64,000 nucleotides of DNA from an uncultured Eubacteriaceae bacterium (GTDB taxonomy: Bacteria > Bacillota > Clostridia > Lachnospirales > CAG-274). The notes under the pieces were generated by a model. That model was not told where the DNA came from and searched no databases. It saw only the letters and a list, made by a program, of their open reading frames with translations. This document shows positions 1 to 64,000 of this stretch, in pieces; the first letter of the stretch is position 1; each line of letters begins with the position of its first letter. The DNA lies in NCBI GenBank assembly GCA_947086655.1, contig CAMTZM010000001.1, positions 62,001 to 126,000 of the forward strand, read 5' to 3'. The translations under genes were made by a program, and so were the position numbers.

Positions 1-493
1 CCATAATTGCGAGTGTTACAAGGCTGGCCGAAAGAGACGGCTGCATTTTAATAAGCAAAGTCGGCAGAAGTGTCGCGGCCAAAAATAGCAAAAGTACATT
101 TATATTATTAATCTTTTCCCGATTTTTGTCAATGTATTTTGAAAGATAAATAATCATAAATATTTTTGAGAACTCTGAGGGTTGAATGCCAAAAAGCCAT
201 CTATTTACAGAATTTCCACTTCCAATTAAAAGAACAAGCACAAGCAGCACAATATTTAAAATATATATAGGAATATAAAATTTACATAATGTTCTATAAT
301 CAATAAACGCTGTGGCAAACATTAATATAAAACCTGTTGTAAACCATAATATTTGACTTTTAAATTCAGCAGACGAGCCATATAAGTTAATACGGCTCGC
401 ACTTCCAACAATAAGTATTCCAAAGATTCCTATTATTATAATCATTATCAGTAAAAAAAAATCAAAAGAAAGAAGTTGTTTTTTTGTAATCAT
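1..493 (-). CDS. rodA: RodA, SEDS-family peptidoglycan polymerase (C-terminus beyond window)
   Basis: N-terminal 164 codons of a SEDS-family membrane protein; the remainder lies off the left edge. The translation has successive hydrophobic helices and the loop RWLFGIQPSEFSKI, matching the RodA/FtsW signature around QPSEFxK. It is last in mreB-mreC-mreD-mrdA-minCDE-rodA, which favours RodA (elongation glycosyltransferase partner of PBP2) over FtsW or SpoVE. The start ATG at 493 has a GGAAAGG ribosome site lying inside the end of the preceding 50-codon ORF, so translation may be coupled. Confidence 0.9.
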   Translation of the reverse strand, partial: MITKKQLLSFDFFLLIMIIIIGIFGILIVGSASRINLYGSSAEFKSQILWFTTGFILMFATAFIDYRTLCKFYIPIYILNIVLLVLVLLIGSGNSVNRWLFGIQPSEFSKIFMIIYLSKYIDKNREKINNINVLLLFLAATLLPTLLIKMQPSLSASLVTLAIM

Positions 494-495
494 TT

Positions 496-648
496 TTATT
501 TGCCTTTCCGCTTAAAAAAAATAAATATAAGTATTGCAATTAATATAAATATACATAAAATAAATACAAATTTTTCTCCTATAACCGAAAATATAAAATC
601 ATTATGAGCTTCAGGAAGATAATTTAATTTATTAATTTCATCATTCAT
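496..648 (-). CDS. 50-aa membrane micro-ORF with RodA/FtsW C-terminal signature
   Basis: A 50-codon ORF between minE and rodA, ending 2 nt before the rodA start. It contains YLPEAHNDFIFSVIGE, which matches the conserved extracytoplasmic motif near the C-terminus of RodA/FtsW/SpoVE (LPE-x-H-x-DFIF), followed by one hydrophobic helix and a KRKGK tail. A weak AGGT ribosome site precedes the ATG. Most of a SEDS protein is absent. It is either a relic of a duplicated rodA or a retained micro-protein derived from one. It also carries the rodA ribosome site. The motif match is seen; any function is inference. Confidence 0.6.
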   Translation of the reverse strand: MNDEINKLNYLPEAHNDFIFSVIGEKFVFILCIFILIAILIFIFFKRKGK

Positions 649-685
649 TGTATTAACCTGCTAACCATTTGTTTTTTGCAATAAG

Positions 686-964
686 TTACATTTGTACTTT
701 ACGCATGCTTTTAATTGGTATATTCGCATATAGCATAGGAACATTACCGTTTGAATCTTCTGATTGGGTTTGCGTAATTTGTATATCAAGCTCTTCTTCG
801 TCTATTTCCATATAATTTGATATTACTCTTATAATATCTGTTTTAAGCATTTCCAAAACCTGAGTTGAGCAGTTTACCCTGTCATGGATTAAAACAAGTT
901 TAAGTCTTTCTTTAGCAATGTTTTTTGTAGAAGGTTTTTTGCCAAATAAATTTAATAAATCCAT
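686..964 (-). CDS. minE: Cell division topological specificity factor MinE
   Basis: 92-residue MinE, the activator of MinD ATPase that positions the MinCD inhibitor. The N-terminal region shows AKERLKLVLIHDR, the typical MinD-binding helix, followed by the dimerisation domain. I choose the ATG at 964 because GGAGG lies 7 nt upstream; an in-frame ATG at 979 adds five residues, lacks a ribosome site and would contain the real one. The gene lies directly downstream of minD in the same operon. Confidence 0.93.
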   Translation of the reverse strand: MDLLNLFGKKPSTKNIAKERLKLVLIHDRVNCSTQVLEMLKTDIIRVISNYMEIDEEELDIQITQTQSEDSNGNVPMLYANIPIKSMRKVQM

Positions 965-981
965 ATTAGTAACCTCCATAT

Positions 982-1776
982 CTAATTTGCCTTAAATAAT
1001 CTTTTTAACTTTTTTAAAAATCCATTATCAACATCTAAATCCATTAAAGGAACATTATTTCCCAATATTCTTTGTGTTATATTTCTATATGCTGTTCCGG
1101 CTTTTGAATTATCGTCTGTTACCGCTGGTTCTCCTTTATTTGCAGAAACAACTATACTTTCATCGTCAGGTACAATTCCTAATATGTCAATAGCAAGTAT
1201 TTCCGTAACATCTTCCATTGCCATCATATCGCCTTTTCTAACCATATCAACTCTTATACGATTTAATATAAGTGTTGGACGGCTTAAATTATTTGCTTCT
1301 AATAAACCTATTATTCTGTCGGCGTCTCTTACGGCTGAAACTTCTGGAGTTGTAACAACAACAGCTTTATCTGCTCCGGCTATTGCATTTTTAAAACCAC
1401 GTTCAATTCCGGCTGGACAGTCAATTATTATGTAATCAAAATCCTCTTTTAAAGTTTCGCATAATTTAGTCATTTGTTCAGGACTTATTGAGTCTTTGTC
1501 CTTTGTTTGAGCAGCCGGCATAAGAAATAAGTTTTCAAATCTTTTGTCTCTTATTAAAGCTTGTTTAAGTCTGCATTTTCCTTCAACTACATCTATTAAA
1601 TCATATACTATTCTGTTTTCAAGTCCCATTATAACATCAAGATTTCTAAGTCCTATATCGGCATCTATCATTGCAACTTTTTTGCCCTCCATAGCAAGTC
1701 CTGTTCCGAGGTTTGCCGATGTGGTTGTTTTGCCTACGCCGCCTTTTCCTGAGGTAATAACTATAACTTCACTCAT
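982..1776 (-). CDS. minD: Septum site-determining ATPase MinD
   Basis: 264-residue ParA/MinD ATPase. The deviant Walker A GKGGVGKTT is at residues 10-18, a Walker B-like YIIIDCPAG lies mid-protein, and the C-terminus FLKKLKRLFK is an amphipathic membrane-targeting helix. Start set at ATG 1776, with GGGAGG 7 nt upstream, rather than the ATG five codons earlier. Recruits MinC to the membrane and is regulated by MinE. Confidence 0.95.
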   Translation of the reverse strand: MSEVIVITSGKGGVGKTTTSANLGTGLAMEGKKVAMIDADIGLRNLDVIMGLENRIVYDLIDVVEGKCRLKQALIRDKRFENLFLMPAAQTKDKDSISPEQMTKLCETLKEDFDYIIIDCPAGIERGFKNAIAGADKAVVVTTPEVSAVRDADRIIGLLEANNLSRPTLILNRIRVDMVRKGDMMAMEDVTEILAIDILGIVPDDESIVVSANKGEPAVTDDNSKAGTAYRNITQRILGNNVPLMDLDVDNGFLKKLKRLFKAN

Positions 1777-1809
1777 TTGTTTTCCTCCCAAAAAATTAAT
1801 ACTGTTATG

Positions 1810-1854
1810 AATACGGAATAAATTAGGATATTATAGTTTTATATTTTCCGTATT
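1810..1854. repeat. 9-bp inverted repeat in the minC-minD spacer
   Basis: AATACGGAA and TTCCGTATT are 27 bases apart in the roughly 230-bp gap upstream of minD. On the minus strand a TATAAT-like box lies between the arms. This could be an operator or leader stem for a secondary minDE promoter. No function is proven. Confidence 0.4.
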
Positions 1855-2006
1855 TAAGTCTATATTAACAGAAATATTATTATTTTGCATCATTTTCTTT
1901 TAGCAAATACTTACAAAAAAATACTATTTACACTAAGTGTCATTAAAAGAATTTATAAAAATTCATTCGTTCAAATTTTTATATATAGTTTAAATTATAT
2001 TTAGCA

Positions 2007-2624
2007 TTAATGTATAAGTGACTCTATAAATATTTGTCCATTTTTTATACGAGCAATTTCGGCGCCGTTTGCTTTATTAAAATTCCCGTCAGAAAAGTAT
2101 GTAATAAAATCAGCAATTCTAAGCTGCATAGGGCATAAATTAAATGCAGCTATAAAACAATCGGCGTTTCCGTCACAGCCGGCATGTGCTATGCCTTTTA
2201 ATGAACCAAGTATAATAATATTTCCACGGGCGATAATTTCACCGCCCGGATTTACATCTCCTATTATTACAATACTTCCGTTATCTTTTAAAGATTGCCC
2301 GTTTCTTATTGAACCTTTGTGAAATACGGTTATATTTTTTAAAGCGTTAAAAACTTTTTCAGAAGTTTTTAACTCATTATTGTTTAAAAATGAAACATTA
2401 ATACTTGTGTTTTTAGAAATTATGTCAATTAGTTCTTTTTCTTCTAATTCATTTATTTCACGTCCTTTAAAGCTTATAGATAAGTCGGCATCCTTAAAGA
2501 AATTTTTTGCCGATTTTATTTTGTTTTCAAAAGCCGTTTTTAACTCGTTAAAGGACATTTTGTTATCTAATATAATTTGTATACCATTATTTTTACCTTT
2601 GAATATTATACTATTTTCTTTCAT
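2007..2624 (-). CDS. minC: Septum site-determining protein MinC
   Basis: 205-residue MinC, the FtsZ polymerisation inhibitor recruited by MinD. The N-terminal FtsZ-binding domain is poorly conserved. The C-terminal beta-helix domain is clear: RNGQSLKDNGSIVIIGDVN, then GGEIIARGNIIILGSLKG. GGAGG precedes the ATG. Downstream of mrdA and about 230 bp upstream of minD, as in other Clostridia. Confidence 0.92.
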   Translation of the reverse strand: MKENSIIFKGKNNGIQIILDNKMSFNELKTAFENKIKSAKNFFKDADLSISFKGREINELEEKELIDIISKNTSINVSFLNNNELKTSEKVFNALKNITVFHKGSIRNGQSLKDNGSIVIIGDVNPGGEIIARGNIIILGSLKGIAHAGCDGNADCFIAAFNLCPMQLRIADFITYFSDGNFNKANGAEIARIKNGQIFIESLIH

Positions 2625-2669
2625 TTCTGCCTCCGGTTCATAAATAAAACAATTTTAAAGAATACTTGC

Positions 2670-5201
2670 TTATTCAGTTAAAGTGTTTATATGTTTTGTT
2701 TCTGGAGTTTTTTCTAATCCGGTATAATAGCCTATTATTTCTTTTGCTATATTAGGAGCTGGTGAAGTAGATGTGTCGTCTCCAAACGGAATTAAAACCG
2801 ATATAGCAATCTGAGGTTCGTCATAAGGTGCAAATCCTACAAATAAAGTATGGTCGCTTCTGTTTGACGATTCCTGAGCTGTTCCTGATTTTGCCGCTAC
2901 GGGAATTGGAAAGCCTGAAAATATATTTCTTAATGTACCTCTGTCTCCTGATGTTACAAGATACATTCCATAGTGAATTGCCTTTAAATTTTTAGAACTT
3001 ATATTTATTTTAGTTTCAACATTTGGAGTATACTCGTTAATTGTCTTTCCGTCATATGATACTACTTTGTTAAGATAGTGTGTTGTATATCTTGTTCCTC
3101 CGTTTGCTAAAGTTGCTATATATTTTGTCATTGTAGCGGCGGTATAGTTGTTAAACGACTGTCCAATAGCTGTTCTTATAGTGTCTCCATCATACCATTT
3201 AAGAGTACTTTCAGATGCATCAGGATTTCTCATTCCATATATATATCTTTTATAATCAGGCGATGAGATTTTAGACGGATAATTTGACATAGAATCATAT
3301 AATTCATATATCTCAACACCAGTAGGGTCGTTAAGCCCAAAATACTCCATATATTTATTAAGAGTGCTTATACCTTTAAGAGTTGTACCTCGTTTTGAGT
3401 TTCCCATTTTAAAAGATAAGTCATAAAAGAAATAGTTGCACGATACTTCAAGTGCATGTGATACGTTTACACCTCCATGAGAACCCTTTCCGCTTCCAAT
3501 CCAACAGCGGGCATATGGGAAACCTGCTTCAGTAAATGTACCTTTGTCATATATTATAGAATTTGGAGTAATCAGCCCCTCCTCAAGTCCGGCAGTTGAA
3601 GTAATCATTTTAAAAGTAGAACCGGGAGCTCTCGGCTCTGTAAAAGGTCTGTTTACAAGAGGAGTTGTTACTTGGTCGCTTTGTAATTTTAAATAGTATT
3701 CATTATTAAAATTATTTACAAATTCATTATTGTCATATGACGGATAGGAAACAGCTGTAAGTATATCACCTGTATGAATATCATTTATTACAACAGAACC
3801 TGTACACGGGTCCATAGCTGTCATAGCTGGAGTAATTTCATTTGTATTAAGTTTGTCAAGTAAAACCTGAAGTGCAGATATTGTACCTCTTTTTATTCTA
3901 AGTTTATATTCTTCATCAAATTTAACTGTTCCTTGTTCGTCAAGTATTAAAATTAATTGTGTAGAAGAAATATTGCCTTTGTCTATTGCATTTATTAAAA
4001 TTTGTTTTGCTAAATCGGTATTTTCAGCGGCTGTTTTATCTATGGATAATATATGATTTTTAACGTCAGATTCAACAGAGTTTCCCTCTGATTTCATTAT
4101 GTTTTCTATTGATATATTATTGCTGTTTACCATTGACATTAAAACTTGTTTTACGGAATATCTAAATCTGCTGTTTTTTCCGGTAAGTCTGTTTATAATT
4201 GTTTTTCTAAGTGTATTTTCAAGCGTATTATAGGCTGCTTCTTGTAATCTGCTGTCAACAGTTAAAAATACTTTGTTTCCGGGAATAGGTTCAACAGTTT
4301 GTGAATCTATTGTATTTATTCTTCTTCCGACACTGTCAACCTCAACGTATTTAATTCCGTTTTTTCCGTTTAATTCTAATTCAAACGCTTTTTCGATTCC
4401 GTCTTTGCCTACAATTGTATTTATATTGTAGTTATCGCTGAATTGCCTGTAATAATTAAGTTCTGCCTCTGTAATTGTTCTTATATATCCTAAAGTATGA
4501 GCAAAGTATTTTCCTTCAGGATAATGTCTCAAAGCCTCAACATCAATATATATACCGGGAAAAGCAGATTTTTCTTCTTCAATAGCTGATATTGTCTCTG
4601 TTTTAATATCATAAGCTACGGTTACAGGTATATATTTTGAATATCTTTTGCTATAAAGCTCACATCTTAAAGATAATATTTTCCTTGCATCATCGTCACT
4701 TAAATTTTTATCTACATCAAATTTTTCCCTAAGCTTTGAAAAACATTCTTCAGCGTTTAGTTTTTCATCAAGATTCATGTCATTTTTCCATCTTTTTTCT
4801 TGTTTTTCACTTCCGTTTAAAGTAAATACATAAGGTTTTTCTTTAGATATAGGAAAATTATCAACTATATCCTCATTATTTTTCTCAAGCATATTAATAA
4901 GATTTAATAATACTTGATTTTGATTTTCAATATTTATGCTTGCGTCTATATTAATTGTAAAAGATGATTTATTTGTTGCAAGAGGTCTTCCGTATCTGTC
5001 ATATATCGAGCCGCGGGGAGCAGGTATTATTATATCTTGAACAGTGGTTGTTTTTACTTTTTTGTTATAAAAATCACCGTTTAATATTTGTAATGTAAAA
5101 AGCTTAATTACTAAAACGGAGAATAGAAAAATTGTAATTATAGATACAATTGTAAGACGATTTGTTATAAATTTTTTAAAGCTGTTATAAAAATTATTCA
5201 T
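2670..5201 (-). CDS. mrdA: Penicillin-binding protein 2, elongation transpeptidase
   Basis: 843-residue class B PBP with one N-terminal membrane helix. The transpeptidase motifs are all present: STFK at about residue 528, SCN roughly 65 residues later and KSGT at about 770. The protein is longer than the 600-700 residues usual for PBP2. The extra length includes a low-complexity segment around residues 350-450, before the catalytic domain, as in other clostridial PBP2s. Cross-links side-wall peptidoglycan with RodA and is scaffolded by MreBCD. Lies 19 nt downstream of mreD. Confidence 0.93.
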   Translation of the reverse strand: MNNFYNSFKKFITNRLTIVSIITIFLFSVLVIKLFTLQILNGDFYNKKVKTTTVQDIIIPAPRGSIYDRYGRPLATNKSSFTINIDASINIENQNQVLLNLINMLEKNNEDIVDNFPISKEKPYVFTLNGSEKQEKRWKNDMNLDEKLNAEECFSKLREKFDVDKNLSDDDARKILSLRCELYSKRYSKYIPVTVAYDIKTETISAIEEEKSAFPGIYIDVEALRHYPEGKYFAHTLGYIRTITEAELNYYRQFSDNYNINTIVGKDGIEKAFELELNGKNGIKYVEVDSVGRRINTIDSQTVEPIPGNKVFLTVDSRLQEAAYNTLENTLRKTIINRLTGKNSRFRYSVKQVLMSMVNSNNISIENIMKSEGNSVESDVKNHILSIDKTAAENTDLAKQILINAIDKGNISSTQLILILDEQGTVKFDEEYKLRIKRGTISALQVLLDKLNTNEITPAMTAMDPCTGSVVINDIHTGDILTAVSYPSYDNNEFVNNFNNEYYLKLQSDQVTTPLVNRPFTEPRAPGSTFKMITSTAGLEEGLITPNSIIYDKGTFTEAGFPYARCWIGSGKGSHGGVNVSHALEVSCNYFFYDLSFKMGNSKRGTTLKGISTLNKYMEYFGLNDPTGVEIYELYDSMSNYPSKISSPDYKRYIYGMRNPDASESTLKWYDGDTIRTAIGQSFNNYTAATMTKYIATLANGGTRYTTHYLNKVVSYDGKTINEYTPNVETKINISSKNLKAIHYGMYLVTSGDRGTLRNIFSGFPIPVAAKSGTAQESSNRSDHTLFVGFAPYDEPQIAISVLIPFGDDTSTSPAPNIAKEIIGYYTGLEKTPETKHINTLTE

Positions 5202-5220
5202 TTACAAAACTCCTGAATTT

Positions 5221-5733
5221 TCAAAATAACTTTCTTGTTAGTCTTTCTCTTTCTTCAAGCTTACAGTTTATTAAGTATATTATTTTATATATTATAACTG
5301 AAAATATAGCTGTATATGCTGTTTCCGGAAGTATGACTGCTCTTAAAAAATATAAAACGCTCATATTTCCCCTTATAAGTATATTTAAAATATAAAAACA
5401 AAGTTCATAAAATAATGTGCTTATTATCGTCAGAGAAAGGGGAAGGAGAAGACCTTCCTTATAAAAACCAATGTAAAATTTACCGCATAAAAAACCCGTA
5501 AGCATACCAAGCATACTATGCATGCCTATATACGAGCCGAAAAATATATCTTGAAGAAGTCCGGCAGCAAACCCTATTATAGCCCCCGGCAATTCACCGC
5601 ATAAAAATGCAAATGCCACAATTATGGCTATTGTGGTATTTGGTTTAATGTCTATTATTTCTATATATTGAAATAATGTAGATTGTAATATTAAGTTTAC
5701 TATTAAAATAAGTGAAGTAATAAAATAACGCAA
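5221..5733 (-). CDS. mreD: Rod shape-determining protein MreD
   Basis: 170-residue integral membrane protein with about five hydrophobic helices. It matches MreD in length and includes the motif GFAAGLLQDIFFG. Lies between mreC and mrdA with short gaps. Component of the elongasome linking MreC to the cell-wall synthases. Confidence 0.9.
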   Translation of the reverse strand: MRYFITSLILIVNLILQSTLFQYIEIIDIKPNTTIAIIVAFAFLCGELPGAIIGFAAGLLQDIFFGSYIGMHSMLGMLTGFLCGKFYIGFYKEGLLLPLSLTIISTLFYELCFYILNILIRGNMSVLYFLRAVILPETAYTAIFSVIIYKIIYLINCKLEERERLTRKLF

Positions 5734-5750
5734 TTTTTAAACCCGCCTTT

Positions 5751-6653
5751 TTAATCATCAGCCTTTGATGTTGTTTCCACATCAAACGGCTTTGATTCGG
5801 TATTTTCTTGTTTTACGTCAAAAGAAATATTTTTTTCAAAATTCTGAGTAATAACAAGAACTGTTTCTAAGTTTTTAAAATCGACTATCGGTTCTACAAC
5901 AGCATATTTTGTCAGTGTGTTTAAATCTGAGTAAATTTCTTTTACATAACCTATTGTCAGTCCCGGAGGATATATATTGCTTAAATGTGAAGTTATTATT
6001 TCGTCTCCCTCTATAATTTCAGCTTCATTATCTATATATTCCATAATGCAAATGCCTTTGTTTGTAAGGTCACCTCTTACAAATCCAATGTCTTCGGTAC
6101 GTGTGTTTTGAGAGCTTACTGAGTCAGTATCATCAATTATAGATACAACTTTTGAATAATTATATCCGGCTTCCGAAATTTTTCCTACAAGTCCGTTTGA
6201 AGAAAGTACAACCATATTTCTTTCAATTCCATTCTTTGTGCCTTTGTCTATTATAAATATATCATACCAGTTTCCGGGGTCTTTGGCAATAATTCTTGCT
6301 CCCGTAGTTGGATATTGTTTATATTTCTGAGAAATTTCAAGAAGCTCCGTCAATTTTTTGTTCTCTTTTTCCATTTGTTTTAGTCTGTTTGTTTCTTCTT
6401 CAAGTGAAAGGACTTTTTTTGCAAGTTTTTCATTTTCATTCTCAACTTCGTCTAAATGCTTTATTATATTTATTTTGCTTCCAATCCATTCTGAAACCGC
6501 AGTATTTGCTTTTTGAAATGGAGTTATTAAATAACTTACGCCTGTTTCAACAAATGTAGGAGCGGTTCTCTCCGCCGTTATGAATACAAGGCAAAGACAG
6601 AAAAGAGAGGCTATTGCTATAATAGTTTTTTTGTACCTATTAAAAAAATCCAA
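5751..6653 (-). CDS. mreC: Rod shape-determining protein MreC
   Basis: 300-residue protein with one N-terminal membrane helix, a coiled coil at about residues 65-110 rich in E/K/L heptads (VENENEKLAKKVLSLEEE), and the extracytoplasmic beta-barrel domain (GNWYDIFIIDKGTKNGI, NGLVGKI). Follows mreB by 13 bp. Organises the elongation complex and stimulates PBP2. Confidence 0.93.
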   Translation of the reverse strand: MDFFNRYKKTIIAIASLFCLCLVFITAERTAPTFVETGVSYLITPFQKANTAVSEWIGSKINIIKHLDEVENENEKLAKKVLSLEEETNRLKQMEKENKKLTELLEISQKYKQYPTTGARIIAKDPGNWYDIFIIDKGTKNGIERNMVVLSSNGLVGKISEAGYNYSKVVSIIDDTDSVSSQNTRTEDIGFVRGDLTNKGICIMEYIDNEAEIIEGDEIITSHLSNIYPPGLTIGYVKEIYSDLNTLTKYAVVEPIVDFKNLETVLVITQNFEKNISFDVKQENTESKPFDVETTSKADD

Positions 6654-6666
6654 TTAAAAACTCTCC

Positions 6667-7692
6667 TTAACTTAATCTTTTTGATGAAATTAATACGGTT
6701 CTTAAAGTATTTATATGTTCAAGAACCAAGCCGGTTCCTTTTGCTACACAATTTAAAGGCTCTTGAGCTACATGTACCGGCATACCTGTCTCAATAGCTA
6801 TTAATTTGTCAAGTCCTGTTAAAAGTGCTCCGCCGCCTGTAAGAACAATTCCAGATTCCATTATGTCGGCAGCAAGTTCCGGAGGTGTTTTCTCAAGAGT
6901 GTATTTAATAGCGTCTATAACAGAGTTTACAGGTTCATTAAGCGCATCAAGTATTTCTTTTGAAGATATGGTAATTGTTTTAGGAAGTCCTAAAACAAGG
7001 TCACGGCCTCTTATTTCCATTGTTTTAATTAAATCATCTTCACTTAAATATGCACAGCCTAACCTTATTTTTATTTCTTCAGCGCTTCTATCGCCTATTG
7101 CTAAGTTATATTCTTTCTTTATATAATTTACTATATATGAGTCAAACTCATCTCCGGCAACTCTTATAGATTTACTTGTTACAATTCCTCCAAGTGATAT
7201 TACAGCAACTTCACTTGTCCCTCCTCCTATGTCTACTACCATATTTCCAATAGGTTCTTCTACGGGAAGTCCGGCGCCAATAGCGGCTGCCATTGGTTCT
7301 TCTATTAAATAAGCATTTTTTTCTTTTGCTCCGGCTGATACAGCAGCTTCAATTACGGCTCTTTTCTCAACTTCCGTTACTCCGGAAGGAACACATATTA
7401 CTATTCTGAGACGGCTCATACCTTTTGAAACAGTTTTTGTTATAAAATATTTAAGCATTGCCTGAGTTACCTCAAAATCAGCAATTACCCCATCTTTCAT
7501 AGGGCGTGTAGCTATTATTGACGCCGGTGTACGTCCAATCATTTCTTTGGCTTCATTTCCTACGGCTAAAACCTCATGAGTTATTGAATTTATGGCTACA
7601 ACCGACGGCTCGTTTACTATTATGCCTTTGTTTTTAGCAAAAACCAGTGTATTGGCTGTACCTAAATCTATGCCTATGTCTTTAGTCAACAT
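6667..7692 (-). CDS. mreB: Rod shape-determining actin homologue MreB
   Basis: 341-residue actin-fold protein. Phosphate-1 loop [11 protein letters not shown] is at the N-terminus, phosphate-2 [13 protein letters not shown] is central and the adenosine loop [15 protein letters not shown] is C-terminal. First gene of the shape and division cluster, preceded by a long non-coding spacer. Full length for the family. Confidence 0.96.
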
Positions 7693-8287
7693 TATATGTT
7701 TCTCCTTCCTTAATAAAAAAGTGAATTTTTAAGCTATAAAAAATTAAGTGTATATATTATGATTCCTGTTGAATCGGCGTTTATTTATATCGCATTTTTT
7801 TTATTTTTTAAATACGTTTTATATATTTATACTTTGATAAAAGTTATTCCCATTTATTAGAAATATCATTCAAAGACTTAAATTTGTTTTTTCGCTTTGC
7901 CGGCAATTTTATTATTTATTATATTTTTATGTCCTGACATTAATATAAACGATATTGTTTTGATAAATAATGCTCAGAATTAAAAAAAGCGACAAAATTT
8001 ATCGAAATAAGTCTGAAATAAAATTTTATTAAGCGTTCAAATTATTGCTTTCGCATTTCAAATTTATACAGAAAACTTATTGTAAATCAATTCTTCCTAA
8101 AAATTCATAATAAAGACACAAATTTATAATACATCTTTTTTTATTTCATTTCAAGAAAAAATGCATATTTAAAATTAAAACTTATATTAAGAAATGTTAC
8201 AAAATTAATATAAATTATGTTGAATTATTAACATTGCTATAATATAATGAAACACAAATATTAAATTTATCATATACGGAGGACAAT
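7693..8287. other. Divergent intergenic region mreB/aat
   Basis: About 600 bp of AT-rich DNA between divergent mreB and aat. It holds a small palindrome (GATTC-CTGTT-GAATC near 7760-7774) close to mreB and the aat promoter at the right end. The mreB operon promoter must lie here, but I could not pick one box with confidence. No convincing ORF or RNA gene seen. Confidence 0.6.
8220..8248 (+). promoter_or_regulatory. sigma-A-type promoter of aat
   Basis: TTGAAT at 8220-8225 and TATAAT at 8243-8248 with 17-bp spacing, 40 bp before the aat start codon, which has its own GGAGGA ribosome site. Confidence 0.7.
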
Positions 8288-10092
<1,805 letters not shown>

Positions 10093-10136
10093 TAGAATTA
10101 TGTTTATTATAATAAACTCGGCGAGGAGAGGAAATT

Positions 10137-13100
10137 ATGGCGCAAATCAGGAGAATATTTGTAGAAAAGAAAAAAGGATATGATATAGAAGCCAAACATT
10201 TATATGAGGATATAAGGGAAAATTTAGGCATATCGAATTTAGAGGGCATAAGAATTTTAAACAGATATGATATAGAGAATATTTCAGACGAGTTTTATGA
10301 AATGTCTAAAAAGACAATTTTTTCTGAACCACCAGTAGATTCTATTTATGAAGAAAATTTTGTTTTAAAAGACAAAGAGACTGTATTTGCCATGGAATAT
10401 CTTCCGGGACAGTATGACCAAAGGGCAGATTCGGCTATGCAGTGCATACAGATTGTAACCGGCAGGCATATGTCTCAGATTGCCGTAGCGAAAGTTTTTG
10501 TTTTAAAAGGCAATTTGTCCGAGGAAGATATAGAAACTATTAAAAAGTACTGTGTCAACCCGGTAGATTCAAAAATAGCGAATATGGACAAGCCGGAAAG
10601 TCTTGAAATGGAATTGTCTATACCTGAAAATGTGGATATTTTAAATGGATTTATAGATAAAACAGATATAGAAATTAAAAATATGAGACAGGAATTTGAA
10701 TTGGCAATGAGTGATGATGATTTGATTTTCTGCCGTGATTATTTTAAGGAAACTGAAAAAAGAAATCCGACGGTTACTGAAATAAGAGTTATTGATACAT
10801 ATTGGTCTGACCACTGCCGTCATACGACGTTTTCAACCAATATAAATAAAGTTGATTTTGAGGATGGATATTATAAGGCAGTTATAGAAGATGCGTATAA
10901 TATGTATTTAGATAACAGAAAAGTGTTATATGCTGGAAAAGATAAAAAAATATGTCTTATGGATATAGCTGTTATAGGTATGAAAGCTCTTAAAGCGTCA
11001 GGAGAACTTGATAATCTTGATGAGTCGGAAGAAATAAACGCATGCAGTATAGTCGTTCCGGTTGATGTTGACGGAAAAGATGAACAGTGGCTTATTATGT
11101 TTAAAAATGAGACACATAATCACCCTACTGAAATAGAGCCTTTTGGAGGTGCTGCAACATGTCTTGGAGGAGCTATAAGAGACCCTCTTTCGGGAAGAGC
11201 ATATGTTTATCAGGCAATGAGAGTTACTGGAAGCGGAAATCCAAATGTTCCTGTTAATGAAACACTTTTAGGAAAACTTCCTCAAAGAAAAATTACAGTT
11301 TCTGCTGCTCATGGATACAGCGCTTATGGAAATCAAATAGGACTTGCAACAGGACATGTAAGTGAAATTTATGACGAAGGTTATGTTGCTAAACGTATGG
11401 AGATTGGTGCAGTTGTAGGAGCGGCTAAAAAAAGCAATGTTATAAGAAAAGAACCTCAAAAAGGCGATATTGTAGTACTTGTAGGAGGAAGGACGGGACG
11501 TGACGGCTGCGGCGGTGCTACTGGTTCATCTAAAGAGCATACGGAAGAATCTATTTTAACATGCGGCGCTGAAGTTCAAAAAGGAAATGCTCCTACGGAG
11601 AGAAAGTTACAAAGGCTTTTTAGAAATCCTAATGTAAGTCTTATGATTAAAAGATGTAATGATTTTGGAGCCGGCGGAGTATCTGTTGCTATTGGTGAAC
11701 TTGCAAGAGGGCTTGAAATTGAGCTTGATAAAGTTCCTAAAAAATATGAAGGTCTTGACGGAACGGAACTTGCTATATCGGAATCACAAGAAAGAATGGC
11801 GGTTGTTATTGATAAAAATGATGTAGATGATTTTATAAAATATTCTTCTGAAGAAAATCTTGAGGCAACGGCTGTTGCTGTAATTACAGACGATGACAGA
11901 TTGAAAATGCTTTGGAATGGGAAAAATATAGTTAATATATCAAGAAAATTTCTTGATACAAACGGAGCAATACAAAATACTGATGTATTTATTAAAATGC
12001 CTGAAAAAAAGAAATTTGAAACAGAAAATACAATAGATTTAAAACAAAAGTTTATTGAAAATCTTAAACAGCTTAATGTAGCATGTCAAAAGGGATTAGT
12101 TGAAAGATTTGATTCAACAATAGGAGCAGGTACTGTTTTAATGCCTTTTGGAGGGAAATATCAGCTTACACCTTCAGAGGCTATGGCGGCTAAAGTTCCG
12201 GTACTTGAAGGAGAAACTAATACAGCTACAATAATGGCATATGGATATAATCCAGAAGTTTCTAAATGGAGTCCTTTTCACGGAGCTATATATGCGGTTG
12301 TTGAATCTATATCAAAAGTAGTTGCTGCCGGAGGAGATTATGAAAAAGTCAGATTGACATTTCAGGAGTATTTTGAGAGACTGGGAAATGACCCGGAAAA
12401 GTGGGGACATCCTATGAGTGCGCTTTTAGGAGGTTTTTATGCCCAAATGAAACTTAAAATTGCAGCCATAGGCGGAAAGGACAGCATGAGCGGTACTTTT
12501 AAAGATATGAATGTTCCTCCGACACTTGTTTCATTTGCTATTGCTCCGGCAAAAACATATGATATAATATCATCAGAATTTAAACATACAAATAGTTTTA
12601 TTGTAAAGGTTAAAACTGAATATGATGAAAACGACCTTCCAGATTTTGATAAACTTGTTGATAATTACAAAAAAATAAATAATCTTATAAAAGATAAGAA
12701 AATTATTTCCGCATATACCATAGGAGTTGGAGGAGTTGCAGCAGCAGCAGCCAAAATGTGTTTTGGAAATAAAATAGGATTTAAACTTGAAACAGAAGAA
12801 CTTTTTGATTATTCATATGGTTCGTTTATATTTGAAGTAAATGAAAGTGAAAGTGAAATAGCAGCTTTATTTGAGAATACTTGCTATGAGATTATAGGAA
12901 AAACTAATGAAAGTAAAAATATTGAGGTTGGAAACAGTGTTTTATCAATTGATGAGGCGCTTAAAGCATGGATGAAACCTCTTGAAAATATATTCCCTAC
13001 AAACTTTTATAAAGAAGTAAATAAAGCTGATATAAACGTACCTATATATGAAATGAGTGAAAAAACAACAGAAGGAATAAATATTGCGCATCCGAGGGTT

Positions 13101-13886
13101 TTTATACCTGTTTTTCCGGGAACAAACTGCGAATACGATACAAAAAGAGCGTTTGAAAAAGCCGGAGCAGTTGCAGAGACACTTGTAATTTGTAATTTAA
13201 AAGAAAAGTGGCTTGAGGAATCAATTGACAAAATGGTAAAAATGATTAATAATTCTCAAATTGTTATGATTCCGGGAGGATTTAGCGCTGGAGACGAGCC
13301 AGACGGCTCAGGAAAATTTATAGCTGCTGTATTTAGAAATCCACGGGTAAAAGAAGCGGTTATGAATTTGCTTAAAAAAAGAGACGGACTTATGCTTGGC
13401 ATATGTAACGGTTTTCAGGCACTTATAAAGCTTGGATTAGTTCCTTACGGAGAAATTAGAGATATAGATGATAATAGTCCTACTCTTACTTTTAATACGA
13501 TAGGAAGACATATATCATGTTTTGCTGATACTAAAATTATTTCAAATAAGTCTCCATGGCTTTGGAATGTTAAAGCCGGTGATGTTTATAAAGTTGCGTT
13601 GTCCCATGGAGAAGGACGTTTTGCTGCTAATGAGGAAGTTTTAAAAACGCTTATTGAAAATAATCAAATAGCAACACAATATGTAGACGAGTTTAAAAAT
13701 GCATCTTATGATATTAGATATAATCCAAATGGCTCTGTATACGCTATTGAGGGTATAACAAGCCCGGACGGAAGGGTTTTTGGAAAAATGGGACATTCTG
13801 AAAGAATAGGAAACGGACTTTATAAAAATATTGAAGGCGAAAAAGACCAACAGATTTTTATTTCAGGAGTTAAGTATTTTATGTAG
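10137..13886 (+). CDS. purL: Phosphoribosylformylglycinamidine synthase, fused single-chain PurL
   Basis: 1249-residue FGAM synthase catalysing the fourth step of purine synthesis, with glutaminase and synthase in one chain as in Clostridia and proteobacteria. The synthase part contains SDHCRHTTF (about 220), FKNETHNHPTEIEPFGGAAT (about 320) and GGKDSMSGTF. The C-terminal class I glutamine amidotransferase domain shows IPGGFSAGD, the nucleophile in LGICNGFQ and ALSHGEGRF. The start follows a GGAGAGG ribosome site. No other pur gene is adjacent. Confidence 0.96.
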   Translation: MAQIRRIFVEKKKGYDIEAKHLYEDIRENLGISNLEGIRILNRYDIENISDEFYEMSKKTIFSEPPVDSIYEENFVLKDKETVFAMEYLPGQYDQRADSAMQCIQIVTGRHMSQIAVAKVFVLKGNLSEEDIETIKKYCVNPVDSKIANMDKPESLEMELSIPENVDILNGFIDKTDIEIKNMRQEFELAMSDDDLIFCRDYFKETEKRNPTVTEIRVIDTYWSDHCRHTTFSTNINKVDFEDGYYKAVIEDAYNMYLDNRKVLYAGKDKKICLMDIAVIGMKALKASGELDNLDESEEINACSIVVPVDVDGKDEQWLIMFKNETHNHPTEIEPFGGAATCLGGAIRDPLSGRAYVYQAMRVTGSGNPNVPVNETLLGKLPQRKITVSAAHGYSAYGNQIGLATGHVSEIYDEGYVAKRMEIGAVVGAAKKSNVIRKEPQKGDIVVLVGGRTGRDGCGGATGSSKEHTEESILTCGAEVQKGNAPTERKLQRLFRNPNVSLMIKRCNDFGAGGVSVAIGELARGLEIELDKVPKKYEGLDGTELAISESQERMAVVIDKNDVDDFIKYSSEENLEATAVAVITDDDRLKMLWNGKNIVNISRKFLDTNGAIQNTDVFIKMPEKKKFETENTIDLKQKFIENLKQLNVACQKGLVERFDSTIGAGTVLMPFGGKYQLTPSEAMAAKVPVLEGETNTATIMAYGYNPEVSKWSPFHGAIYAVVESISKVVAAGGDYEKVRLTFQEYFERLGNDPEKWGHPMSALLGGFYAQMKLKIAAIGGKDSMSGTFKDMNVPPTLVSFAIAPAKTYDIISSEFKHTNSFIVKVKTEYDENDLPDFDKLVDNYKKINNLIKDKKIISAYTIGVGGVAAAAAKMCFGNKIGFKLETEELFDYSYGSFIFEVNESESEIAALFENTCYEIIGKTNESKNIEVGNSVLSIDEALKAWMKPLENIFPTNFYKEVNKADINVPIYEMSEKTTEGINIAHPRVFIPVFPGTNCEYDTKRAFEKAGAVAETLVICNLKEKWLEESIDKMVKMINNSQIVMIPGGFSAGDEPDGSGKFIAAVFRNPRVKEAVMNLLKKRDGLMLGICNGFQALIKLGLVPYGEIRDIDDNSPTLTFNTIGRHISCFADTKIISNKSPWLWNVKAGDVYKVALSHGEGRFAANEEVLKTLIENNQIATQYVDEFKNASYDIRYNPNGSVYAIEGITSPDGRVFGKMGHSERIGNGLYKNIEGEKDQQIFISGVKYFM

Positions 13887-13898
13887 GAGGATTTCATT

Positions 13899-13991
13899 AT
13901 GAAATATGTAAGTATTGCTTTAAGCGGGGCAGCCGTGTTTTTAGGTTTAGCTGCTCTTATACTCTCTGTAATATGCGTTGTTAAAAGATAG
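13899..13991 (+). CDS. 30-aa single-helix membrane peptide
   Basis: A 30-codon ORF 12 bp after purL, with a strong TAGGAGG ribosome site overlapping the purL stop. After MKYVSIAL it is almost wholly hydrophobic (AAVFLGLAALILSVICVV) and ends KR, giving one predicted membrane helix. No family recognised. The tight coupling to purL and the good ribosome site support translation. Function unknown. Confidence 0.55.
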   Translation: MKYVSIALSGAAVFLGLAALILSVICVVKR

Positions 13992-14026
13992 TAAAATAAA
14001 AAATTCTATTTTTTGTTAAAAAAATG

Positions 14027-14094
14027 TTTAATTATAACTATTTTTGTGTTATACTATATTTGTCAGGCAAGCTTGTTGTTTTTGCCTAAGCTTA
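14027..14094 (+). promoter_or_regulatory. gap promoter and leader hairpin
   Basis: TTTAAT at 14027 and TATACT at 14050-14055 with 17-bp spacing, then a leader with inverted AGGCAA/TTGCCT (about 14065-14088). TAGGAGG follows before the gap ATG. The -35 box is weak. The hairpin may stabilise the mRNA. Confidence 0.5.
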
Positions 14095-14113
14095 AATATT
14101 TTTTGTTATATAG

Positions 14114-15133
<1,020 letters not shown>

Positions 15134-15150
15134 TTAGATATATAAAAAAG

Positions 15151-15187
15151 ATTAGGTGCTTTTAATTTAAGTGCCTAATTTTTTTTT
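15151..15187 (+). terminator. Intrinsic terminator of gap
   Basis: 11-bp stem ATTAGGTGCTT / AAGTGCCTAAT (two G-U pairs in RNA) closing a short loop and followed by a run of Ts. Confidence 0.85.
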
Positions 15188-15215
15188 GAGTATATATAAT
15201 TTGTTGTGGTATAAT
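15186..15215 (+). promoter_or_regulatory. sigma-A-type promoter of trxB
   Basis: TTGAGT at 15186-15191 and TATAAT at 15210-15215, 18-bp spacing, starting at the edge of the gap terminator and about 50 bp before trxB. Confidence 0.6.
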
Positions 15216-15265
15216 ATTTTAATAAGTATTTTTTAAAATAATAAAACAAAGGTGGTATTCTTCTT

Positions 15266-16180
15266 ATGTATGATTTAGTTATAATCGGAGGCGGTCCTGC
15301 CGGTCTTTCAGCAAGTGTTTATGCAAAAAGGGCTATGCTTAATACTGTTGTAATTGAAAAACAGCCAATAAACGGCGGACAGGTACTTAATACTTATGAA
15401 GTTGACAATTATTTGGGAATACCTGACATTGATGGTTTTAATCTCGCTAAGAAATTTAAAGAACATGCTGAAAAATTGGGGGCTGAATTTTTAAAAGGAG
15501 AGGTTAAGGAAATAATAGATAAGAATGATTTTAAAGAGGTGATTTTGAAAAATGACGATAAAATTGATACGAAGGCTGTTATAGTGGCAACGGGAACTTT
15601 TTATAGAAAATTAAATATTGACGGTGAGAAAAGATTAAGAGGAATGGGAGTTTCTTACTGTGCCACATGCGACGGCTCTTTTTTTAGAAATAAAATAACG
15701 GCTGTTGTAGGAGGCGGAGACGTAGCCCTTGAAGACGCTGTATTTTTATCAAGAATGTGTGAAAAGGTATATATTATTCATAGGAGAGACAAATTTAGAG
15801 GAACTAAAATATTAAGGGAAAAAGTTGAGAGTATTAAAAACATAGAAATATTATATAATACTGTTACCGAAGAAATAAAAGGAGAAAATGAAGTTGAAGG
15901 ACTTTTATTAAAGAATGTTAATACAGGAAAAACTTTTGATATATCTGTAAACGGAGTTTTTATAGCAATTGGTACAATACCAGATACAGGATTTTTAAAA
16001 GGTTTAATTGAACTTGACGATAATGGATACGTTATTGCTGAAGAAGACGGAATTACAAGCAGAGAGGGTATTTTTGCTGCCGGTGATATAAGGCTTAAAG
16101 CTTTAAGGCAAATTATAACGGCGGCTTCTGATGGGGCAAACTGTGTATATTCGGCAGAAAAATATATAGAAAAAATTTAA
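15266..16180 (+). CDS. trxB: Thioredoxin reductase
   Basis: 304-residue flavoprotein. FAD-binding GGGPAGLSA is at about residue 9, the redox-active disulfide CATC is at about residue 133, the second nucleotide-binding GGGDVALEDA follows, and FAAGDIR is C-terminal. Full-length TrxB family. In Clostridia some members use ferredoxin rather than NADPH; the sequence alone does not settle this. Lies alone between its own promoter and a strong inverted repeat. Confidence 0.92.
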   Translation: MYDLVIIGGGPAGLSASVYAKRAMLNTVVIEKQPINGGQVLNTYEVDNYLGIPDIDGFNLAKKFKEHAEKLGAEFLKGEVKEIIDKNDFKEVILKNDDKIDTKAVIVATGTFYRKLNIDGEKRLRGMGVSYCATCDGSFFRNKITAVVGGGDVALEDAVFLSRMCEKVYIIHRRDKFRGTKILREKVESIKNIEILYNTVTEEIKGENEVEGLLLKNVNTGKTFDISVNGVFIAIGTIPDTGFLKGLIELDDNGYVIAEEDGITSREGIFAAGDIRLKALRQIITAASDGANCVYSAEKYIEKI

Positions 16181-16200
16181 GATATTATATAAAAAAACAT

Positions 16201-16247
16201 AGACTGTCTTAAATATAAGTAAAATAAGAGAAATTTTAAGACAGTCT
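16201..16247. repeat. Perfect 13-bp inverted repeat after trxB
   Basis: AGACTGTCTTAAA and TTTAAGACAGTCT around a 21-nt loop. There is no T-run on the plus strand, so it is a weak intrinsic terminator at best. It could protect the trxB mRNA 3' end or serve as an operator for the downstream MATE gene. Confidence 0.6.
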
Positions 16248-16354
16248 GTAAAGTATATATTATAAATACTGTTTTATATGTATAAAAAAATTATGAAAAA
16301 CAAAATTTTTATATAATGTTAAGACTACTCGAATTTTTGAAAAGAGGTTTTATA

Positions 16355-17677
16355 ATGATTACAAATATGACAGAAGGGTCTCCGGCAAAAATTTTATGGA
16401 AATTTTCTCTTCCAATGCTGTTAAGTGTTATTTTTCAGCAGTTTTATAGCATTATGGACAGTATTATTGCTGGAAAATATATTAGTTCTTCAGCTTTGGC
16501 GGCGGTAGGCGCTTCATATCCTATTACAATGATTTTTATTGCCGTAGCCACAGGATTTAGTATAGGAACGTCGGTTATAGTGTCTAATTTATTTGGAGGG
16601 CAGAAAAACCGTGAAGTAAGAACAGCTATAAATACAGCAATAATTTCTCAAATAGTTTTAGGAGTGGTTTTAAGTATATGCGGTTTTTTATTTTATAATA
16701 TTATGATGCGTATGTTGAATACTCCTGAAAATATTTTCTATGATGCAGGTTTGTACCTTAAAATATACATAGCCGGACTTGTTTTTCTTTTTTTGTATAA
16801 TAGCTGCAACGCTATATTTACGGCGTTAGGAGATTCAAGAACGCCTTTGTATTTTCTTATTATTTCATCCATAGGAAATGTAATATTAGATATTGTTTTT
16901 GTTAAAAGTTTTGATTTTGGAATTGCCGGTATTGCATGGGCAACTTTTATTGCTCAGGGATTATCTTCTGTTTTCGCATCTTTTACTTTGTTAAAAAGAA
17001 TAAAGGTAATAAAATATGAAGGCAAACATGACGTTTTTTCGTTTAAAATGCTTAAAAGAATAAGCAGAATAGCAATTCCAAGCGTTTTGCAGCAAAGTTT
17101 TATTTCTATTGGCACTTTGCTTATACAAAGTAAAATAAATAGTTTTGGAGAAAATGTTATAGCCGGATATTCAGCGGCAGTAAAACTTAATAATTTTGCT
17201 ATTACATGTTTTTCTACTTTATCTAATGGAATATCAAGTTTTATAGCTCAAAATTTAGGAGCCGGCAAATTAGAAAGAGTAAAAAAAGGTGTTAAAATAG
17301 CAAATTTTATGATGATAGGAGTAGCTGTTCCAATTATTGCTGTGTTTTTTATATTTGGACGTCAAATTACAGGCATTTTTATTGATGAAATTAATGAGGA
17401 GGTTCTTAATACAGGAGAAAATTTTTTGAAAATTGTTTCTCCGTTTTATCTTGCTGTTTCATTTAAAATTGTTACAGACGGAGCTTTAAGAGGAGCAGGG
17501 GTAATGCTTGCCTTTACAATTTCAACTTTGTCAGATTATATTGTACGTGTTGCTTTAGCTTATATACTACCGTATTATTTTGGTGAAAACGGTGTTTGGA
17601 TAGCATGGTCTGTAAGTTGGGTTGTAGGCGCTTTAGTATCATATTGTTTTTATTTAAAGGGGAGTTTAAAAAATTAG
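16355..17677 (+). CDS. MATE-family multidrug/Na+ antiporter
   Basis: 440-residue MATE exporter with about 12 hydrophobic helices in two similar halves (FSLPMLLSVIFQQFYSIMDS and the second-half SRIAIPSVLQQSFISIGTL). Start set at ATG 16355, since AGAGG lies 8 nt upstream; the ORF is open 13 codons earlier without a ribosome site. Substrate cannot be inferred. No regulator is adjacent. Confidence 0.9.
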   Translation: MITNMTEGSPAKILWKFSLPMLLSVIFQQFYSIMDSIIAGKYISSSALAAVGASYPITMIFIAVATGFSIGTSVIVSNLFGGQKNREVRTAINTAIISQIVLGVVLSICGFLFYNIMMRMLNTPENIFYDAGLYLKIYIAGLVFLFLYNSCNAIFTALGDSRTPLYFLIISSIGNVILDIVFVKSFDFGIAGIAWATFIAQGLSSVFASFTLLKRIKVIKYEGKHDVFSFKMLKRISRIAIPSVLQQSFISIGTLLIQSKINSFGENVIAGYSAAVKLNNFAITCFSTLSNGISSFIAQNLGAGKLERVKKGVKIANFMMIGVAVPIIAVFFIFGRQITGIFIDEINEEVLNTGENFLKIVSPFYLAVSFKIVTDGALRGAGVMLAFTISTLSDYIVRVALAYILPYYFGENGVWIAWSVSWVVGALVSYCFYLKGSLKN

Positions 17678-17745
17678 AAAAACGAAAAATTCAAAATGGA
17701 AGTTTACAAAATAAAATTAATTTTATAATAAATTATTAGCTTTTC

Positions 17746-17774
17746 TTGCAAGTAATTGGAAAGTGTTGTATACT
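17746..17774 (+). promoter_or_regulatory. sigma-A-type promoter of glgB
   Basis: TTGCAA at 17746-17751 and TATACT at 17769-17774 with 17-bp spacing, about 75 bp before glgB. Confidence 0.6.
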
Positions 17775-17849
17775 TAAATTGTACAAGTGAGGAAATTCTG
17801 ATTTGATAATGGCAAAAATAATCAGTGTTTCTTTATATAAAGAGAAGGG

Positions 17850-20072
17850 ATGTGTTTATCTGTGTTTACAACTGCGGATATATCAGAATTACACAAAATT
17901 TTAAAGGCTCAGCACGGTGATCCTCATCATATTTTGGGATTGCATGAAATGAAAGACGAAAATGGAAAAGATTTTCTTGCGCTTAGAGTTTTTATACCTC
18001 AGGCAAAAAATATTACGGCTGTTGATGCAAAAGACGTTAGTAAAAAATATGAACTTAAAAGAGTACATGCAGATGGATTTTTTGAGACTACTATTAAAGA
18101 TAGAGATAAATGGTTTAGATATTATCTTGAAATAGAGGATTATGAGGAAAATAAATGGTCGGCATATGACCCTTATTCGTTTACACCTACTCTTACTGAT
18201 TTAGACGTTTATTTATTTAATCAGGGTACTCACTATGAGATTTTTGAAAAGTTAGGAGCTCATTTAAGAAATGTTGACGGAATAAGCGGAGTTTCTTTTG
18301 CCGTATGGGCACCTAATGCCGTAAGGGTAAGCGTTATAGGAGATTTTAATGCGTGGGACGGAAGAAGAAATCCAATGAGAGTAATAAATAATTCCGGCGT
18401 TTGGGAACTTTTTGTTCCGGGACTTAAAGAATGCGACAAATACAAATTTGAAATTAAATCCGTTACAGGAGCATTATTCCAAAAATCAGACCCTTATGCA
18501 AATTTTAGTGAGTTAAGACCAAGTACATCTTCTTTAGTTTTTGATTTGAATAAATATAAATGGAAAGATGAAAAATGGGTTAAAGATAGAGACAATAATA
18601 CAGACCTTAACAGACCAATGAATATTTATGAAGTTCATTTAGGTTCATGGAAAAGAAACGAGGAAGAAGACAGATTTTTAAGCTATCTTGAACTTGCTGA
18701 CACTCTTATACCATATGTAAAGGAAATGGGGTATAATTATATAGAACTTATGCCAATAGAAGAACATCCTTTTGATGGTTCATGGGGTTATCAAGTTACG
18801 GGGTATTATGCTCCTACAAGCAGATATGGCTCGCCGGATGAATTTATGTATTTTATTGATAAATGTCATGAAAATGGTATTGGGGTTTTTCTTGACTGGG
18901 TACCGGCGCATTTTCCTAAAGATTCACATGGGCTTGCAAGATTTGACGGAACAGCACTTTATGAACATCAAGACCCTAAACAAGGCGAACACCCTGACTG
19001 GGGAACACTTATATTTAATTATGGCAGAAATGAGGTTAAAAACTTCCTTATAGCAAATGCTCTGTTCTGGATTGAAAAGTTTCATATTGACGGTTTAAGA
19101 GTTGATGCTGTTGCGTCAATGCTTTATCTTGATTATGGAAAGAAAGACGGGGAATGGATTTCAAATCAGTATGGGGGAAATGAAAACCTTGAGGCTGTTG
19201 AATTTATGAAACATATGAACTCTATTATTCATAAGAAACATCCCGGTGCTTTAATGATTGCCGAAGAATCTACTTCATGGGCAAAAGTATCAAGACCTCC
19301 TGAAGAAGACGGACTTGGATTTAGTCTTAAATGGAATATGGGATGGATGAATGATTTTCTTGAGTATGTAGCTAAAGAGCCTATTCATAGAAAATATCAT
19401 CATAATAATTTGACATTTGGAATGGTGTATGCGTATACTGAAAACTTTATACTTGTATTTTCACATGATGAAGTTGTACATGGCAAAAAGTCGATGCTTG
19501 ATAAAATGCCGGGGGATTTATGGCAGAAATTTGCTAATCTTAGAGTAGCATACGGTTTTATGTTCAGTCATCCGGGAAAGAAACTTCTGTTTATGGGCGG
19601 AGAATTTGGACAGTTTATTGAATGGAATGAGAAACAGGCTCTTGATTGGTTCTTGTTAGATTATGATACACATAAGAAAACTCAGCTTTATGTAAATGAA
19701 CTTAATCATTTATATTTGAAGGAAAAAGCTTTGTGGGCGCATGATTTTGATGATTCGGGTTTTGAGTGGATTGATTGCTGTGACGGAAACAGAAGTATAT
19801 ATTCGTTTATAAGAAAAAGCGGAGAGAAAAATGAAACTCTTGTTATAGTATGTAATTTTACTCCTGTTGTTTATAACAATTTTAGATTGGGAGTGCCTTT
19901 TGAAGGCATGTATAAAGAAATATTTAACAGCGATGAGGAAAAATACGGCGGAAGCGGTGTTGTAAACAGAGCCGAGAGACATTCTGAAAAAATTGATTGT
20001 AATTATAAACCAGACAGTATTGTTTTAGATGTTCCTCCGCTTGGAATTTCTATTTTTAAGATAATAGGATAA
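17850..20072 (+). CDS. glgB: 1,4-alpha-glucan branching enzyme
   Basis: 740-residue GlgB. It forms alpha-1,6 branches in glycogen. N-terminal repeats and a CBM48 domain precede the GH13 barrel, with the nucleophile in DGLRVDAVASM, acid/base Glu in MIAEES and Asp in FSHDEVVHGK. The start is uncertain: GAAGGG abuts ATG 17850, while an in-frame GTG at 17862 has 12-nt spacing. No glgA, glgC or glgP lies nearby, so the rest of the pathway is elsewhere. Confidence 0.93.
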   Translation: MCLSVFTTADISELHKILKAQHGDPHHILGLHEMKDENGKDFLALRVFIPQAKNITAVDAKDVSKKYELKRVHADGFFETTIKDRDKWFRYYLEIEDYEENKWSAYDPYSFTPTLTDLDVYLFNQGTHYEIFEKLGAHLRNVDGISGVSFAVWAPNAVRVSVIGDFNAWDGRRNPMRVINNSGVWELFVPGLKECDKYKFEIKSVTGALFQKSDPYANFSELRPSTSSLVFDLNKYKWKDEKWVKDRDNNTDLNRPMNIYEVHLGSWKRNEEEDRFLSYLELADTLIPYVKEMGYNYIELMPIEEHPFDGSWGYQVTGYYAPTSRYGSPDEFMYFIDKCHENGIGVFLDWVPAHFPKDSHGLARFDGTALYEHQDPKQGEHPDWGTLIFNYGRNEVKNFLIANALFWIEKFHIDGLRVDAVASMLYLDYGKKDGEWISNQYGGNENLEAVEFMKHMNSIIHKKHPGALMIAEESTSWAKVSRPPEEDGLGFSLKWNMGWMNDFLEYVAKEPIHRKYHHNNLTFGMVYAYTENFILVFSHDEVVHGKKSMLDKMPGDLWQKFANLRVAYGFMFSHPGKKLLFMGGEFGQFIEWNEKQALDWFLLDYDTHKKTQLYVNELNHLYLKEKALWAHDFDDSGFEWIDCCDGNRSIYSFIRKSGEKNETLVIVCNFTPVVYNNFRLGVPFEGMYKEIFNSDEEKYGGSGVVNRAERHSEKIDCNYKPDSIVLDVPPLGISIFKIIG

Positions 20073-20219
20073 TATATAAATATTTTAGAAATGTATGAAA
20101 TGTAAAAAAAATTTTTATGTCTACTGTGAAAATAGATTTAATATTTGCATATAATGATATTGCGGCATACACTAAATAATTTAATTAAAAAAAATTAATA
20201 TAAAATTTAAAATATGTAG

Positions 20220-20248
20220 TTGACGTCAGAGCGAAATTTGTGTATAAT
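20220..20248 (+). promoter_or_regulatory. Strong sigma-A promoter of rpsU-yqeY
   Basis: TTGACG at 20220-20225 and TATAAT at 20243-20248, 17-bp spacing, near-consensus. It precedes rpsU by about 60 bp. Confidence 0.8.
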
Positions 20249-20307
20249 TTTGTAGTGCATGTTGCATGGCATTTTATGCAAAACAGTAACTGGAGGGAGG
20301 GAAATTC

Positions 20308-20484
20308 ATGTCAGAAGTTAAGGTAAAAGAAAACGAATCTTTAGACAGTGCTCTTCGTCGTTTTAAAAGAAGCTGTGCTAAAGCCGGTATCATGGGCGAG
20401 GTTCGTAAAAGAGAGCACTATGATAAACCTAGCGTTAAGCGTAAGAAAAAATCTGAAGCTGCCAGAAAGCGTAAATTCAACTAA
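20308..20484 (+). CDS. rpsU: 30S ribosomal protein S21
   Basis: 58-codon S21, basic throughout. It starts [19 protein letters not shown] and ends in an Arg/Lys-rich tail ([14 protein letters not shown] in part). GGAGGGAGG ribosome site. The rpsU-yqeY pair is conserved in Firmicutes. Confidence 0.95.
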
Positions 20485-20518
20485 ATTATAGGTTAAGTTA
20501 TAAAAGGGATGATGTTTA

Positions 20519-20968
20519 ATGTCATTAAAAGAACAGCTTTTTGCTGATTTGAAGGAAGCCATGAAACAAAAAAACGGTATATTAAAAGATGCTGTTCAGA
20601 TGGTTCGAGCTGGAGTTCTTAAAATAGAGAAAGATAAAAAAATCGAGCTTGACGATGATGGTGTTATAGAGGTCATAGCAAAAGAACTTAAAAATTGTTA
20701 TGATGTGCTTCCGGATTATGAAAGAAGCGGCAGACAAGATTTAATTGACGAACTTAATAAAAAAGTAGAAATATTAAAATCTTACCTTCCCGAACAGTTA
20801 ACAGCAGATAAAATAAAAGAAATAGTGGAAGCAGTTGTTTCTGAAACAGGTGCTAAGACCATGAAAGACATGGGAAAAGTTATGGCAGCCGTTCAGGCGA
20901 AAGTTAAAGGACGTGCTGACGGTAAGGCTGTAAGTGATATTGTTAAACAATATTTACAAAATAAATAA
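20519..20968 (+). CDS. yqeY: GatB/YqeY domain protein
   Basis: 149-residue YqeY-family protein resembling the C-terminal tRNA-binding domain of GatB. Typical features are LKEQLFADLKEAMKQK at the N-terminus, LKSYLPEQL, and MKDMGKVMAAV with KGRADG near the end. The biochemical role is not established. Cotranscribed with rpsU, 34 bp apart. Confidence 0.92.
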   Translation: MSLKEQLFADLKEAMKQKNGILKDAVQMVRAGVLKIEKDKKIELDDDGVIEVIAKELKNCYDVLPDYERSGRQDLIDELNKKVEILKSYLPEQLTADKIKEIVEAVVSETGAKTMKDMGKVMAAVQAKVKGRADGKAVSDIVKQYLQNK

Positions 20969-20974
20969 CGATGT

Positions 20975-21015
20975 AAAGGCTGTTGCAAATACGCTGTTGT
21001 TGCAACAGCCTTTTT
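20975..21015 (+). terminator. Intrinsic terminator of rpsU-yqeY
   Basis: Perfect stem AAGGCTGTTGCAA / TTGCAACAGCCTT with a short loop and a T-run. Confidence 0.92.
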
Positions 21016-21081
21016 GTATATTGAAAAATTATGCATATGTGATATAATAAAAAAATATGAAATTTTTATGGAGGTGCAGCA

Positions 21082-23370
21082 ATGATTGAATTATATAGTA
21101 CAGGAGCATATGTTATAAATGGAAAAGAGATTATTTCTGATGACAATATGGTTTCTGATAAATTAAAAAAACATGGAATTAACGATGTTTCAAAAGAAAG
21201 CGCACGTAAAAACACAATTGCTTATGATATATTATCTAATCATAATGTATCAGGAGATATGGAAAATTTAAAAATCAAATTTGATTGTATGGCGTCTCAC
21301 GATATAACATATGTTGGAATTATACAAACGGCACGTGCAAGCGGCTTAGAAAAATTTCCTATACCATATGTATTAACAAACTGCCATAATAGTTTATGTG
21401 CCGTAGGAGGTACTATAAATGAAGATGACCATATGTTTGGACTTTCAGCGGCTAAAAAGTACGGCGGTATATATGTACCAGCTCATCAGGCTGTTATACA
21501 TCAGTTTATGCGTGAGATGATGTCAGGATGCGGAAAGATGATTTTAGGTTCAGACAGTCATACACGTTACGGCGCATTGGGAACAATGGCAATAGGCGAA
21601 GGCGGCGGAGAACTGGCTAAACAGCTTCTTGAAAAAACATATGATGTAAAATGTCCTGAAGTAATAGGCATATATCTTACAGGAAAACCTATGAAAGGTG
21701 TTGGTCCGCAGGACATCGCTCTTTCAATAATAGGGGCTGTTTTTAATAACGGTTATGTTAAAAATAAAGTTATGGAGTTTATAGGAGATGGCATTGATAA
21801 TCTTGATGTTGAGTATAGAAACGGCATTGATGTTATGACAACAGAGACAACATGTCTTTCTTCTGTATGGAGGACAGACTCTAAAGTAAAGGATTATTAT
21901 GAGGCTCATGGAAGAATTAATGATTTTAAAGAATTAAATCCTAAAGAAATTGCTTATTATGATGGTATAGTATATGTTGATATGTCAGATATTAAGCCTA
22001 TGATTGCTATGCCTTTTCACCCAAGCAATGTTTATGAGATAGATGAGTTAAATAAAAATCTTTATGATATACTTGATGAAGTTGAGAAAAAATGTGCTAA
22101 ACAAATTGAAAATCCAAATATAAAAGTTAATTTAAAAGATAAAGTTATAAATGGAAAGTTGTATATAGACCAAGGAGTTATAGCAGGCTGTGCCGGAGGT
22201 ACTTTTGATAATATAGCGGATGCGGCTGATATACTTAATGGACAGTCAATAGGAGCAGATGATTTTGCACTTAGCGTTTATCCTTCAAGTCAGCCTACTT
22301 TTATGGCACTTGTTGAAAATGGAGCTATTGCTAAGCTTATGGCTGCTGGTGCTACAATTCGTTCAGCGTTTTGCGGACCATGTTTTGGAGCAGGCGATGT
22401 TCCTTCAAATAATGGGTTCAGCATAAGGCATTCTACAAGAAACTTCCCTAACAGAGAAGGCTCAAAGCCGGGAAATGGACAAATTGCTTCTGTTGCTTTA
22501 ATGGATGCACGTTCAATAGCCGCTACTGCTGTAAATAAAGGCTTTTTAACTTCAGCTTTGGATATAGATGTTAATTTTACAAAGCCTAAATACTTCTTTA
22601 ATAAAACGGTATATGAAAACAGAGTTTATAATGGCTTTGGAAAAGCTGATAATTCTGTTGAACTTAAATTAGGACCTAATATTACGGATTGGCCTAAAAT
22701 GAGCAGTCTTACAGAAAATTTAATGCTTAGAGCGGCGTCTGTAATTACTGACCCTGTAACTACTACGGACGAACTTATTCCTTCAGGTGAGACAAGTTCT
22801 TATCGTTCAAATCCTCTTGGGCTTGCTGAGTTTACTCTTTCAAGAAAAGACCCTATGTATGTGAAAAGAGCAAAAGATATACAGCTTGCAGAAAAGGCAA
22901 GAATAAGCGGCAAAAATCCTTTTGAAATAAATGAACAGCTTGAAAAAGCTTTTAAAACTGTAAGTAAATTTAATGCCGATATTACAAATACAGGAATAGG
23001 AAGTTTTATTTATGCAATTAAACCGGGAGACGGTTCGGCAAGGGAACAGGCGGCAAGCTGTCAAAAGGTTTTAGGCGGCTGGGCAAATTTTGCCGAAGAA
23101 TATGCTACAAAACGCTATCGTTCAAATCTTATAAATTGGGGAATGCTTCCTTTTATATATAAAGGAGAGATTATATTTAATGTAGATGATTTTATTTTTA
23201 TACCTAATGTGGCAGAAGGCATAAGAAATAAAAACAGCGTATTTAAGGCTTATGTTGTGAAAAATGATGATTTAAAAGAATTTGAAATTGAAATGGCTGA
23301 ATTAACTGATGATGAAAGAAAAATTATTTTATCCGGCTGTCTTATAAATTATTATAGAGATAATAAATAA
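21082..23370 (+). CDS. Aconitase-family hydratase (YbhJ-like)
   Basis: 762-residue member of the aconitase superfamily. Likely [4Fe-4S] cysteines are in [10 protein letters not shown] (about 369) and [10 protein letters not shown] (about 430 and 433), aligning with the GSCTN and ACGPCIG positions of aconitase. [20 protein letters not shown] is also family-typical. The domain order and divergent ligand region match the uncharacterised YbhJ-type hydratases rather than AcnA or IPM isomerase. No TCA-cycle genes are adjacent, so the substrate is unknown. Confidence 0.85.
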
Positions 23371-23374
23371 TAAA

Positions 23375-23436
23375 TATATATAAGAAAACACTGATTTAAT
23401 GAAATTTGAAAATTAATCAGTGTTTTCTTATATATA
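23375..23436. terminator. Bidirectional terminator between hydratase and HD protein
   Basis: 22-bp perfect inverted repeat built around AAGAAAACACTGATT / AATCAGTGTTTTCTT. A-rich and T-rich flanks allow use in both directions by these convergent genes. Confidence 0.88.
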
Positions 23437-23439
23437 AAT

Positions 23440-23991
23440 TTAAATAAAGTGTAATAATTTGTCAAATTCATTCCATTGAGGAGTATCCTTTAAATCGCTT
23501 AAAGCATATAAAATATTTTTATAATACCAAAGTTGTTTGTCTTTATTTTTTTGATTAAATTTCTGCCATATATTATCTTTCATTACAATATAATCTTTAT
23601 ATATGCTTCTCATGTTGGAAAGTTTATCAGCAAGGGCTAAAATCTTTATATCAATGTCATTTGTGTTCTTTAAAAAATCTATGGTATGTTTTTTTCTGTA
23701 TTCCCAATTTTTTGTTTTGTCTTCAGTTTGACATTGAACAAGGTACGCTATTCTTTCATTAAAGTTTTCTTTTATTGTGTCATAAGTGATTTTTTCACAA
23801 TCCTCAATAGTATCATGTAAAATAGCTGCCGACATTAATATTTCATCTGGTTTTATTCTTGATACAATTTCACACGCTTCAACAGGGTGGGTTATATATG
23901 GTATTTTTGAGCATTTGCGATATATGCCATCGTGTGCTTTTACAGCAAAAATAAACGCTTTTGAAAGAAGTGATTCGTTACTATAATCCAT
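23440..23991 (-). CDS. Single-domain RelA/SpoT-type HD hydrolase (MESH1-like)
   Basis: 183-residue HD-domain protein covering only the hydrolase half of Rel proteins. RKCSKIPYITHPVEA, the HDTIED metal motif at about residue 58 and LADKLSNMRSI match the ppGpp hydrolase domain. There is no synthetase, TGS or ACT domain. A full Rel enzyme lies at 60-62 kb. Likely a small alarmone hydrolase, though other (p)ppNpp-like substrates are possible. Confidence 0.75.
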   Translation of the reverse strand: MDYSNESLLSKAFIFAVKAHDGIYRKCSKIPYITHPVEACEIVSRIKPDEILMSAAILHDTIEDCEKITYDTIKENFNERIAYLVQCQTEDKTKNWEYRKKHTIDFLKNTNDIDIKILALADKLSNMRSIYKDYIVMKDNIWQKFNQKNKDKQLWYYKNILYALSDLKDTPQWNEFDKLLHFI

Positions 23992-24135
23992 CTTATTTTC
24001 TCCTTTGTTTTGATATAAAAAGTCGGTTGTTTTTATATAATATTATATCATAAAATATGTTTATATATATAAAAAATGTTTGTATTTATAAATGGTTTTA
24101 AGAATTCTTTGTATAACGCATTTGAATTACAGCTA

Positions 24136-24164
24136 TTGACAATAAGGGTTTTATGGAATATTAT
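24136..24164 (+). promoter_or_regulatory. Promoter of the hydrolase-Mur ligase-ddl operon
   Basis: TTGACA at 24136-24141 and TATTAT at 24159-24164 with 17-bp spacing. A leader hairpin TCAGCG/CGCTGA follows at about 24172-24200. Confidence 0.6.
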
Positions 24165-24247
24165 AATATAAGTCAGCGTATAAATGTGTGGTAACGCTGA
24201 TTTGAAATTGTATATTTGTTTAAATTAATTTAGGATGTGCTTTTATA

Positions 24248-25027
24248 ATGGAATGTATAATAGACAAACTTAAAATAAATTATGCTGACGAAGGACAGGG
24301 AGATGCTGTTCTTATTCTTCATGGCTGGGGTTCAAATATTGAGGCATTTAATTATATTGCAAATGAGCTTAAAGAAAAAAGAAGAATTATAAGAGTCGAT
24401 ATGCCGGGTTTTGGGAAAAGCGATATTCCTAAAGAGCCATGGAATGTAGATATGTATGTTGATTTTGTTATTAAATTTATTTCAAAAATTGGTTTAGATA
24501 AATTAACTTTGATTGGACATTCATTTGGAGGACGTGTAATTATAAAACTGTTTTCAAAGGATAAATTGAGTTTTTATATTGATAAAGTTGTTTTAATTGA
24601 TAGTGCCGGAATTCTTCCTAAAAAGTCTTTTAAAAGCAAAGTTAGGCTTAAAGTTTTTAAATGCGGAAAAAAAGTGCTTCTTTTAAAACCTATAAAAAAT
24701 ATGTTTCCTAATGCATTGGATAAATTCAGAGGTCTGTTTGGCTCAAGTGATTATAATAATGTTTCAGGAATAATGAGAGACACTCTTGTTAAAGTTGTAA
24801 ATGAAGATTTAGAAGTTTATTTAAAATATATTAATGTTCCCACACTTCTGATTTGGGGTGATAAAGATACAGCTACACCTCTTTCAGACGGGCAAAAAAT
24901 GGAGGCTGCTATTAAGGACTCAGGACTTGTTGTTGTGAAAAATGCCGGACATTTTTCATTTATTGATGATTCTTATTTGGTTGTGTCTGTTTTAAAATCA
25001 TTTTTATTCCCAAAGGAGAATGTATAA
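24248..25027 (+). CDS. Alpha/beta-fold hydrolase
   Basis: 259-residue hydrolase with oxyanion-hole HGWGS, nucleophile elbow GHSFGGR at about residue 94, acid in LLIWGDKDTATP and catalytic His in NAGHFSFID. Substrate unknown. Its stop overlaps the next start by 1 nt (TAATG), so it is translationally coupled to the Mur ligase, which suggests a cell-wall or envelope role (inference). Confidence 0.85.
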   Translation: MECIIDKLKINYADEGQGDAVLILHGWGSNIEAFNYIANELKEKRRIIRVDMPGFGKSDIPKEPWNVDMYVDFVIKFISKIGLDKLTLIGHSFGGRVIIKLFSKDKLSFYIDKVVLIDSAGILPKKSFKSKVRLKVFKCGKKVLLLKPIKNMFPNALDKFRGLFGSSDYNNVSGIMRDTLVKVVNEDLEVYLKYINVPTLLIWGDKDTATPLSDGQKMEAAIKDSGLVVVKNAGHFSFIDDSYLVVSVLKSFLFPKENV

Positions 25028-26571
25028 TGATATTAAATATTATATGGAGTATTTTATTTTTATTGTCATATGAAGCTTTGACGCTTTATTTAATTCATAT
25101 GTTTCAATTAAACACATATAAGCCGCATGAACAGATTTTATGGATGAAGAAAAATAGTGTAAATGTGTTTTTAAAAGAGATTACTGGTTTAATAGGAGGC
25201 ATTTTTGTCTTATTTATCTCCGGAAAAATCGGAATTATAATGTCGGGTTTAGTATATTTTATTTCTTTATTTTTTTATTTAAGAAAAGAAAAGGCAAAAA
25301 AACCTCTTGTTTATACAATGAGAGTTAAAAGACTTATTTTTACTAATGCTGTTATATTAATAATAGCTGCTTTTATAGGGTATTTTATTAATTTATATTA
25401 TGAATTATTGAGTTTGGTTTATATTTTATCGTGGTTTTTTGTTATTTTGTCTAATTATATTAATAGTCCGGCGGAATACCTTGTTAAGAGACATTATATA
25501 AAAGACGCTGAGAGAATAATAAAAGAATCTGAAAATTTAAAAGTAATAGGTATAACAGGAAGTTATGGAAAAACAAGTGTTAAGTTTTTTTTGACAACAT
25601 TGCTTTCGGGAAAATATAATGTGTTGTGTACACCGCAAAATTATAATACAACAATGGGAGTTGTTAAAACAATAAGGGAAAATCTTACGGCTACACATGA
25701 AATTTTTGTATGTGAAATGGGAGCAAGATATGTAGGTGATATAAAAGAAATATGTAAAATTGTAAATCCTGATGCCGGCATTATTACAAGTATAGGACCA
25801 CAGCATTTGGAAAGTTTCGGAAGTATTGAAAATGTTGTAAAAACTAAATATGAATTGTATGATTCTATAAAAGATAACAAAATGATATTTTTGAATTTTG
25901 ACAATGAGTATATAGAAAACGGAAGAAAAGATAAAAACATAATAAGCTACGGAACCAAAAATGGACTTGATTATTTTGCTAAAAACATAAAGGCATCAAG
26001 TAAAGGAACAGAATTTGTTGTTGTGCATAATAATATTGAAACTGTATTTACAACAAATTTAATAGGTATTCATAATGTACAAAATATTGTTGGATGTATT
26101 GCTGTTGCCAATAAATTTGGGGTTGATATGAAACAGCTTGTTAAAAGAGTAAAAAAATTAAAGCCTGTTTCTCATAGACTTGAGCTTCTTGAGCAAAAAG
26201 GCAATATAACAATTATTGATGATGCTTATAACTCAAATCCTAACGGATTTAAAGCGGCAATAGATACACTTTATATGTTTGACGGAGTTAAGGTTGTTAT
26301 TACTCCCGGTATGATTGAACTTGGAAGTTTAGAGTATGAGGAAAATAAAAAAGCCGGTAAATATGCTGCTGAAAAATGCGATTATATTATAATTGTAGGA
26401 CATAGCCAATCAAAAGCTCTTTCAGAGGGAGTAAAGGAAACGGATAAATTTAATTTAGATAATTTGATTATGGTAAACAATATTCAAGAAGGTTTTAAAG
26501 AGATTAGAAAAATAAACGGGGAAAATATTTTTGTTTTAATTGAAAACGATCTTCCTGATAATTATAATTAA
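25027..26571 (+). CDS. Membrane-anchored MurF-type Mur ligase
   Basis: 514-residue protein. About five hydrophobic segments occupy the first 150 residues, followed by a Mur ligase with P-loop GITGSYGKTSVK (about 175), NYNTTMG, CEMGARYVGDI and the C-terminal IIDDAYNSNPNGF. The catalytic part resembles MurF (UDP-MurNAc-tripeptide:D-Ala-D-Ala ligase). Immediate linkage to ddl, which makes D-Ala-D-Ala, supports this. Classical MurF is soluble; the membrane N-terminus is a clostridial variant, so it may act on another wall precursor. Confidence 0.8.
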   Translation: MILNIIWSILFLLSYEALTLYLIHMFQLNTYKPHEQILWMKKNSVNVFLKEITGLIGGIFVLFISGKIGIIMSGLVYFISLFFYLRKEKAKKPLVYTMRVKRLIFTNAVILIIAAFIGYFINLYYELLSLVYILSWFFVILSNYINSPAEYLVKRHYIKDAERIIKESENLKVIGITGSYGKTSVKFFLTTLLSGKYNVLCTPQNYNTTMGVVKTIRENLTATHEIFVCEMGARYVGDIKEICKIVNPDAGIITSIGPQHLESFGSIENVVKTKYELYDSIKDNKMIFLNFDNEYIENGRKDKNIISYGTKNGLDYFAKNIKASSKGTEFVVVHNNIETVFTTNLIGIHNVQNIVGCIAVANKFGVDMKQLVKRVKKLKPVSHRLELLEQKGNITIIDDAYNSNPNGFKAAIDTLYMFDGVKVVITPGMIELGSLEYEENKKAGKYAAEKCDYIIIVGHSQSKALSEGVKETDKFNLDNLIMVNNIQEGFKEIRKINGENIFVLIENDLPDNYN

Positions 26572-26619
26572 TTAAATATTATTTAATTTTTATAAAACAT
26601 TGTAAAGGAGTATTTTTAA

Positions 26620-27813
26620 ATGAAAATTAAGGTGGGAGTATTCTTTGGAGGAAACAGTGTTGAACATGAAATATCTGTTATTTCAGCGCTTCAGGCAATA
26701 AATGCGTTTGATACAGATAAATATGATGTTGTTCCTGTTTATGTAACAAAGGATAATAATTATTATTGCGGGGAATTTATCTCAAAAATAGAGGAATATA
26801 CAGATATAAAAGGTTTGATTAATAAAAGCCAAAGAGTTATTTTTGTAAAAGGAAATAGAAAAGCTGAAATATATAAATTTCCGTTTAAAACATTTTCAAA
26901 TAAAATGTATGATTATATTGATATAGCGTTTCCTATTGTTCATGGAACAAATGTTGAGGATGGAACTTTTCAAGGATTTTTAAGTTATTTAGGGGTGCCG
27001 GTTGCCGGCTGTGATGTTATTTCATCAGCAGTAGGAATGGATAAGTATGTTATGAAAACTGTTTTAAAGTATAATAAAATTCCTGTTCTTGATTGTATAC
27101 GTATAAATTCATTTGATTATGAAAATAACAAGAAAGCAGTTGTTGACAAAATAAAAGAAAGTTTATCTTTTCCTATTATAATCAAGCCTGTAAACTTAGG
27201 TTCAAGTGTAGGAATAAAAATAGCAAAAGATATTCAATCACTGGAAAATGCTATTGAGTATTCTTTTGAATTTTCAAAAGAGATTGTAGCCGAACATGCC
27301 ATAGAAAATTTAAAAGAGATAAACTGTTCTGTTCTTGGAGATTATGAGAGTGCAGAAGCTTCAGAATGTGAAGAACCTTTAAGCAAAGATGAGATATTAA
27401 GCTATAAAGATAAGTATATGTCATCTTCATCAAATAAAGGTATGGCAAGCGTTAAAAGAAAATGCCCGGCTGAAATAGATGATAATGTAAGAGAAAAAAT
27501 ACGTTTGCTTGCTGTTGATACGTTTAAAGTATTAAGGTGTAATGGTGTTGTTAGAATTGATTTTATGATTGATAATGAAAGTCAAGAAATTTATGTAAAT
27601 GAGATAAATACTATACCAGGTTCTCTTGCTTTTTATTTATGGAAAGAAAGCGGAATAAACTATAAAGATTTACTTACAAAAATAATTCAGCTTGCTTTGA
27701 AAAGACAAAGAGAGCAGGAAGAAATAAATTACAGTTATGATACAGATATACTTAAAGGTTTTTCTTTTGGAGGAAGCAAAGGGGCAAAGGGTTCAAAAGG
27801 AGTTAAGTTTTAA
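26620..27813 (+). CDS. ddl: D-alanine--D-alanine ligase
   Basis: 397-residue ATP-grasp ligase. N-terminal VGVFFGGNSVEHEISVISA, VHGTNVEDGTFQGFLSYLGV, IIKPVNLGSSVGI and the C-terminal INEINTIPGSLAFYLW-type metal site (VNEINTIPGS) identify Ddl. The unusual C-terminal tail GGSKGAKGSKGVKF is basic and glycine-rich, beyond the normal fold. AAGGAG ribosome site. Confidence 0.92.
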   Translation: MKIKVGVFFGGNSVEHEISVISALQAINAFDTDKYDVVPVYVTKDNNYYCGEFISKIEEYTDIKGLINKSQRVIFVKGNRKAEIYKFPFKTFSNKMYDYIDIAFPIVHGTNVEDGTFQGFLSYLGVPVAGCDVISSAVGMDKYVMKTVLKYNKIPVLDCIRINSFDYENNKKAVVDKIKESLSFPIIIKPVNLGSSVGIKIAKDIQSLENAIEYSFEFSKEIVAEHAIENLKEINCSVLGDYESAEASECEEPLSKDEILSYKDKYMSSSSNKGMASVKRKCPAEIDDNVREKIRLLAVDTFKVLRCNGVVRIDFMIDNESQEIYVNEINTIPGSLAFYLWKESGINYKDLLTKIIQLALKRQREQEEINYSYDTDILKGFSFGGSKGAKGSKGVKF

Positions 27814-27857
27814 AATTAAAAGTTAGAGAATAGATTTAATTAAGAAATAATGTGAGT

Positions 27858-27899
27858 AAAAAATATCCAAATATTTTTATAAATATTTGGATATTTTTT
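27858..27899. terminator. Intrinsic terminator of ddl
   Basis: 19-bp perfect stem AAAAAATATCCAAATATTT and its complement around a TTAT loop, with terminal Ts. Confidence 0.88.
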
Positions 27900-28149
27900 A
27901 TATATACAATTAAATAAAATTATGATAAAATTTTAACAAAGTTAAATATAAAAATTTCGTTGGAACATATATGAAAACTGAAATATATATAAAAAATTAT
28001 GAAAAATAAAACAAAGTTAAAGTGTATTTTTTTATAGTTTTTTTAATATTTAGAATTAGAGAAGGTAAAAATAAAGGTTTTTATATACGCTATATTTTAT
28101 TATTTTAATGAAATTCTAACGAATTTTAATTAAAAGGGGGATTTATTTT
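27900..28149. other. AT-rich upstream region of the alcohol dehydrogenase gene
   Basis: 250 bp with no ORF. It contains the inverted repeat TTTAAC-AAA-GTTAAA (27932-27946), whose half ACAAAGTTAAA recurs near 28010. These could be operator sites for the dehydrogenase; they do not match a consensus Rex site exactly. AGGGGGA precedes the gene. Confidence 0.35.
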
Positions 28150-29322
28150 ATGATGAGATTTACATTACCACGTGATATGTATTATGGAAAAGGCGCTTTA
28201 GAGCAGCTTAAAAATTTAAAGGGTAAAAAAGCTGTTATTGTTTTAGGCGGAGGCTCAATGAAAAGGTTCGGTTTTTTAGATAAAGTGCTTGCTTATTTAA
28301 AAGAAGCTTCTATTGAAACAAAGCTTATAGAAAATGTTGAACCTGACCCTTCTGTTGAGACTGTTATGAAAGGCGCACAAATAATGCGTGAGTTTGAGCC
28401 TGACTGGATAATTTCCATGGGCGGCGGTTCTCCAATAGACGCTGCTAAGGCAATGTGGGTTTTTTATGAATATCCTGATACAAGTTTTGAAGAAATAATA
28501 AAACCTTTTTCTTTTCCGGAGTTAAGACAAAAAGCAAAATTTATAGCAATTCCTTCTACTTCTGGAACAGCGACAGAAGTTACAGCTTTTTCTGTTATAA
28601 CTGATTATTCTACGGGAGTTAAATATCCTCTTGCTGATTTTAATATTACTCCAGATATTGCCATTGTTGACCCAGAACTTGCGGAAACTATGCCTAAAAC
28701 TCTTACGGCTCATACAGGTATGGATGCTTTGACTCATGCCATAGAAGCATATGTGTCTACTCTTAATTCTCCTTTTACAGACCCGCTTGCTTTAAAAGCT
28801 ATTAATATGGTTTTTGAATATCTTATTGATTCATATAATGGAGATATGAATGCAAGAGAGCAAATGCATTATGCTCAATGTCTTGCCGGACAAGCTTTCA
28901 GCAATGCTTTGCTTGGTATTGTACATTCTATGGCTCATAAAACAGGCGCTGCTTTTTCAACAGGACATATACCTCATGGATGTGCTAATGCTATATATCT
29001 TCCTTATGTTATTAAATATAACGCAAAAAGTGCTCAGAACCGTTATGCTGATATTGCAAGAAGTGTTGGTATTACAGGAAATGATAATGAATGTGTTGAT
29101 AAATTATGCAGTAAAATTGATGAGTATAATAAAGCTTTGTCAATTCCAAAGACTCTTAAAGAGTTTGGAATACTTGAAGACGAGTTTAAACAAAAAGTTG
29201 ATAAAATTGCAGAACTTGCAGTTGGAGACGCTTGTACAGGTTCAAATCCACGTGAGATAACTCCGATTGAAATGAAAAAGCTTTTTGAATGTGTATATTA
29301 TGGAAAAGAAGTTGATTTTTAA
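28150..29322 (+). CDS. Iron-containing alcohol dehydrogenase
   Basis: 390-residue group III (Fe-dependent) dehydrogenase. NAD(P)-binding GGGSPIDAAKAM is at about residue 97, STSGTATEVT follows, and metal ligands lie in LTHAIEAYVS, HSMAHKTGAAF and HGCANAIYLPYV. It resembles clostridial butanol/ethanol dehydrogenases, so a fermentative aldehyde-reducing role is likely. Single gene flanked by hairpins. Either of the two opening ATG codons could be the start. Confidence 0.9.
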   Translation: MMRFTLPRDMYYGKGALEQLKNLKGKKAVIVLGGGSMKRFGFLDKVLAYLKEASIETKLIENVEPDPSVETVMKGAQIMREFEPDWIISMGGGSPIDAAKAMWVFYEYPDTSFEEIIKPFSFPELRQKAKFIAIPSTSGTATEVTAFSVITDYSTGVKYPLADFNITPDIAIVDPELAETMPKTLTAHTGMDALTHAIEAYVSTLNSPFTDPLALKAINMVFEYLIDSYNGDMNAREQMHYAQCLAGQAFSNALLGIVHSMAHKTGAAFSTGHIPHGCANAIYLPYVIKYNAKSAQNRYADIARSVGITGNDNECVDKLCSKIDEYNKALSIPKTLKEFGILEDEFKQKVDKIAELAVGDACTGSNPREITPIEMKKLFECVYYGKEVDF

Positions 29323-29345
29323 ATAGATGTTTAATTTAACCGACA

Positions 29346-29398
29346 GAGTAAGTCCCCCGTTTTTTAAACGGGGGACTTACTCGTGTAGTCTTGACTTG
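29346..29398. repeat. 17-bp GC-rich hairpin plus AGTCTTGA tail
   Basis: Perfect stem GAGTAAGTCCCCCGTTT (29346-29362) with its complement at 29366-29382. It is much more GC-rich than its surroundings and followed by GTGTAGTCTTGA, not a T-run. The tail resembles sequences at 42595 and 59075. It may end adh transcription or be a short dispersed element. Confidence 0.6.
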
Positions 29399-29420
29399 AT
29401 ATTTTATTTGTTAGATTTTA

Positions 29421-29449
29421 TTGCAAAGAAAATATATGTATGATAAAAT
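29421..29449 (+). promoter_or_regulatory. Promoter of structured leader and second MATE gene
   Basis: TTGCAA at 29421-29426 and TAAAAT at 29444-29449, 17-bp spacing. Predicted start near 29456 gives a leader of about 110 nt. Confidence 0.45.
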
Positions 29450-29455
29450 AATTTA

Positions 29456-29550
29456 AAAATACTAAAGTTGTTTTTGCCGCCGGGTAATTAGTTTGGACGT
29501 TGGAATTTCTATCGTTAGGCCTTTGAAGATAGAAAATTCTGACGTTTTTT
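29456..29550 (+). ncRNA. Candidate riboswitch leader with terminator (guanidine-IV/mepA-like)
   Basis: The leader contains GCCGCCGGGTAATTAG, then a long imperfect hairpin (29497-29513 with 29528-29545) whose loop is GTTAGGCCTTTGAA, directly followed by TTTTTT. The hairpin is therefore an intrinsic terminator just ahead of a MATE gene. From memory, this arrangement and the loop/CCGGGT elements resemble the mepA motif (guanidine-IV riboswitch), which controls MATE pumps in Clostridia. Family assignment is inference. The hairpin and T-run are seen. Confidence 0.55.
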
Positions 29551-29563
29551 ATAAGAGGTAATT

Positions 29564-30880
29564 ATGAACTGCAAATCATATTTTATAGAATTTTTAAAAT
29601 ATACTTCATTAAATGTTTTTGGAATGATTGGTCTTTCATGTTATATACTTGCAGATACTTTTTTTGTTTCCAAAGGTTTGGGAGTAAATGGTTTGACGGC
29701 ACTTAATCTTGCCATACCGGTATATAGTTTTATTCATGGGATTGGATTAATGCTTGGTATGGGAGGTTCTACTAAATATTCTATTTTTAAAGGACAAAAT
29801 GATTTTGAAAATTCAGATATAGTGTTTACTAATACAATTTATACGGCGATAATATTAAGTTTTTTATTTGTATTTATTGGTTTTTTCTTTTCTTATGAGT
29901 TGACTTTGTTTTTAAGAGCAGATGTGTCAGTAGCTAATATGACTAATACTTACATTAAAATAATTTTATTATTTTCACCGGCATTTATAATGAATGATAT
30001 TTTTATATGTTTTGTAAGAAATGATGGCAGCCCTGATTTATCTATGACGGCTATGTTTATTGGAAGTATTTTCAATATTATTTTTGACTATATTTTTATA
30101 TTTCCATTAAATATGGGAATATTTGGAGCTGTATTGGCAACAGGAATTGCTCCTATTATAAGTATGCTTATATTGTTAAAACATTATATTAAAAAGCAAA
30201 ACGGATTCCATTTGAAAAAAACAAGATTTAATCCACATATAATATTTTCAAATATTTCTTTAGGTATTCCATCATTTGTTACAGAGTTATCCTCTGGAAT
30301 TGTAATTATTGTATTTAACACAATTATTTTAACAATTGCCGGAAATGTTGGAGTTGCCGCTTATGGTATAATTGCTAATATATCTCTTGTGGTTATATCA
30401 ATTTACACCGGAATAGCACAGGGAATACAGCCTATTATCAGTAAAGCTTATGGAAAAAATGATAAAATAAATATAAACTATATATTAAGATACAGCGTTG
30501 TAACAATTATTATTATATCAGCTATTATATATTTGTTAATATTTGTATTTGCTGATTTTATTACAGATATATTTAACAGTGAGGGAAATATAAGTCTGCA
30601 AAATATGTCTGTTTTAGGTTTGAAACTGTATTTTATAGCTATGCCTTTTGTTGGGTTTAATATTTTTATTTCATCTTTTTTTACTTCGGTTGAAAAGGCG
30701 TTTCCGGCTCATATGATTTCAGTTGCAAGAGGATTTTTTATTATTGTTCCTATGGCTTTTTTATTATCATATTTTATAGGAATTACAGGTATTTGGCTGG
30801 CTTTTCCAGTAACTGAATGTATTGTTTTTATAATGGGTATTATAATTTATAATATGAAAAAAGTTTATTTTTATGTTTAG
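29564..30880 (+). CDS. MATE-family efflux transporter (MepA-type)
   Basis: 438-residue polytopic membrane protein with about 12 helices and MATE features (ADTFFVSKGLGVNGLTALNL near the N-terminus; IGIPSFVTELSSG-like start of the second half). AAGAGGT ribosome site. It is distinct from the MATE gene at 16 kb and sits under a terminator-type leader, suggesting ligand-controlled expression. If the leader is guanidine-IV, the cargo could be guanidinium or a related cation. Confidence 0.88.
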   Translation: MNCKSYFIEFLKYTSLNVFGMIGLSCYILADTFFVSKGLGVNGLTALNLAIPVYSFIHGIGLMLGMGGSTKYSIFKGQNDFENSDIVFTNTIYTAIILSFLFVFIGFFFSYELTLFLRADVSVANMTNTYIKIILLFSPAFIMNDIFICFVRNDGSPDLSMTAMFIGSIFNIIFDYIFIFPLNMGIFGAVLATGIAPIISMLILLKHYIKKQNGFHLKKTRFNPHIIFSNISLGIPSFVTELSSGIVIIVFNTIILTIAGNVGVAAYGIIANISLVVISIYTGIAQGIQPIISKAYGKNDKININYILRYSVVTIIIISAIIYLLIFVFADFITDIFNSEGNISLQNMSVLGLKLYFIAMPFVGFNIFISSFFTSVEKAFPAHMISVARGFFIIVPMAFLLSYFIGITGIWLAFPVTECIVFIMGIIIYNMKKVYFYV

Positions 30881-30991
30881 ATATGTGATAAGAAAATATT
30901 AAAAAGAGAAATTTCTAATATTTTAGCTTTTATGGATATAATGATTATTGTTATTAAATAAATTATAGACTAAAAATAGGAGGTTTAAATA

Positions 30992-31801
30992 GTGACAGAT
31001 GATATATTAATAAATGAAAAATATGAGAGATTAAAAGCATACTTAAAAGATTTAGGAAATGTTGCCATAGCTTTTTCGGGCGGTGTTGATTCAACCTTTT
31101 TGTTAAAAACAGCACATAACATTTTAAAAGATAAGGCTGTTGCAGTTACAATAAAGGCATGTTTCTTTCCGGAAAGAGAGTTTATTAAAGCATGCGATTT
31201 TTGTAAAAAGGAGAAAATAAAACATTTAATATATGAATTAGACGGATTAGAAATAGACGGATTCAGCCAAAATACAAAAGATAGATGTTATATTTGTAAA
31301 AAGAAATTTTTAAGCGAAATAAAAGTTTTAGCTTACAATAATAATATTAAATATATAGCTGAAGGCTCAAATACAGACGATGAAAGTGATTACAGACCGG
31401 GGCTATGTGCTGTTAAAGAACTTGAAATAAAAAGCCCTTTAAGGTATGCTAAGTTAAATAAAAAAGAAATAAGAAAATTATCTGAAAAATTAGGTCTTGA
31501 TACATGGAAAAAACAATCTTTAGCTTGTTTGGCATCACGGTTTATGTATGGTGAAACAATTACTATGGAAAAACTTAATATGGTTGATAAAGCAGAACAG
31601 TTTTTATTTGATAAAGGATTTCATCAAGTAAGGGTTCGTATACATGATAAAATGGCACGTATTGAGGTTATGCCAAATGAATTTCAAAAGCTTATTGATA
31701 TAAGAAACATTATATTATATAAATTAAGAGAGTTTGGTTTTACATATATATCGATGGATTTAGAAGGATATAGAACTGGAAGTATGAATGAAACACTTTG
31801 A
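30992..31801 (+). CDS. larE: Sulfur transferase LarE (nickel-pincer cofactor synthesis)
   Basis: 269-residue PP-loop ATP pyrophosphatase with SGGVDSTFLLK at about residue 30. The putative sulfur-donor cysteine is in SLACLASRF (about residue 181), where LarE carries its sacrificial Cys. Further cysteines occur in CDFC and DRCYICKKKF. LarE thiolates the pyridinium dicarboxylate precursor of the NPN cofactor. Starts at GTG with a TAGGAGG ribosome site. larC follows closely; larB and larA are not nearby. Confidence 0.88.
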   Translation: MTDDILINEKYERLKAYLKDLGNVAIAFSGGVDSTFLLKTAHNILKDKAVAVTIKACFFPEREFIKACDFCKKEKIKHLIYELDGLEIDGFSQNTKDRCYICKKKFLSEIKVLAYNNNIKYIAEGSNTDDESDYRPGLCAVKELEIKSPLRYAKLNKKEIRKLSEKLGLDTWKKQSLACLASRFMYGETITMEKLNMVDKAEQFLFDKGFHQVRVRIHDKMARIEVMPNEFQKLIDIRNIILYKLREFGFTYISMDLEGYRTGSMNETL

Positions 31802-31811
31802 AAATTTATAT

Positions 31812-31934
31812 ATGAAACAAATAAGTATAATAAATTTTCTTGAAGATGTATCTAAATGTATTGTTACTGTGAAAGAGATGAAACTTAAATTTAAGTTAAA
31901 GATTTTTATATTTGAAAATAAGGAGATGAATTAA
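31812..31934 (+). CDS. Doubtful 40-aa ORF between larE and larC
   Basis: A 40-codon ORF begins 10 bp after larE and its stop overlaps the larC ATG (TAATG). There is no ribosome site, and the product (MKQISIINFLEDVSKC...) is recognised by nothing I know. It contains the larC ribosome site AAGGAG. The overlap might mean coupling, but chance is as likely. Confidence 0.2.
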   Translation: MKQISIINFLEDVSKCIVTVKEMKLKFKLKIFIFENKEMN

Positions 31935-33121
31935 TGAGAGTTATATATATAGAATGCAATATGGGGGCAGCCGGTGATATGATTATGTCAGCGCTGATTG
32001 AATTACATAATGATTCTGATGATTTTATAAAAAGACTGAATAAGCTTAATATTCCAGATGTAAAATTTGAAAAACAAAAATCTGTAAAATGCGGTATACA
32101 TGGTACACATATAAATGTATATTTAAACGAAATGGTTGAAAATGAGAAAATACATGAGCATGTTCATAGCCATCACCATAATCACCATCACCATAGAAGT
32201 ATAGCAGATATAAAAAATATTGTAAATAATATTGATTTGCCTGAAAAGGTAAAAAATGATGTTTTATCAGTATACAATATTATTGCTGATGCTGAAAGTA
32301 AAGTACATGGAGTTAATATTGAAAATATACATTTTCACGAAGTTGGAACAATGGATGCTTTGGCAGATATAGTAGGCTGCTGTATGCTTATAAATGAACT
32401 TTCAGCAGATAAAATAATAGCTTCTCCTGTTAATACAGGAAAGGGAACAGTAAAATGTGCACATGGAATATTACCAGTTCCGGCTCCGGCGACTGCAAAT
32501 ATACTTAAAGATATTCCTATATATAATAATGAAATAAAAGGAGAGCTTTGTACTCCCACAGGAGCAGCTTTATTAAAATATTTTGTTGATGAGTTTAATT
32601 CAATGCCTTTAATGAAAGTTAGTAAAATTGGATATGGAATGGGAACAAAAGATTTTGATACAGCTAACTGCGTAAGGGCTATTATCGGAGATACAGAAGA
32701 AAAGAAACAAGAGGTTATAGAACTTTGCTGCAATATTGATGATATGAATGGAGAAATGATAGGATTTGCTTTAAATAAAATAAAAGAAACGGGGGTTTTA
32801 GATGTATTTACTTCTTCAGTAAGTATGAAAAAAAACAGACCTGGTATATTGCTTACATGTATTTGTGAGAAAGAAAAAAGAGAGGAGGTATTAAAGTCCA
32901 TATTTAAGCACACATCAACAATAGGTATACGTGAAAGTATTTGCAAAAGATATGTTCTTGACAGAGTTGAGAAAAGTGTGAAAACGAATTATGGAAGTAT
33001 AAAAATAAAAGAATCTTTTGGATATGGTGTTGTAAAGAAAAAGGCTGAATATGAAGATTTAGCAAGACTTGCGCAAGAGAACAATATATCTATTTCTGAA
33101 ATAAAAATACTTGATAATTAA
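31934..33121 (+). CDS. larC: Nickel insertion protein LarC
   Basis: 395-residue LarC, the CTP-dependent cyclometallase that inserts Ni into the pincer cofactor. It starts MRVIYIECNMGAAGDMIMSA, has a His-rich segment at about residues 76-92 (HVHSHHHNHHHHR), then HFHEVGTMDALADIVG. It is encoded as one uninterrupted frame, unlike the lactobacillal larC1/larC2 that needs frameshifting. Downstream of larE. Confidence 0.92.
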   Translation: MRVIYIECNMGAAGDMIMSALIELHNDSDDFIKRLNKLNIPDVKFEKQKSVKCGIHGTHINVYLNEMVENEKIHEHVHSHHHNHHHHRSIADIKNIVNNIDLPEKVKNDVLSVYNIIADAESKVHGVNIENIHFHEVGTMDALADIVGCCMLINELSADKIIASPVNTGKGTVKCAHGILPVPAPATANILKDIPIYNNEIKGELCTPTGAALLKYFVDEFNSMPLMKVSKIGYGMGTKDFDTANCVRAIIGDTEEKKQEVIELCCNIDDMNGEMIGFALNKIKETGVLDVFTSSVSMKKNRPGILLTCICEKEKREEVLKSIFKHTSTIGIRESICKRYVLDRVEKSVKTNYGSIKIKESFGYGVVKKKAEYEDLARLAQENNISISEIKILDN

Positions 33122-33150
33122 AATATAAAATTTGAAAGGAGAAAATTATT

Positions 33151-34272
33151 ATGTATTTAGGTGAAGATATTAAAAAACTTGGATTTGGTTTAATGCGTCT
33201 TCCTAAAAAAGGAGAAAATATAGATATAGAACGTGTTAAGAAAATGGTTGATAGATTTTTAGAGGAGGGATTTACTTATTTTGATACAGCATGGGCATAT
33301 GCTGGAAGTGAAGATGCTATACGTCAAGCATTAGTTGAAAGATATCCACGAGAGAAATTCCAGCTTGCTACGAAAAATGCTGCATGGATAAATTGTAAAA
33401 CAAGAGAAGAAGCTATAAACCAATTTGAAACATCTTTAAGGCAAACCGGAGCAGGATATTTTGATTTTTATCTTTTACATAATCTTGGAGAAGGACGTAC
33501 AAAATTTTTTGATGATTTTGATATGTGGAGTTTTGTTCAGGAAAAAAAGAAAGAAGGACTTATAAAACATGTAGGATTTTCTTTTCATTCAACTGCTGAT
33601 GAATTAGAGGAGATATTAAAAAATCATACTGAAATGGAATTTGTACAGCTTCAAATTAATTATGCCGATTGGGAAAATAATTCAATTCAATCACGTTTAT
33701 GTTATAATATGGCAAGAAAATATAATAAACCAATAATAGTTATGGAGCCTGTAAAGGGAGGTATGCTTGCAGCACCTCCTAAAACAGTTGCTGAAATATT
33801 AAAAGACGCTAATCCAAATGTTTCATATGCTTCATGGGCAATAAGATATGCGGCGAGTTTAGATGGTATAATTACTGTTTTATCTGGTATGAGTAATGAG
33901 GAACAAATGGAGGACAATATTTCTTATATGAGAGATTTTAAAAAGTTGTCTTCTGAAGAAATAACAGTTATGGAAAACGCACAAAATGCTTTAAACAATA
34001 TTCCTTTAATACCATGTACTACATGTAATTACTGTTTAAAAGTATGTCCTAATAATATTGGAATATCTGGTTCATTTTCTGCTATGAATCATTTTACATT
34101 ATATAATAATAAAGAAGCGGCTAAAGGGCAAGAAAATTGGCTTGTTAGCGGACGTGGCAAAAAAAGTGCAAATGAATGTATTAAATGCGGGAAATGTGAG
34201 CAAGTATGTCCGCAGCATATTGCTATAAGAAAGGAACTTGAGAAAGTTAATTCTGTATTATTGAATTGTTAA
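33151..34272 (+). CDS. Aldo/keto reductase fused to a 2[4Fe-4S] ferredoxin domain
   Basis: 373-residue protein. The aldo/keto reductase barrel shows FDTAWAYAG (catalytic Asp/Tyr), LATKNA (Lys) and DFYLLHNLG (His). The C-terminus carries two clusters of cysteines, CTTCNYCLKVCP (about 290) and CIKCGKCEQVCP (about 350). This fusion is common in Clostridia; electrons probably pass via ferredoxin. Substrate unknown. It lies 29 bp after larC and may be cotranscribed with it. Confidence 0.87.
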   Translation: MYLGEDIKKLGFGLMRLPKKGENIDIERVKKMVDRFLEEGFTYFDTAWAYAGSEDAIRQALVERYPREKFQLATKNAAWINCKTREEAINQFETSLRQTGAGYFDFYLLHNLGEGRTKFFDDFDMWSFVQEKKKEGLIKHVGFSFHSTADELEEILKNHTEMEFVQLQINYADWENNSIQSRLCYNMARKYNKPIIVMEPVKGGMLAAPPKTVAEILKDANPNVSYASWAIRYAASLDGIITVLSGMSNEEQMEDNISYMRDFKKLSSEEITVMENAQNALNNIPLIPCTTCNYCLKVCPNNIGISGSFSAMNHFTLYNNKEAAKGQENWLVSGRGKKSANECIKCGKCEQVCPQHIAIRKELEKVNSVLLNC

Positions 34273-34746
34273 AAATATATTTAGTAGTTTGAAATTTAAG
34301 GTAATACTAATTTAATTAATAATTATATAAATTATATATGCTGTAAAAATATTATGTAATTATGTAATTTATCTAAAACATCAGCAAAAATAAGAGAACA
34401 ATGAATGAAAATTATTGAACAAAAATCTAAAAAAGCATATTTTATGCTTAAATTAGGAACGAATTAACAGCATTCCACACAAGATTTAACAAGTTTTGTT
34501 TATATACATAAAAGTTTAGAGAAACTAAAAAGGCTATTAATGTTATTCCATAATAAACCATTTTTTTATAATAGAAATTGTATATTACTCGTAATTTGTT
34601 TGTATATTGCTTATATAATACTTTTATAAATTCTTATAGGTTATAAAGTTCAAAAAGCCAATAAATAAAGCTTTATGACTTTATAACCTTAAATATCTAA
34701 ATATTTAATATAATTTTGAATTAAACAGTATTACCTATATATTTAA
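34273..34746. other. Intergenic region with a 12-bp inverted repeat
   Basis: About 470 bp without a supported gene. AGGTTATAAAGT (34638-34649) pairs perfectly with ACTTTATAACCT (34678-34689), with a small ATAAAGCTTTAT palindrome in the loop. There is no T-run. It sits between two convergent genes and may act as a weak terminator. Confidence 0.45.
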
Positions 34747-34986
34747 TTAATGGCAATAGTATCTATGCTGTCCATGATTTGAATGTCCATAACATGTGTA
34801 ATTGCAATTATCGCAAATTCCGTCATTATTTGCATCAACGTAGTTATTGCCGCATGAACAGTAATTTACGTTTCTATAATAATTATTGTGATGTCCGCCG
34901 CCATGATGAGCAAACGCTGAAACGGAAATAGATGCGATTGAAGTCAATGCAATTAAAATAGCAGCAGCAGTTTTAATTTTTTTCAT
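34747..34986 (-). CDS. Small secreted His/Cys-rich protein with EF-hand-like loop
   Basis: 79 residues. It has a clear signal peptide (MKKIK, hydrophobic AAILIALTS, likely cleavage after SAFA), then HHGGGHHNNYY, CSCGN, the loop DANNDGICDNC and further His and Cys at the C-terminus. DxNxDGxxD is an EF-hand/dockerin-like calcium-binding pattern; the His/Cys content suggests transition-metal binding. GGAGATGATTAA ribosome site. No named family recognised. Neighbouring larE/larC handle nickel, but a link is speculative. Confidence 0.75.
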   Translation of the reverse strand: MKKIKTAAAILIALTSIASISVSAFAHHGGGHHNNYYRNVNYCSCGNNYVDANNDGICDNCNYTCYGHSNHGQHRYYCH

Positions 34987-35297
34987 TTAATCATCTCCTT
35001 TCTTAAATAAAGTGCAGTTATTAATAAAAGATTTTAATAAATTATGAAAAACTATTAAAATTTTTTGAAAAAACTAAGATTTATACGGACATGCTTTTTA
35101 ATTTTATATAGTTTCCAATATTTTAAAAAAACCTTTATATAACTTATATTAATTATAACATGCTTTTTATAATAGTTACATATATTTTCTAAATATTTAT
35201 ATAAAATAATTAATTTTTTAAATTATATTTAAAAATTAAAATAAGTTTTTTATATAACTGAGTTTCAAATTATTTTTAGGAAAAATTTTTTATGTAA
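34987..35297. other. AT-rich spacer upstream of the secreted-protein gene
   Basis: 310 bp of extreme AT content holding the minus-strand promoter region of the 79-aa protein (a TTATAAT box on the minus strand near 35156). No ORF or other structure supported. Confidence 0.5.
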
Positions 35298-35336
35298 AAA
35301 AACAAGAGTTAATCTTTAGGACTAACTCTTGTTTTT
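35298..35336 (-). terminator. Intrinsic terminator of the split gene
   Basis: Perfect 14-bp stem AAAAACAAGAGTTA / TAACTCTTGTTTTT. Read on the minus strand it is followed by a run of Ts and lies 68 bp past the stop of the split gene's 3' half. Confidence 0.85.
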
Positions 35337-35404
35337 AAATAAAGAAGAGAAAATTTGTCTTTAGAATAATTTTATAAATATATTAAGATATATTAAGTGT
35401 TTAA

Positions 35405-35647
35405 TTAGATTGCGTTGTGAGTAAAGCTTGCTATTTTGCAGATAGGAATTTCTGTAACAGAACCAAGCCAGTTATTTGAACCGCAGTCGTTGTCACAGCC
35501 GCAATTATTGTTACAATTATTGTTACAATTGTTATTGCAGTTGTTATTACAATTATTGTTATTCCATCCCCAGTTGTTTCCCCAATTGCCATTATTCCAT
35601 CCTCCGCAAGTATTACATCCGCAATTACTTCCTACCGGGCATGTAGG
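35405..35647 (-). pseudogene. 3' half of a Cys/Asn-rich gene split by a recombinase element
   Basis: An open frame with no start codon encodes 79 residues after an Ala-Pro dipeptide: TCPVGSNCGCNTCGGW, a Trp/Asn/Gly segment, five N(3-4)C repeats, then GSVTEIPICKIASFTHNAI and stop. It is strongly non-random (Asn, Cys, Trp) and clearly once coding. It fuses in frame to the 5' half at 37548-37709, yielding 133 codons. Between them lies the 1.9 kb element. The long Leu-rich ORF on the opposite strand is its shadow. Confidence 0.8.
35500..35562 (-). repeat. Degenerate 12-bp tandem repeat encoding (NNNC)n
   Basis: About five units of AAYAAYAAYTGY in frame within the split gene's 3' half. Third-position differences between units show selection for the peptide rather than recent DNA slippage. 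Confidence 0.8.
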
Positions 35648-37032
35648 GGCTGTGTATGTAAGGAAGTATTTAAAGATTCAGGGTTTTTATATTGTATTTT
35701 AACACTTTTGCCGTCATATATTATAAAATCAATTAATGTTTTTATTATTTTTCTTTTTTTATTAATGTCAGCGTTTATAAATAAGTTTTCAAACAATTCT
35801 TCAGGCGTAGTATTTTTTTCTTTTTTTATTTTGTTATAAATTTTTTTTGAATATTGTTGATTATTAATTATAAATTCTAAAATTAAGCTATCAAGAGTAT
35901 TTCCTTTAATTCCTTTTATATTACAGTTATTGTTTTTTGATTTTTCTTTATTTTCACACATATATATAAATTTGTTATCTCCATATTTTTTAGCACGCAT
36001 TGGACTTGTACATTTACAAAACAATATTCCAGAAAGGAGAGCATAATTATTTAATGTTTTTTTTGTGTGTTTAATTTTTATGCTTTTTAAAATATTTTGA
36101 GTTTTAATCCAATTTTCGCTTGATATTATATAAGGATGTTTTCCAGTTGATATAATCCACTCTTTATAGGAAGTATTTATTCTTACGGAACTGGAAGGAG
36201 ATATATTTTTTGTTTTGCAATAAGACATATATCCTACATTTTTATTTATATCCGATTCATTTGTATATATATTACAGCCTATGGATGAAAAATATTTAAG
36301 GGATTTAATATCTAATTGGCAATAAACAGGGTTTGTAAGTATATCTTTTATTTTATCCGAAGTATAATTTTTATTTGAGCGAGTTTTTATTTTATTTAAG
36401 TATAAATAGTTTTCAACAGCCGATAACCTTTTTTTTTCTAAAAATATACTATATATTTTTCTTACAATTACGCTTTCTTCCTCAACTAAAGACAGTTTAA
36501 ATTCATGGCGTGTTTTATCATTTGAAGTTATGGAAATTTTTTCAGCTTTATAACCTATGGGAGTAGTTCCTCCAAGCCATCGACCTGTTTGCGCAAGTTT
36601 ATACATATTATCTTTTATTCTTTCGGCAATTGTTTCTCTTTCCATTTGAGCGAAAACAGAGGAAATATACATCATAGCTTTGCCCATTGGTGTAGTTGTG
36701 TCAAAGCGTTCCCGTATGCTTATAAATGATATTGAATTTTTCTCAAGCATTTCAATTAAAGATGAGAAATCGTTTACATTACGGCTTATTCTATCAAGCC
36801 TGTAACATACTATACAGTTTATATTTTTAGTTTTCAGTTCTCTCATCATTTGCAGGAATTGAGGTCTATTTGTGTTTTTTCCCGAAAAACCTTCATCCTT
36901 ATATATAAAAATTGAGTTTTCATTTATTGCAAAATTTTGTTTTATATATTCATAGCACATGTTTATTTGATTTTCTATTGATTCTCCGGAACTGGTATAT
37001 TTACTTTTTCTGGAATATATTGCAAAATTCAT
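35632..37032 (-). CDS. Large serine recombinase
   Basis: 466-residue recombinase. The N-terminal resolvase domain has YSRKS (catalytic Ser10, Arg8) and CYRLDRISRN. A recombinase domain spans about 160-260, then a zinc-ribbon (LFCKCTSPM about 320, YMCENKEKSKNNNC about 345). The C-terminus is short for the class. The final codons, including stop, come from the host gene beyond the crossover core, so integration trimmed or extended the frame. Same strand as the split gene. It probably catalyses integration and excision of the element. Confidence 0.92.
   Translation of the reverse strand: MNFAIYSRKSKYTSSGESIENQINMCYEYIKQNFAINENSIFIYKDEGFSGKNTNRPQFLQMMRELKTKNINCIVCYRLDRISRNVNDFSSLIEMLEKNSISFISIRERFDTTTPMGKAMMYISSVFAQMERETIAERIKDNMYKLAQTGRWLGGTTPIGYKAEKISITSNDKTRHEFKLSLVEEESVIVRKIYSIFLEKKRLSAVENYLYLNKIKTRSNKNYTSDKIKDILTNPVYCQLDIKSLKYFSSIGCNIYTNESDINKNVGYMSYCKTKNISPSSSVRINTSYKEWIISTGKHPYIISSENWIKTQNILKSIKIKHTKKTLNNYALLSGILFCKCTSPMRAKKYGDNKFIYMCENKEKSKNNNCNIKGIKGNTLDSLILEFIINNQQYSKKIYNKIKKEKNTTPEELFENLFINADINKKRKIIKTLIDFIIYDGKSVKIQYKNPESLNTSLHTQPLHAR
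35641..35668. other. Attachment site, recombinase-3' end (attL/attR)
   Basis: Core AGGGGCTG at 35645-35652 matches AGGAGCTG at 37548-37555 in 7 of 8 positions. Inside the element, 9 nt further in, is the arm GGAAGTA (35662-35668). Host sequence continues on the left. Confidence 0.7.
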
Positions 37033-37414
37033 CTATATCACCTTTTAATATAATTTCATATATTTTATGAGGTGAATAGCCGCAAAATTACTTGTTAATT
37101 CTAATTTAAGTATAAGTTTTATTTTACAAAGAATATATGTATTATTAAAATTTTACAAAATTTTAAAATTATATATTTAAAAATTTTTGAAAATATGATA
37201 TATTATAACTATAATAAAATTTAAAGGAAAAAAAGTTTTTTATCAGTCTTTATGCAGTCATTATGTCGTCACAAAGAATTTGAAGAAAATTAGATTTTTT
37301 TGACGATTCATCAAATTGACATATTGACAATAATAAATTTAGTAATATTGACTAATTTTGATTTTTTTTGATAATTAGAGACTAATTTTGGAATATTTAT
37401 AGGAGGATTTTAAT
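37033..37414. other. Non-coding part of the element with repeated TTGAC boxes
   Basis: 380 AT-rich bases between divergent recombinase and 41-aa ORF. TTGAC recurs near 37299, 37316, 37324 and 37348, and GACTAATTTTG occurs twice (about 37349 and 37380). These direct repeats could bind a regulator or the recombinase. No promoter can be assigned with confidence. Confidence 0.45.
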
Positions 37415-37540
37415 ATGGCTAAAATGTCAAGAAAAATTATCATAAAAGAGAATTTAATTTCCATAAAAAGTAAGAAAAAGCTTTACGAAAGTGCACTTAT
37501 GAAATTGTGCAAAAGTAACGAAACTACTTCCGTAAAATAA
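37415..37540 (+). CDS. 41-aa basic ORF inside the element (possible directionality factor)
   Basis: A 41-codon ORF with a strong ATAGGAGG ribosome site. MAKMSRKIIIKENLISIK begins a Lys-rich product. It overlaps the end of the 5' half-gene reading frame by 17 bp on the opposite strand and ends just inside the attachment core. Serine integrases use small basic recombination directionality factors, so this is a candidate; no homology recognised. Confidence 0.5.
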   Translation: MAKMSRKIIIKENLISIKSKKKLYESALMKLCKSNETTSVK

Positions 37541-37709
37541 TAACAGAAGGAGCTGCTCCAAAGTTTGTTATAAGTTTAACAGAGTTTTCATTTACAGCAG
37601 CAAGAACGCCTGTAAATCCACAGCCTGATAAACCCCCGCTTGTAGTGAAAATTGTGACTGTTTGGCCTATATATCTACATAAACTTTCCATTAATCCTGA
37701 TTCATTCAT
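37524..37709 (-). CDS. 5' half of the split Cys/Asn-rich gene
   Basis: Starts MNESGLMESLCRYIGQTVTI with a perfect AAAGGAGG ribosome site. It continues SGGLSGCGFTGVLAAVNE, resembling the small beta-barrel G-V-L-x-x-V pattern of DUF2642-like spore-coat-associated proteins (a weak resemblance from memory). Host-encoded residues end at GAAP (codon 54); the last six (VIILRK after Ser) are element-encoded read-through. In the intact state the frame continues into the 79 residues at 35405-35644. The upstream in-frame ATG at 37781 lacks a ribosome site. Confidence 0.8.
   Translation of the reverse strand: MNESGLMESLCRYIGQTVTIFTTSGGLSGCGFTGVLAAVNENSVKLITNFGAAPSVIILRK
37525..37559. other. Attachment site, 5'-gene end (attL/attR)
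   Basis: Element arm TACTTCC (37525-37531), core AGGAGCTG (37548-37555) and host flank forming the palindrome GGAGCTGCTCC (37549-37559). Joined to the other end, the two arms are centred on the first base of the core. Confidence 0.7.
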
Positions 37710-37740
37710 AATTTTTACCTCCTTTACAACTGTTATAGTA

Positions 37741-37768
37741 CATACTATGATAAAGTTTGTGTAAATGT
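37741..37768 (-). promoter_or_regulatory. Possible sporulation-type promoter of the split gene
   Basis: On the minus strand AC, 17 bp, then CATAGTATG resembles the sigma-K pattern (AC-N16/17-CATANNNTA), about 20 bp before the ribosome site. No vegetative promoter of similar quality was seen there. One base of the -10 differs from the pattern; this is a weak call. Confidence 0.35.
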
Positions 37769-37849
37769 TACAAGCGTACAAAATGATTTATAAGGTAAAA
37801 AATGACGAATTTTAAATTATACTTGTAACACGCTCCAATATATGGTAAA

Positions 37850-37890
37850 ATCTATTCATCGTTAGGGGTAAACCTTTGAAAGGGGACGAT
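37850..37890 (+). other. Structured leader before the XRE gene
   Basis: ATCGT...ACGAT enclose TAGGGGTAAACCTTTGAAAG, in which AGG/CCT/AGG segments could form alternative pairings or a pseudoknot. The words GTTAGG and CCTTTGAA also occur in the MATE leader at 29515. Role unknown. Confidence 0.4.
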
Positions 37891-37897
37891 ATTTATT

Positions 37898-38089
37898 TTG
37901 GCGGCTAAAAAACTTAAAAAACTAAGATTATCAAGAAATTTAAGACAGCTTAGACTTGCAACATATTTGAGAATACCTACAAAACAATATCAAAGGTATG
38001 AATTGGGTTTATCTGATCTCCCTGAAAGTGTTCTTACAAAACTTGCAGAATTTTTTGATGTTCCAGTTGAATATTTTCTTAATGATTAG
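37898..38089 (+). CDS. XRE-family helix-turn-helix protein
   Basis: 63 residues with TTG start and AGGGGA 11 nt upstream. The Xre/Cro HTH reads LRLSRNLRQLRLATYLRIPTK (in part), then QYQRYELGLSDLPESVL and the frequent C-terminal ending FFDVPVEYFLND. A lone DNA-binding domain. It lies just outside the element, divergent from the split gene, so it might regulate it (inference). Confidence 0.85.
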   Translation: MAAKKLKKLRLSRNLRQLRLATYLRIPTKQYQRYELGLSDLPESVLTKLAEFFDVPVEYFLND

Positions 38090-38303
38090 GTAAATGTTTG
38101 TTTTATAGAAACAAGGAAGTAATTATATAAAATTTTAATATTATTTTTCTTTTAAGTTAATTAGTATGCATGCTTTGGTTAAAATTATTTCTTTTATGAA
38201 ATTAATCAATCTTTTGGATTTTTAGTATTAGTTTTATTTTAAATTTATATAAAACTTTGAAAATATATAAGTTTGATTATTACACAGAGAAAAATAAAAA
38301 ATA

Positions 38304-38340
38304 AAAAACCGATTTCTTTTAATTAAGATATCGGTTTTTT
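38304..38340. terminator. Bidirectional terminator between XRE and HD-GYP genes
   Basis: AAAAACCGATTTCTT pairs with AAGATATCGGTTTTT with one mismatch. T-run on both strands, between convergent genes. Confidence 0.85.
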
Positions 38341-38345
38341 ATTTT

Positions 38346-39407
38346 TTATTTTTCATAAATTTTATATATTTCGTTTTCTAAATCTAAAAATACTTCTGTT
38401 ATTTCGGGGTCAAAGTCAGTTCCGGATTTTTCAGATATTATTTTTAAAGCTTCCATATGTGAAACAGTTTCAGCATGTGAAATTGGATTACTTTCAGGTC
38501 TCTTATTAATTAATGAGTCATACACATCAACAATTGTTATTATTCTTGCTACTAAAGGTATTTCATCACCTTTAAGCCCCTCTGGATATCCTGAACCGTC
38601 CCATTTTTCATGATGATATAAACAAGCATCTTTACACATGTTTTTGTAATCGTCTGAAAAGTCTTTCATACAAAGTTCAATTAAATCTTTTCCGTTTATT
38701 GTGTGGTCTCTTATTATTTTAAGTTCATCTTCAAATAAATAATCTTCTTTTTTAAATAGAAGACTGTCTGGTACAAATATTTTTCCTATATTGTAAATTG
38801 TAGCCGCTTCACTTAATGCATTTTTATCAAGCAGCAAAAATTCGTCTTCAAATTTTTTATGTGTTGAAAGATTATCAACAAGAAGTGATACAACCTTTCT
38901 TATTTTTGAGTATTTTTTAACTTTTTTTAATGTTTTAAACTCTACGGCATTTACGATTACACCCATAGTTGTAATCCAATCATGTTCAGCTTTATTTATA
39001 TTATGTACAAGCAGTGCCTCAAGCTGTTCTCTTGTATTTTTAAGTTCAATATGAGAATTTACCCTTGCTTTTACAATTTTAGGCTCAAAAGGTTTTGTTA
39101 TAAAATCGACTGCTCCAAGTTGTAAAGCATGTTCTTCATGGGAATCGGCAGCAGTTATTAATATAACTGGTATACTTGATACGATTCCATTTTCTTTAAG
39201 AAAACGTAAAACATCTATTCCGTTTAATTCAGGCATCATAATATCAAGAAGAATTAATGATAATGAGGTTGTGTACTTATTAATTATTTTTAACGCTTCA
39301 AGTCCATTTTGTGCTTCAATTAAATCGTAGTCGCTTTCAAGAGTATTTACTAAAATTTTACGGTTAAACTCACTGTCGTCGACAACTAATATTTTTTGTT
39401 TTTCCAT
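38346..39407 (-). CDS. Response regulator with degenerate HD-GYP domain
   Basis: 353 residues. N-terminal receiver: VVDDS, phosphoacceptor in [13 protein letters not shown] (about residue 58) and FITKPF. The C-terminal HD-GYP domain retains [11 protein letters not shown] (about 266) and [13 protein letters not shown], but the LHDIGK motif is IYNIGK (about 205), losing the HD dyad, and the upstream His is absent. The metal site is probably impaired, so it may be a c-di-GMP sensor or non-catalytic output rather than a phosphodiesterase. Divergent from the kinase block. Confidence 0.82.
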
Positions 39408-39784
39408 GTGTTAACACCTCTTCTCTATGTATTAAAGGAAATACTTATTAACATATTTTCTATTATAGCTATATTATATCATAAAATATTTATTTAATAA
39501 AACCTTTTTTGAAAATTTATAATAATAATATTGTTATTATTTTTTAGAATATGGTTAGAAAAGCCTTTTAGTAAATATTCTCACAAGTTATGTTTTATAA
39601 AATTATGTATGTTTTAGTTTTTTTATGCTCTTTAAATATGTAATTTATAAAAAATACCTTATTGACAATATGTTTTAAATATAGTAACTTTATATAAAAA
39701 GAACAATTTTTAAAGAGATTATTGTGTTATAAATTTAATGTATTTACATTAAATTATTATGATGTTAAATTAAAGGGGGATATT
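39408..39784. other. Divergent regulatory region of the signalling block
   Basis: 377 AT-rich bp between the HD-GYP regulator and the lone receiver. A TTGACA occurs at 39662, but no -10 box is properly spaced. No other element supported. Confidence 0.4.
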
Positions 39785-40168
39785 ATGGAACATATTTTAA
39801 TTGTTGATGATATGGTTGTTAATTTGAAAACAGCTAAATATATATTAGAGGATAAATATAAGATATCTTTAGTAACGTCAGGTTTTCAAGCACTTCAGTT
39901 TTTGGAAAAGAATTTTCCGGAACTTCCGGATTTAATTCTTATGGATATATTAATGCCAGGTATGGATGGAATTGCAACTATTCATAAGATAAATAATATT
40001 TATGGAGCTGGTACAATACCAGTTATATTTTTTACATCTGTTGCAGATAAGGAAACTATTGTAGAGTGCTATAATGCTGGTCTTAAAGATTATATTGTCA
40101 AACCGTTTAATCCAAATGATATGCTTGAAAAAATATCTAAGGTTTTGGAAAGAAAAGACGATGATTAA
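39785..40168 (+). CDS. Stand-alone receiver (CheY-like) protein
   Basis: 127-residue single receiver domain with acidic pocket IVDDM, phosphoacceptor Asp in LILMDILMPGMDG, Thr in FFTSVAD and Lys in DYIVKPF. Start chosen at ATG 39785 behind GGGGG; the frame is open 19 codons upstream without a ribosome site. It has no output domain and lies 35 bp before a hybrid kinase, so it is probably a phosphorelay intermediate. Confidence 0.88.
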   Translation: MEHILIVDDMVVNLKTAKYILEDKYKISLVTSGFQALQFLEKNFPELPDLILMDILMPGMDGIATIHKINNIYGAGTIPVIFFTSVADKETIVECYNAGLKDYIVKPFNPNDMLEKISKVLERKDDD

Positions 40169-40203
40169 ATTATTCTGCACGTAATCAAAAAGGAGCTTTG
40201 ATT

Positions 40204-42519
40204 ATGTTATTTAATAAAAAACTGAAAAATATACTGCTTATTTGTTTTGCGGTTAATTATATTATTATAATGTTTTACAGTCTGTTTATTTACAGCAGTC
40301 TTTCTGCTGTAAGCTGTTGTATAGTATATACAATTCCATGTGTTGTTTCTGCGCTTATATATTTTTCGGATTTGGCTGAAAATGAAAAAAATATTGGAAT
40401 TACATATTTAATTGGAGTTATAAATGTTTCTTTTCAGGTTTTTTCAAAATTGTTTTATATAAGTCATTTATTTTCAGTGTTTCTTATTTTATTGATTGCT
40501 GTTGATTTGAATCCGGTAGTTTTAGCTGCCACATGGGCAGTTATGAATATATATCAAATATTTATAGGATTGTTTTTTGTAAATAATGTAAATATTGGGA
40601 TTAAAGAATATATGTTTTGTTTTTTTATGTTTAATTGTATTTCGGCTGTTGCTTATTTTTGGTGCAGAACTGGAAAAAGACAGCTTGAAGAATATAAGGA
40701 AAAATGCGATGAAGCAATGCAGGCGAATAAGGCTAAAAGTTCATTTTTGGCTAATATGAGTCATGAAATAAGAACACCTATGAACGCTATAATAGGTATG
40801 AGCGAAATTGTACTTAGAGGAAATCTTAACAGTGAACAGAGAAGAAGTATAGAAGATATAAGAAGTTCTGGAGAAAGTTTACTTTCAATTATAAATAATA
40901 TACTTGATTTATCAAAAATAGAAGAAGGCAAATTTGAGATTATTGAAGACAGATATATGTTGGGCTCGTTAATAAATGATGTTGTAAGTATAATAAATGT
41001 AAGACTTATGGGAAAAAACATATTATTTAAGCTTAATATTGACTCAACTACGCCTTTGGAGCTTTGGGGAGACGAAGGCAGAATAAAACAGATTTTAATT
41101 AATGTTTTATCAAATGCGGTTAAGTTTACAAAAGAAGGTTATATTAAATTGTCTGTAACATGGCGTAAATGTGATGAACAAACTATAAATTTAATAATGA
41201 CTGTTGAAGACAGCGGCGTTGGTATAAGAAAAGAAGACATTGATAAGATATTTAAAAATTATGATAGAGTTGATACAAGAAAAAATAGAAATATTGTAGG
41301 TACAGGGCTTGGACTTCCTATAAGCAAAAACCTTGCTGAAATGATGAATGGTACTATTATGGTTGAGAGTGAGTATGGAGTTGGTTCTACATTTAAAATT
41401 ATATTAACTCAAAAACTTGAAGATTATTTGCCTATTGGAAAGTTTGACAGCAATAATTACAGAAAAGAAAATTATGGCGATATGGTAATTGCTAAAAGAC
41501 CTGAAGCTAATATTCTTATTGTAGATGACAATAAAGTAAATTTGCAAGTTGCGAAAGGTTTGCTTGAACCTTACGATATGAAAATTGATACTGCTGAAAA
41601 TGGATACGATGCTTTAAGTAAAATAAGAAAGAAAGACTATAATTTAATACTTATGGACCATATGATGCCAGACATTGATGGAATAGACACAACAAAAATA
41701 ATAAGAAAACTTCCGGGAGAAAAGTATAAAAAGCTTCCTATAATAGCATTAACTGCAAACGCTCTTATACATGCTAAACAAATATTTATTGACGCTGGCA
41801 TGAATGACTTTTTAGCTAAACCGATAGATATATATAAATTAAATATTATAATAAAAAAATGGATTCCGACACATGAAATTAATACCGAAAATGTTATTTT
41901 AGATGAAAAAAATTATAAAGATAACATTGATATAAAAGGGCTTGATATAGAAACAGGTATTAAAAATTTAGGAGGAAACAGAGAAAATTATAATAATGTT
42001 CTTAAAACATATTATGAGGAAACAAGTGTTAATATAGATAAAGCTTTTGAACTTTTTAATAATAATGACTTAAAGAATTTCAAGGTAATTGTACATGGAA
42101 TAAAGGGAAGCAGTCGTATTGTAGGCTTTAGTGAAATATCTGATAAAGCTTTGGCTTTGGAAAACGCCGCAAAAGAGGAAAACATTGATTTTATTTCTGA
42201 GAATATAAATGAGTTTGTTTTAGATGTAAAATATTCTTTAAATCAGCTTAAAAAGTATATGTTTTCTGAAATAAATGACGATAAAATAAGTAAGAAACAA
42301 TTTGACGAAAATGATATAATATTGTTAAAAGAACTTAAATCCGCTTTTGAAGACTACGATATTGATAAATCTGAAAAAATAATTAGTCAGTTTGAAAAAT
42401 ACAGTTATGATGATAAGACACAAAGATTTATAGCGGATTTAAGAAAAGCGGCAGATAACATTAATTATGATATGGGCGTCGATATTATAAGTTATTATAT
42501 AAATAATGAATTGCGGTAA
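40204..42519 (+). CDS. Membrane hybrid histidine kinase (HisKA-HATPase-REC-Hpt)
   Basis: 771 residues. Five or six membrane helices lie in the first 155 residues. HisKA shows NMSHEIRTPMN (His about 186), HATPase has NVLSNAVKFTKEG, VEDSGVGI and GTGLGLPIS, the receiver has Asp in LILMDHMMPDIDG, and the C-terminal Hpt shows VHGIKGSSRI. All catalytic motifs intact. ATG 40204 preferred, with AGGAG 8 nt upstream; a TTG two codons earlier is too close. Ligand unknown. Confidence 0.9.
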   Translation: MLFNKKLKNILLICFAVNYIIIMFYSLFIYSSLSAVSCCIVYTIPCVVSALIYFSDLAENEKNIGITYLIGVINVSFQVFSKLFYISHLFSVFLILLIAVDLNPVVLAATWAVMNIYQIFIGLFFVNNVNIGIKEYMFCFFMFNCISAVAYFWCRTGKRQLEEYKEKCDEAMQANKAKSSFLANMSHEIRTPMNAIIGMSEIVLRGNLNSEQRRSIEDIRSSGESLLSIINNILDLSKIEEGKFEIIEDRYMLGSLINDVVSIINVRLMGKNILFKLNIDSTTPLELWGDEGRIKQILINVLSNAVKFTKEGYIKLSVTWRKCDEQTINLIMTVEDSGVGIRKEDIDKIFKNYDRVDTRKNRNIVGTGLGLPISKNLAEMMNGTIMVESEYGVGSTFKIILTQKLEDYLPIGKFDSNNYRKENYGDMVIAKRPEANILIVDDNKVNLQVAKGLLEPYDMKIDTAENGYDALSKIRKKDYNLILMDHMMPDIDGIDTTKIIRKLPGEKYKKLPIIALTANALIHAKQIFIDAGMNDFLAKPIDIYKLNIIIKKWIPTHEINTENVILDEKNYKDNIDIKGLDIETGIKNLGGNRENYNNVLKTYYEETSVNIDKAFELFNNNDLKNFKVIVHGIKGSSRIVGFSEISDKALALENAAKEENIDFISENINEFVLDVKYSLNQLKKYMFSEINDDKISKKQFDENDIILLKELKSAFEDYDIDKSEKIISQFEKYSYDDKTQRFIADLRKAADNINYDMGVDIISYYINNELR

Positions 42520-42567
42520 AATACAAAATAGAATTTAACTGACGGAAAATGTTTTCGTCTGTCGGTT

Positions 42568-42606
42568 ACGAGAATTTTTGTGTAACAAAAATTCTCGTAG
42601 TCTTGG
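42568..42606. repeat. 14-bp hairpin plus AGTCTTG tail
   Basis: ACGAGAATTTTTGT (42568-42581) pairs perfectly with 42585-42598 across a GTA loop and is followed by AGTCTTGGA. The tail AATTCTCGTAGTCTTG nearly equals AATTCTCGCAGTCTTG at 59071. A smaller stem GACGGAAAA/TTTTCGTC lies just upstream. Confidence 0.6.
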
Positions 42607-42662
42607 ATAGATATATAAAAAGCAAAGATATTAGTGTTGTTTTAATAGTTATTTAAAAATGG

Positions 42663-44627
42663 ATGGTAATTTTAATGGATTATATTATTAGTTTTATAAA
42701 CGGCGTTGAAAGTGAAGTTTGGAATATCGTTGTTTTAATACAGTTTTTTATAAATTTAATTGTTGTAGGTTTATTAATTAGATTTATAGTATTTGGAAAC
42801 AAAAATAAAACGACAGAAACTAAATCATACGATATGATTGCAAGTAAAAGTTTTTTTACTAATATGAGTCATGTTTTAAGAACTCCTATGAATGTAATAA
42901 TAGGAATGAGTGAAATAATTTTAAAAAAGAATATTGATGAAGAAACAAGGCAAGATGTAAAAAAGGTGCTTGGTTCGGCAAGGGAGTTATATTCTGTAAT
43001 AAATAATCTTCTTGATTTGTCAAAGCTTGAAACAGATAGATTTAATCTTGTTAAAGAAGATTATGAGTTAAGTCTTTTGTTGTATGATATTTTAAATATT
43101 GCTGATATTTATTTAAAGGGGAGTAATGTTAAATTTAATATAAATCTTGCGGAGGATATTCCTAAAGGATTAAACGGCGACCCTTTAAGAATAAAAGAAA
43201 TACTTTTAAGCATAATAAAAAATGCGGTGCAAAATACTCATAATGGTGAAATAAGATTAAATGTAAGCTGCAAAAAAAATAAAAGCGATGTTGAGATAAT
43301 ATTTGAAATAATTGATACAGGAGACGGAATACACAAAAGAGATATTGACAAAATATTTGAGCCGTTTAATTGCATTAATAAAAAGAAAGTAAATGGCGCC
43401 GGAATGAGTCTTGCTATAAGCCAAAGACTTGCAAAATTAATGTCAGGAGATATAAGTGTAAAAAGCAAATTATCAAAAGGTTCTGTTTTTACGGTTAAAA
43501 TAAAGCAGAAAGTATATGATAATACGCCTTGCGGAAGTATTGAGTTTGAGAAAAAATCGCCTGAAGAATTTAAACAGAAAAGAAGTTTATTGGGAAATGA
43601 GTTTGTTCCGGGAGCAAGGGTACTTGTTGTGGATGATTTGAAAGTAAATTTGAATGTACTTAAAGGTTTGCTTGAGTATTATAATATTATTGTCGATTTA
43701 GCATCTAATGGAATTGATGCCATAGAATATATAAAAACTAATACTTATGATATGGTTTTTATGGATTATATGATGCCGGAACTTGACGGCGCAGAAACAA
43801 CAGATATAATAAGGCGTATGGATAACGGAAGATATAAAGATTTGCCTATTGTGGCGGTAACGGCGGATGATGATGCTGAACATGGAAAAATGTTTTTTAT
43901 GTGTAATGGATTTAGCGATTATTTGGAAAAGCCAATAGAACTTAACAGTTTAAATATAATAATTAAAAAGTGGCTTCCTATGAGACAAACAGATGATGTT
44001 GTTATAAAACCCATTGAAAATAATAATATTGTAATTGAAGGAATAGATACGGCTGAGGGTATTAAAAGAGTTGGAGGAAAAGTTGCGCTGTATCAAAATG
44101 TGTTAAAGTCTTATTATAATGAAAATAAAGATTCTTCAGAGGTACTTAAAGAATTTGCTAAAAATGATTTAGAATTATTTAAAATAAGGATACATGGTAT
44201 AAAAAGTTCAAGCGCATCTATTGGAGCAAACGAAGTATCAGAAAAAGCAAAATATTTAGAAATAGCTGCCGGTAAAAAAAATAAAAGTTATATTGAATTA
44301 CATTTATATGACTTTATTGGAATATTTGAAAGGCTTTTATTAAACATAGGTACGTATTTAAACAGTATAACAAATGCTATAATAAAAAAAGGTGATGCAA
44401 GAAATAAAACAAGTGTAAAACCGGATATTTTTGTTTTAAATGAATTAAAAAACGCATTTACAAATTATGATTTAAGTTTAATGGAAGAATATTCGGATAA
44501 ATTAAAAAGCTATATATATGACAGCAATACAAATGTTTTTCTTGAAAAAATTTTTGAATGTATAGATAATCTTGATTATGATACAGGTGCAGCTTTAATT
44601 GACAGTTATTTAGAAGATCATAAATAG
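42663..44627 (+). CDS. Hybrid histidine kinase paralogue with altered kinase motifs
   Basis: 654 residues, one N-terminal membrane helix. The architecture parallels the preceding gene (HisKA-HATPase-REC-Hpt). The H-box reads NMSHVLRTPMN (Val replaces the usual Glu after His, about residue 69), and the G2 box is GAGMSL instead of GxGxGL. Receiver Asp (VFMDYMMPELDG) and Hpt His (IHGIKSSSA) are kept. It may be a weak kinase or act mainly as a receiver/Hpt relay. The start could also be ATG 42675. Confidence 0.87.
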   Translation: MVILMDYIISFINGVESEVWNIVVLIQFFINLIVVGLLIRFIVFGNKNKTTETKSYDMIASKSFFTNMSHVLRTPMNVIIGMSEIILKKNIDEETRQDVKKVLGSARELYSVINNLLDLSKLETDRFNLVKEDYELSLLLYDILNIADIYLKGSNVKFNINLAEDIPKGLNGDPLRIKEILLSIIKNAVQNTHNGEIRLNVSCKKNKSDVEIIFEIIDTGDGIHKRDIDKIFEPFNCINKKKVNGAGMSLAISQRLAKLMSGDISVKSKLSKGSVFTVKIKQKVYDNTPCGSIEFEKKSPEEFKQKRSLLGNEFVPGARVLVVDDLKVNLNVLKGLLEYYNIIVDLASNGIDAIEYIKTNTYDMVFMDYMMPELDGAETTDIIRRMDNGRYKDLPIVAVTADDDAEHGKMFFMCNGFSDYLEKPIELNSLNIIIKKWLPMRQTDDVVIKPIENNNIVIEGIDTAEGIKRVGGKVALYQNVLKSYYNENKDSSEVLKEFAKNDLELFKIRIHGIKSSSASIGANEVSEKAKYLEIAAGKKNKSYIELHLYDFIGIFERLLLNIGTYLNSITNAIIKKGDARNKTSVKPDIFVLNELKNAFTNYDLSLMEEYSDKLKSYIYDSNTNVFLEKIFECIDNLDYDTGAALIDSYLEDHK

Positions 44628-44639
44628 GAGAAATGTTTA

Positions 44640-45932
44640 ATGGTTTTTAAAAATTTATTGGATTTTATTGAAAATAGCCCATGCAGCTATTTTACAGCTG
44701 CTAATATTAAAAAAATGCTTATAGAAAATGGATTTAATGAATTAAATGAGGGAGAAAAGTGGAATATAAAAGAAAATAGAAAATATTTTGTTACAAGAAA
44801 TAATTCTTCTATTATAGCTTTTAAAATTCCAACTTTGAATTTTAAAGGTTTTCAGATAATTGCGGGACATGGTGACAGTCCATGTTTTAAAATAAAGGAA
44901 AATCCTGAAATTAAATCCAGTTGTGTTATTTTAAATACTGAAGGTTATGGAGGAATGATTTTAAATTCATGGTTGGACAGACCTCTTTCAATTGCCGGAA
45001 GAATAATTGTAAGATTAGGTAATTCTATTAAATCAAAGCTTGTTAATATAGATAGAGATTTAGTTCTAATTCCTAATTTAGCGGTTCATTTTAACAGTAA
45101 AATAAACGACGGATATGTATATAAGCCTAATATTGATATGAAACCTATATTTTCTGAAAATTCAAAAAGAAGTTTAAAAAGTCTTTTAGCTGAAAAAGCC
45201 GAAGTTAGTGAAAAAGATATATACGCATATGATATGTTTTTATATAACAGAGAGAAGGGACGTATATGGGGTTATGACAATGAGTATATATCAGCTCCAA
45301 GACTTGATGATTTACAATGTGTTTTTTCATGTTTTGATGGTTTTTTAAAAGGAGAAAAAAGTGAAAATATATCAGTGTTTTCTGTTTTTGACAATGAGGA
45401 AGTTGGAAGTGTAACTAAACAAGGGGCAGCATCTTCTTTTTTAAAAGATGTTCTTATTAGAATAAATGAAGCGGCAAACGGAGATGACAGCGATTTTATA
45501 AACAGATTAAGCGGAAGTTTTATGATTTCTGCTGATAATGCTCATGCAGTTCATCCTAATTTCCCTAATATATCTGATTTTACAAATAGACCGCTTTTAA
45601 ATAAAGGGGTTGTAATTAAATATAGCGCAAATCAAAAATATACTACTGATGCTGTTTCAGACGGAATTATGAGAGTTATTTTAGATAATGCATCAGTGCC
45701 TTATCAAACTTACTCAACAAGGTCAGATATTAACGGAGGTTCTACATTAGGCAATATATCGTCTCAGCGTGTTTCTATAAACTGCGTTGATATAGGACTT
45801 GCTCAGCTTGCTATGCATTCAGCTTATGAAACAGCAGGAGCTTTTGACAGTCAATATCTTATGAATACAGCAAAACAATTTTATGATTCTACAATTTTAT
45901 TTGTTAAAGACGGGGATTATAAAATTTATTAG
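44640..45932 (+). CDS. M18-family aminopeptidase
   Basis: 430-residue zinc aminopeptidase. HGDSPCFKIK, GGMILNSWLDRPLS, APRLDDL, FDNEEVGSVTKQGA and SADNAHAVHPN are the M18 metal and catalytic segments. Full length. Removes N-terminal (often acidic) residues from cytosolic peptides. AGGAG ribosome site. It follows the kinase gene by 12 bp, probably an accidental operon link. Confidence 0.9.
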   Translation: MVFKNLLDFIENSPCSYFTAANIKKMLIENGFNELNEGEKWNIKENRKYFVTRNNSSIIAFKIPTLNFKGFQIIAGHGDSPCFKIKENPEIKSSCVILNTEGYGGMILNSWLDRPLSIAGRIIVRLGNSIKSKLVNIDRDLVLIPNLAVHFNSKINDGYVYKPNIDMKPIFSENSKRSLKSLLAEKAEVSEKDIYAYDMFLYNREKGRIWGYDNEYISAPRLDDLQCVFSCFDGFLKGEKSENISVFSVFDNEEVGSVTKQGAASSFLKDVLIRINEAANGDDSDFINRLSGSFMISADNAHAVHPNFPNISDFTNRPLLNKGVVIKYSANQKYTTDAVSDGIMRVILDNASVPYQTYSTRSDINGGSTLGNISSQRVSINCVDIGLAQLAMHSAYETAGAFDSQYLMNTAKQFYDSTILFVKDGDYKIY

Positions 45933-45964
45933 AATATATAAGTTTTGCATAAATGGGGGATTAT

Positions 45965-46414
45965 ATGAAAGATAAACTTCAAAGCATTTTATATGATATA
46001 TCTGTAATTATGGAAGTAGTTGTAGCAATAGCTATTTTAATTGCTATTGCAATAAGTGCGGGTTACTATTTTTTTTCATTAGATTTGATAGCTAAAAATG
46101 GCGGTGAGAATTTTACACAATATCTTAATATTGCTTATAATATAGTTATTGGTATTGAGTTTGTTAAAATGCTTTGCCGTCATAATGTGGATTCTGTAAT
46201 AGAAGTACTTCTTTTTGCTATTGTAAGACAAATGATAGTGGAGCATAATAATTCTTTTGAAACGCTTGTAGGAGTTTTATCTGTTGCATTATTATTTTTA
46301 GTAAGAAAATATTTATTTATTTCTGATTTAGATAGAAAAAATTCAATTATGTTAAAATGGTTTGATATTAATAATTTGTTTAGAAAGAAAGAAAATGGAC
46401 AAGATAAAGAATAA
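45965..46414 (+). CDS. PsiE-like small membrane protein
   Basis: 149 residues with four hydrophobic helices and a polar C-terminal tail (NNLFRKKENGQDKE). The pattern of helices and the YLNIAYNIVIGIEFVKML segment resemble the PsiE (phosphate-starvation-inducible E) family. Start set at ATG 45965, since the GGGGG ribosome site lies between it and the earlier ATG at 45953. Function unknown. Confidence 0.65.
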   Translation: MKDKLQSILYDISVIMEVVVAIAILIAIAISAGYYFFSLDLIAKNGGENFTQYLNIAYNIVIGIEFVKMLCRHNVDSVIEVLLFAIVRQMIVEHNNSFETLVGVLSVALLFLVRKYLFISDLDRKNSIMLKWFDINNLFRKKENGQDKE

Positions 46415-46465
46415 TTAAAAAATACGAGTAAATTTGTTTTACAAATTTACTCGTATTTTTTAATT
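46413..46465. terminator. Bidirectional terminator, PsiE-like / AraC
   Basis: 25-bp perfect inverted repeat around AATACGAGTAAATTTGT with a TTT loop. It overlaps the ends of both convergent reading frames. The ACGAG...TTTGT arm resembles the hairpin at 42568. Confidence 0.9.
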
Positions 46466-47241
46466 TTTTCTTTTCTGTAATCTTTAGGTGTTTTACCGCA
46501 TATTGCTTTAAATGTGCGGTAAAATGTTCTTGAACTTGAAAAACCGGCTTCAAAACCTATTTCTGTTACGGATAAATCGGTAGATGAAAGAAGATTTTTT
46601 GCATACTCTATTCTTCTGCCGTTTAAATAAGATACAAAGGTTGTGTTTAATTTTTCAGAAAAAATATGTGATATATAAAATTTGTTTATTCCTATTTTTT
46701 TAGCTGCTGTATCAAGTGTAATATGCTGTGTAAAATTATTGTCAATATACGTTAGCAGTTTTTGGCTTATATCTGAAGATTCTTTTATTGTTTTTTGATT
46801 TAGACTTGATATAACTAAAATATGTCCTATTATAAGATTAATATATGCCTTTAATAATTTTTTATTTTCTTGTATTTTTTTATCGGCTATTGATTCTATT
46901 GAGTTTTTTAAATCTTTATGAATATATGAACTTTTAATAAATGGGTTTGCAGTTTTGTTTGTAAGAAGTTCGTTAGAGTAGTCACTTGACATGTCTGTAT
47001 TAAAGATTATAAATAATATGCGACTTTGTCCTTTTGTTTTAACGCAATGCAATATGTTTGGAAAAGCAATAGCAAGACTTCCGTTTTCGAGAGTTTGCGT
47101 TTTATTGTCTATTGTTATATCTGCACTTCCGGAAAGTATGTACATTATTTCAATTTGTTTATGAAGATGAAGAGGGTATATATTGTTTATTGATACATAA
47201 TATTTAAACTCATTAGAGCGATTTTGATAGAAAAAACTCAT
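46447..47241 (-). CDS. AraC-family transcriptional regulator
   Basis: 264 residues. The N-terminal cupin-like sensor has YPLHLHKQIEIMYILSG. The C-terminal double HTH has KKIGINKFYISHIFSEKL and the signature IGFEAGFSSSRTFYRTFK. Divergent from the GH43 gene, so it is likely the activator of that gene in response to a pentose or oligosaccharide (inference). The shared 190-bp spacer contains TGTCA/TGACA inverted arms near 47330-47356. Confidence 0.9.
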   Translation of the reverse strand: MSFFYQNRSNEFKYYVSINNIYPLHLHKQIEIMYILSGSADITIDNKTQTLENGSLAIAFPNILHCVKTKGQSRILFIIFNTDMSSDYSNELLTNKTANPFIKSSYIHKDLKNSIESIADKKIQENKKLLKAYINLIIGHILVISSLNQKTIKESSDISQKLLTYIDNNFTQHITLDTAAKKIGINKFYISHIFSEKLNTTFVSYLNGRRIEYAKNLLSSTDLSVTEIGFEAGFSSSRTFYRTFKAICGKTPKDYRKEKIKKYE

Positions 47242-47428
47242 TTTATGCCTCCGTATAATTTTTTTAAAAGTGTTTTTTTAAATTTTATCATAAATTAAGT
47301 ATTTTGTAAAAATATAAAAGAGCAATATATGTCATAAATTTATTTTTTAGTGACACGCAATTATGTTTTTTATGTTGTATCATATAAGTATAAAAGCTTT
47401 TAATTTTAAATTTATTGGGGGTTTTATT

Positions 47429-48973
47429 ATGGGAATTGAAAAAATGTGGATTGCTGACCAGGGGGACGGTACGTATAAAAATCCTATTTTATATACGGAT
47501 TATTCTGACCCTGATGTAATAAGAGTTGAAAATGACTATTTTATGATTGCATCAAGTTTTTGCAATACTCCGGGTCTTCCTGTTCTTCATTCAAAAGACC
47601 TTGTTAATTGGAAGGTTATAAGCTATGTTGTTGATACTATTCCATTTCCGGGGTATGACATTCCGGCGCATGGAAGAGGTGTATGGGCTCCGGCTATACG
47701 TTTTCATAATGGCAAGTATATGGTTTATATACCATTTCCGGATGAAGGCATATATATGAGTTGGAGTGAAAATCCGTTTGATAAAAATGGCTGGTCGGAA
47801 CTTATATGTGTTAAAAAGGTTGTAGGCTGGATTGACCCTTGTCCATTTTGGGATGATGACGGAAAGGCATATCTTGTTACAGGATTTGCAAGAAGCCGTA
47901 TAGGTTTTAAAAGTATACTTCATTTAAGCAGTTTAAGTGAGGATGGAACAACTGTTTTAGATGATGGAAAACATATATTTGACGGAAATGAGACTCAGCC
48001 TACAATAGAAGGTCCAAAACTTTATAAAAGAAACGGCTATTATTATATATTTGCTCCGGCTGGAGGAGTAAAACCGGGTTGGCAGACTGTTCTTCGTTCA
48101 AAAAATATTTGGGGGCCTTATGAGGAAAAAATAGTAATGCATCAAGGAAATACAGTTATTAACGGACCTCATCAAGGAGGATGGGTTGATACTCCAAGCG
48201 GAGAAGATTGGTTTATACATTTTCAAGATGTTGATACTGCCGGAAGGATTGTGCATTTACAGCCTATGAAGTGGGTTAATGATTGGCCTGTTATTGGTAT
48301 AAATGAAGATGAAAACGGCTGTGGAGAACCTGTTATTACATATAAAAAGCCTAATTCAGGAGCAGTTTGTAAAATTGATGCTCCAGATGATTCGGATTAT
48401 TTTGATGGTCGTGATTTAGGATTACAATGGCAATGGAATGCTAATTATAAAAAACAATGGTATGATATAGATACAGAAAAAAAACATTTAAAGTTATATT
48501 CTCAAATAGCAGAACCAGATGTTCAGCTTTGCGATGTTTCAAACCTTTTAATACAAAAGTGGCCTGCTCCGGAATTTAAAATTTATACAAAGCTTGATAT
48601 ATCAAATATGGCAGAAGGCGATTTAGCAGGGCTTGTATCTTTAGGCGGCATATATACAGCTTTTGCCGTTAGAATGAAAAACGGAATAAAGAGAGTTGTT
48701 CAGCTTGATGGAAAATGGCTTGAAGACAATGAAAGCTTTAATGTATTTGATAAAATTAATTCTGATACAATAACAATTAAGCTTAATTTATATAGTGATG
48801 AAACAGTTGATTTTGAATATAGTTTAGATGGAAAAGAATTTGTTAAAGCAGGATATAAAGTAAAAATGACTGCCGGACGTTGGGTTGGAGCGAAAGTTGG
48901 TTTATTTGCTATTAATAAATCTAAAATAAAAGGTGGATATATAAGCGCAGATAATTTTGTATTTATGAAATAA
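47429..48973 (+). CDS. Glycoside hydrolase family 43 (beta-xylosidase/arabinofuranosidase type)
   Basis: 514 residues. Five-bladed beta-propeller with catalytic Asp in YSDPDVIRV, the pKa-tuning Asp in GWIDPCPFWDDDG and Glu in PTIEGPKLY. The C-terminal third is a beta-sandwich domain typical of GH43 enzymes acting on xylan or arabinan side chains. No signal peptide, so it is cytoplasmic and cleaves imported oligosaccharides. Start ATG 47429 follows GGGGG; the upstream extension lacks a ribosome site. No transporter is adjacent. Confidence 0.88.
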   Translation: MGIEKMWIADQGDGTYKNPILYTDYSDPDVIRVENDYFMIASSFCNTPGLPVLHSKDLVNWKVISYVVDTIPFPGYDIPAHGRGVWAPAIRFHNGKYMVYIPFPDEGIYMSWSENPFDKNGWSELICVKKVVGWIDPCPFWDDDGKAYLVTGFARSRIGFKSILHLSSLSEDGTTVLDDGKHIFDGNETQPTIEGPKLYKRNGYYYIFAPAGGVKPGWQTVLRSKNIWGPYEEKIVMHQGNTVINGPHQGGWVDTPSGEDWFIHFQDVDTAGRIVHLQPMKWVNDWPVIGINEDENGCGEPVITYKKPNSGAVCKIDAPDDSDYFDGRDLGLQWQWNANYKKQWYDIDTEKKHLKLYSQIAEPDVQLCDVSNLLIQKWPAPEFKIYTKLDISNMAEGDLAGLVSLGGIYTAFAVRMKNGIKRVVQLDGKWLEDNESFNVFDKINSDTITIKLNLYSDETVDFEYSLDGKEFVKAGYKVKMTAGRWVGAKVGLFAINKSKIKGGYISADNFVFMK

Positions 48974-49007
48974 ATTTATAATAATTATTTAGCACAAGTG
49001 TTTTTAC

Positions 49008-49050
49008 AAAGAGGTATCGATTAGATTTTTTTTACGATACCTCTTTTTTT
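49008..49050 (+). terminator. Intrinsic terminator of the GH43 gene
   Basis: Perfect stem AAAGAGGTATCG / CGATACCTCTTT followed by Ts. Confidence 0.9.
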
Positions 49051-49097
49051 ATGCAATAAAAATTAATTTTTTTTTAATAAAAAAGTTAAGAAAGTTT

Positions 49098-49106
49098 TGG
49101 TATAAT
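49098..49106 (+). promoter_or_regulatory. Extended -10 promoter of the antiporter gene
   Basis: TGGTATAAT (TGn plus a perfect TATAAT) 44 bp before the start codon. No good -35 box. Confidence 0.5.
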
Positions 49107-49149
49107 AAAAAAAGAAGTAATTTTTTATCAATTTTTTTAAGGAGGATTT

Positions 49150-50736
49150 ATGGAGAGAGAACTGATTATTTGTGCGGTTGTTTTAATTTTATGTATTTTG
49201 TCAAGTAAAACTTCAGGTAAAATTGGTATACCAGCGCTTCTTATTTTTATATTTATTGGAATGATGTTTGGTTCAGATGGAATAATGAAAATACCTTTTG
49301 ATAATTATTTGCTTGCTGAAAATGTGTGTACTATTGCTTTAGTAATAATTATGTTTTATGGAGGATTTTCAACTAAGTGGACTGCTGCAAAACCAGTGGC
49401 AGTGAGAGCCTGTATTATATCATCGGCTGGAGTTGTTATTACTGCTTTATTAACAGGATTGTTCAGCTTTTTTGTATTAAGGATTGATTTAAAAGAAAGT
49501 ATTCTTTTAGGTGCTGTTATAAGTTCAACTGACGCTGCGTCTGTATTTTCAATACTGCGTTCAAAAAATTTGAATTTAAAGGGTGGTCTTGCTCCTCTTT
49601 TGGAAGTTGAGAGCGGAAGCAACGACCCATTTTCATATATGCTTACATTTGCGGCGCTTGTAATACTTAAAGGACAGGAAGTTGGTTTTGTTGCCGGAAT
49701 GATAGTTTTACAGCTTATTTTTGGAGTTTTATTCGGAGTTCTTTTTGGTTATTTTTCACCTATTATTATGAAAAAGCTTAATTTATTATCTGGAAGTTTT
49801 GATTCAATATTTTTATCGGCAATTGTTCTTTTATCATATGCCATACCGTCTGTTTTAGGAGGAAACGGCTATTTAAGCGTTTATATTGCTGGTATTATTA
49901 TGGGAAATTCAAAAATAAAAAATACTCCGTCTCTTGTGCATTTTTTTAACGGAATTACAGGAATGGCACAAATTATTGTATTTTCTATTTTAGGTCTTTT
50001 ATCATTTCCATCAAGGTTGCCGTCTATACTTGTTACAGCCTTGCTTGTATTTTTATTTCTTACGTTTGTGGCACGTCCAGTGGCTGTTTTTATACTTATG
50101 ATTAAGGGTTATGATATAAAAGAAAAAATGTTTGTATCGTGGGCAGGTCTTAGAGGTGCTTCGTCTATTGTATTTGCTATAATGGCGACGGTAAGCGATG
50201 CCCCTGTTGAAATAGACATATTTCATATTATATTTTGTGTTTCATTGTTGTCAGTTTCAGTACAAGGCACTTTGCTGCCATTTGTAGCAAAAAAGCTTAA
50301 TCTTATTGATAATAACTATAATGTATTAAAAACATTTAATGACTACGCTGAAGAAAAAGATGTTGCAATAATGAAAGTACATATTGCAGAGGGGCATGGT
50401 TGGGAAAATAAAAAAATAAGCGAAGTAAATATGCCAGACGATTCTCTTGCACTTATGATTAAAAGAGGTGACGGAACAATTATACCAAAAGGCAATACTA
50501 TAATTATGGCTGGAGATGACGTTATTTTAAATGTGCCTATATACAGCGTTGAAAATGATATAACATTGAAAGAGATAACAGTACATAAAGGGCATGAATG
50601 GGAAAATAAGAAAATAGGAGAACTTAAACTTTCAGATAATACTCTTATAACACTTATTAAAAGAAAAAATGAGGCAATTATACCGGATGGAAATACTGTA
50701 ATAAAAAAGGATGACATTATGGTAATATATCAATAA
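49150..50736 (+). CDS. Potassium/proton antiporter (CPA1, NhaP2-like) with two TrkA-C domains
   Basis: 528 residues. About 12 helices with FIGMMFGSDGI, the ion-binding region SSTDAASVFSIL and VESGSNDPFSYML. After about residue 400 there are two tandem TrkA-C-like repeats (GHGWENKKISEV and GHEWENKKIGEL, each followed by an I-P-x-G-N-T motif). The repeats suggest nucleotide control, as in CvrA/NhaP2. GGAGG ribosome site. Confidence 0.87.
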   Translation: MERELIICAVVLILCILSSKTSGKIGIPALLIFIFIGMMFGSDGIMKIPFDNYLLAENVCTIALVIIMFYGGFSTKWTAAKPVAVRACIISSAGVVITALLTGLFSFFVLRIDLKESILLGAVISSTDAASVFSILRSKNLNLKGGLAPLLEVESGSNDPFSYMLTFAALVILKGQEVGFVAGMIVLQLIFGVLFGVLFGYFSPIIMKKLNLLSGSFDSIFLSAIVLLSYAIPSVLGGNGYLSVYIAGIIMGNSKIKNTPSLVHFFNGITGMAQIIVFSILGLLSFPSRLPSILVTALLVFLFLTFVARPVAVFILMIKGYDIKEKMFVSWAGLRGASSIVFAIMATVSDAPVEIDIFHIIFCVSLLSVSVQGTLLPFVAKKLNLIDNNYNVLKTFNDYAEEKDVAIMKVHIAEGHGWENKKISEVNMPDDSLALMIKRGDGTIIPKGNTIIMAGDDVILNVPIYSVENDITLKEITVHKGHEWENKKIGELKLSDNTLITLIKRKNEAIIPDGNTVIKKDDIMVIYQ

Positions 50737-50760
50737 TTAATTTTATTTTTTAAAGAATTT

Positions 50761-50790
50761 TTGACAAATATTTTAAGGAGAGGATATAAT
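50761..50790 (+). promoter_or_regulatory. Consensus promoter reading into the hairpin element
   Basis: TTGACA at 50761-50766 and TATAAT at 50785-50790, 18-bp spacing. It lies after the antiporter stop, and the -10 box sits in the loop of the first palindromic repeat. A transcript would start near 50797 and run through the hairpins to the terminator at about 51045. Confidence 0.55.
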
Positions 50791-51045
50791 ACCTCTCCTC
50801 AGACTGTCGAAAAAATCAAAATTTTTTTAAAACTTTAATTTATGGAAAAAGCGTCGCAGACTTTAAAGTGCAAAACGGGCTTTGCCCGTTTGAGGAAAAG
50901 AGACGTTTCAAGGGCTTTCAAGCCTTGTACGAAGAAACGTCTCTTTATTCTTCTGCTTAAAATCATCGAAAACTTTTTTTTCGATGACAGCGTTGTCGAC
51001 TTTGTCGACACGCTGAGGAGAGGATATAATACCTCTCCTCTTTTT
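50776..51045 (+). ncRNA. Composite hairpin element, candidate structured RNA or MITE
   Basis: A 25-bp palindromic sequence (AGGAGAGGATATAATACCTC plus TCCTC) occurs at 50776-50800 and again at 51016-51040. In between come hairpins AAACGGGC/GCCCGTTT, AAGAGACGTTT/AAACGTCTCTT, TCATCGAAAA/TTTTCGATGA and CAGCG-TGTCGAC/GTCGACA-CGCTG. The ends are imperfect inverted repeats: CTCAGACTGTCGA versus CTCAGCGTGTCGA. It is more GC-rich than the surroundings. Promoter at one end and terminator at the other suggest an RNA; terminal repeats suggest a miniature mobile element. No family named. Confidence 0.6.
51015..51045 (+). terminator. Terminator closing the hairpin element
   Basis: GAGGAGAGG / CCTCTCCTC stem with an 8-nt loop (ATATAATA) followed by TTTTT. 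The identical stem 240 bp upstream lacks the T-run. Confidence 0.8.
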
Positions 51046-51051
51046 AATGTA

Positions 51052-51759
51052 TCATATTTTTCTTTGTATTTTATGTTTTTGAGGTTTAATTGTTATATCA
51101 GTTACAGATATTTCTTGTCTTTGATTAATTATAAATTTTACAGCTTTTGCTATTTCACATGGAGTTAAAAATGTATCGTTTTCTTCAGATTGACAAAAGT
51201 CAGCATTTCTATAAAAATTACTTTTTGTTATATCAGGATGAATAGATGTAATTTTTACTCCATATTTTCTGACCTCATCAAAGAGACTTTCTGAAAAGCT
51301 TGTTAAGGCAGCTTTAGTAGCTCCATATGCACAACCGTAAGTATTGCTTTTTTTTGCTGTAACAGATGATATATTTATTATATGTCCGTTTGTGTTTTTT
51401 AGGCAGCGAAGCAAAAGTTGTGTAAGTATCATAGGAATTTCTATATTTATTACAGTCATTTCATGTATTTTTTTTGTATTTAGATGTTCATGCAGTCCAA
51501 AATATCCAACACCGGCACAGTTGACAAGGTAATTTATATTATTTTTATTTTCTTTTTTTATTTCATTTATTTTTTGGCATAATATGTTTATGTTTGTTAA
51601 ATCAATTTTTATAGGTTTAAATAAGTCCGAGGTTATTTCATTTGTAAAATTTCTGCCCAGTCCATATACTTTTATATTTTCTTTTAAAAACATACGGCAT
51701 ATTTCATATCCTATTCCCGAAGATGCTCCGGTTACTATTGCTGTTTTTATTTCACTCAT
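51052..51759 (-). CDS. Short-chain dehydrogenase/reductase
   Basis: 235-residue SDR with nucleotide-binding TGASSGIGYE at about residue 10, NCAGVG, catalytic Ser in ISSVTAKKS and Tyr/Lys in YGATKAAL. The C-terminal DITIKPQ is also typical. Last gene of a three-gene operon, 3 bp after the SPL-like gene. Substrate unknown. Confidence 0.88.
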   Translation of the reverse strand: MSEIKTAIVTGASSGIGYEICRMFLKENIKVYGLGRNFTNEITSDLFKPIKIDLTNINILCQKINEIKKENKNNINYLVNCAGVGYFGLHEHLNTKKIHEMTVINIEIPMILTQLLLRCLKNTNGHIINISSVTAKKSNTYGCAYGATKAALTSFSESLFDEVRKYGVKITSIHPDITKSNFYRNADFCQSEENDTFLTPCEIAKAVKFIINQRQEISVTDITIKPQKHKIQRKI

Positions 51760-51762
51760 TAT

Positions 51763-52788
51763 TTATACATTCTCTTTCCATACAAATATTTTATCTTTAT
51801 CTATATATTTTATTATTTTATAATATACAAATGACGTAAGTTCTTTTTCAATTTCAGTATTGTAATGATATATTCCGTTTGTTGTCTCAAATGGATAATT
51901 TATTATTAAACTATCTGTTCTGTTACGACGTATTTTTTTTAAATATTCAGCCGACATTCTAAATGCTCCTATGCTTATATCGTTTATTTTATCAGCAGAA
52001 ATATGTTTAAAAATATTTTCAATTAATTCTGTATAATATGTTTTGTATTTATCTGTATAAATTAAAGGGTCAAGACAAATACGTACTTTCCAGCCTGATT
52101 TTATAGCTTTTTTAATATTTTCAATACGTTTGTCTATACAAGGGGTTTTATGTTCATAAGCTTGTCTTAAATTATCCGGAGAAAGAGTCCATGCTAAAAT
52201 TACGTTAGTACATGGAGTTATGTCTGAAATTAAATTAAAGTTTGTGCTTTTTGTTCTTATTTCAATTTTAAGATTTTTTTCTTCTTTTGCAAATTCAATC
52301 CATTCACGGCATGAGCCAAACAAATTTTCTATTGCAAGTAAGTCGGTATCAAAAGATACGCAAAGATATATACTATTTTTTTTAAGCATTTTAAGTATAT
52401 TTTCTTTATAGTCATAAAAATTTGTAAATAACACTATATTTGAAGATGGATACATTCCCTGTAAAAAACAATATTCACAATCATAAATGCAATTTATAGC
52501 AGTTGTTGTGTAATAAAAATCGCTGTTTCCAAAATCTTGACATACAGGCGCTCCCTTATATATTAAACAGCCTTTGTTTTTAGCTATAATTAAATTTTGA
52601 CTGTTTTTTTGTATAAAGCTGTTTTGACGTTTTCTGCAAAAAATATCTTTATAATGTTCTATTAGTATAATACGGCTGTTTTTAAATTTTTTTATTATTT
52701 GCTGAGCCTTTTTTGTGTCATATATTTCTTTTTCACAATAAATATGAGAAAAGGGAGGGTTATATAATTTTTTTTGATATATACTCAA
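51763..52788 (-). CDS. SPL-family radical SAM protein (spore photoproduct lyase-like)
   Basis: 341 residues. The radical SAM cluster motif CIYDCEYC (C-x3-C-x2-C) followed by FLQGMYP is the spore photoproduct lyase signature; a further Cys lies in GSCREW, at the expected H-donor region. It would repair the UV spore lesion in DNA, although many SPL-family members are untested. Starts at TTG 52788, overlapping the upstream gene by 29 bp, with a GGGAAG ribosome site. Operon with a nucleoside phosphorylase-like gene and an SDR. Confidence 0.82.
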   Translation of the reverse strand: MSIYQKKLYNPPFSHIYCEKEIYDTKKAQQIIKKFKNSRIILIEHYKDIFCRKRQNSFIQKNSQNLIIAKNKGCLIYKGAPVCQDFGNSDFYYTTTAINCIYDCEYCFLQGMYPSSNIVLFTNFYDYKENILKMLKKNSIYLCVSFDTDLLAIENLFGSCREWIEFAKEEKNLKIEIRTKSTNFNLISDITPCTNVILAWTLSPDNLRQAYEHKTPCIDKRIENIKKAIKSGWKVRICLDPLIYTDKYKTYYTELIENIFKHISADKINDISIGAFRMSAEYLKKIRRNRTDSLIINYPFETTNGIYHYNTEIEKELTSFVYYKIIKYIDKDKIFVWKENV

Positions 52789-53590
52789 GATACTTCTTCC
52801 CTTCTGTTTTACTTTTTATTTCTGTATCTTTTATTTTGTTTTCAATTTCCAAAAGGAGAGTTAAAATATTGTTTCCTTTCAGTTTATAATAATAAAGCAA
52901 ATTTTTAAATTTATATTTCATTGAGACGGTAAATTTTAAAATGCCGCATATTAGGTTATACATATTTAACTCATCATTTGTTAAATCAAATTTTTTAATT
53001 TCCAAAACGCAATTTGATGCGTTTTCAGCTAATTGCATTATTTTATCATAATTTTTTTTAATAAGCAATTTGACTTCAGGTTGTTTTACAGGTATGTTAT
53101 TAAGGTTATCAGATACAATTTTAACAAATATTATTTGATGTGTGTCAAAAAATAATATAGCACTTTGATATATACCAGATGATTCCATGTCAGCTAAAAC
53201 TCCGTCTTTTAAATCTTTGCAAATAGTTGGAAATGTTATTATTTCTTTTTCCTCAAAAGAATTTACGTACAATATATCTGGATAATATGATTTATTTGTT
53301 GTAATATCGGTAATTTTTCCGCATAAAAACATATCTCCTATTTTGCCTGTTTTAATAGAACAGCCGCATACGCCCACATTTATTAAAATATCGTTTTCTT
53401 TTGGAGGATTAAGTGAAAAATAACTTGATATTGAAGCAGCTGCCGATATAATTCCGCAGCCGGTTATTATTACAACAAAATTTTCTCTTTTAAAAACCTG
53501 ATAATTTTTATAGTGTATATCTTTTTTCAAATTTAATTTTTCAATAAATATATTTGCCTCACAATATAAGGCGCATACAATATAAAACAT
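52760..53590 (-). CDS. PNP/MTA-nucleosidase-like protein with C-terminal extension
   Basis: 276 residues. The first 190 resemble the nucleoside phosphorylase/MTA-SAH nucleosidase fold: ITGCGIISAA, INVGVCGC, ADMESSGIYQSA (substrate Glu) and VSDN (catalytic Asp). The last 80 residues are Lys/Leu-rich and not recognised. GGGG ribosome site before ATG. First gene of the operon with SPL and SDR genes. It could salvage 5'-deoxyadenosine made by the radical SAM enzyme (inference). Confidence 0.75.
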   Translation of the reverse strand: MFYIVCALYCEANIFIEKLNLKKDIHYKNYQVFKRENFVVIITGCGIISAAASISSYFSLNPPKENDILINVGVCGCSIKTGKIGDMFLCGKITDITTNKSYYPDILYVNSFEEKEIITFPTICKDLKDGVLADMESSGIYQSAILFFDTHQIIFVKIVSDNLNNIPVKQPEVKLLIKKNYDKIMQLAENASNCVLEIKKFDLTNDELNMYNLICGILKFTVSMKYKFKNLLYYYKLKGNNILTLLLEIENKIKDTEIKSKTEGKKYLEYISKKII

Positions 53591-53615
53591 AAAAGTCCCC
53601 TTCTTTGTCTATTAT

Positions 53616-53649
53616 AAAAACCTTGGAAATTTATTTTTCCAAGGTTTTT
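53616..53649 (-). terminator. Intrinsic terminator of the rnf operon
   Basis: AAAAACCTTGGAAA pairs with TTTTCCAAGGTTTT. It lies just after rnfB; the minus-strand RNA ends in U-rich sequence. Confidence 0.88.
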
Positions 53650-53659
53650 AATTTTTAAT

Positions 53660-54451
53660 TTATTTAATAATTGCCTTTGCCGGACATTTTTCAGCACAAA
53701 CGCCGCATTGAGTACATTTTGAGTAATCAATTTTTGCTAAAAAGTTTTCTACTGTTACAGCGTTAAATTCGCAGTTTCTCTCACAAAGTTTACAGCCTAT
53801 ACAGCCTACCGAACAATTTGCTTTAACTGTTTTACCGTTGTCTTTTGAGTTACAGGCAACACGAACCTTATTTTCAAAAGGTACAAGTTCAATTAAATTT
53901 TTAGGGCAGGCAGATACACACTGTCCGCATGCTGTACATTTTGTACTATCTACATAAGCAACTCCGTCAACAATGCTAAGAGCGCCGAAATTACATGCTT
54001 TTACGCATGTTCCATCTCCAAGGCATCCATATGAACAGCTTTTTGAGCCATTAGCTAAAGCAGATTCCATTTTACAATCATTAATTCCATAGTATTCATA
54101 TTTTGAATTGCTTACAGTACAGTTTCCTTTGCATTTAACAAATGCTGTCATTTTTACAGATGCTGTATTTTCAATTCCCATAATATTGGCTATTTTTTCA
54201 GCAACGGCAGCTCCTCCCACAGGGCAGCCGTTTACTTTTGCTTTTTTTTCGGCAACAGACTGAGCAAAAGCGTCACAGCCGGCAAAGCCGCATCCTCCGC
54301 AGTTGGCTCCGGGGAGACATTCTCTTATAAGAGGTATTTTAGGGTCTTGTTTTACTTTGAATTTTTGAGCGGCAAAACCCAATATACCGCCGAAAATAAT
54401 TCCGAGTCCGCCTATACTTAAAACCGGAGCAATTATACTGTTTATATCCAT
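53660..54451 (-). CDS. rnfB: Rnf complex subunit B (multi-cluster ferredoxin)
   Basis: 263 residues. N-terminal membrane helix, then the CGGCGFAGCDAFA cluster (about 50), two further ferredoxin pairs (CTACGQCVSACP at about 170, CIGCKLCERNC) and C-terminal CTQCGVCAEKCP. It accepts electrons from ferredoxin for the Na+/H+-pumping ferredoxin:NAD oxidoreductase. Last gene of rnfCDGEAB. Confidence 0.95.
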   Translation of the reverse strand: MDINSIIAPVLSIGGLGIIFGGILGFAAQKFKVKQDPKIPLIRECLPGANCGGCGFAGCDAFAQSVAEKKAKVNGCPVGGAAVAEKIANIMGIENTASVKMTAFVKCKGNCTVSNSKYEYYGINDCKMESALANGSKSCSYGCLGDGTCVKACNFGALSIVDGVAYVDSTKCTACGQCVSACPKNLIELVPFENKVRVACNSKDNGKTVKANCSVGCIGCKLCERNCEFNAVTVENFLAKIDYSKCTQCGVCAEKCPAKAIIK

Positions 54452-54464
54452 TTGAGTACCTCCT

Positions 54465-55037
54465 TTATAATAAGCCGCTAAAGCCTAAAAATGCGATTGA
54501 CATTAAACCGGCTGAAATTAACGCGATAGGAAAACCTTTTACAGCGGAAAGAATATTGTTTCTCTCTATTCTTTCTCTTATACCGGCAAAAAGTATGATT
54601 GCGAGACCAAAACCTAAAGCAGCTCCAACTCCGTTTACAATTGATTCAATAAAATTATAGTTATCCTGCATATTTGAAACAGTAACGCCTAAAACTGCAC
54701 AGTTTGTTGTAATAAGAGGAAGATAAACGCCAAGTGCCTGATAAAGAGTAGGCGATGATTTTTTTATAAACATTTCAATAAATTGTACAAGAGACGCTAT
54801 TATAAGTATAAAAGCGATATTATACAAATATGGTATATTAAATTTAACTAATATAAAGTTATATACTAAATATGTAGCTGCCGATGCCATTGCCATTACA
54901 AAGGTTACTGCAAGGCTCATTCCGGCTGCTGTCTCAACTTTTTTAGATACACCGAGGAAAGGGCATATACCTAAAAATTTTGATAATACAAAGTTGTTTA
55001 CAAATATTGCTGCAAAAAATATTACAAGTAAATTCAT
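54465..55037 (-). CDS. rnfA: Rnf complex subunit A
   Basis: 190-residue membrane protein with six helices and NNFVLSKFLGICPFLGVSKK, the conserved Cys-containing half-helix. NCAVLGVTV is the second conserved Cys site. RnfA and RnfE together bind an intramembrane iron-sulfur cluster. 13 bp after rnfE. Confidence 0.95.
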   Translation of the reverse strand: MNLLVIFFAAIFVNNFVLSKFLGICPFLGVSKKVETAAGMSLAVTFVMAMASAATYLVYNFILVKFNIPYLYNIAFILIIASLVQFIEMFIKKSSPTLYQALGVYLPLITTNCAVLGVTVSNMQDNYNFIESIVNGVGAALGFGLAIILFAGIRERIERNNILSAVKGFPIALISAGLMSIAFLGFSGLL

Positions 55038-55050
55038 GTCCTATCCCTCC

Positions 55051-55650
55051 TTATTTAGATTTAGGTTTTCTTATTATATTAATTATTATCATAAGAAAAG
55101 CCAATGTGAAAAACGCTCCGGGAGCAAGAATCATAATTAAAGTTTTTGGTAAAAACTCAAATAAGTCTGCACCAAAACCAAAAACAGTTCCGTTTCCTAA
55201 AAATTCACGTACGATTCCTATTGCCGTAAGTGCAACCGTAAAGCCCAAACCCATTCCAATACCGTCAAATATTGAAAGTAAAGGATTGTTTTTTGATGCA
55301 AAGGCTTCTGCACGAGCAAGTATAATACAATTTACAACTATAAGCGGAATAAAAAGTCCGAGAGATTTATCAAGGCTTGGAACAAATGCCTTTAAAATCA
55401 TTTGTACTATTGTTACAAAGCTTGCAATTACAACAATAAATGCCGGTATTCTTATCTGATCAGGCACAAATTTTCTTATAAGAGAAATTACAAAATTTGA
55501 GCAAATAAGAACTGCCGTTGTTGATAAACCCATTCCAATACCGTTTATAGCACTTGTAGTAACGGCAAGTGTAGGACACATACCTATTACTTGTACAAAC
55601 GTAGGGTTATCATCTAATATTCCGTTTTTTAATACTTTAGCAGGATTCAT
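55051..55650 (-). CDS. rnfE: Rnf complex subunit E
   Basis: 199-residue membrane protein homologous to RnfA. It contains NPTFVQVIGMCPTLAVTTSA and NCIILARAEAFAS, with the two conserved cysteines. Six helices. Confidence 0.95.
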   Translation of the reverse strand: MNPAKVLKNGILDDNPTFVQVIGMCPTLAVTTSAINGIGMGLSTTAVLICSNFVISLIRKFVPDQIRIPAFIVVIASFVTIVQMILKAFVPSLDKSLGLFIPLIVVNCIILARAEAFASKNNPLLSIFDGIGMGLGFTVALTAIGIVREFLGNGTVFGFGADLFEFLPKTLIMILAPGAFFTLAFLMIIINIIRKPKSK

Positions 55651-55651
55651 T

Positions 55652-56248
55652 TTAAGCTCCCTCCTTTATCAATTCAGACTTACAGTAGTAAACCGCTCCG
55701 TTTACAGCAGTTGTTACCGCTTTAGAGGTTATTGTGGCAGATGTAATAGCGTCTATATAAGTTACTTCGCTGTTGTTCCCGGAAGCTCCTGACTTTACAA
55801 CTTCAAAAGGCGCTTTTTTGTCCTTATATTGATTTTTAAAACTGTCATTATCAGCGTTTGCTCCAAGTCCCGGTGTTTCTGAGTGTCCTAATATACTTAT
55901 TCCTTTTACAGTACCGTCTTTTGAGACTCCTACCATTATACTTATATCTCCTCCGTAACCTTTTGCGGCGGATTTAACTGCATAGCCTGTAATATTTCCT
56001 GTTTCATCTTTTCCAACGCTGTAAGCAAGAGATGAAAGTCCGGATAAGTTTTCGGAAGGTACTTCTGTTTCTTCTGAAAATTCTAAATTTTCTCCAGGGA
56101 AAACCATATTTTTAGCTTCATTCATAGTTTTAATTTCTTGTTCTTTAATTGGTTTTTCAGTAGCCGAATTAACAACGCCTAAAAGTCCGGCAGCTATGGC
56201 GGCTATTACAAATAAAATTATACCGGGTTTTAATATATCATTTATCAT
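55652..56248 (-). CDS. rnfG: Rnf complex subunit G (covalent FMN)
   Basis: 198 residues with one N-terminal helix and an extracytoplasmic FMN-binding domain. The flavinylation motif is DAITSATITSKAV near residue 175 (consensus S/T-G-A-T-x-S/T, here SATIT). GHSETPGLGA is also typical. Its start overlaps the rnfD end. Confidence 0.95.
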   Translation of the reverse strand: MINDILKPGIILFVIAAIAAGLLGVVNSATEKPIKEQEIKTMNEAKNMVFPGENLEFSEETEVPSENLSGLSSLAYSVGKDETGNITGYAVKSAAKGYGGDISIMVGVSKDGTVKGISILGHSETPGLGANADNDSFKNQYKDKKAPFEVVKSGASGNNSEVTYIDAITSATITSKAVTTAVNGAVYYCKSELIKEGA

Positions 56249-57224
56249 TTTTCTTTACCTCCCCGAATATTTTTGGTTTAGTGTATCTATCTATAAGAGG
56301 TACAGCAAGATTCATTAAAAGTATTGAATATGAAACGCCTTCAGGATAGCTTCCATACGACCTTATAAGTGCTGTCAAAACTCCGCATCCAAATCCCATT
56401 ATTAATTGTCCTAAAGGTGTAACAGGAGATGAAGAATAGTCCGTTGCCATAAAAAACGCACCAAGCATAAGACCTCCTATTAATAATTCATATAAAGGAG
56501 TACGTCCGAAAAACCATGAGAGTATAAATACAGTTAATATATATGTAACAGGTATTCTCCATGAAATAACACGGCGGACAAGAAGATAAATACCTCCTAT
56601 AATAAGTGCAATTGCACATGTCTCACCTATACAGCCTCCTATATTTCCAGAAAGAGCATCTATGTAGTCACTTATTTCGGGTATAAAAGCGCCTTCATTT
56701 AACCTTGAGAGAGGAGTAGCATTTGATACAGCATCAGCAAGAGAGGTTGCTTTTGCAACAGTATCTGAATTAGCAAATAAACCCGTTGGCGAAGTGAAAT
56801 TTGTCATAGGAGTTGGGTATGATGCTAAAAGAAAAGCACGTGCTGCTAAAGCTGGATTTATAAAATTTTGACCTAAGCCTCCAAAAAGTTGTTTTGCCAC
56901 TATTATAGCGAAAAACGCACCTACAATCGGCAGCCAAAAAGGTATTTCAACAGGAAGATTCATAGCAAGCAAAAGTCCTGTAACTGCTGCTGATAAATCT
57001 GTTATAGTTATACTTTTCTTTGTTATTTTTTGAAAAGCTGCTTCAAAAAATATGCTTGATGCAATTGATATAGCTATTATAAGCAAAGCTTTTATTCCAA
57101 AGTACCAAATTCCCATTAACGCCGCCGGAGTCAATGCTATTAAAACGTCACGCATTATAGATTGTATAGAATCCTTTGAACGTATATGGGGTGTTGATGA
57201 AACGATTAATTTTGTATTTTCCAT
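56238..57224 (-). CDS. rnfD: Rnf complex subunit D (covalent FMN)
   Basis: 328 residues, about nine or ten helices. FMN-attachment region DAVSNATPLSRL at about residue 165; QNFINPALAARAFL and CGVLTALIRSYGSYPEGVSY are conserved. Overlaps rnfG by 11 bp. Confidence 0.95.
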   Translation of the reverse strand: MENTKLIVSSTPHIRSKDSIQSIMRDVLIALTPAALMGIWYFGIKALLIIAISIASSIFFEAAFQKITKKSITITDLSAAVTGLLLAMNLPVEIPFWLPIVGAFFAIIVAKQLFGGLGQNFINPALAARAFLLASYPTPMTNFTSPTGLFANSDTVAKATSLADAVSNATPLSRLNEGAFIPEISDYIDALSGNIGGCIGETCAIALIIGGIYLLVRRVISWRIPVTYILTVFILSWFFGRTPLYELLIGGLMLGAFFMATDYSSSPVTPLGQLIMGFGCGVLTALIRSYGSYPEGVSYSILLMNLAVPLIDRYTKPKIFGEVKKNDK

Positions 57225-57238
57225 TTTCAGTCCTCCAT

Positions 57239-58567
57239 TTATTTCTTTTTCTTCATAGCCATTACATTACGTTTGGCGGTTCTTATAGACTGGGCAAGGT
57301 GACGTTTTGCCGGACATATATACGAACATGAGCCGCATTCTATACAGTCAAGTCCGTGATGTTTCTCAAAGCTTTCCATATCGTCTGCCATAATATCGCT
57401 GTTAAGCTCTAAAGGCATTAATCCCATAGGACAATGTTCAACACATTTTCCGCAGCGAATGCAGTTATTTTCGGGAGGAAGTACAGCCGCTTTTTCTGTA
57501 AAGCAAAGTATAGCTGATGATGTTTTTATAATAGGTATATCAAGAGAATATACAGCTACACCCATCATAGGCCCTCCGGCTATAACTTTTGCCGGTTCTT
57601 CTTTAAAGCCGCCGGTTGCCTCTATAAAATCTTTAAAACTCATTCCAAGGCGTACTTGATAGTTACCAGGGCATTTTACGGCGTCTCCAGATAAAGTGAC
57701 AATACGGCGCATAAGAGGTCTGTCTTTAGCAACCGCTCTTTCAATAGCAAGTACAGTATCTACATTGTCAACTATACAGCCTACATCTGCCGGAAGTCCG
57801 CCGGAAGGCACTTGACGGCCTGTTACTGCATCAATCATCTGTTTTTCAGAGCCTTGAGGATATTTTGTTAATACGCTTACAACTTCAATTTTGCTGTTTC
57901 CTTCAGATGATTTTGTAAGTGCAGCTATGGCGTCAGGTTTATTTGTCTCAACAGCTATAATTCCTTTAGCGTTTGGATGCAGAGTTAATAATATTTCAAG
58001 ACCTTTTATTACTCTGTCAGTTTTTTCTATAAGAACCCTATGGTCTGTTGTTAAATAAGGCTCACATTCAGCAGCGTTTAAAATTATAGTGTCTATTTTC
58101 TTTTCTTTAGGCGGGTTTTGTTTTATATGTGTAGGAAAACCAGCGCCTCCTAATCCTACTATTCCGGCTTCTTTTATTTTTTCAAGTATTTTTTCACGTG
58201 AGAAAGATGCATAGCTAGTGTCTTTTCCAAGTGAAGGATGTTCCTCAAATAAACCGTCGTTTTCAATTATAATTGAATTGCACATTGTCCCAGATGGGGT
58301 AAGCATTGGCTTTATATCTGTTACAGTGCCGGATACCGATGAATGTATAGGCGCAGAAAACGCTGCCGAAGAATCGGCAATTTTTTGTCCAAGAAGAACT
58401 CTGTCCCCTTTTTTAACAAGAGATTCACATGGAGCGCCTATGTGCTGACTTAAAGGTATAGTCATTAATAAGCCTTTATCAGGCATAAGTATTTTGATTG
58501 GCGACCAATCCGTATAGGATTTTGAATCTGGGGGATGAATACCTCTTTTAAATGTAAGAGTCCTCAT
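57239..58567 (-). CDS. rnfC: Rnf complex subunit C (NADH site)
   Basis: 442 residues. Starts MRTLTFKRGIHPPDSKSYT. A Gly-rich NADH/FMN-binding region (GLGGAGFPTHIK) lies at about residue 137, ILNAAECEPYLTTDHR follows, and two 4Fe-4S motifs (CIRCGKCVEHCPMG, CIECGSCSYICP) are near the C-terminus. First gene of the operon. Confidence 0.95.
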   Translation of the reverse strand: MRTLTFKRGIHPPDSKSYTDWSPIKILMPDKGLLMTIPLSQHIGAPCESLVKKGDRVLLGQKIADSSAAFSAPIHSSVSGTVTDIKPMLTPSGTMCNSIIIENDGLFEEHPSLGKDTSYASFSREKILEKIKEAGIVGLGGAGFPTHIKQNPPKEKKIDTIILNAAECEPYLTTDHRVLIEKTDRVIKGLEILLTLHPNAKGIIAVETNKPDAIAALTKSSEGNSKIEVVSVLTKYPQGSEKQMIDAVTGRQVPSGGLPADVGCIVDNVDTVLAIERAVAKDRPLMRRIVTLSGDAVKCPGNYQVRLGMSFKDFIEATGGFKEEPAKVIAGGPMMGVAVYSLDIPIIKTSSAILCFTEKAAVLPPENNCIRCGKCVEHCPMGLMPLELNSDIMADDMESFEKHHGLDCIECGSCSYICPAKRHLAQSIRTAKRNVMAMKKKK

Positions 58568-59107
58568 TTTAATACCTCCTATTTTTATTTTTTTTTACAA
58601 GGCATTTTTTAAACGGCTTTAACTTTTGTAAGAAAACACAACATTTTTTTTAAAAATTTTAATTATATAGTATTTCCTATAATTTTATGCACAAGCTTTG
58701 TAGTGTATACCGTCAAAATTACCTCTGACAGTTTTATAAATTTATAAAACCTCTTATACTATATAATAATATATATAAAAAAAAAGTACAAGTTTTGATA
58801 TTAATTAGGCAAAATCTACATATTACGCATTTTGGCTTATTTATGGCTTTTTTTGGGGATTTAAAAAAATTTTTAAAAAAAATAATTTTTATTGATTGAA
58901 TTATGTATGCAGTTTGTTTATAATATAACAAATAGAAACAATGCTTAATATAAAAGCTGAATTGAATTATTGTTTTTTTATAAATTTATTTTTTTTAAGT
59001 TAAAATAACATTTATAAATGTATTTTAACCGTTATATCATTGCCGTTAAATGACGATATAAATAAAAATAAATTCTCGCAGTCTTGACACAGGAGGGAGG
59101 GCAATAA
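58568..59107. other. Divergent intergenic region rnfC / Ig-TPR gene
   Basis: 540 very AT-rich bases. It must hold the rnf promoter; a minus-strand TATAAT-like box is near 58658 but its -35 is unclear. GGTTTTATAAATTTATAAAAC (reverse strand) forms a palindrome near 58732-58752. At 59071, AATTCTCGCAGTCTTGACA repeats the tail of the hairpin element at 42591, without the left arm. No gene supported. Confidence 0.5.
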
Positions 59108-59917
59108 ATGTATAATGTTAATGATTATATAAAGGTAGTTCCAAGCGACCCAAGATTAAAGGATAAAATTCATGTTAATTTTGATAACCCTGAAGATACT
59201 TTGTATTGGTATATAAAGTTTAATATAACTTTAGATGAAAAAACGGTTACAGGTAAAACGGCGACTGTTACCGATGTTAATGGATATATACTTGAGACGG
59301 ATATAAGTTATAATGAAAATACAAATCTTATTGAATTAAGCCCTCTTGAACCGTATGAACAAGACGAGTATTATATATTGACAATTTCAAAAAAAGTTCA
59401 CTCAAAGTCTGGAAACGGTTTAAAAAAAGATATAAATATTTTGTTTAAATTAAAAAATAATGTTATTTCGGAATATAAAATTCTTCCACCAAATGTAAAA
59501 GTTCCAAAGCCGATAAAAAGAAATAAAAGTGCACCGCCGCCGAATACAAGGGTTTATTCATTTGATAAGGAAATAGAAAAATCGGGAAATAGGGCCGAGT
59601 TTTTTCCGTCGGCAAGTATTTTGATTAACCCAATTGTAGGTGGAATAGGGCTTATTGCCGTTGTTTTAAGTATGGTTTTTCAAAGTAAAATTTTTCTTTT
59701 TATAAGCGGAGTAGTAACTGTTTTGGGAGTAGCTCATATAATAGCTCAAATAGCAAGCAGAAAGTTTAGGTCTAATTATATTTATAATAAAGGTGTGCGT
59801 AAATTTAAAAAGGAAAAGTATTTGAAGGCGGAAAGATGTTTTGAAAAGGCGCTTTTGCTTAATCCTGATAATGAATACGCCGAATATGCGAAAAATAAAC
59901 TTGTATTTTATAAATAG
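59108..59917 (+). CDS. Ig-like/TPR membrane protein of unknown function
   Basis: 269 residues. The first 120 look like a bacterial Ig-like (SbsA-type) fold: VNFDNPEDTLYW, LSPLEPYEQDEYYILTISKKV. Then come a Pro/Lys-rich linker (VPKPIKRNKSAPPP), two membrane helices (about 175-215) and a C-terminal TPR-like unit (YNKGVRKFKKEKYLKAERCF, KALLLNPDNEYA). GGAGGGAGG ribosome site. The combination is not one I can name. Precedes rel by 100 bp. Confidence 0.6.
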   Translation: MYNVNDYIKVVPSDPRLKDKIHVNFDNPEDTLYWYIKFNITLDEKTVTGKTATVTDVNGYILETDISYNENTNLIELSPLEPYEQDEYYILTISKKVHSKSGNGLKKDINILFKLKNNVISEYKILPPNVKVPKPIKRNKSAPPPNTRVYSFDKEIEKSGNRAEFFPSASILINPIVGGIGLIAVVLSMVFQSKIFLFISGVVTVLGVAHIIAQIASRKFRSNYIYNKGVRKFKKEKYLKAERCFEKALLLNPDNEYAEYAKNKLVFYK

Positions 59918-60022
59918 ATGAAAAAGTTTTCTTAAAGAAAATATATATAAAATATAGAAAAACGCTTATTAATTAATATAAAAGAGTTGTTGTTTTTATT
60001 TTATATGATAAGGGATGATATT

Positions 60023-62248
60023 ATGGAATATCAATATTTATATGATGAGTTAATTGAAAAAATTAAAAAATACCACCCGTCAAATGATTTTTCAATGGTT
60101 GAAAAGGCATATCTTTTAGCCGTAAAAGCTCATGGAAATCAAAGGAGAAAATCAGGCGAGCCTTATATTATACATCCTCTTTCTGTGGCTGTTATTTTGG
60201 CGGAACTTGAACTTGATATGGAATCGATAGTTGCGGGAGTTCTTCATGATGTTGTTGAGGATACAAAATACTCATGCGATGATATTACAGCTATGTTTAA
60301 CGAGGAAGTTACATTGCTTGTTGATGGAGTTACAAAGCTTGAAAAAATAGAATATTCCTCAAAAGAGGAAATGCAGGCTGAAAATTATAGAAAAATGTTT
60401 TTGGCAATGGCAAAAGATATAAGAGTTATACTTATAAAAATTGCGGACAGACTTCATAATATGAGAACTCTTAAATATATGACACTTGAAAAGCAAAAAG
60501 AAAAGGCTCAGGAAACCCTTGATATATATGCTCCTCTTGCTAATAGACTGGGTATTTCTAAAATAAAAACGGAACTTGAGGATTTATCTCTTAGATATCT
60601 TGAACCGGAAGCTTATTACGATCTTGCCGATAAAATTAAAAGAAAGCAAAGCGAACGTGAGGCTTATGTTCAAAGTATAATTGATGAATTAAACGAAAAG
60701 TGCAGTGACGCCGGAATAGATTGCGAGATAAGCGGAAGGCCAAAGCATTTTTTCAGTATTTATAAAAAAATGCAGAATCAGAATAAAACGCTTGACCAGA
60801 TATACGACTTATTTGCAGTAAGAGTAATTGTTGACACAGTACGTGACTGTTATGGAGTTTTGGGTATTGTTCATGAAATGTACACACCTATTCCAAATCG
60901 TTTTAAGGATTATATAGCTATGCCAAAGGCTAATAGATATCAATCTTTGCATAATACTCTTATAGGGCCGGAGGGTGAGCCGTTTGAAGTGCAGATACGT
61001 ACATGGGAAATGCATCGTATTGCCGAATATGGTATTGCGGCACATTGGAAGTATAAAGAGGGAAAAACAGGAATAAGCAAAGATGACGCTGAAGAAGCAA
61101 AAATGTCATGGCTTAGACAGATTCTTGAATGGCAAAGAGAAATGTCAGACAATAAAGAGTTTATGGACACAATTAAAAATGATTTTGATGCTTTTAGAGA
61201 TAATGTATACTGTTTCAGCCCGTCAGGAGAGGTAAAATCACTTCCAAGAGGTTCTACACCTATTGACTTTGCGTATTCAATACACAGCGCAGTTGGAAAT
61301 ACTATGATAAGTGCAAGAGCAAATGGAAAAATAGTAACTTTTGATTATGAAATACAAGACGGAGACAGAATTGAAATACTTACCTCTCAAAATTCAAGAG
61401 GACCAAGTATGGATTGGCTGAAATTTGTTAAAAGTTCTCAGGCTAAAAGCAAAATAAACCAGTGGTTTAAAAAAGTAAATAAAGAAGAAAACATAGTAAG
61501 AGGGAAAGAACTTATTGAAAAAGAAGCAAAGAAAAAAGGAATAAGCCTTTCTGAACTATTAACTGCTGATAGAATGAGAAGTTTGCTTGAAAGATACGGT
61601 TTTAGGGACTGGAATTCTATTTGTGCAGCCGTAGGGCATGGAGGATTAAAGGAAGGGCAGATTTTAAACAGGCTTATTGAGGAATATAAAAGCGAAAATA
61701 GAAAGAAAAACAGTTTAGAAGATATTTTAAAACAAGTAATGCAAAATTCTGATAATATAAATATTTCAGAAATTAGAGATAATAAAAGCAAAAGTGAAAT
61801 TATAATAGAGGGAGTAGGAGATATACCTGTAAGGTATTCAAGATGCTGCAATCCTGTTCCGGGAGATGAGGTAGTTGGGTTTATAACAAGAGGCAGAGGA
61901 GTTTCTATACATCGTACCGATTGTATAAATATAATAAATCTTAGTGAAGATGAAAGACATCGTATTATGGATGCACGCTGGAATTTAAGCGCTGATAAAA
62001 ATGACAGAAAATCATTTGCCGCTGAAATACGAGTTAGAGGAAACAATAGAACAGGAATTTTTGCTGATATTTCTCAAGTTGTTTCAAAAGAAGAACTTCC
62101 AATTAGAAGTATAAACGGAAGGACGGTTAAAAATGAGGCAATTATTGATATTATAGTAAGTATAAATGATAAAAATGAACTTGAAACGCTTTTTAAAAAA
62201 TTGTATAATATTTCAGGCGTAAACGATATAGAAAGGGTTACGACTTAA
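60023..62248 (+). CDS. rel: Bifunctional (p)ppGpp synthetase/hydrolase Rel
   Basis: 741 residues. HD hydrolase domain (RKSGEPYIIHP, HDVVEDT about 75, ADRLHNMRTL), synthetase domain (YDLFAVRVIVD, PNRFKDYIAMPK, YQSLHNTLIGP, EVQIRTWEMHRIAEYGIAAHW), TGS (FSPSGEVKSLPRGSTPIDFA), a conserved-Cys domain (YSRCCNPVPGDEVVGF) and a C-terminal ACT. Both active sites look intact. ATG 60023 preferred, with AAGGGA upstream; the open frame extends 12 codons. Heads rel-dtd-MBL-hemZ. Confidence 0.95.
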   Translation: MEYQYLYDELIEKIKKYHPSNDFSMVEKAYLLAVKAHGNQRRKSGEPYIIHPLSVAVILAELELDMESIVAGVLHDVVEDTKYSCDDITAMFNEEVTLLVDGVTKLEKIEYSSKEEMQAENYRKMFLAMAKDIRVILIKIADRLHNMRTLKYMTLEKQKEKAQETLDIYAPLANRLGISKIKTELEDLSLRYLEPEAYYDLADKIKRKQSEREAYVQSIIDELNEKCSDAGIDCEISGRPKHFFSIYKKMQNQNKTLDQIYDLFAVRVIVDTVRDCYGVLGIVHEMYTPIPNRFKDYIAMPKANRYQSLHNTLIGPEGEPFEVQIRTWEMHRIAEYGIAAHWKYKEGKTGISKDDAEEAKMSWLRQILEWQREMSDNKEFMDTIKNDFDAFRDNVYCFSPSGEVKSLPRGSTPIDFAYSIHSAVGNTMISARANGKIVTFDYEIQDGDRIEILTSQNSRGPSMDWLKFVKSSQAKSKINQWFKKVNKEENIVRGKELIEKEAKKKGISLSELLTADRMRSLLERYGFRDWNSICAAVGHGGLKEGQILNRLIEEYKSENRKKNSLEDILKQVMQNSDNINISEIRDNKSKSEIIIEGVGDIPVRYSRCCNPVPGDEVVGFITRGRGVSIHRTDCINIINLSEDERHRIMDARWNLSADKNDRKSFAAEIRVRGNNRTGIFADISQVVSKEELPIRSINGRTVKNEAIIDIIVSINDKNELETLFKKLYNISGVNDIERVTT

Positions 62249-62250
62249 TT

Positions 62251-62700
62251 ATGAGAGCAGTGCTGCAAAGAGTTGAGAGCGGATATGTTTCTATAAATAA
62301 TATTAAAACAGGCTGTATAGAAAAAGGTATTGTCGTTTTAGTTGGTTTTAATGCTGATGACGATGAAACAGCTTTTAATTATATTATTGACAAGATTACC
62401 AATTTAAGAATTTTTGGGGACGAAAATGGAAAAATGAATTTGTCTGTAAAAGATATAAACGCAGGTTTGCTTATTATTCCTAATTTTACACTGTATTCAG
62501 ATGCAAGAAAAGGCAGACGGCCAAATTTTTCTTTAGGCGCATCTCCAGAAAAAGCTGAAAAAATGTTTGATAAATTTATTGATATGCTTAGAAAAAACTT
62601 TGAAAATGTTCAAACAGGTGTTTTTAAAGCCGATATGAAAGTTTTTCTTATTAATGACGGACCTGTCACTATTCTTTTGGATAGTGACAGGAATTTTTAA
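62251..62700 (+). CDS. dtd: D-aminoacyl-tRNA deacylase
   Basis: 149 residues. MRAVLQRVESGYVSI, KGRRPNFSLGASPE and the Gly-cisPro motif NDGPVTI identify DTD, which hydrolyses D-amino acids from tRNA. The usual SQFTL motif reads PNFTL at residues 76-80. Starts 2 bp after the rel stop, so it is translationally coupled. Confidence 0.92.
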   Translation: MRAVLQRVESGYVSINNIKTGCIEKGIVVLVGFNADDDETAFNYIIDKITNLRIFGDENGKMNLSVKDINAGLLIIPNFTLYSDARKGRRPNFSLGASPEKAEKMFDKFIDMLRKNFENVQTGVFKADMKVFLINDGPVTILLDSDRNF

Positions 62701-62715
62701 AAAGGGTGAATTATT

Positions 62716-63339
62716 TTGAGAATAAAAACATTTATTGTTTCTGATATGGATACAAACGGTTATATTGTATTTGATGAAATTACAAAGGATACTGTTATAA
62801 TAGACCCTGGCGCAGAGGGAAATAAATTTATTGATTTTATTGAAAATGAGGGTTTAAAGCCGCATGCCGTTATTTTAACACATGCGCATTTTGACCATAT
62901 TGGAGCTGTTAGCGAAATTAAAAAACATTTTAATATTCCTTTAATGGTTTGTTTAGGTGAAGAACAAGTACTTGAAAATAAAAACATAAATATGTCATCT
63001 GTTTATTCAGAACCTATTGAACTTAAAGCCGATAGGATTTTTAATGATGGTGAGAATATTTCTTTAGGTTCTCTTTTGTTTAAAGTTATTATAACTCCGG
63101 GACATACTCCGGGGGGAGGCTGTTTTTATTTTGAGAAAGAAAAAGTTTTATTTTCGGGAGATACTTTGTTTTATATGTCTGTTGGAAGAAGTGACTTTTT
63201 GCTTGGAAGTGAGTCGGATTTAATAAATTCAATTAAAAATAAACTTATGATTCTTCCGGACGATGTGGAGGTTTTCAGCGGACATGGACCTAAAACATCA
63301 ATAGGCTATGAAAGAAAAAATAATTTTTTTATTAGATAG
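62716..63339 (+). CDS. Metallo-beta-lactamase-fold hydrolase (glyoxalase II-like)
   Basis: 207 residues. Metal motif THAHFDH (about residue 57), GHTPGG, SGDTLF and GHGPKT, typical of the YqgX/GloB-like family. It begins at TTG 62716 with AAAGGG upstream. The conserved order rel-dtd-MBL-hemZ is common in Clostridia. Confidence 0.88.
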   Translation: MRIKTFIVSDMDTNGYIVFDEITKDTVIIDPGAEGNKFIDFIENEGLKPHAVILTHAHFDHIGAVSEIKKHFNIPLMVCLGEEQVLENKNINMSSVYSEPIELKADRIFNDGENISLGSLLFKVIITPGHTPGGGCFYFEKEKVLFSGDTLFYMSVGRSDFLLGSESDLINSIKNKLMILPDDVEVFSGHGPKTSIGYERKNNFFIR

Positions 63340-63373
63340 ATTTATTTAAAATAAGATGAAAAGGTTGAAGAAT

Positions 63374-64000
63374 ATGTATTATGTTTTGAAAGGGCATATG
63401 TTTGAAGATGAAGTACAATCAATGATTCAGCTTTTTTTTATTAATAAAAGTTTTAGTGTTTCAGAATGTATTGTAAATGATGGAATGTGTGTTGTAAGTA
63501 CTTATAAAGATAACTGCTGTATAGCTGATATATATGATAATGGAGTTTTTTGTTTTAGTGAAAGAGAGAAAACTCATAATGATGATATAAAGGAAATAAA
63601 AAGATGTATTAAGATTAGTTTATATAAGGTTTTTAAAAATATTACAGGTTTTGAAATGCCATGGGGTATATTAACAGGAGTAAGGCCATGCAAGAGAGTG
63701 CATGATATGCAGAAAGAAGGGCATAAAAGCGATTTTATAAAAAAGACGCTTAAAGAAGGGTATTTTGTTTCAGATAAAAAAATAAGCCTTGTAATGGAAG
63801 TTGCTGAAAATGAGAAAAAAGTATTATCTGAAAATAATAAAAATAAAGTCAGTGTTTATATTGGTATTCCATTTTGTGTTTCAAAATGTCTTTATTGTTC
63901 TTTTACATCTTATACAGTCGGGCAATATAAAAATAAAATTGATGATTATTTAAAAGCTTTATATAAAGAGATGGAATTTGTTTCCAAATATATAAAAAAC
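63374..64000 (+). CDS. hemZ: Coproporphyrinogen III oxidase-like radical SAM protein HemZ (partial)
   Basis: N-terminal 209 codons, running off the right edge. MPWGILTGVRPCKRVH and the radical SAM motif CVSKCLYC within IGIPFCVSKCLYCSFTSY match HemZ. Start at ATG 63374 preceded by AAAAGGTTGAAG. HemZ oxidises coproporphyrinogen without oxygen, or is a related radical SAM enzyme. Confidence 0.88.
   Translation, partial: MYYVLKGHMFEDEVQSMIQLFFINKSFSVSECIVNDGMCVVSTYKDNCCIADIYDNGVFCFSEREKTHNDDIKEIKRCIKISLYKVFKNITGFEMPWGILTGVRPCKRVHDMQKEGHKSDFIKKTLKEGYFVSDKKISLVMEVAENEKKVLSENNKNKVSVYIGIPFCVSKCLYCSFTSYTVGQYKNKIDDYLKALYKEMEFVSKYIKN

Follow-up and report, generated by a model that had tools for sequence, protein, structure and literature searches.

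A putative IS1182-type miniature element that duplicates terminator hairpins and carries a structured, probably RNA-forming core

A dispersed 218-bp repeat unit was found inserted in the terminator of an antiporter gene lying upstream of it in the window, that is, the whole 64,000-nt stretch of DNA analysed here. Judged from sequence comparison, the unit is very probably a non-autonomous element (a MITE) of IS1182 type, which targets palindromes, usually terminator hairpins, and which holds a separate structured interior, most likely an RNA. The copies, their ends, the hairpin-long target duplications centred on the dyad of the hairpin and the like behaviour of full IS1182 elements were all directly observed. 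The core is undescribed in Rfam, and together with the dyad-centred duplication of a whole hairpin it makes this MITE unusual. Features of the locus are collected in Table 1.

Table 1. Features of the insertion locus, in window positions
Feature	Position	Strand	Evidence or remark
Antiporter gene (Na+/H+ or K+/H+ type, TrkA_C domain; 528 aa)	49150-50736	+	Pfam PF00999 146 bits, PF02080 73 bits
TTGACA-N18-TATAAT promoter-like match	50761-50790	+	12/12; part of insertion site
Left target-duplication copy: terminator hairpin minus T tail	50776-50800	+	22 bp at 50777-50798; at most 25 bp
Mobile element, 218 bp	50799-51016	+	1 of 14 near-identical copies; copy alignment
Left end TCAGACTGTCGAAAAAATC	50799-50817	+	Resembles IS1182-family IS ends (TTCAGACTGTCAAAAAAGTC)
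Conserved core block AGCGTCGCAGACTTTAAWSYGCA-H1-GAGGAAAA	50847-50900	+	Model R1, 69.8 bits at window site
H1: AAACGGGC-TTT-GCCCGTTT	50873-50891	+	7/8 pairs changed on both sides, alignment A1
H2: long stem, conserved internal-loop motif	50897-50946	+	GTTTCAAG ... GAAAC here; then linker ATTCTTCTG
H3: TCATCGAAAA/TTTTCGATGA hairpin	50963-50987	+	At this place in relatives, stem changed
H4: right-end hairpin CAGCGTTGTCGACTTTGTCGACACGCTG	50988-51015	+	Fold; comparison with relatives
Right end, read inward TCAGCGTGTCGACAAAGTC	50998-51016	-	Imperfect inverted repeat of left end
Right target-duplication copy with original T tail; restored antiporter terminator	51016-51045	+	Palindrome and T run
Short-chain dehydrogenase gene, 235 aa; downstream, convergent	51052-51759	-	Pfam PF00106

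A whole-genome search with positions 50740-51080 as query produced 13 further copies of the element in the same genome (14 in total, 96-100% identical), with every match stopping at the inner edges of the palindromes. All 14 copies are intergenic, with 12 of them found at gene 3' ends, and the flanks differ among all of them. The probability that a terminator was merely duplicated by chance, with no mobile element involved, is virtually nil, as the 13 further copies, each with different flanks, rule this out. A conserved reading frame is absent from the unit, which has no transposase gene. The fold of the interior is far more stable than that of shuffled sequence, with z = -6.2 for the + strand and -6.1 for the - strand.

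An earlier note, made from the letters of this DNA, had pictured a MITE-like insertion in the antiporter terminator, a view which the dispersed copies and the duplicated hairpin support. The features it listed were recovered as well, namely two identical 25-bp palindromes (50776-50800 and 51016-51040, the latter being the T-tailed copy that leads out), four hairpins between them (H1 to H4), a promoter-like sequence leading in, outer ends forming imperfect inverted repeats (76% complementary across 42 nt), and a base composition unlike that of the flanks (G+C of 37.6% vs 30.4% for the window). The note had posed a structured RNA and a dispersed miniature element as alternatives; covariation and dispersed copies speak for both at once. 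It had also suggested searching the genome for dispersed copies and looking for covariation, and both searches were positive rather than leaving a single copy without covariation. The claim of a promoter and a terminator belonging to the element itself found no support, because the flanks of other copies differ: the palindromes and TTGACA are parts of one insertion site and not of the element. The TATAAT of the promoter-like match falls inside the terminator loop. An element-borne promoter as a common feature was rejected, the TTGACA-TATAAT pair being confined to the target in the window; among relatives, only some g2/g3 elements have a match of the form TTGACA-17-TAAAGA or TATGAT, the end of which lies 16 nt upstream of the core. 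The match in the window, if active, would start an RNA near the first base of the element. Further downstream, beyond the dehydrogenase gene, the - strand at 51766-52788 encodes a protein with a weak Pfam match to spore photoproduct lyase (SPL, 50.5 bits).

Comparison of the copies indicates that the two identical palindromes are the terminator hairpin of the antiporter gene, duplicated upon insertion; the left duplication measures 22 bp, or as much as 25 bp if the bases that its ends share with those of the element are counted. Most copies in the same genome are flanked on both sides by the same hairpin, which is specific to the site, mainly resembles an intrinsic terminator and is typically 22-33 bp long (exact duplications of 22, 24, 27, 33, 33, 23 and 22 bp, and two further ones of 26 and 25 bp with three mismatches). 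The median offset between the centre of the duplication and the centre of the hairpin was 0.25 bp in the window's own genome, 1.0 bp in relatives and 0 bp for the IS1182 elements of one related genome, G304. When these three groups were pooled (53 sites), 33 had a stable hairpin whose centre lay within 1 bp of that of the duplication, vs 19 of 3000 random window sites; relatives entered this set only with a clear direct repeat, and the count measures palindromy and centring rather than the frequency of duplication. As regards frequency, about two thirds of 20 sampled copies in genome G064 displayed a clear hairpin duplication of up to 44 bp, and under half of a mixed sample of relatives had a recognisable one, many being diverged or rearranged.

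Exceptions took several forms. At L016, the duplication was 15 bp long and covered a weak hairpin in part; at L010 and L013, it was 5 bp long and lay within short AT palindromes. The copy at L019 adjoins a hairpin that is present once, and the copy at L022 has been interrupted by a second element and retains a single hairpin. At two other loci, the duplication was 10 bp long and amounted to most of a hairpin's loop (L210), or was 11 bp long and not palindromic (L222). MITE orientation relative to the T run showed no preference, either in the same genome (3 vs 7) or in relatives (15 vs 14). Unlike the MITEs, the IS1182 elements of G304 (L076-L089) had the T run on one side at eight and on the other side at none of nine measured sites.

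The left end of the element, TCAGACTGTCGAAAAA, is common to full IS1182-family insertion sequences of relatives (TCAGACTGTCGAAAAARTC here vs TTCAGACTGTCAAAAAAGTC in IS1182), and the right end, TCAGCGTGTCGA, agrees with IS1182 ends only in part and less well than the left one does; the element of genome G188 (L222) has IS1182-like ends on both sides. In G304 we found eleven IS1182-family elements of 1488 bp, all inside duplicated hairpins (L079 and L081, both among the loci retrieved, have flanks that are identical), with ends consisting of TTCAGACTGTCAAAAAAGTC and its near-exact inverse. The transposases of G304 and of another relative, G011, match the family model NF033551 at 375 and 417 bits, respectively, against a cut-off of 270. 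In G011, one terminator holds, in succession, a hairpin, an IS1182 element, a second hairpin, a relative of the 218-bp element and a third hairpin (L075 1358-3186). This tandem also illustrates that a duplicated hairpin can become a target again. A distant IS1182 element of 1608 bp (L197), found in G363, a genome from a different family of the order, is flanked by a perfect 30-bp hairpin duplication; its transposase is 49% identical to that of G011.

The shared ends, the shared hairpin-long duplication and the G011 tandem argue that the 218-bp element is a MITE of IS1182 type. It is short, dispersed and without transposase, possesses terminal repeats (the right one in part), and uses the same type of target with the same duplication; the one expected companion that was missing is a full IS1182 in the same genome. 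The likeness to IS1182-family elements (NF033551; IS1182, IS1272) lies in the left end and in palindromes or terminators as targets, and to the family members examined in relatives it extends to the dyad-centred hairpin duplication. The element differs from a full IS1182 in having no transposase gene, in its size (218 bp vs ~1.5 kb), in its asymmetric right end and in the additional structured core.

IS1182 elements were found in the relatives G011, G304, G194 and G112, and no IS1182 transposase was detected in the window's own genome. Across 392 genomes, IS1182 and the core displayed no clear co-occurrence (8 shared genomes, ~6 expected), and the presence of IS1182 was dropped as a predictor of the element. 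Because of these two results, the helper enzyme would have to come and go, or another would have to serve. That some other hairpin-targeting enzyme mobilises the element, its likeness to IS1182 ends being due to convergence or shared descent, is quite improbable in our estimate: the copy-rich genomes G188, G064 and G206, like the window's own genome (80, 42, 40 and 16 copies of the core, respectively), gave no detectable IS1182 transposase, but the ends, the dyad-centred duplication and even the G011 terminator are held in common with IS1182, draft assemblies lose insertion sequences, and insertion sequences come and go where MITEs persist. It is common for the full insertion sequence to be absent from the present genome of its MITE, and such an absence does not decide origin. 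A search for an autonomous partner in G188 from paired inverted ends led to one 1.1-kb candidate, which was discarded as it encloses an ordinary host gene and no transposase.

With an IS1182-family origin of the ends as the preferred reading, we propose that an IS1182-family DDE transposase acting in trans would recognise TCAGACTGTCGAAAAA and TCAGCGTGTCGA. The ends would then be joined to the two target strands at positions symmetric about the hairpin dyad, usually at the feet of the stem, and gap repair after joining would leave the element with a complete hairpin to either side. The hairpin copy downstream retains the T tail, and the host terminator should in consequence survive. With that terminator intact, insertion would cost the host gene little, and the dyad-centred duplication suggests a choice of target that spares the terminator.

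This scheme departs from what was published for IS1272, a member of the IS1182 family, and for TnSha1 in staphylococci, which insert in terminator hairpins without primary sequence preference (PMC4923244, PMC5678879). In the IS1272 models, joinings occur at the foot of the stem-loop, the loop is deleted or replaced and no target duplication arises (PMC5678879, PMC4923244). Family and terminator-hairpin targets are thus the same, but there the stem-loop is deleted or replaced, and here the whole hairpin is duplicated rather than removed. It is highly improbable that the present element moves by such an inverted-repeat-replacing transposition, with the target stem-loop removed and the element in its place. 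Kinship with IS1272, which also targets terminator hairpins (PMC4923244, PMC5678879), and two loci without one or both hairpin copies (L019 and L022) could be cited for it; most insertions, however, are flanked by two intact hairpin copies, which contradicts replacement at the duplicated sites, though replacement may yet account for the few sites that lack a duplication. Apart from the IS1272 papers, literature searches turned up no IS1182 that duplicates hairpins and no MITE that targets terminators. Contrary to the published IS1272 pattern, then, other IS1182 members and MITEs with like ends duplicate the whole hairpin. This constrains the mechanism, since a duplication of just this kind would result from gap repair after symmetric strand joining at a cruciform's feet.

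The inner part of the element (~50847-50956) is conserved far beyond its outer parts, in the order AGCGTCGCAGACTTTAATCCGCA, H1, GAGGAAAA, H2, ATTCTTCTG and H3. The internal loop of H2 in other families consists of GTTTCAAG and GATGGAAC facing each other. In a MAFFT alignment (A1), 95% of cells in H1 were paired, vs 27-47% when the pairs were slid. A model of H1 and H2 together (R2) had 44 matches among the loci examined, and in the resulting alignment (A5) 24 of the 28 pairs were changed on both sides, 94% of cells were paired (35-55% when slid), and covariation reached 0.440 vs 0.165 in shuffled data. No shuffle out of 500 attained the observed score, and sliding the pairs destroyed the signal. 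Alignment A5 was fitted to the model, leans to structure and includes a few weak wrong-strand matches; the unfitted MAFFT alignments A1 and A4 agree with it. Covariation of this kind points to selection on the fold of the core. Wobbles read on the + strand of the element comprised 48 G-U cells (a conserved U-G in H2 included) vs 8 A-C cells, and this excess of G-U points to folding of the + strand, as RNA or as single-stranded DNA. We take the interior to be, most likely, a separate structured module forming an RNA read from left to right. The copy in the window has AAAGTGCA where its sister copies have AATCCGCA, which breaks two pairs of a short stem; for this reason it may be slightly degenerate.

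In Rfam 15, no match above the gathering score was obtained for the window or nine related loci, except for an unrelated tRNA, and weak matches, e.g. RF02857 (26.6 bits, gathering score 197), were treated as chance. The weak full-length match to the Leptospira sRNA 30_255 (50799-50988, 26.6 bits vs 197), which starts exactly at the first base of the element, is likewise put down to chance.

With model R1, 79 of the 392 genomes searched in the order, from several families, proved to contain the core; exact counts in 15 genomes gave 12 carriers with 8 to 80 copies each. Under strict filters, a search with R2 over 391 genomes of the class placed the core in three genomes only, all of the same order. 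An exact core match is present in the record of an uncultured Eubacteriaceae MAG (L073). Known plasmid and phage collections yielded no match to the element. One IMG/VR contig classed as viral (L200 782-803) contains the core and, after it, a right end reading GCGTGTCGACTTTTTCGACACGC. The core was absent from all IS1182 loci examined, where the one match belonged to a neighbouring tandem element, and derivation of the core from full insertion sequences was rejected on these grounds. Since the full IS1182 elements examined are without the core, the MITE is not a simple deletion of such an insertion sequence; instead, it joins IS1182-type ends to an unrelated structured module.

Our guess is that the core serves the element, by way of stability or help in mobilisation, and not the host, since neither its sites nor its orientation nor the genes beside it are conserved. 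An RNA gene or 3'-end element working for the host, in mRNA stability or regulation, and spread by IS1182-type ends seems rather unlikely to us: strong covariation, conserved unpaired motifs and the position of 12 of the 14 own-genome copies at gene 3' ends would suit it, as against neighbours that are not conserved, both sense and antisense orientations, and copy numbers ranging from 0 to 80 between related genomes. It is possible, albeit doubtful, that the interior represents a new class of mobile structured RNA, i.e. order-wide RNA genes with a defined activity which borrow IS1182 ends and transposase. If this were true, the activity could be, for example, recruiting or regulating the transposase, or acting on host transcripts. 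A covarying, RNA-like core present in tens of copies per genome and in several families of one order makes it a testable question why a MITE needs an RNA.

Two other kinds of repeats invite comparison. The bcr1 repeat of the Bacillus cereus group is MITE-like and mobile, reportedly with a conserved RNA fold; it differs from the present element in host group and in target duplication. REPs resemble the element as dispersed palindromic repeats near gene 3' ends, and the core of the element holds GCGTCGC. CGTC-tagged REPs are 20-40 bp long, with the tag directly at an 8-9-bp stem whose first pairs are A-T, and a CCA-like tail (PMC3733652). Compared with that description, membership of the element among CGTC-tagged REPs was rejected: its motif lies at least 14 nt from a stem and is missing in family f17, and the element has DDE-type ends and a target duplication.

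The second element noted above at L022 (3200-3334; G000:C32:17648-17782) is 135 bp long, reads GGGAGTGTCC...GGACACTCCC and is inserted in a copy of the 218-bp element, where 9 bp, GCGTTGTCG, are apparently duplicated. It has five more matches in the same genome, at 88-96% identity.
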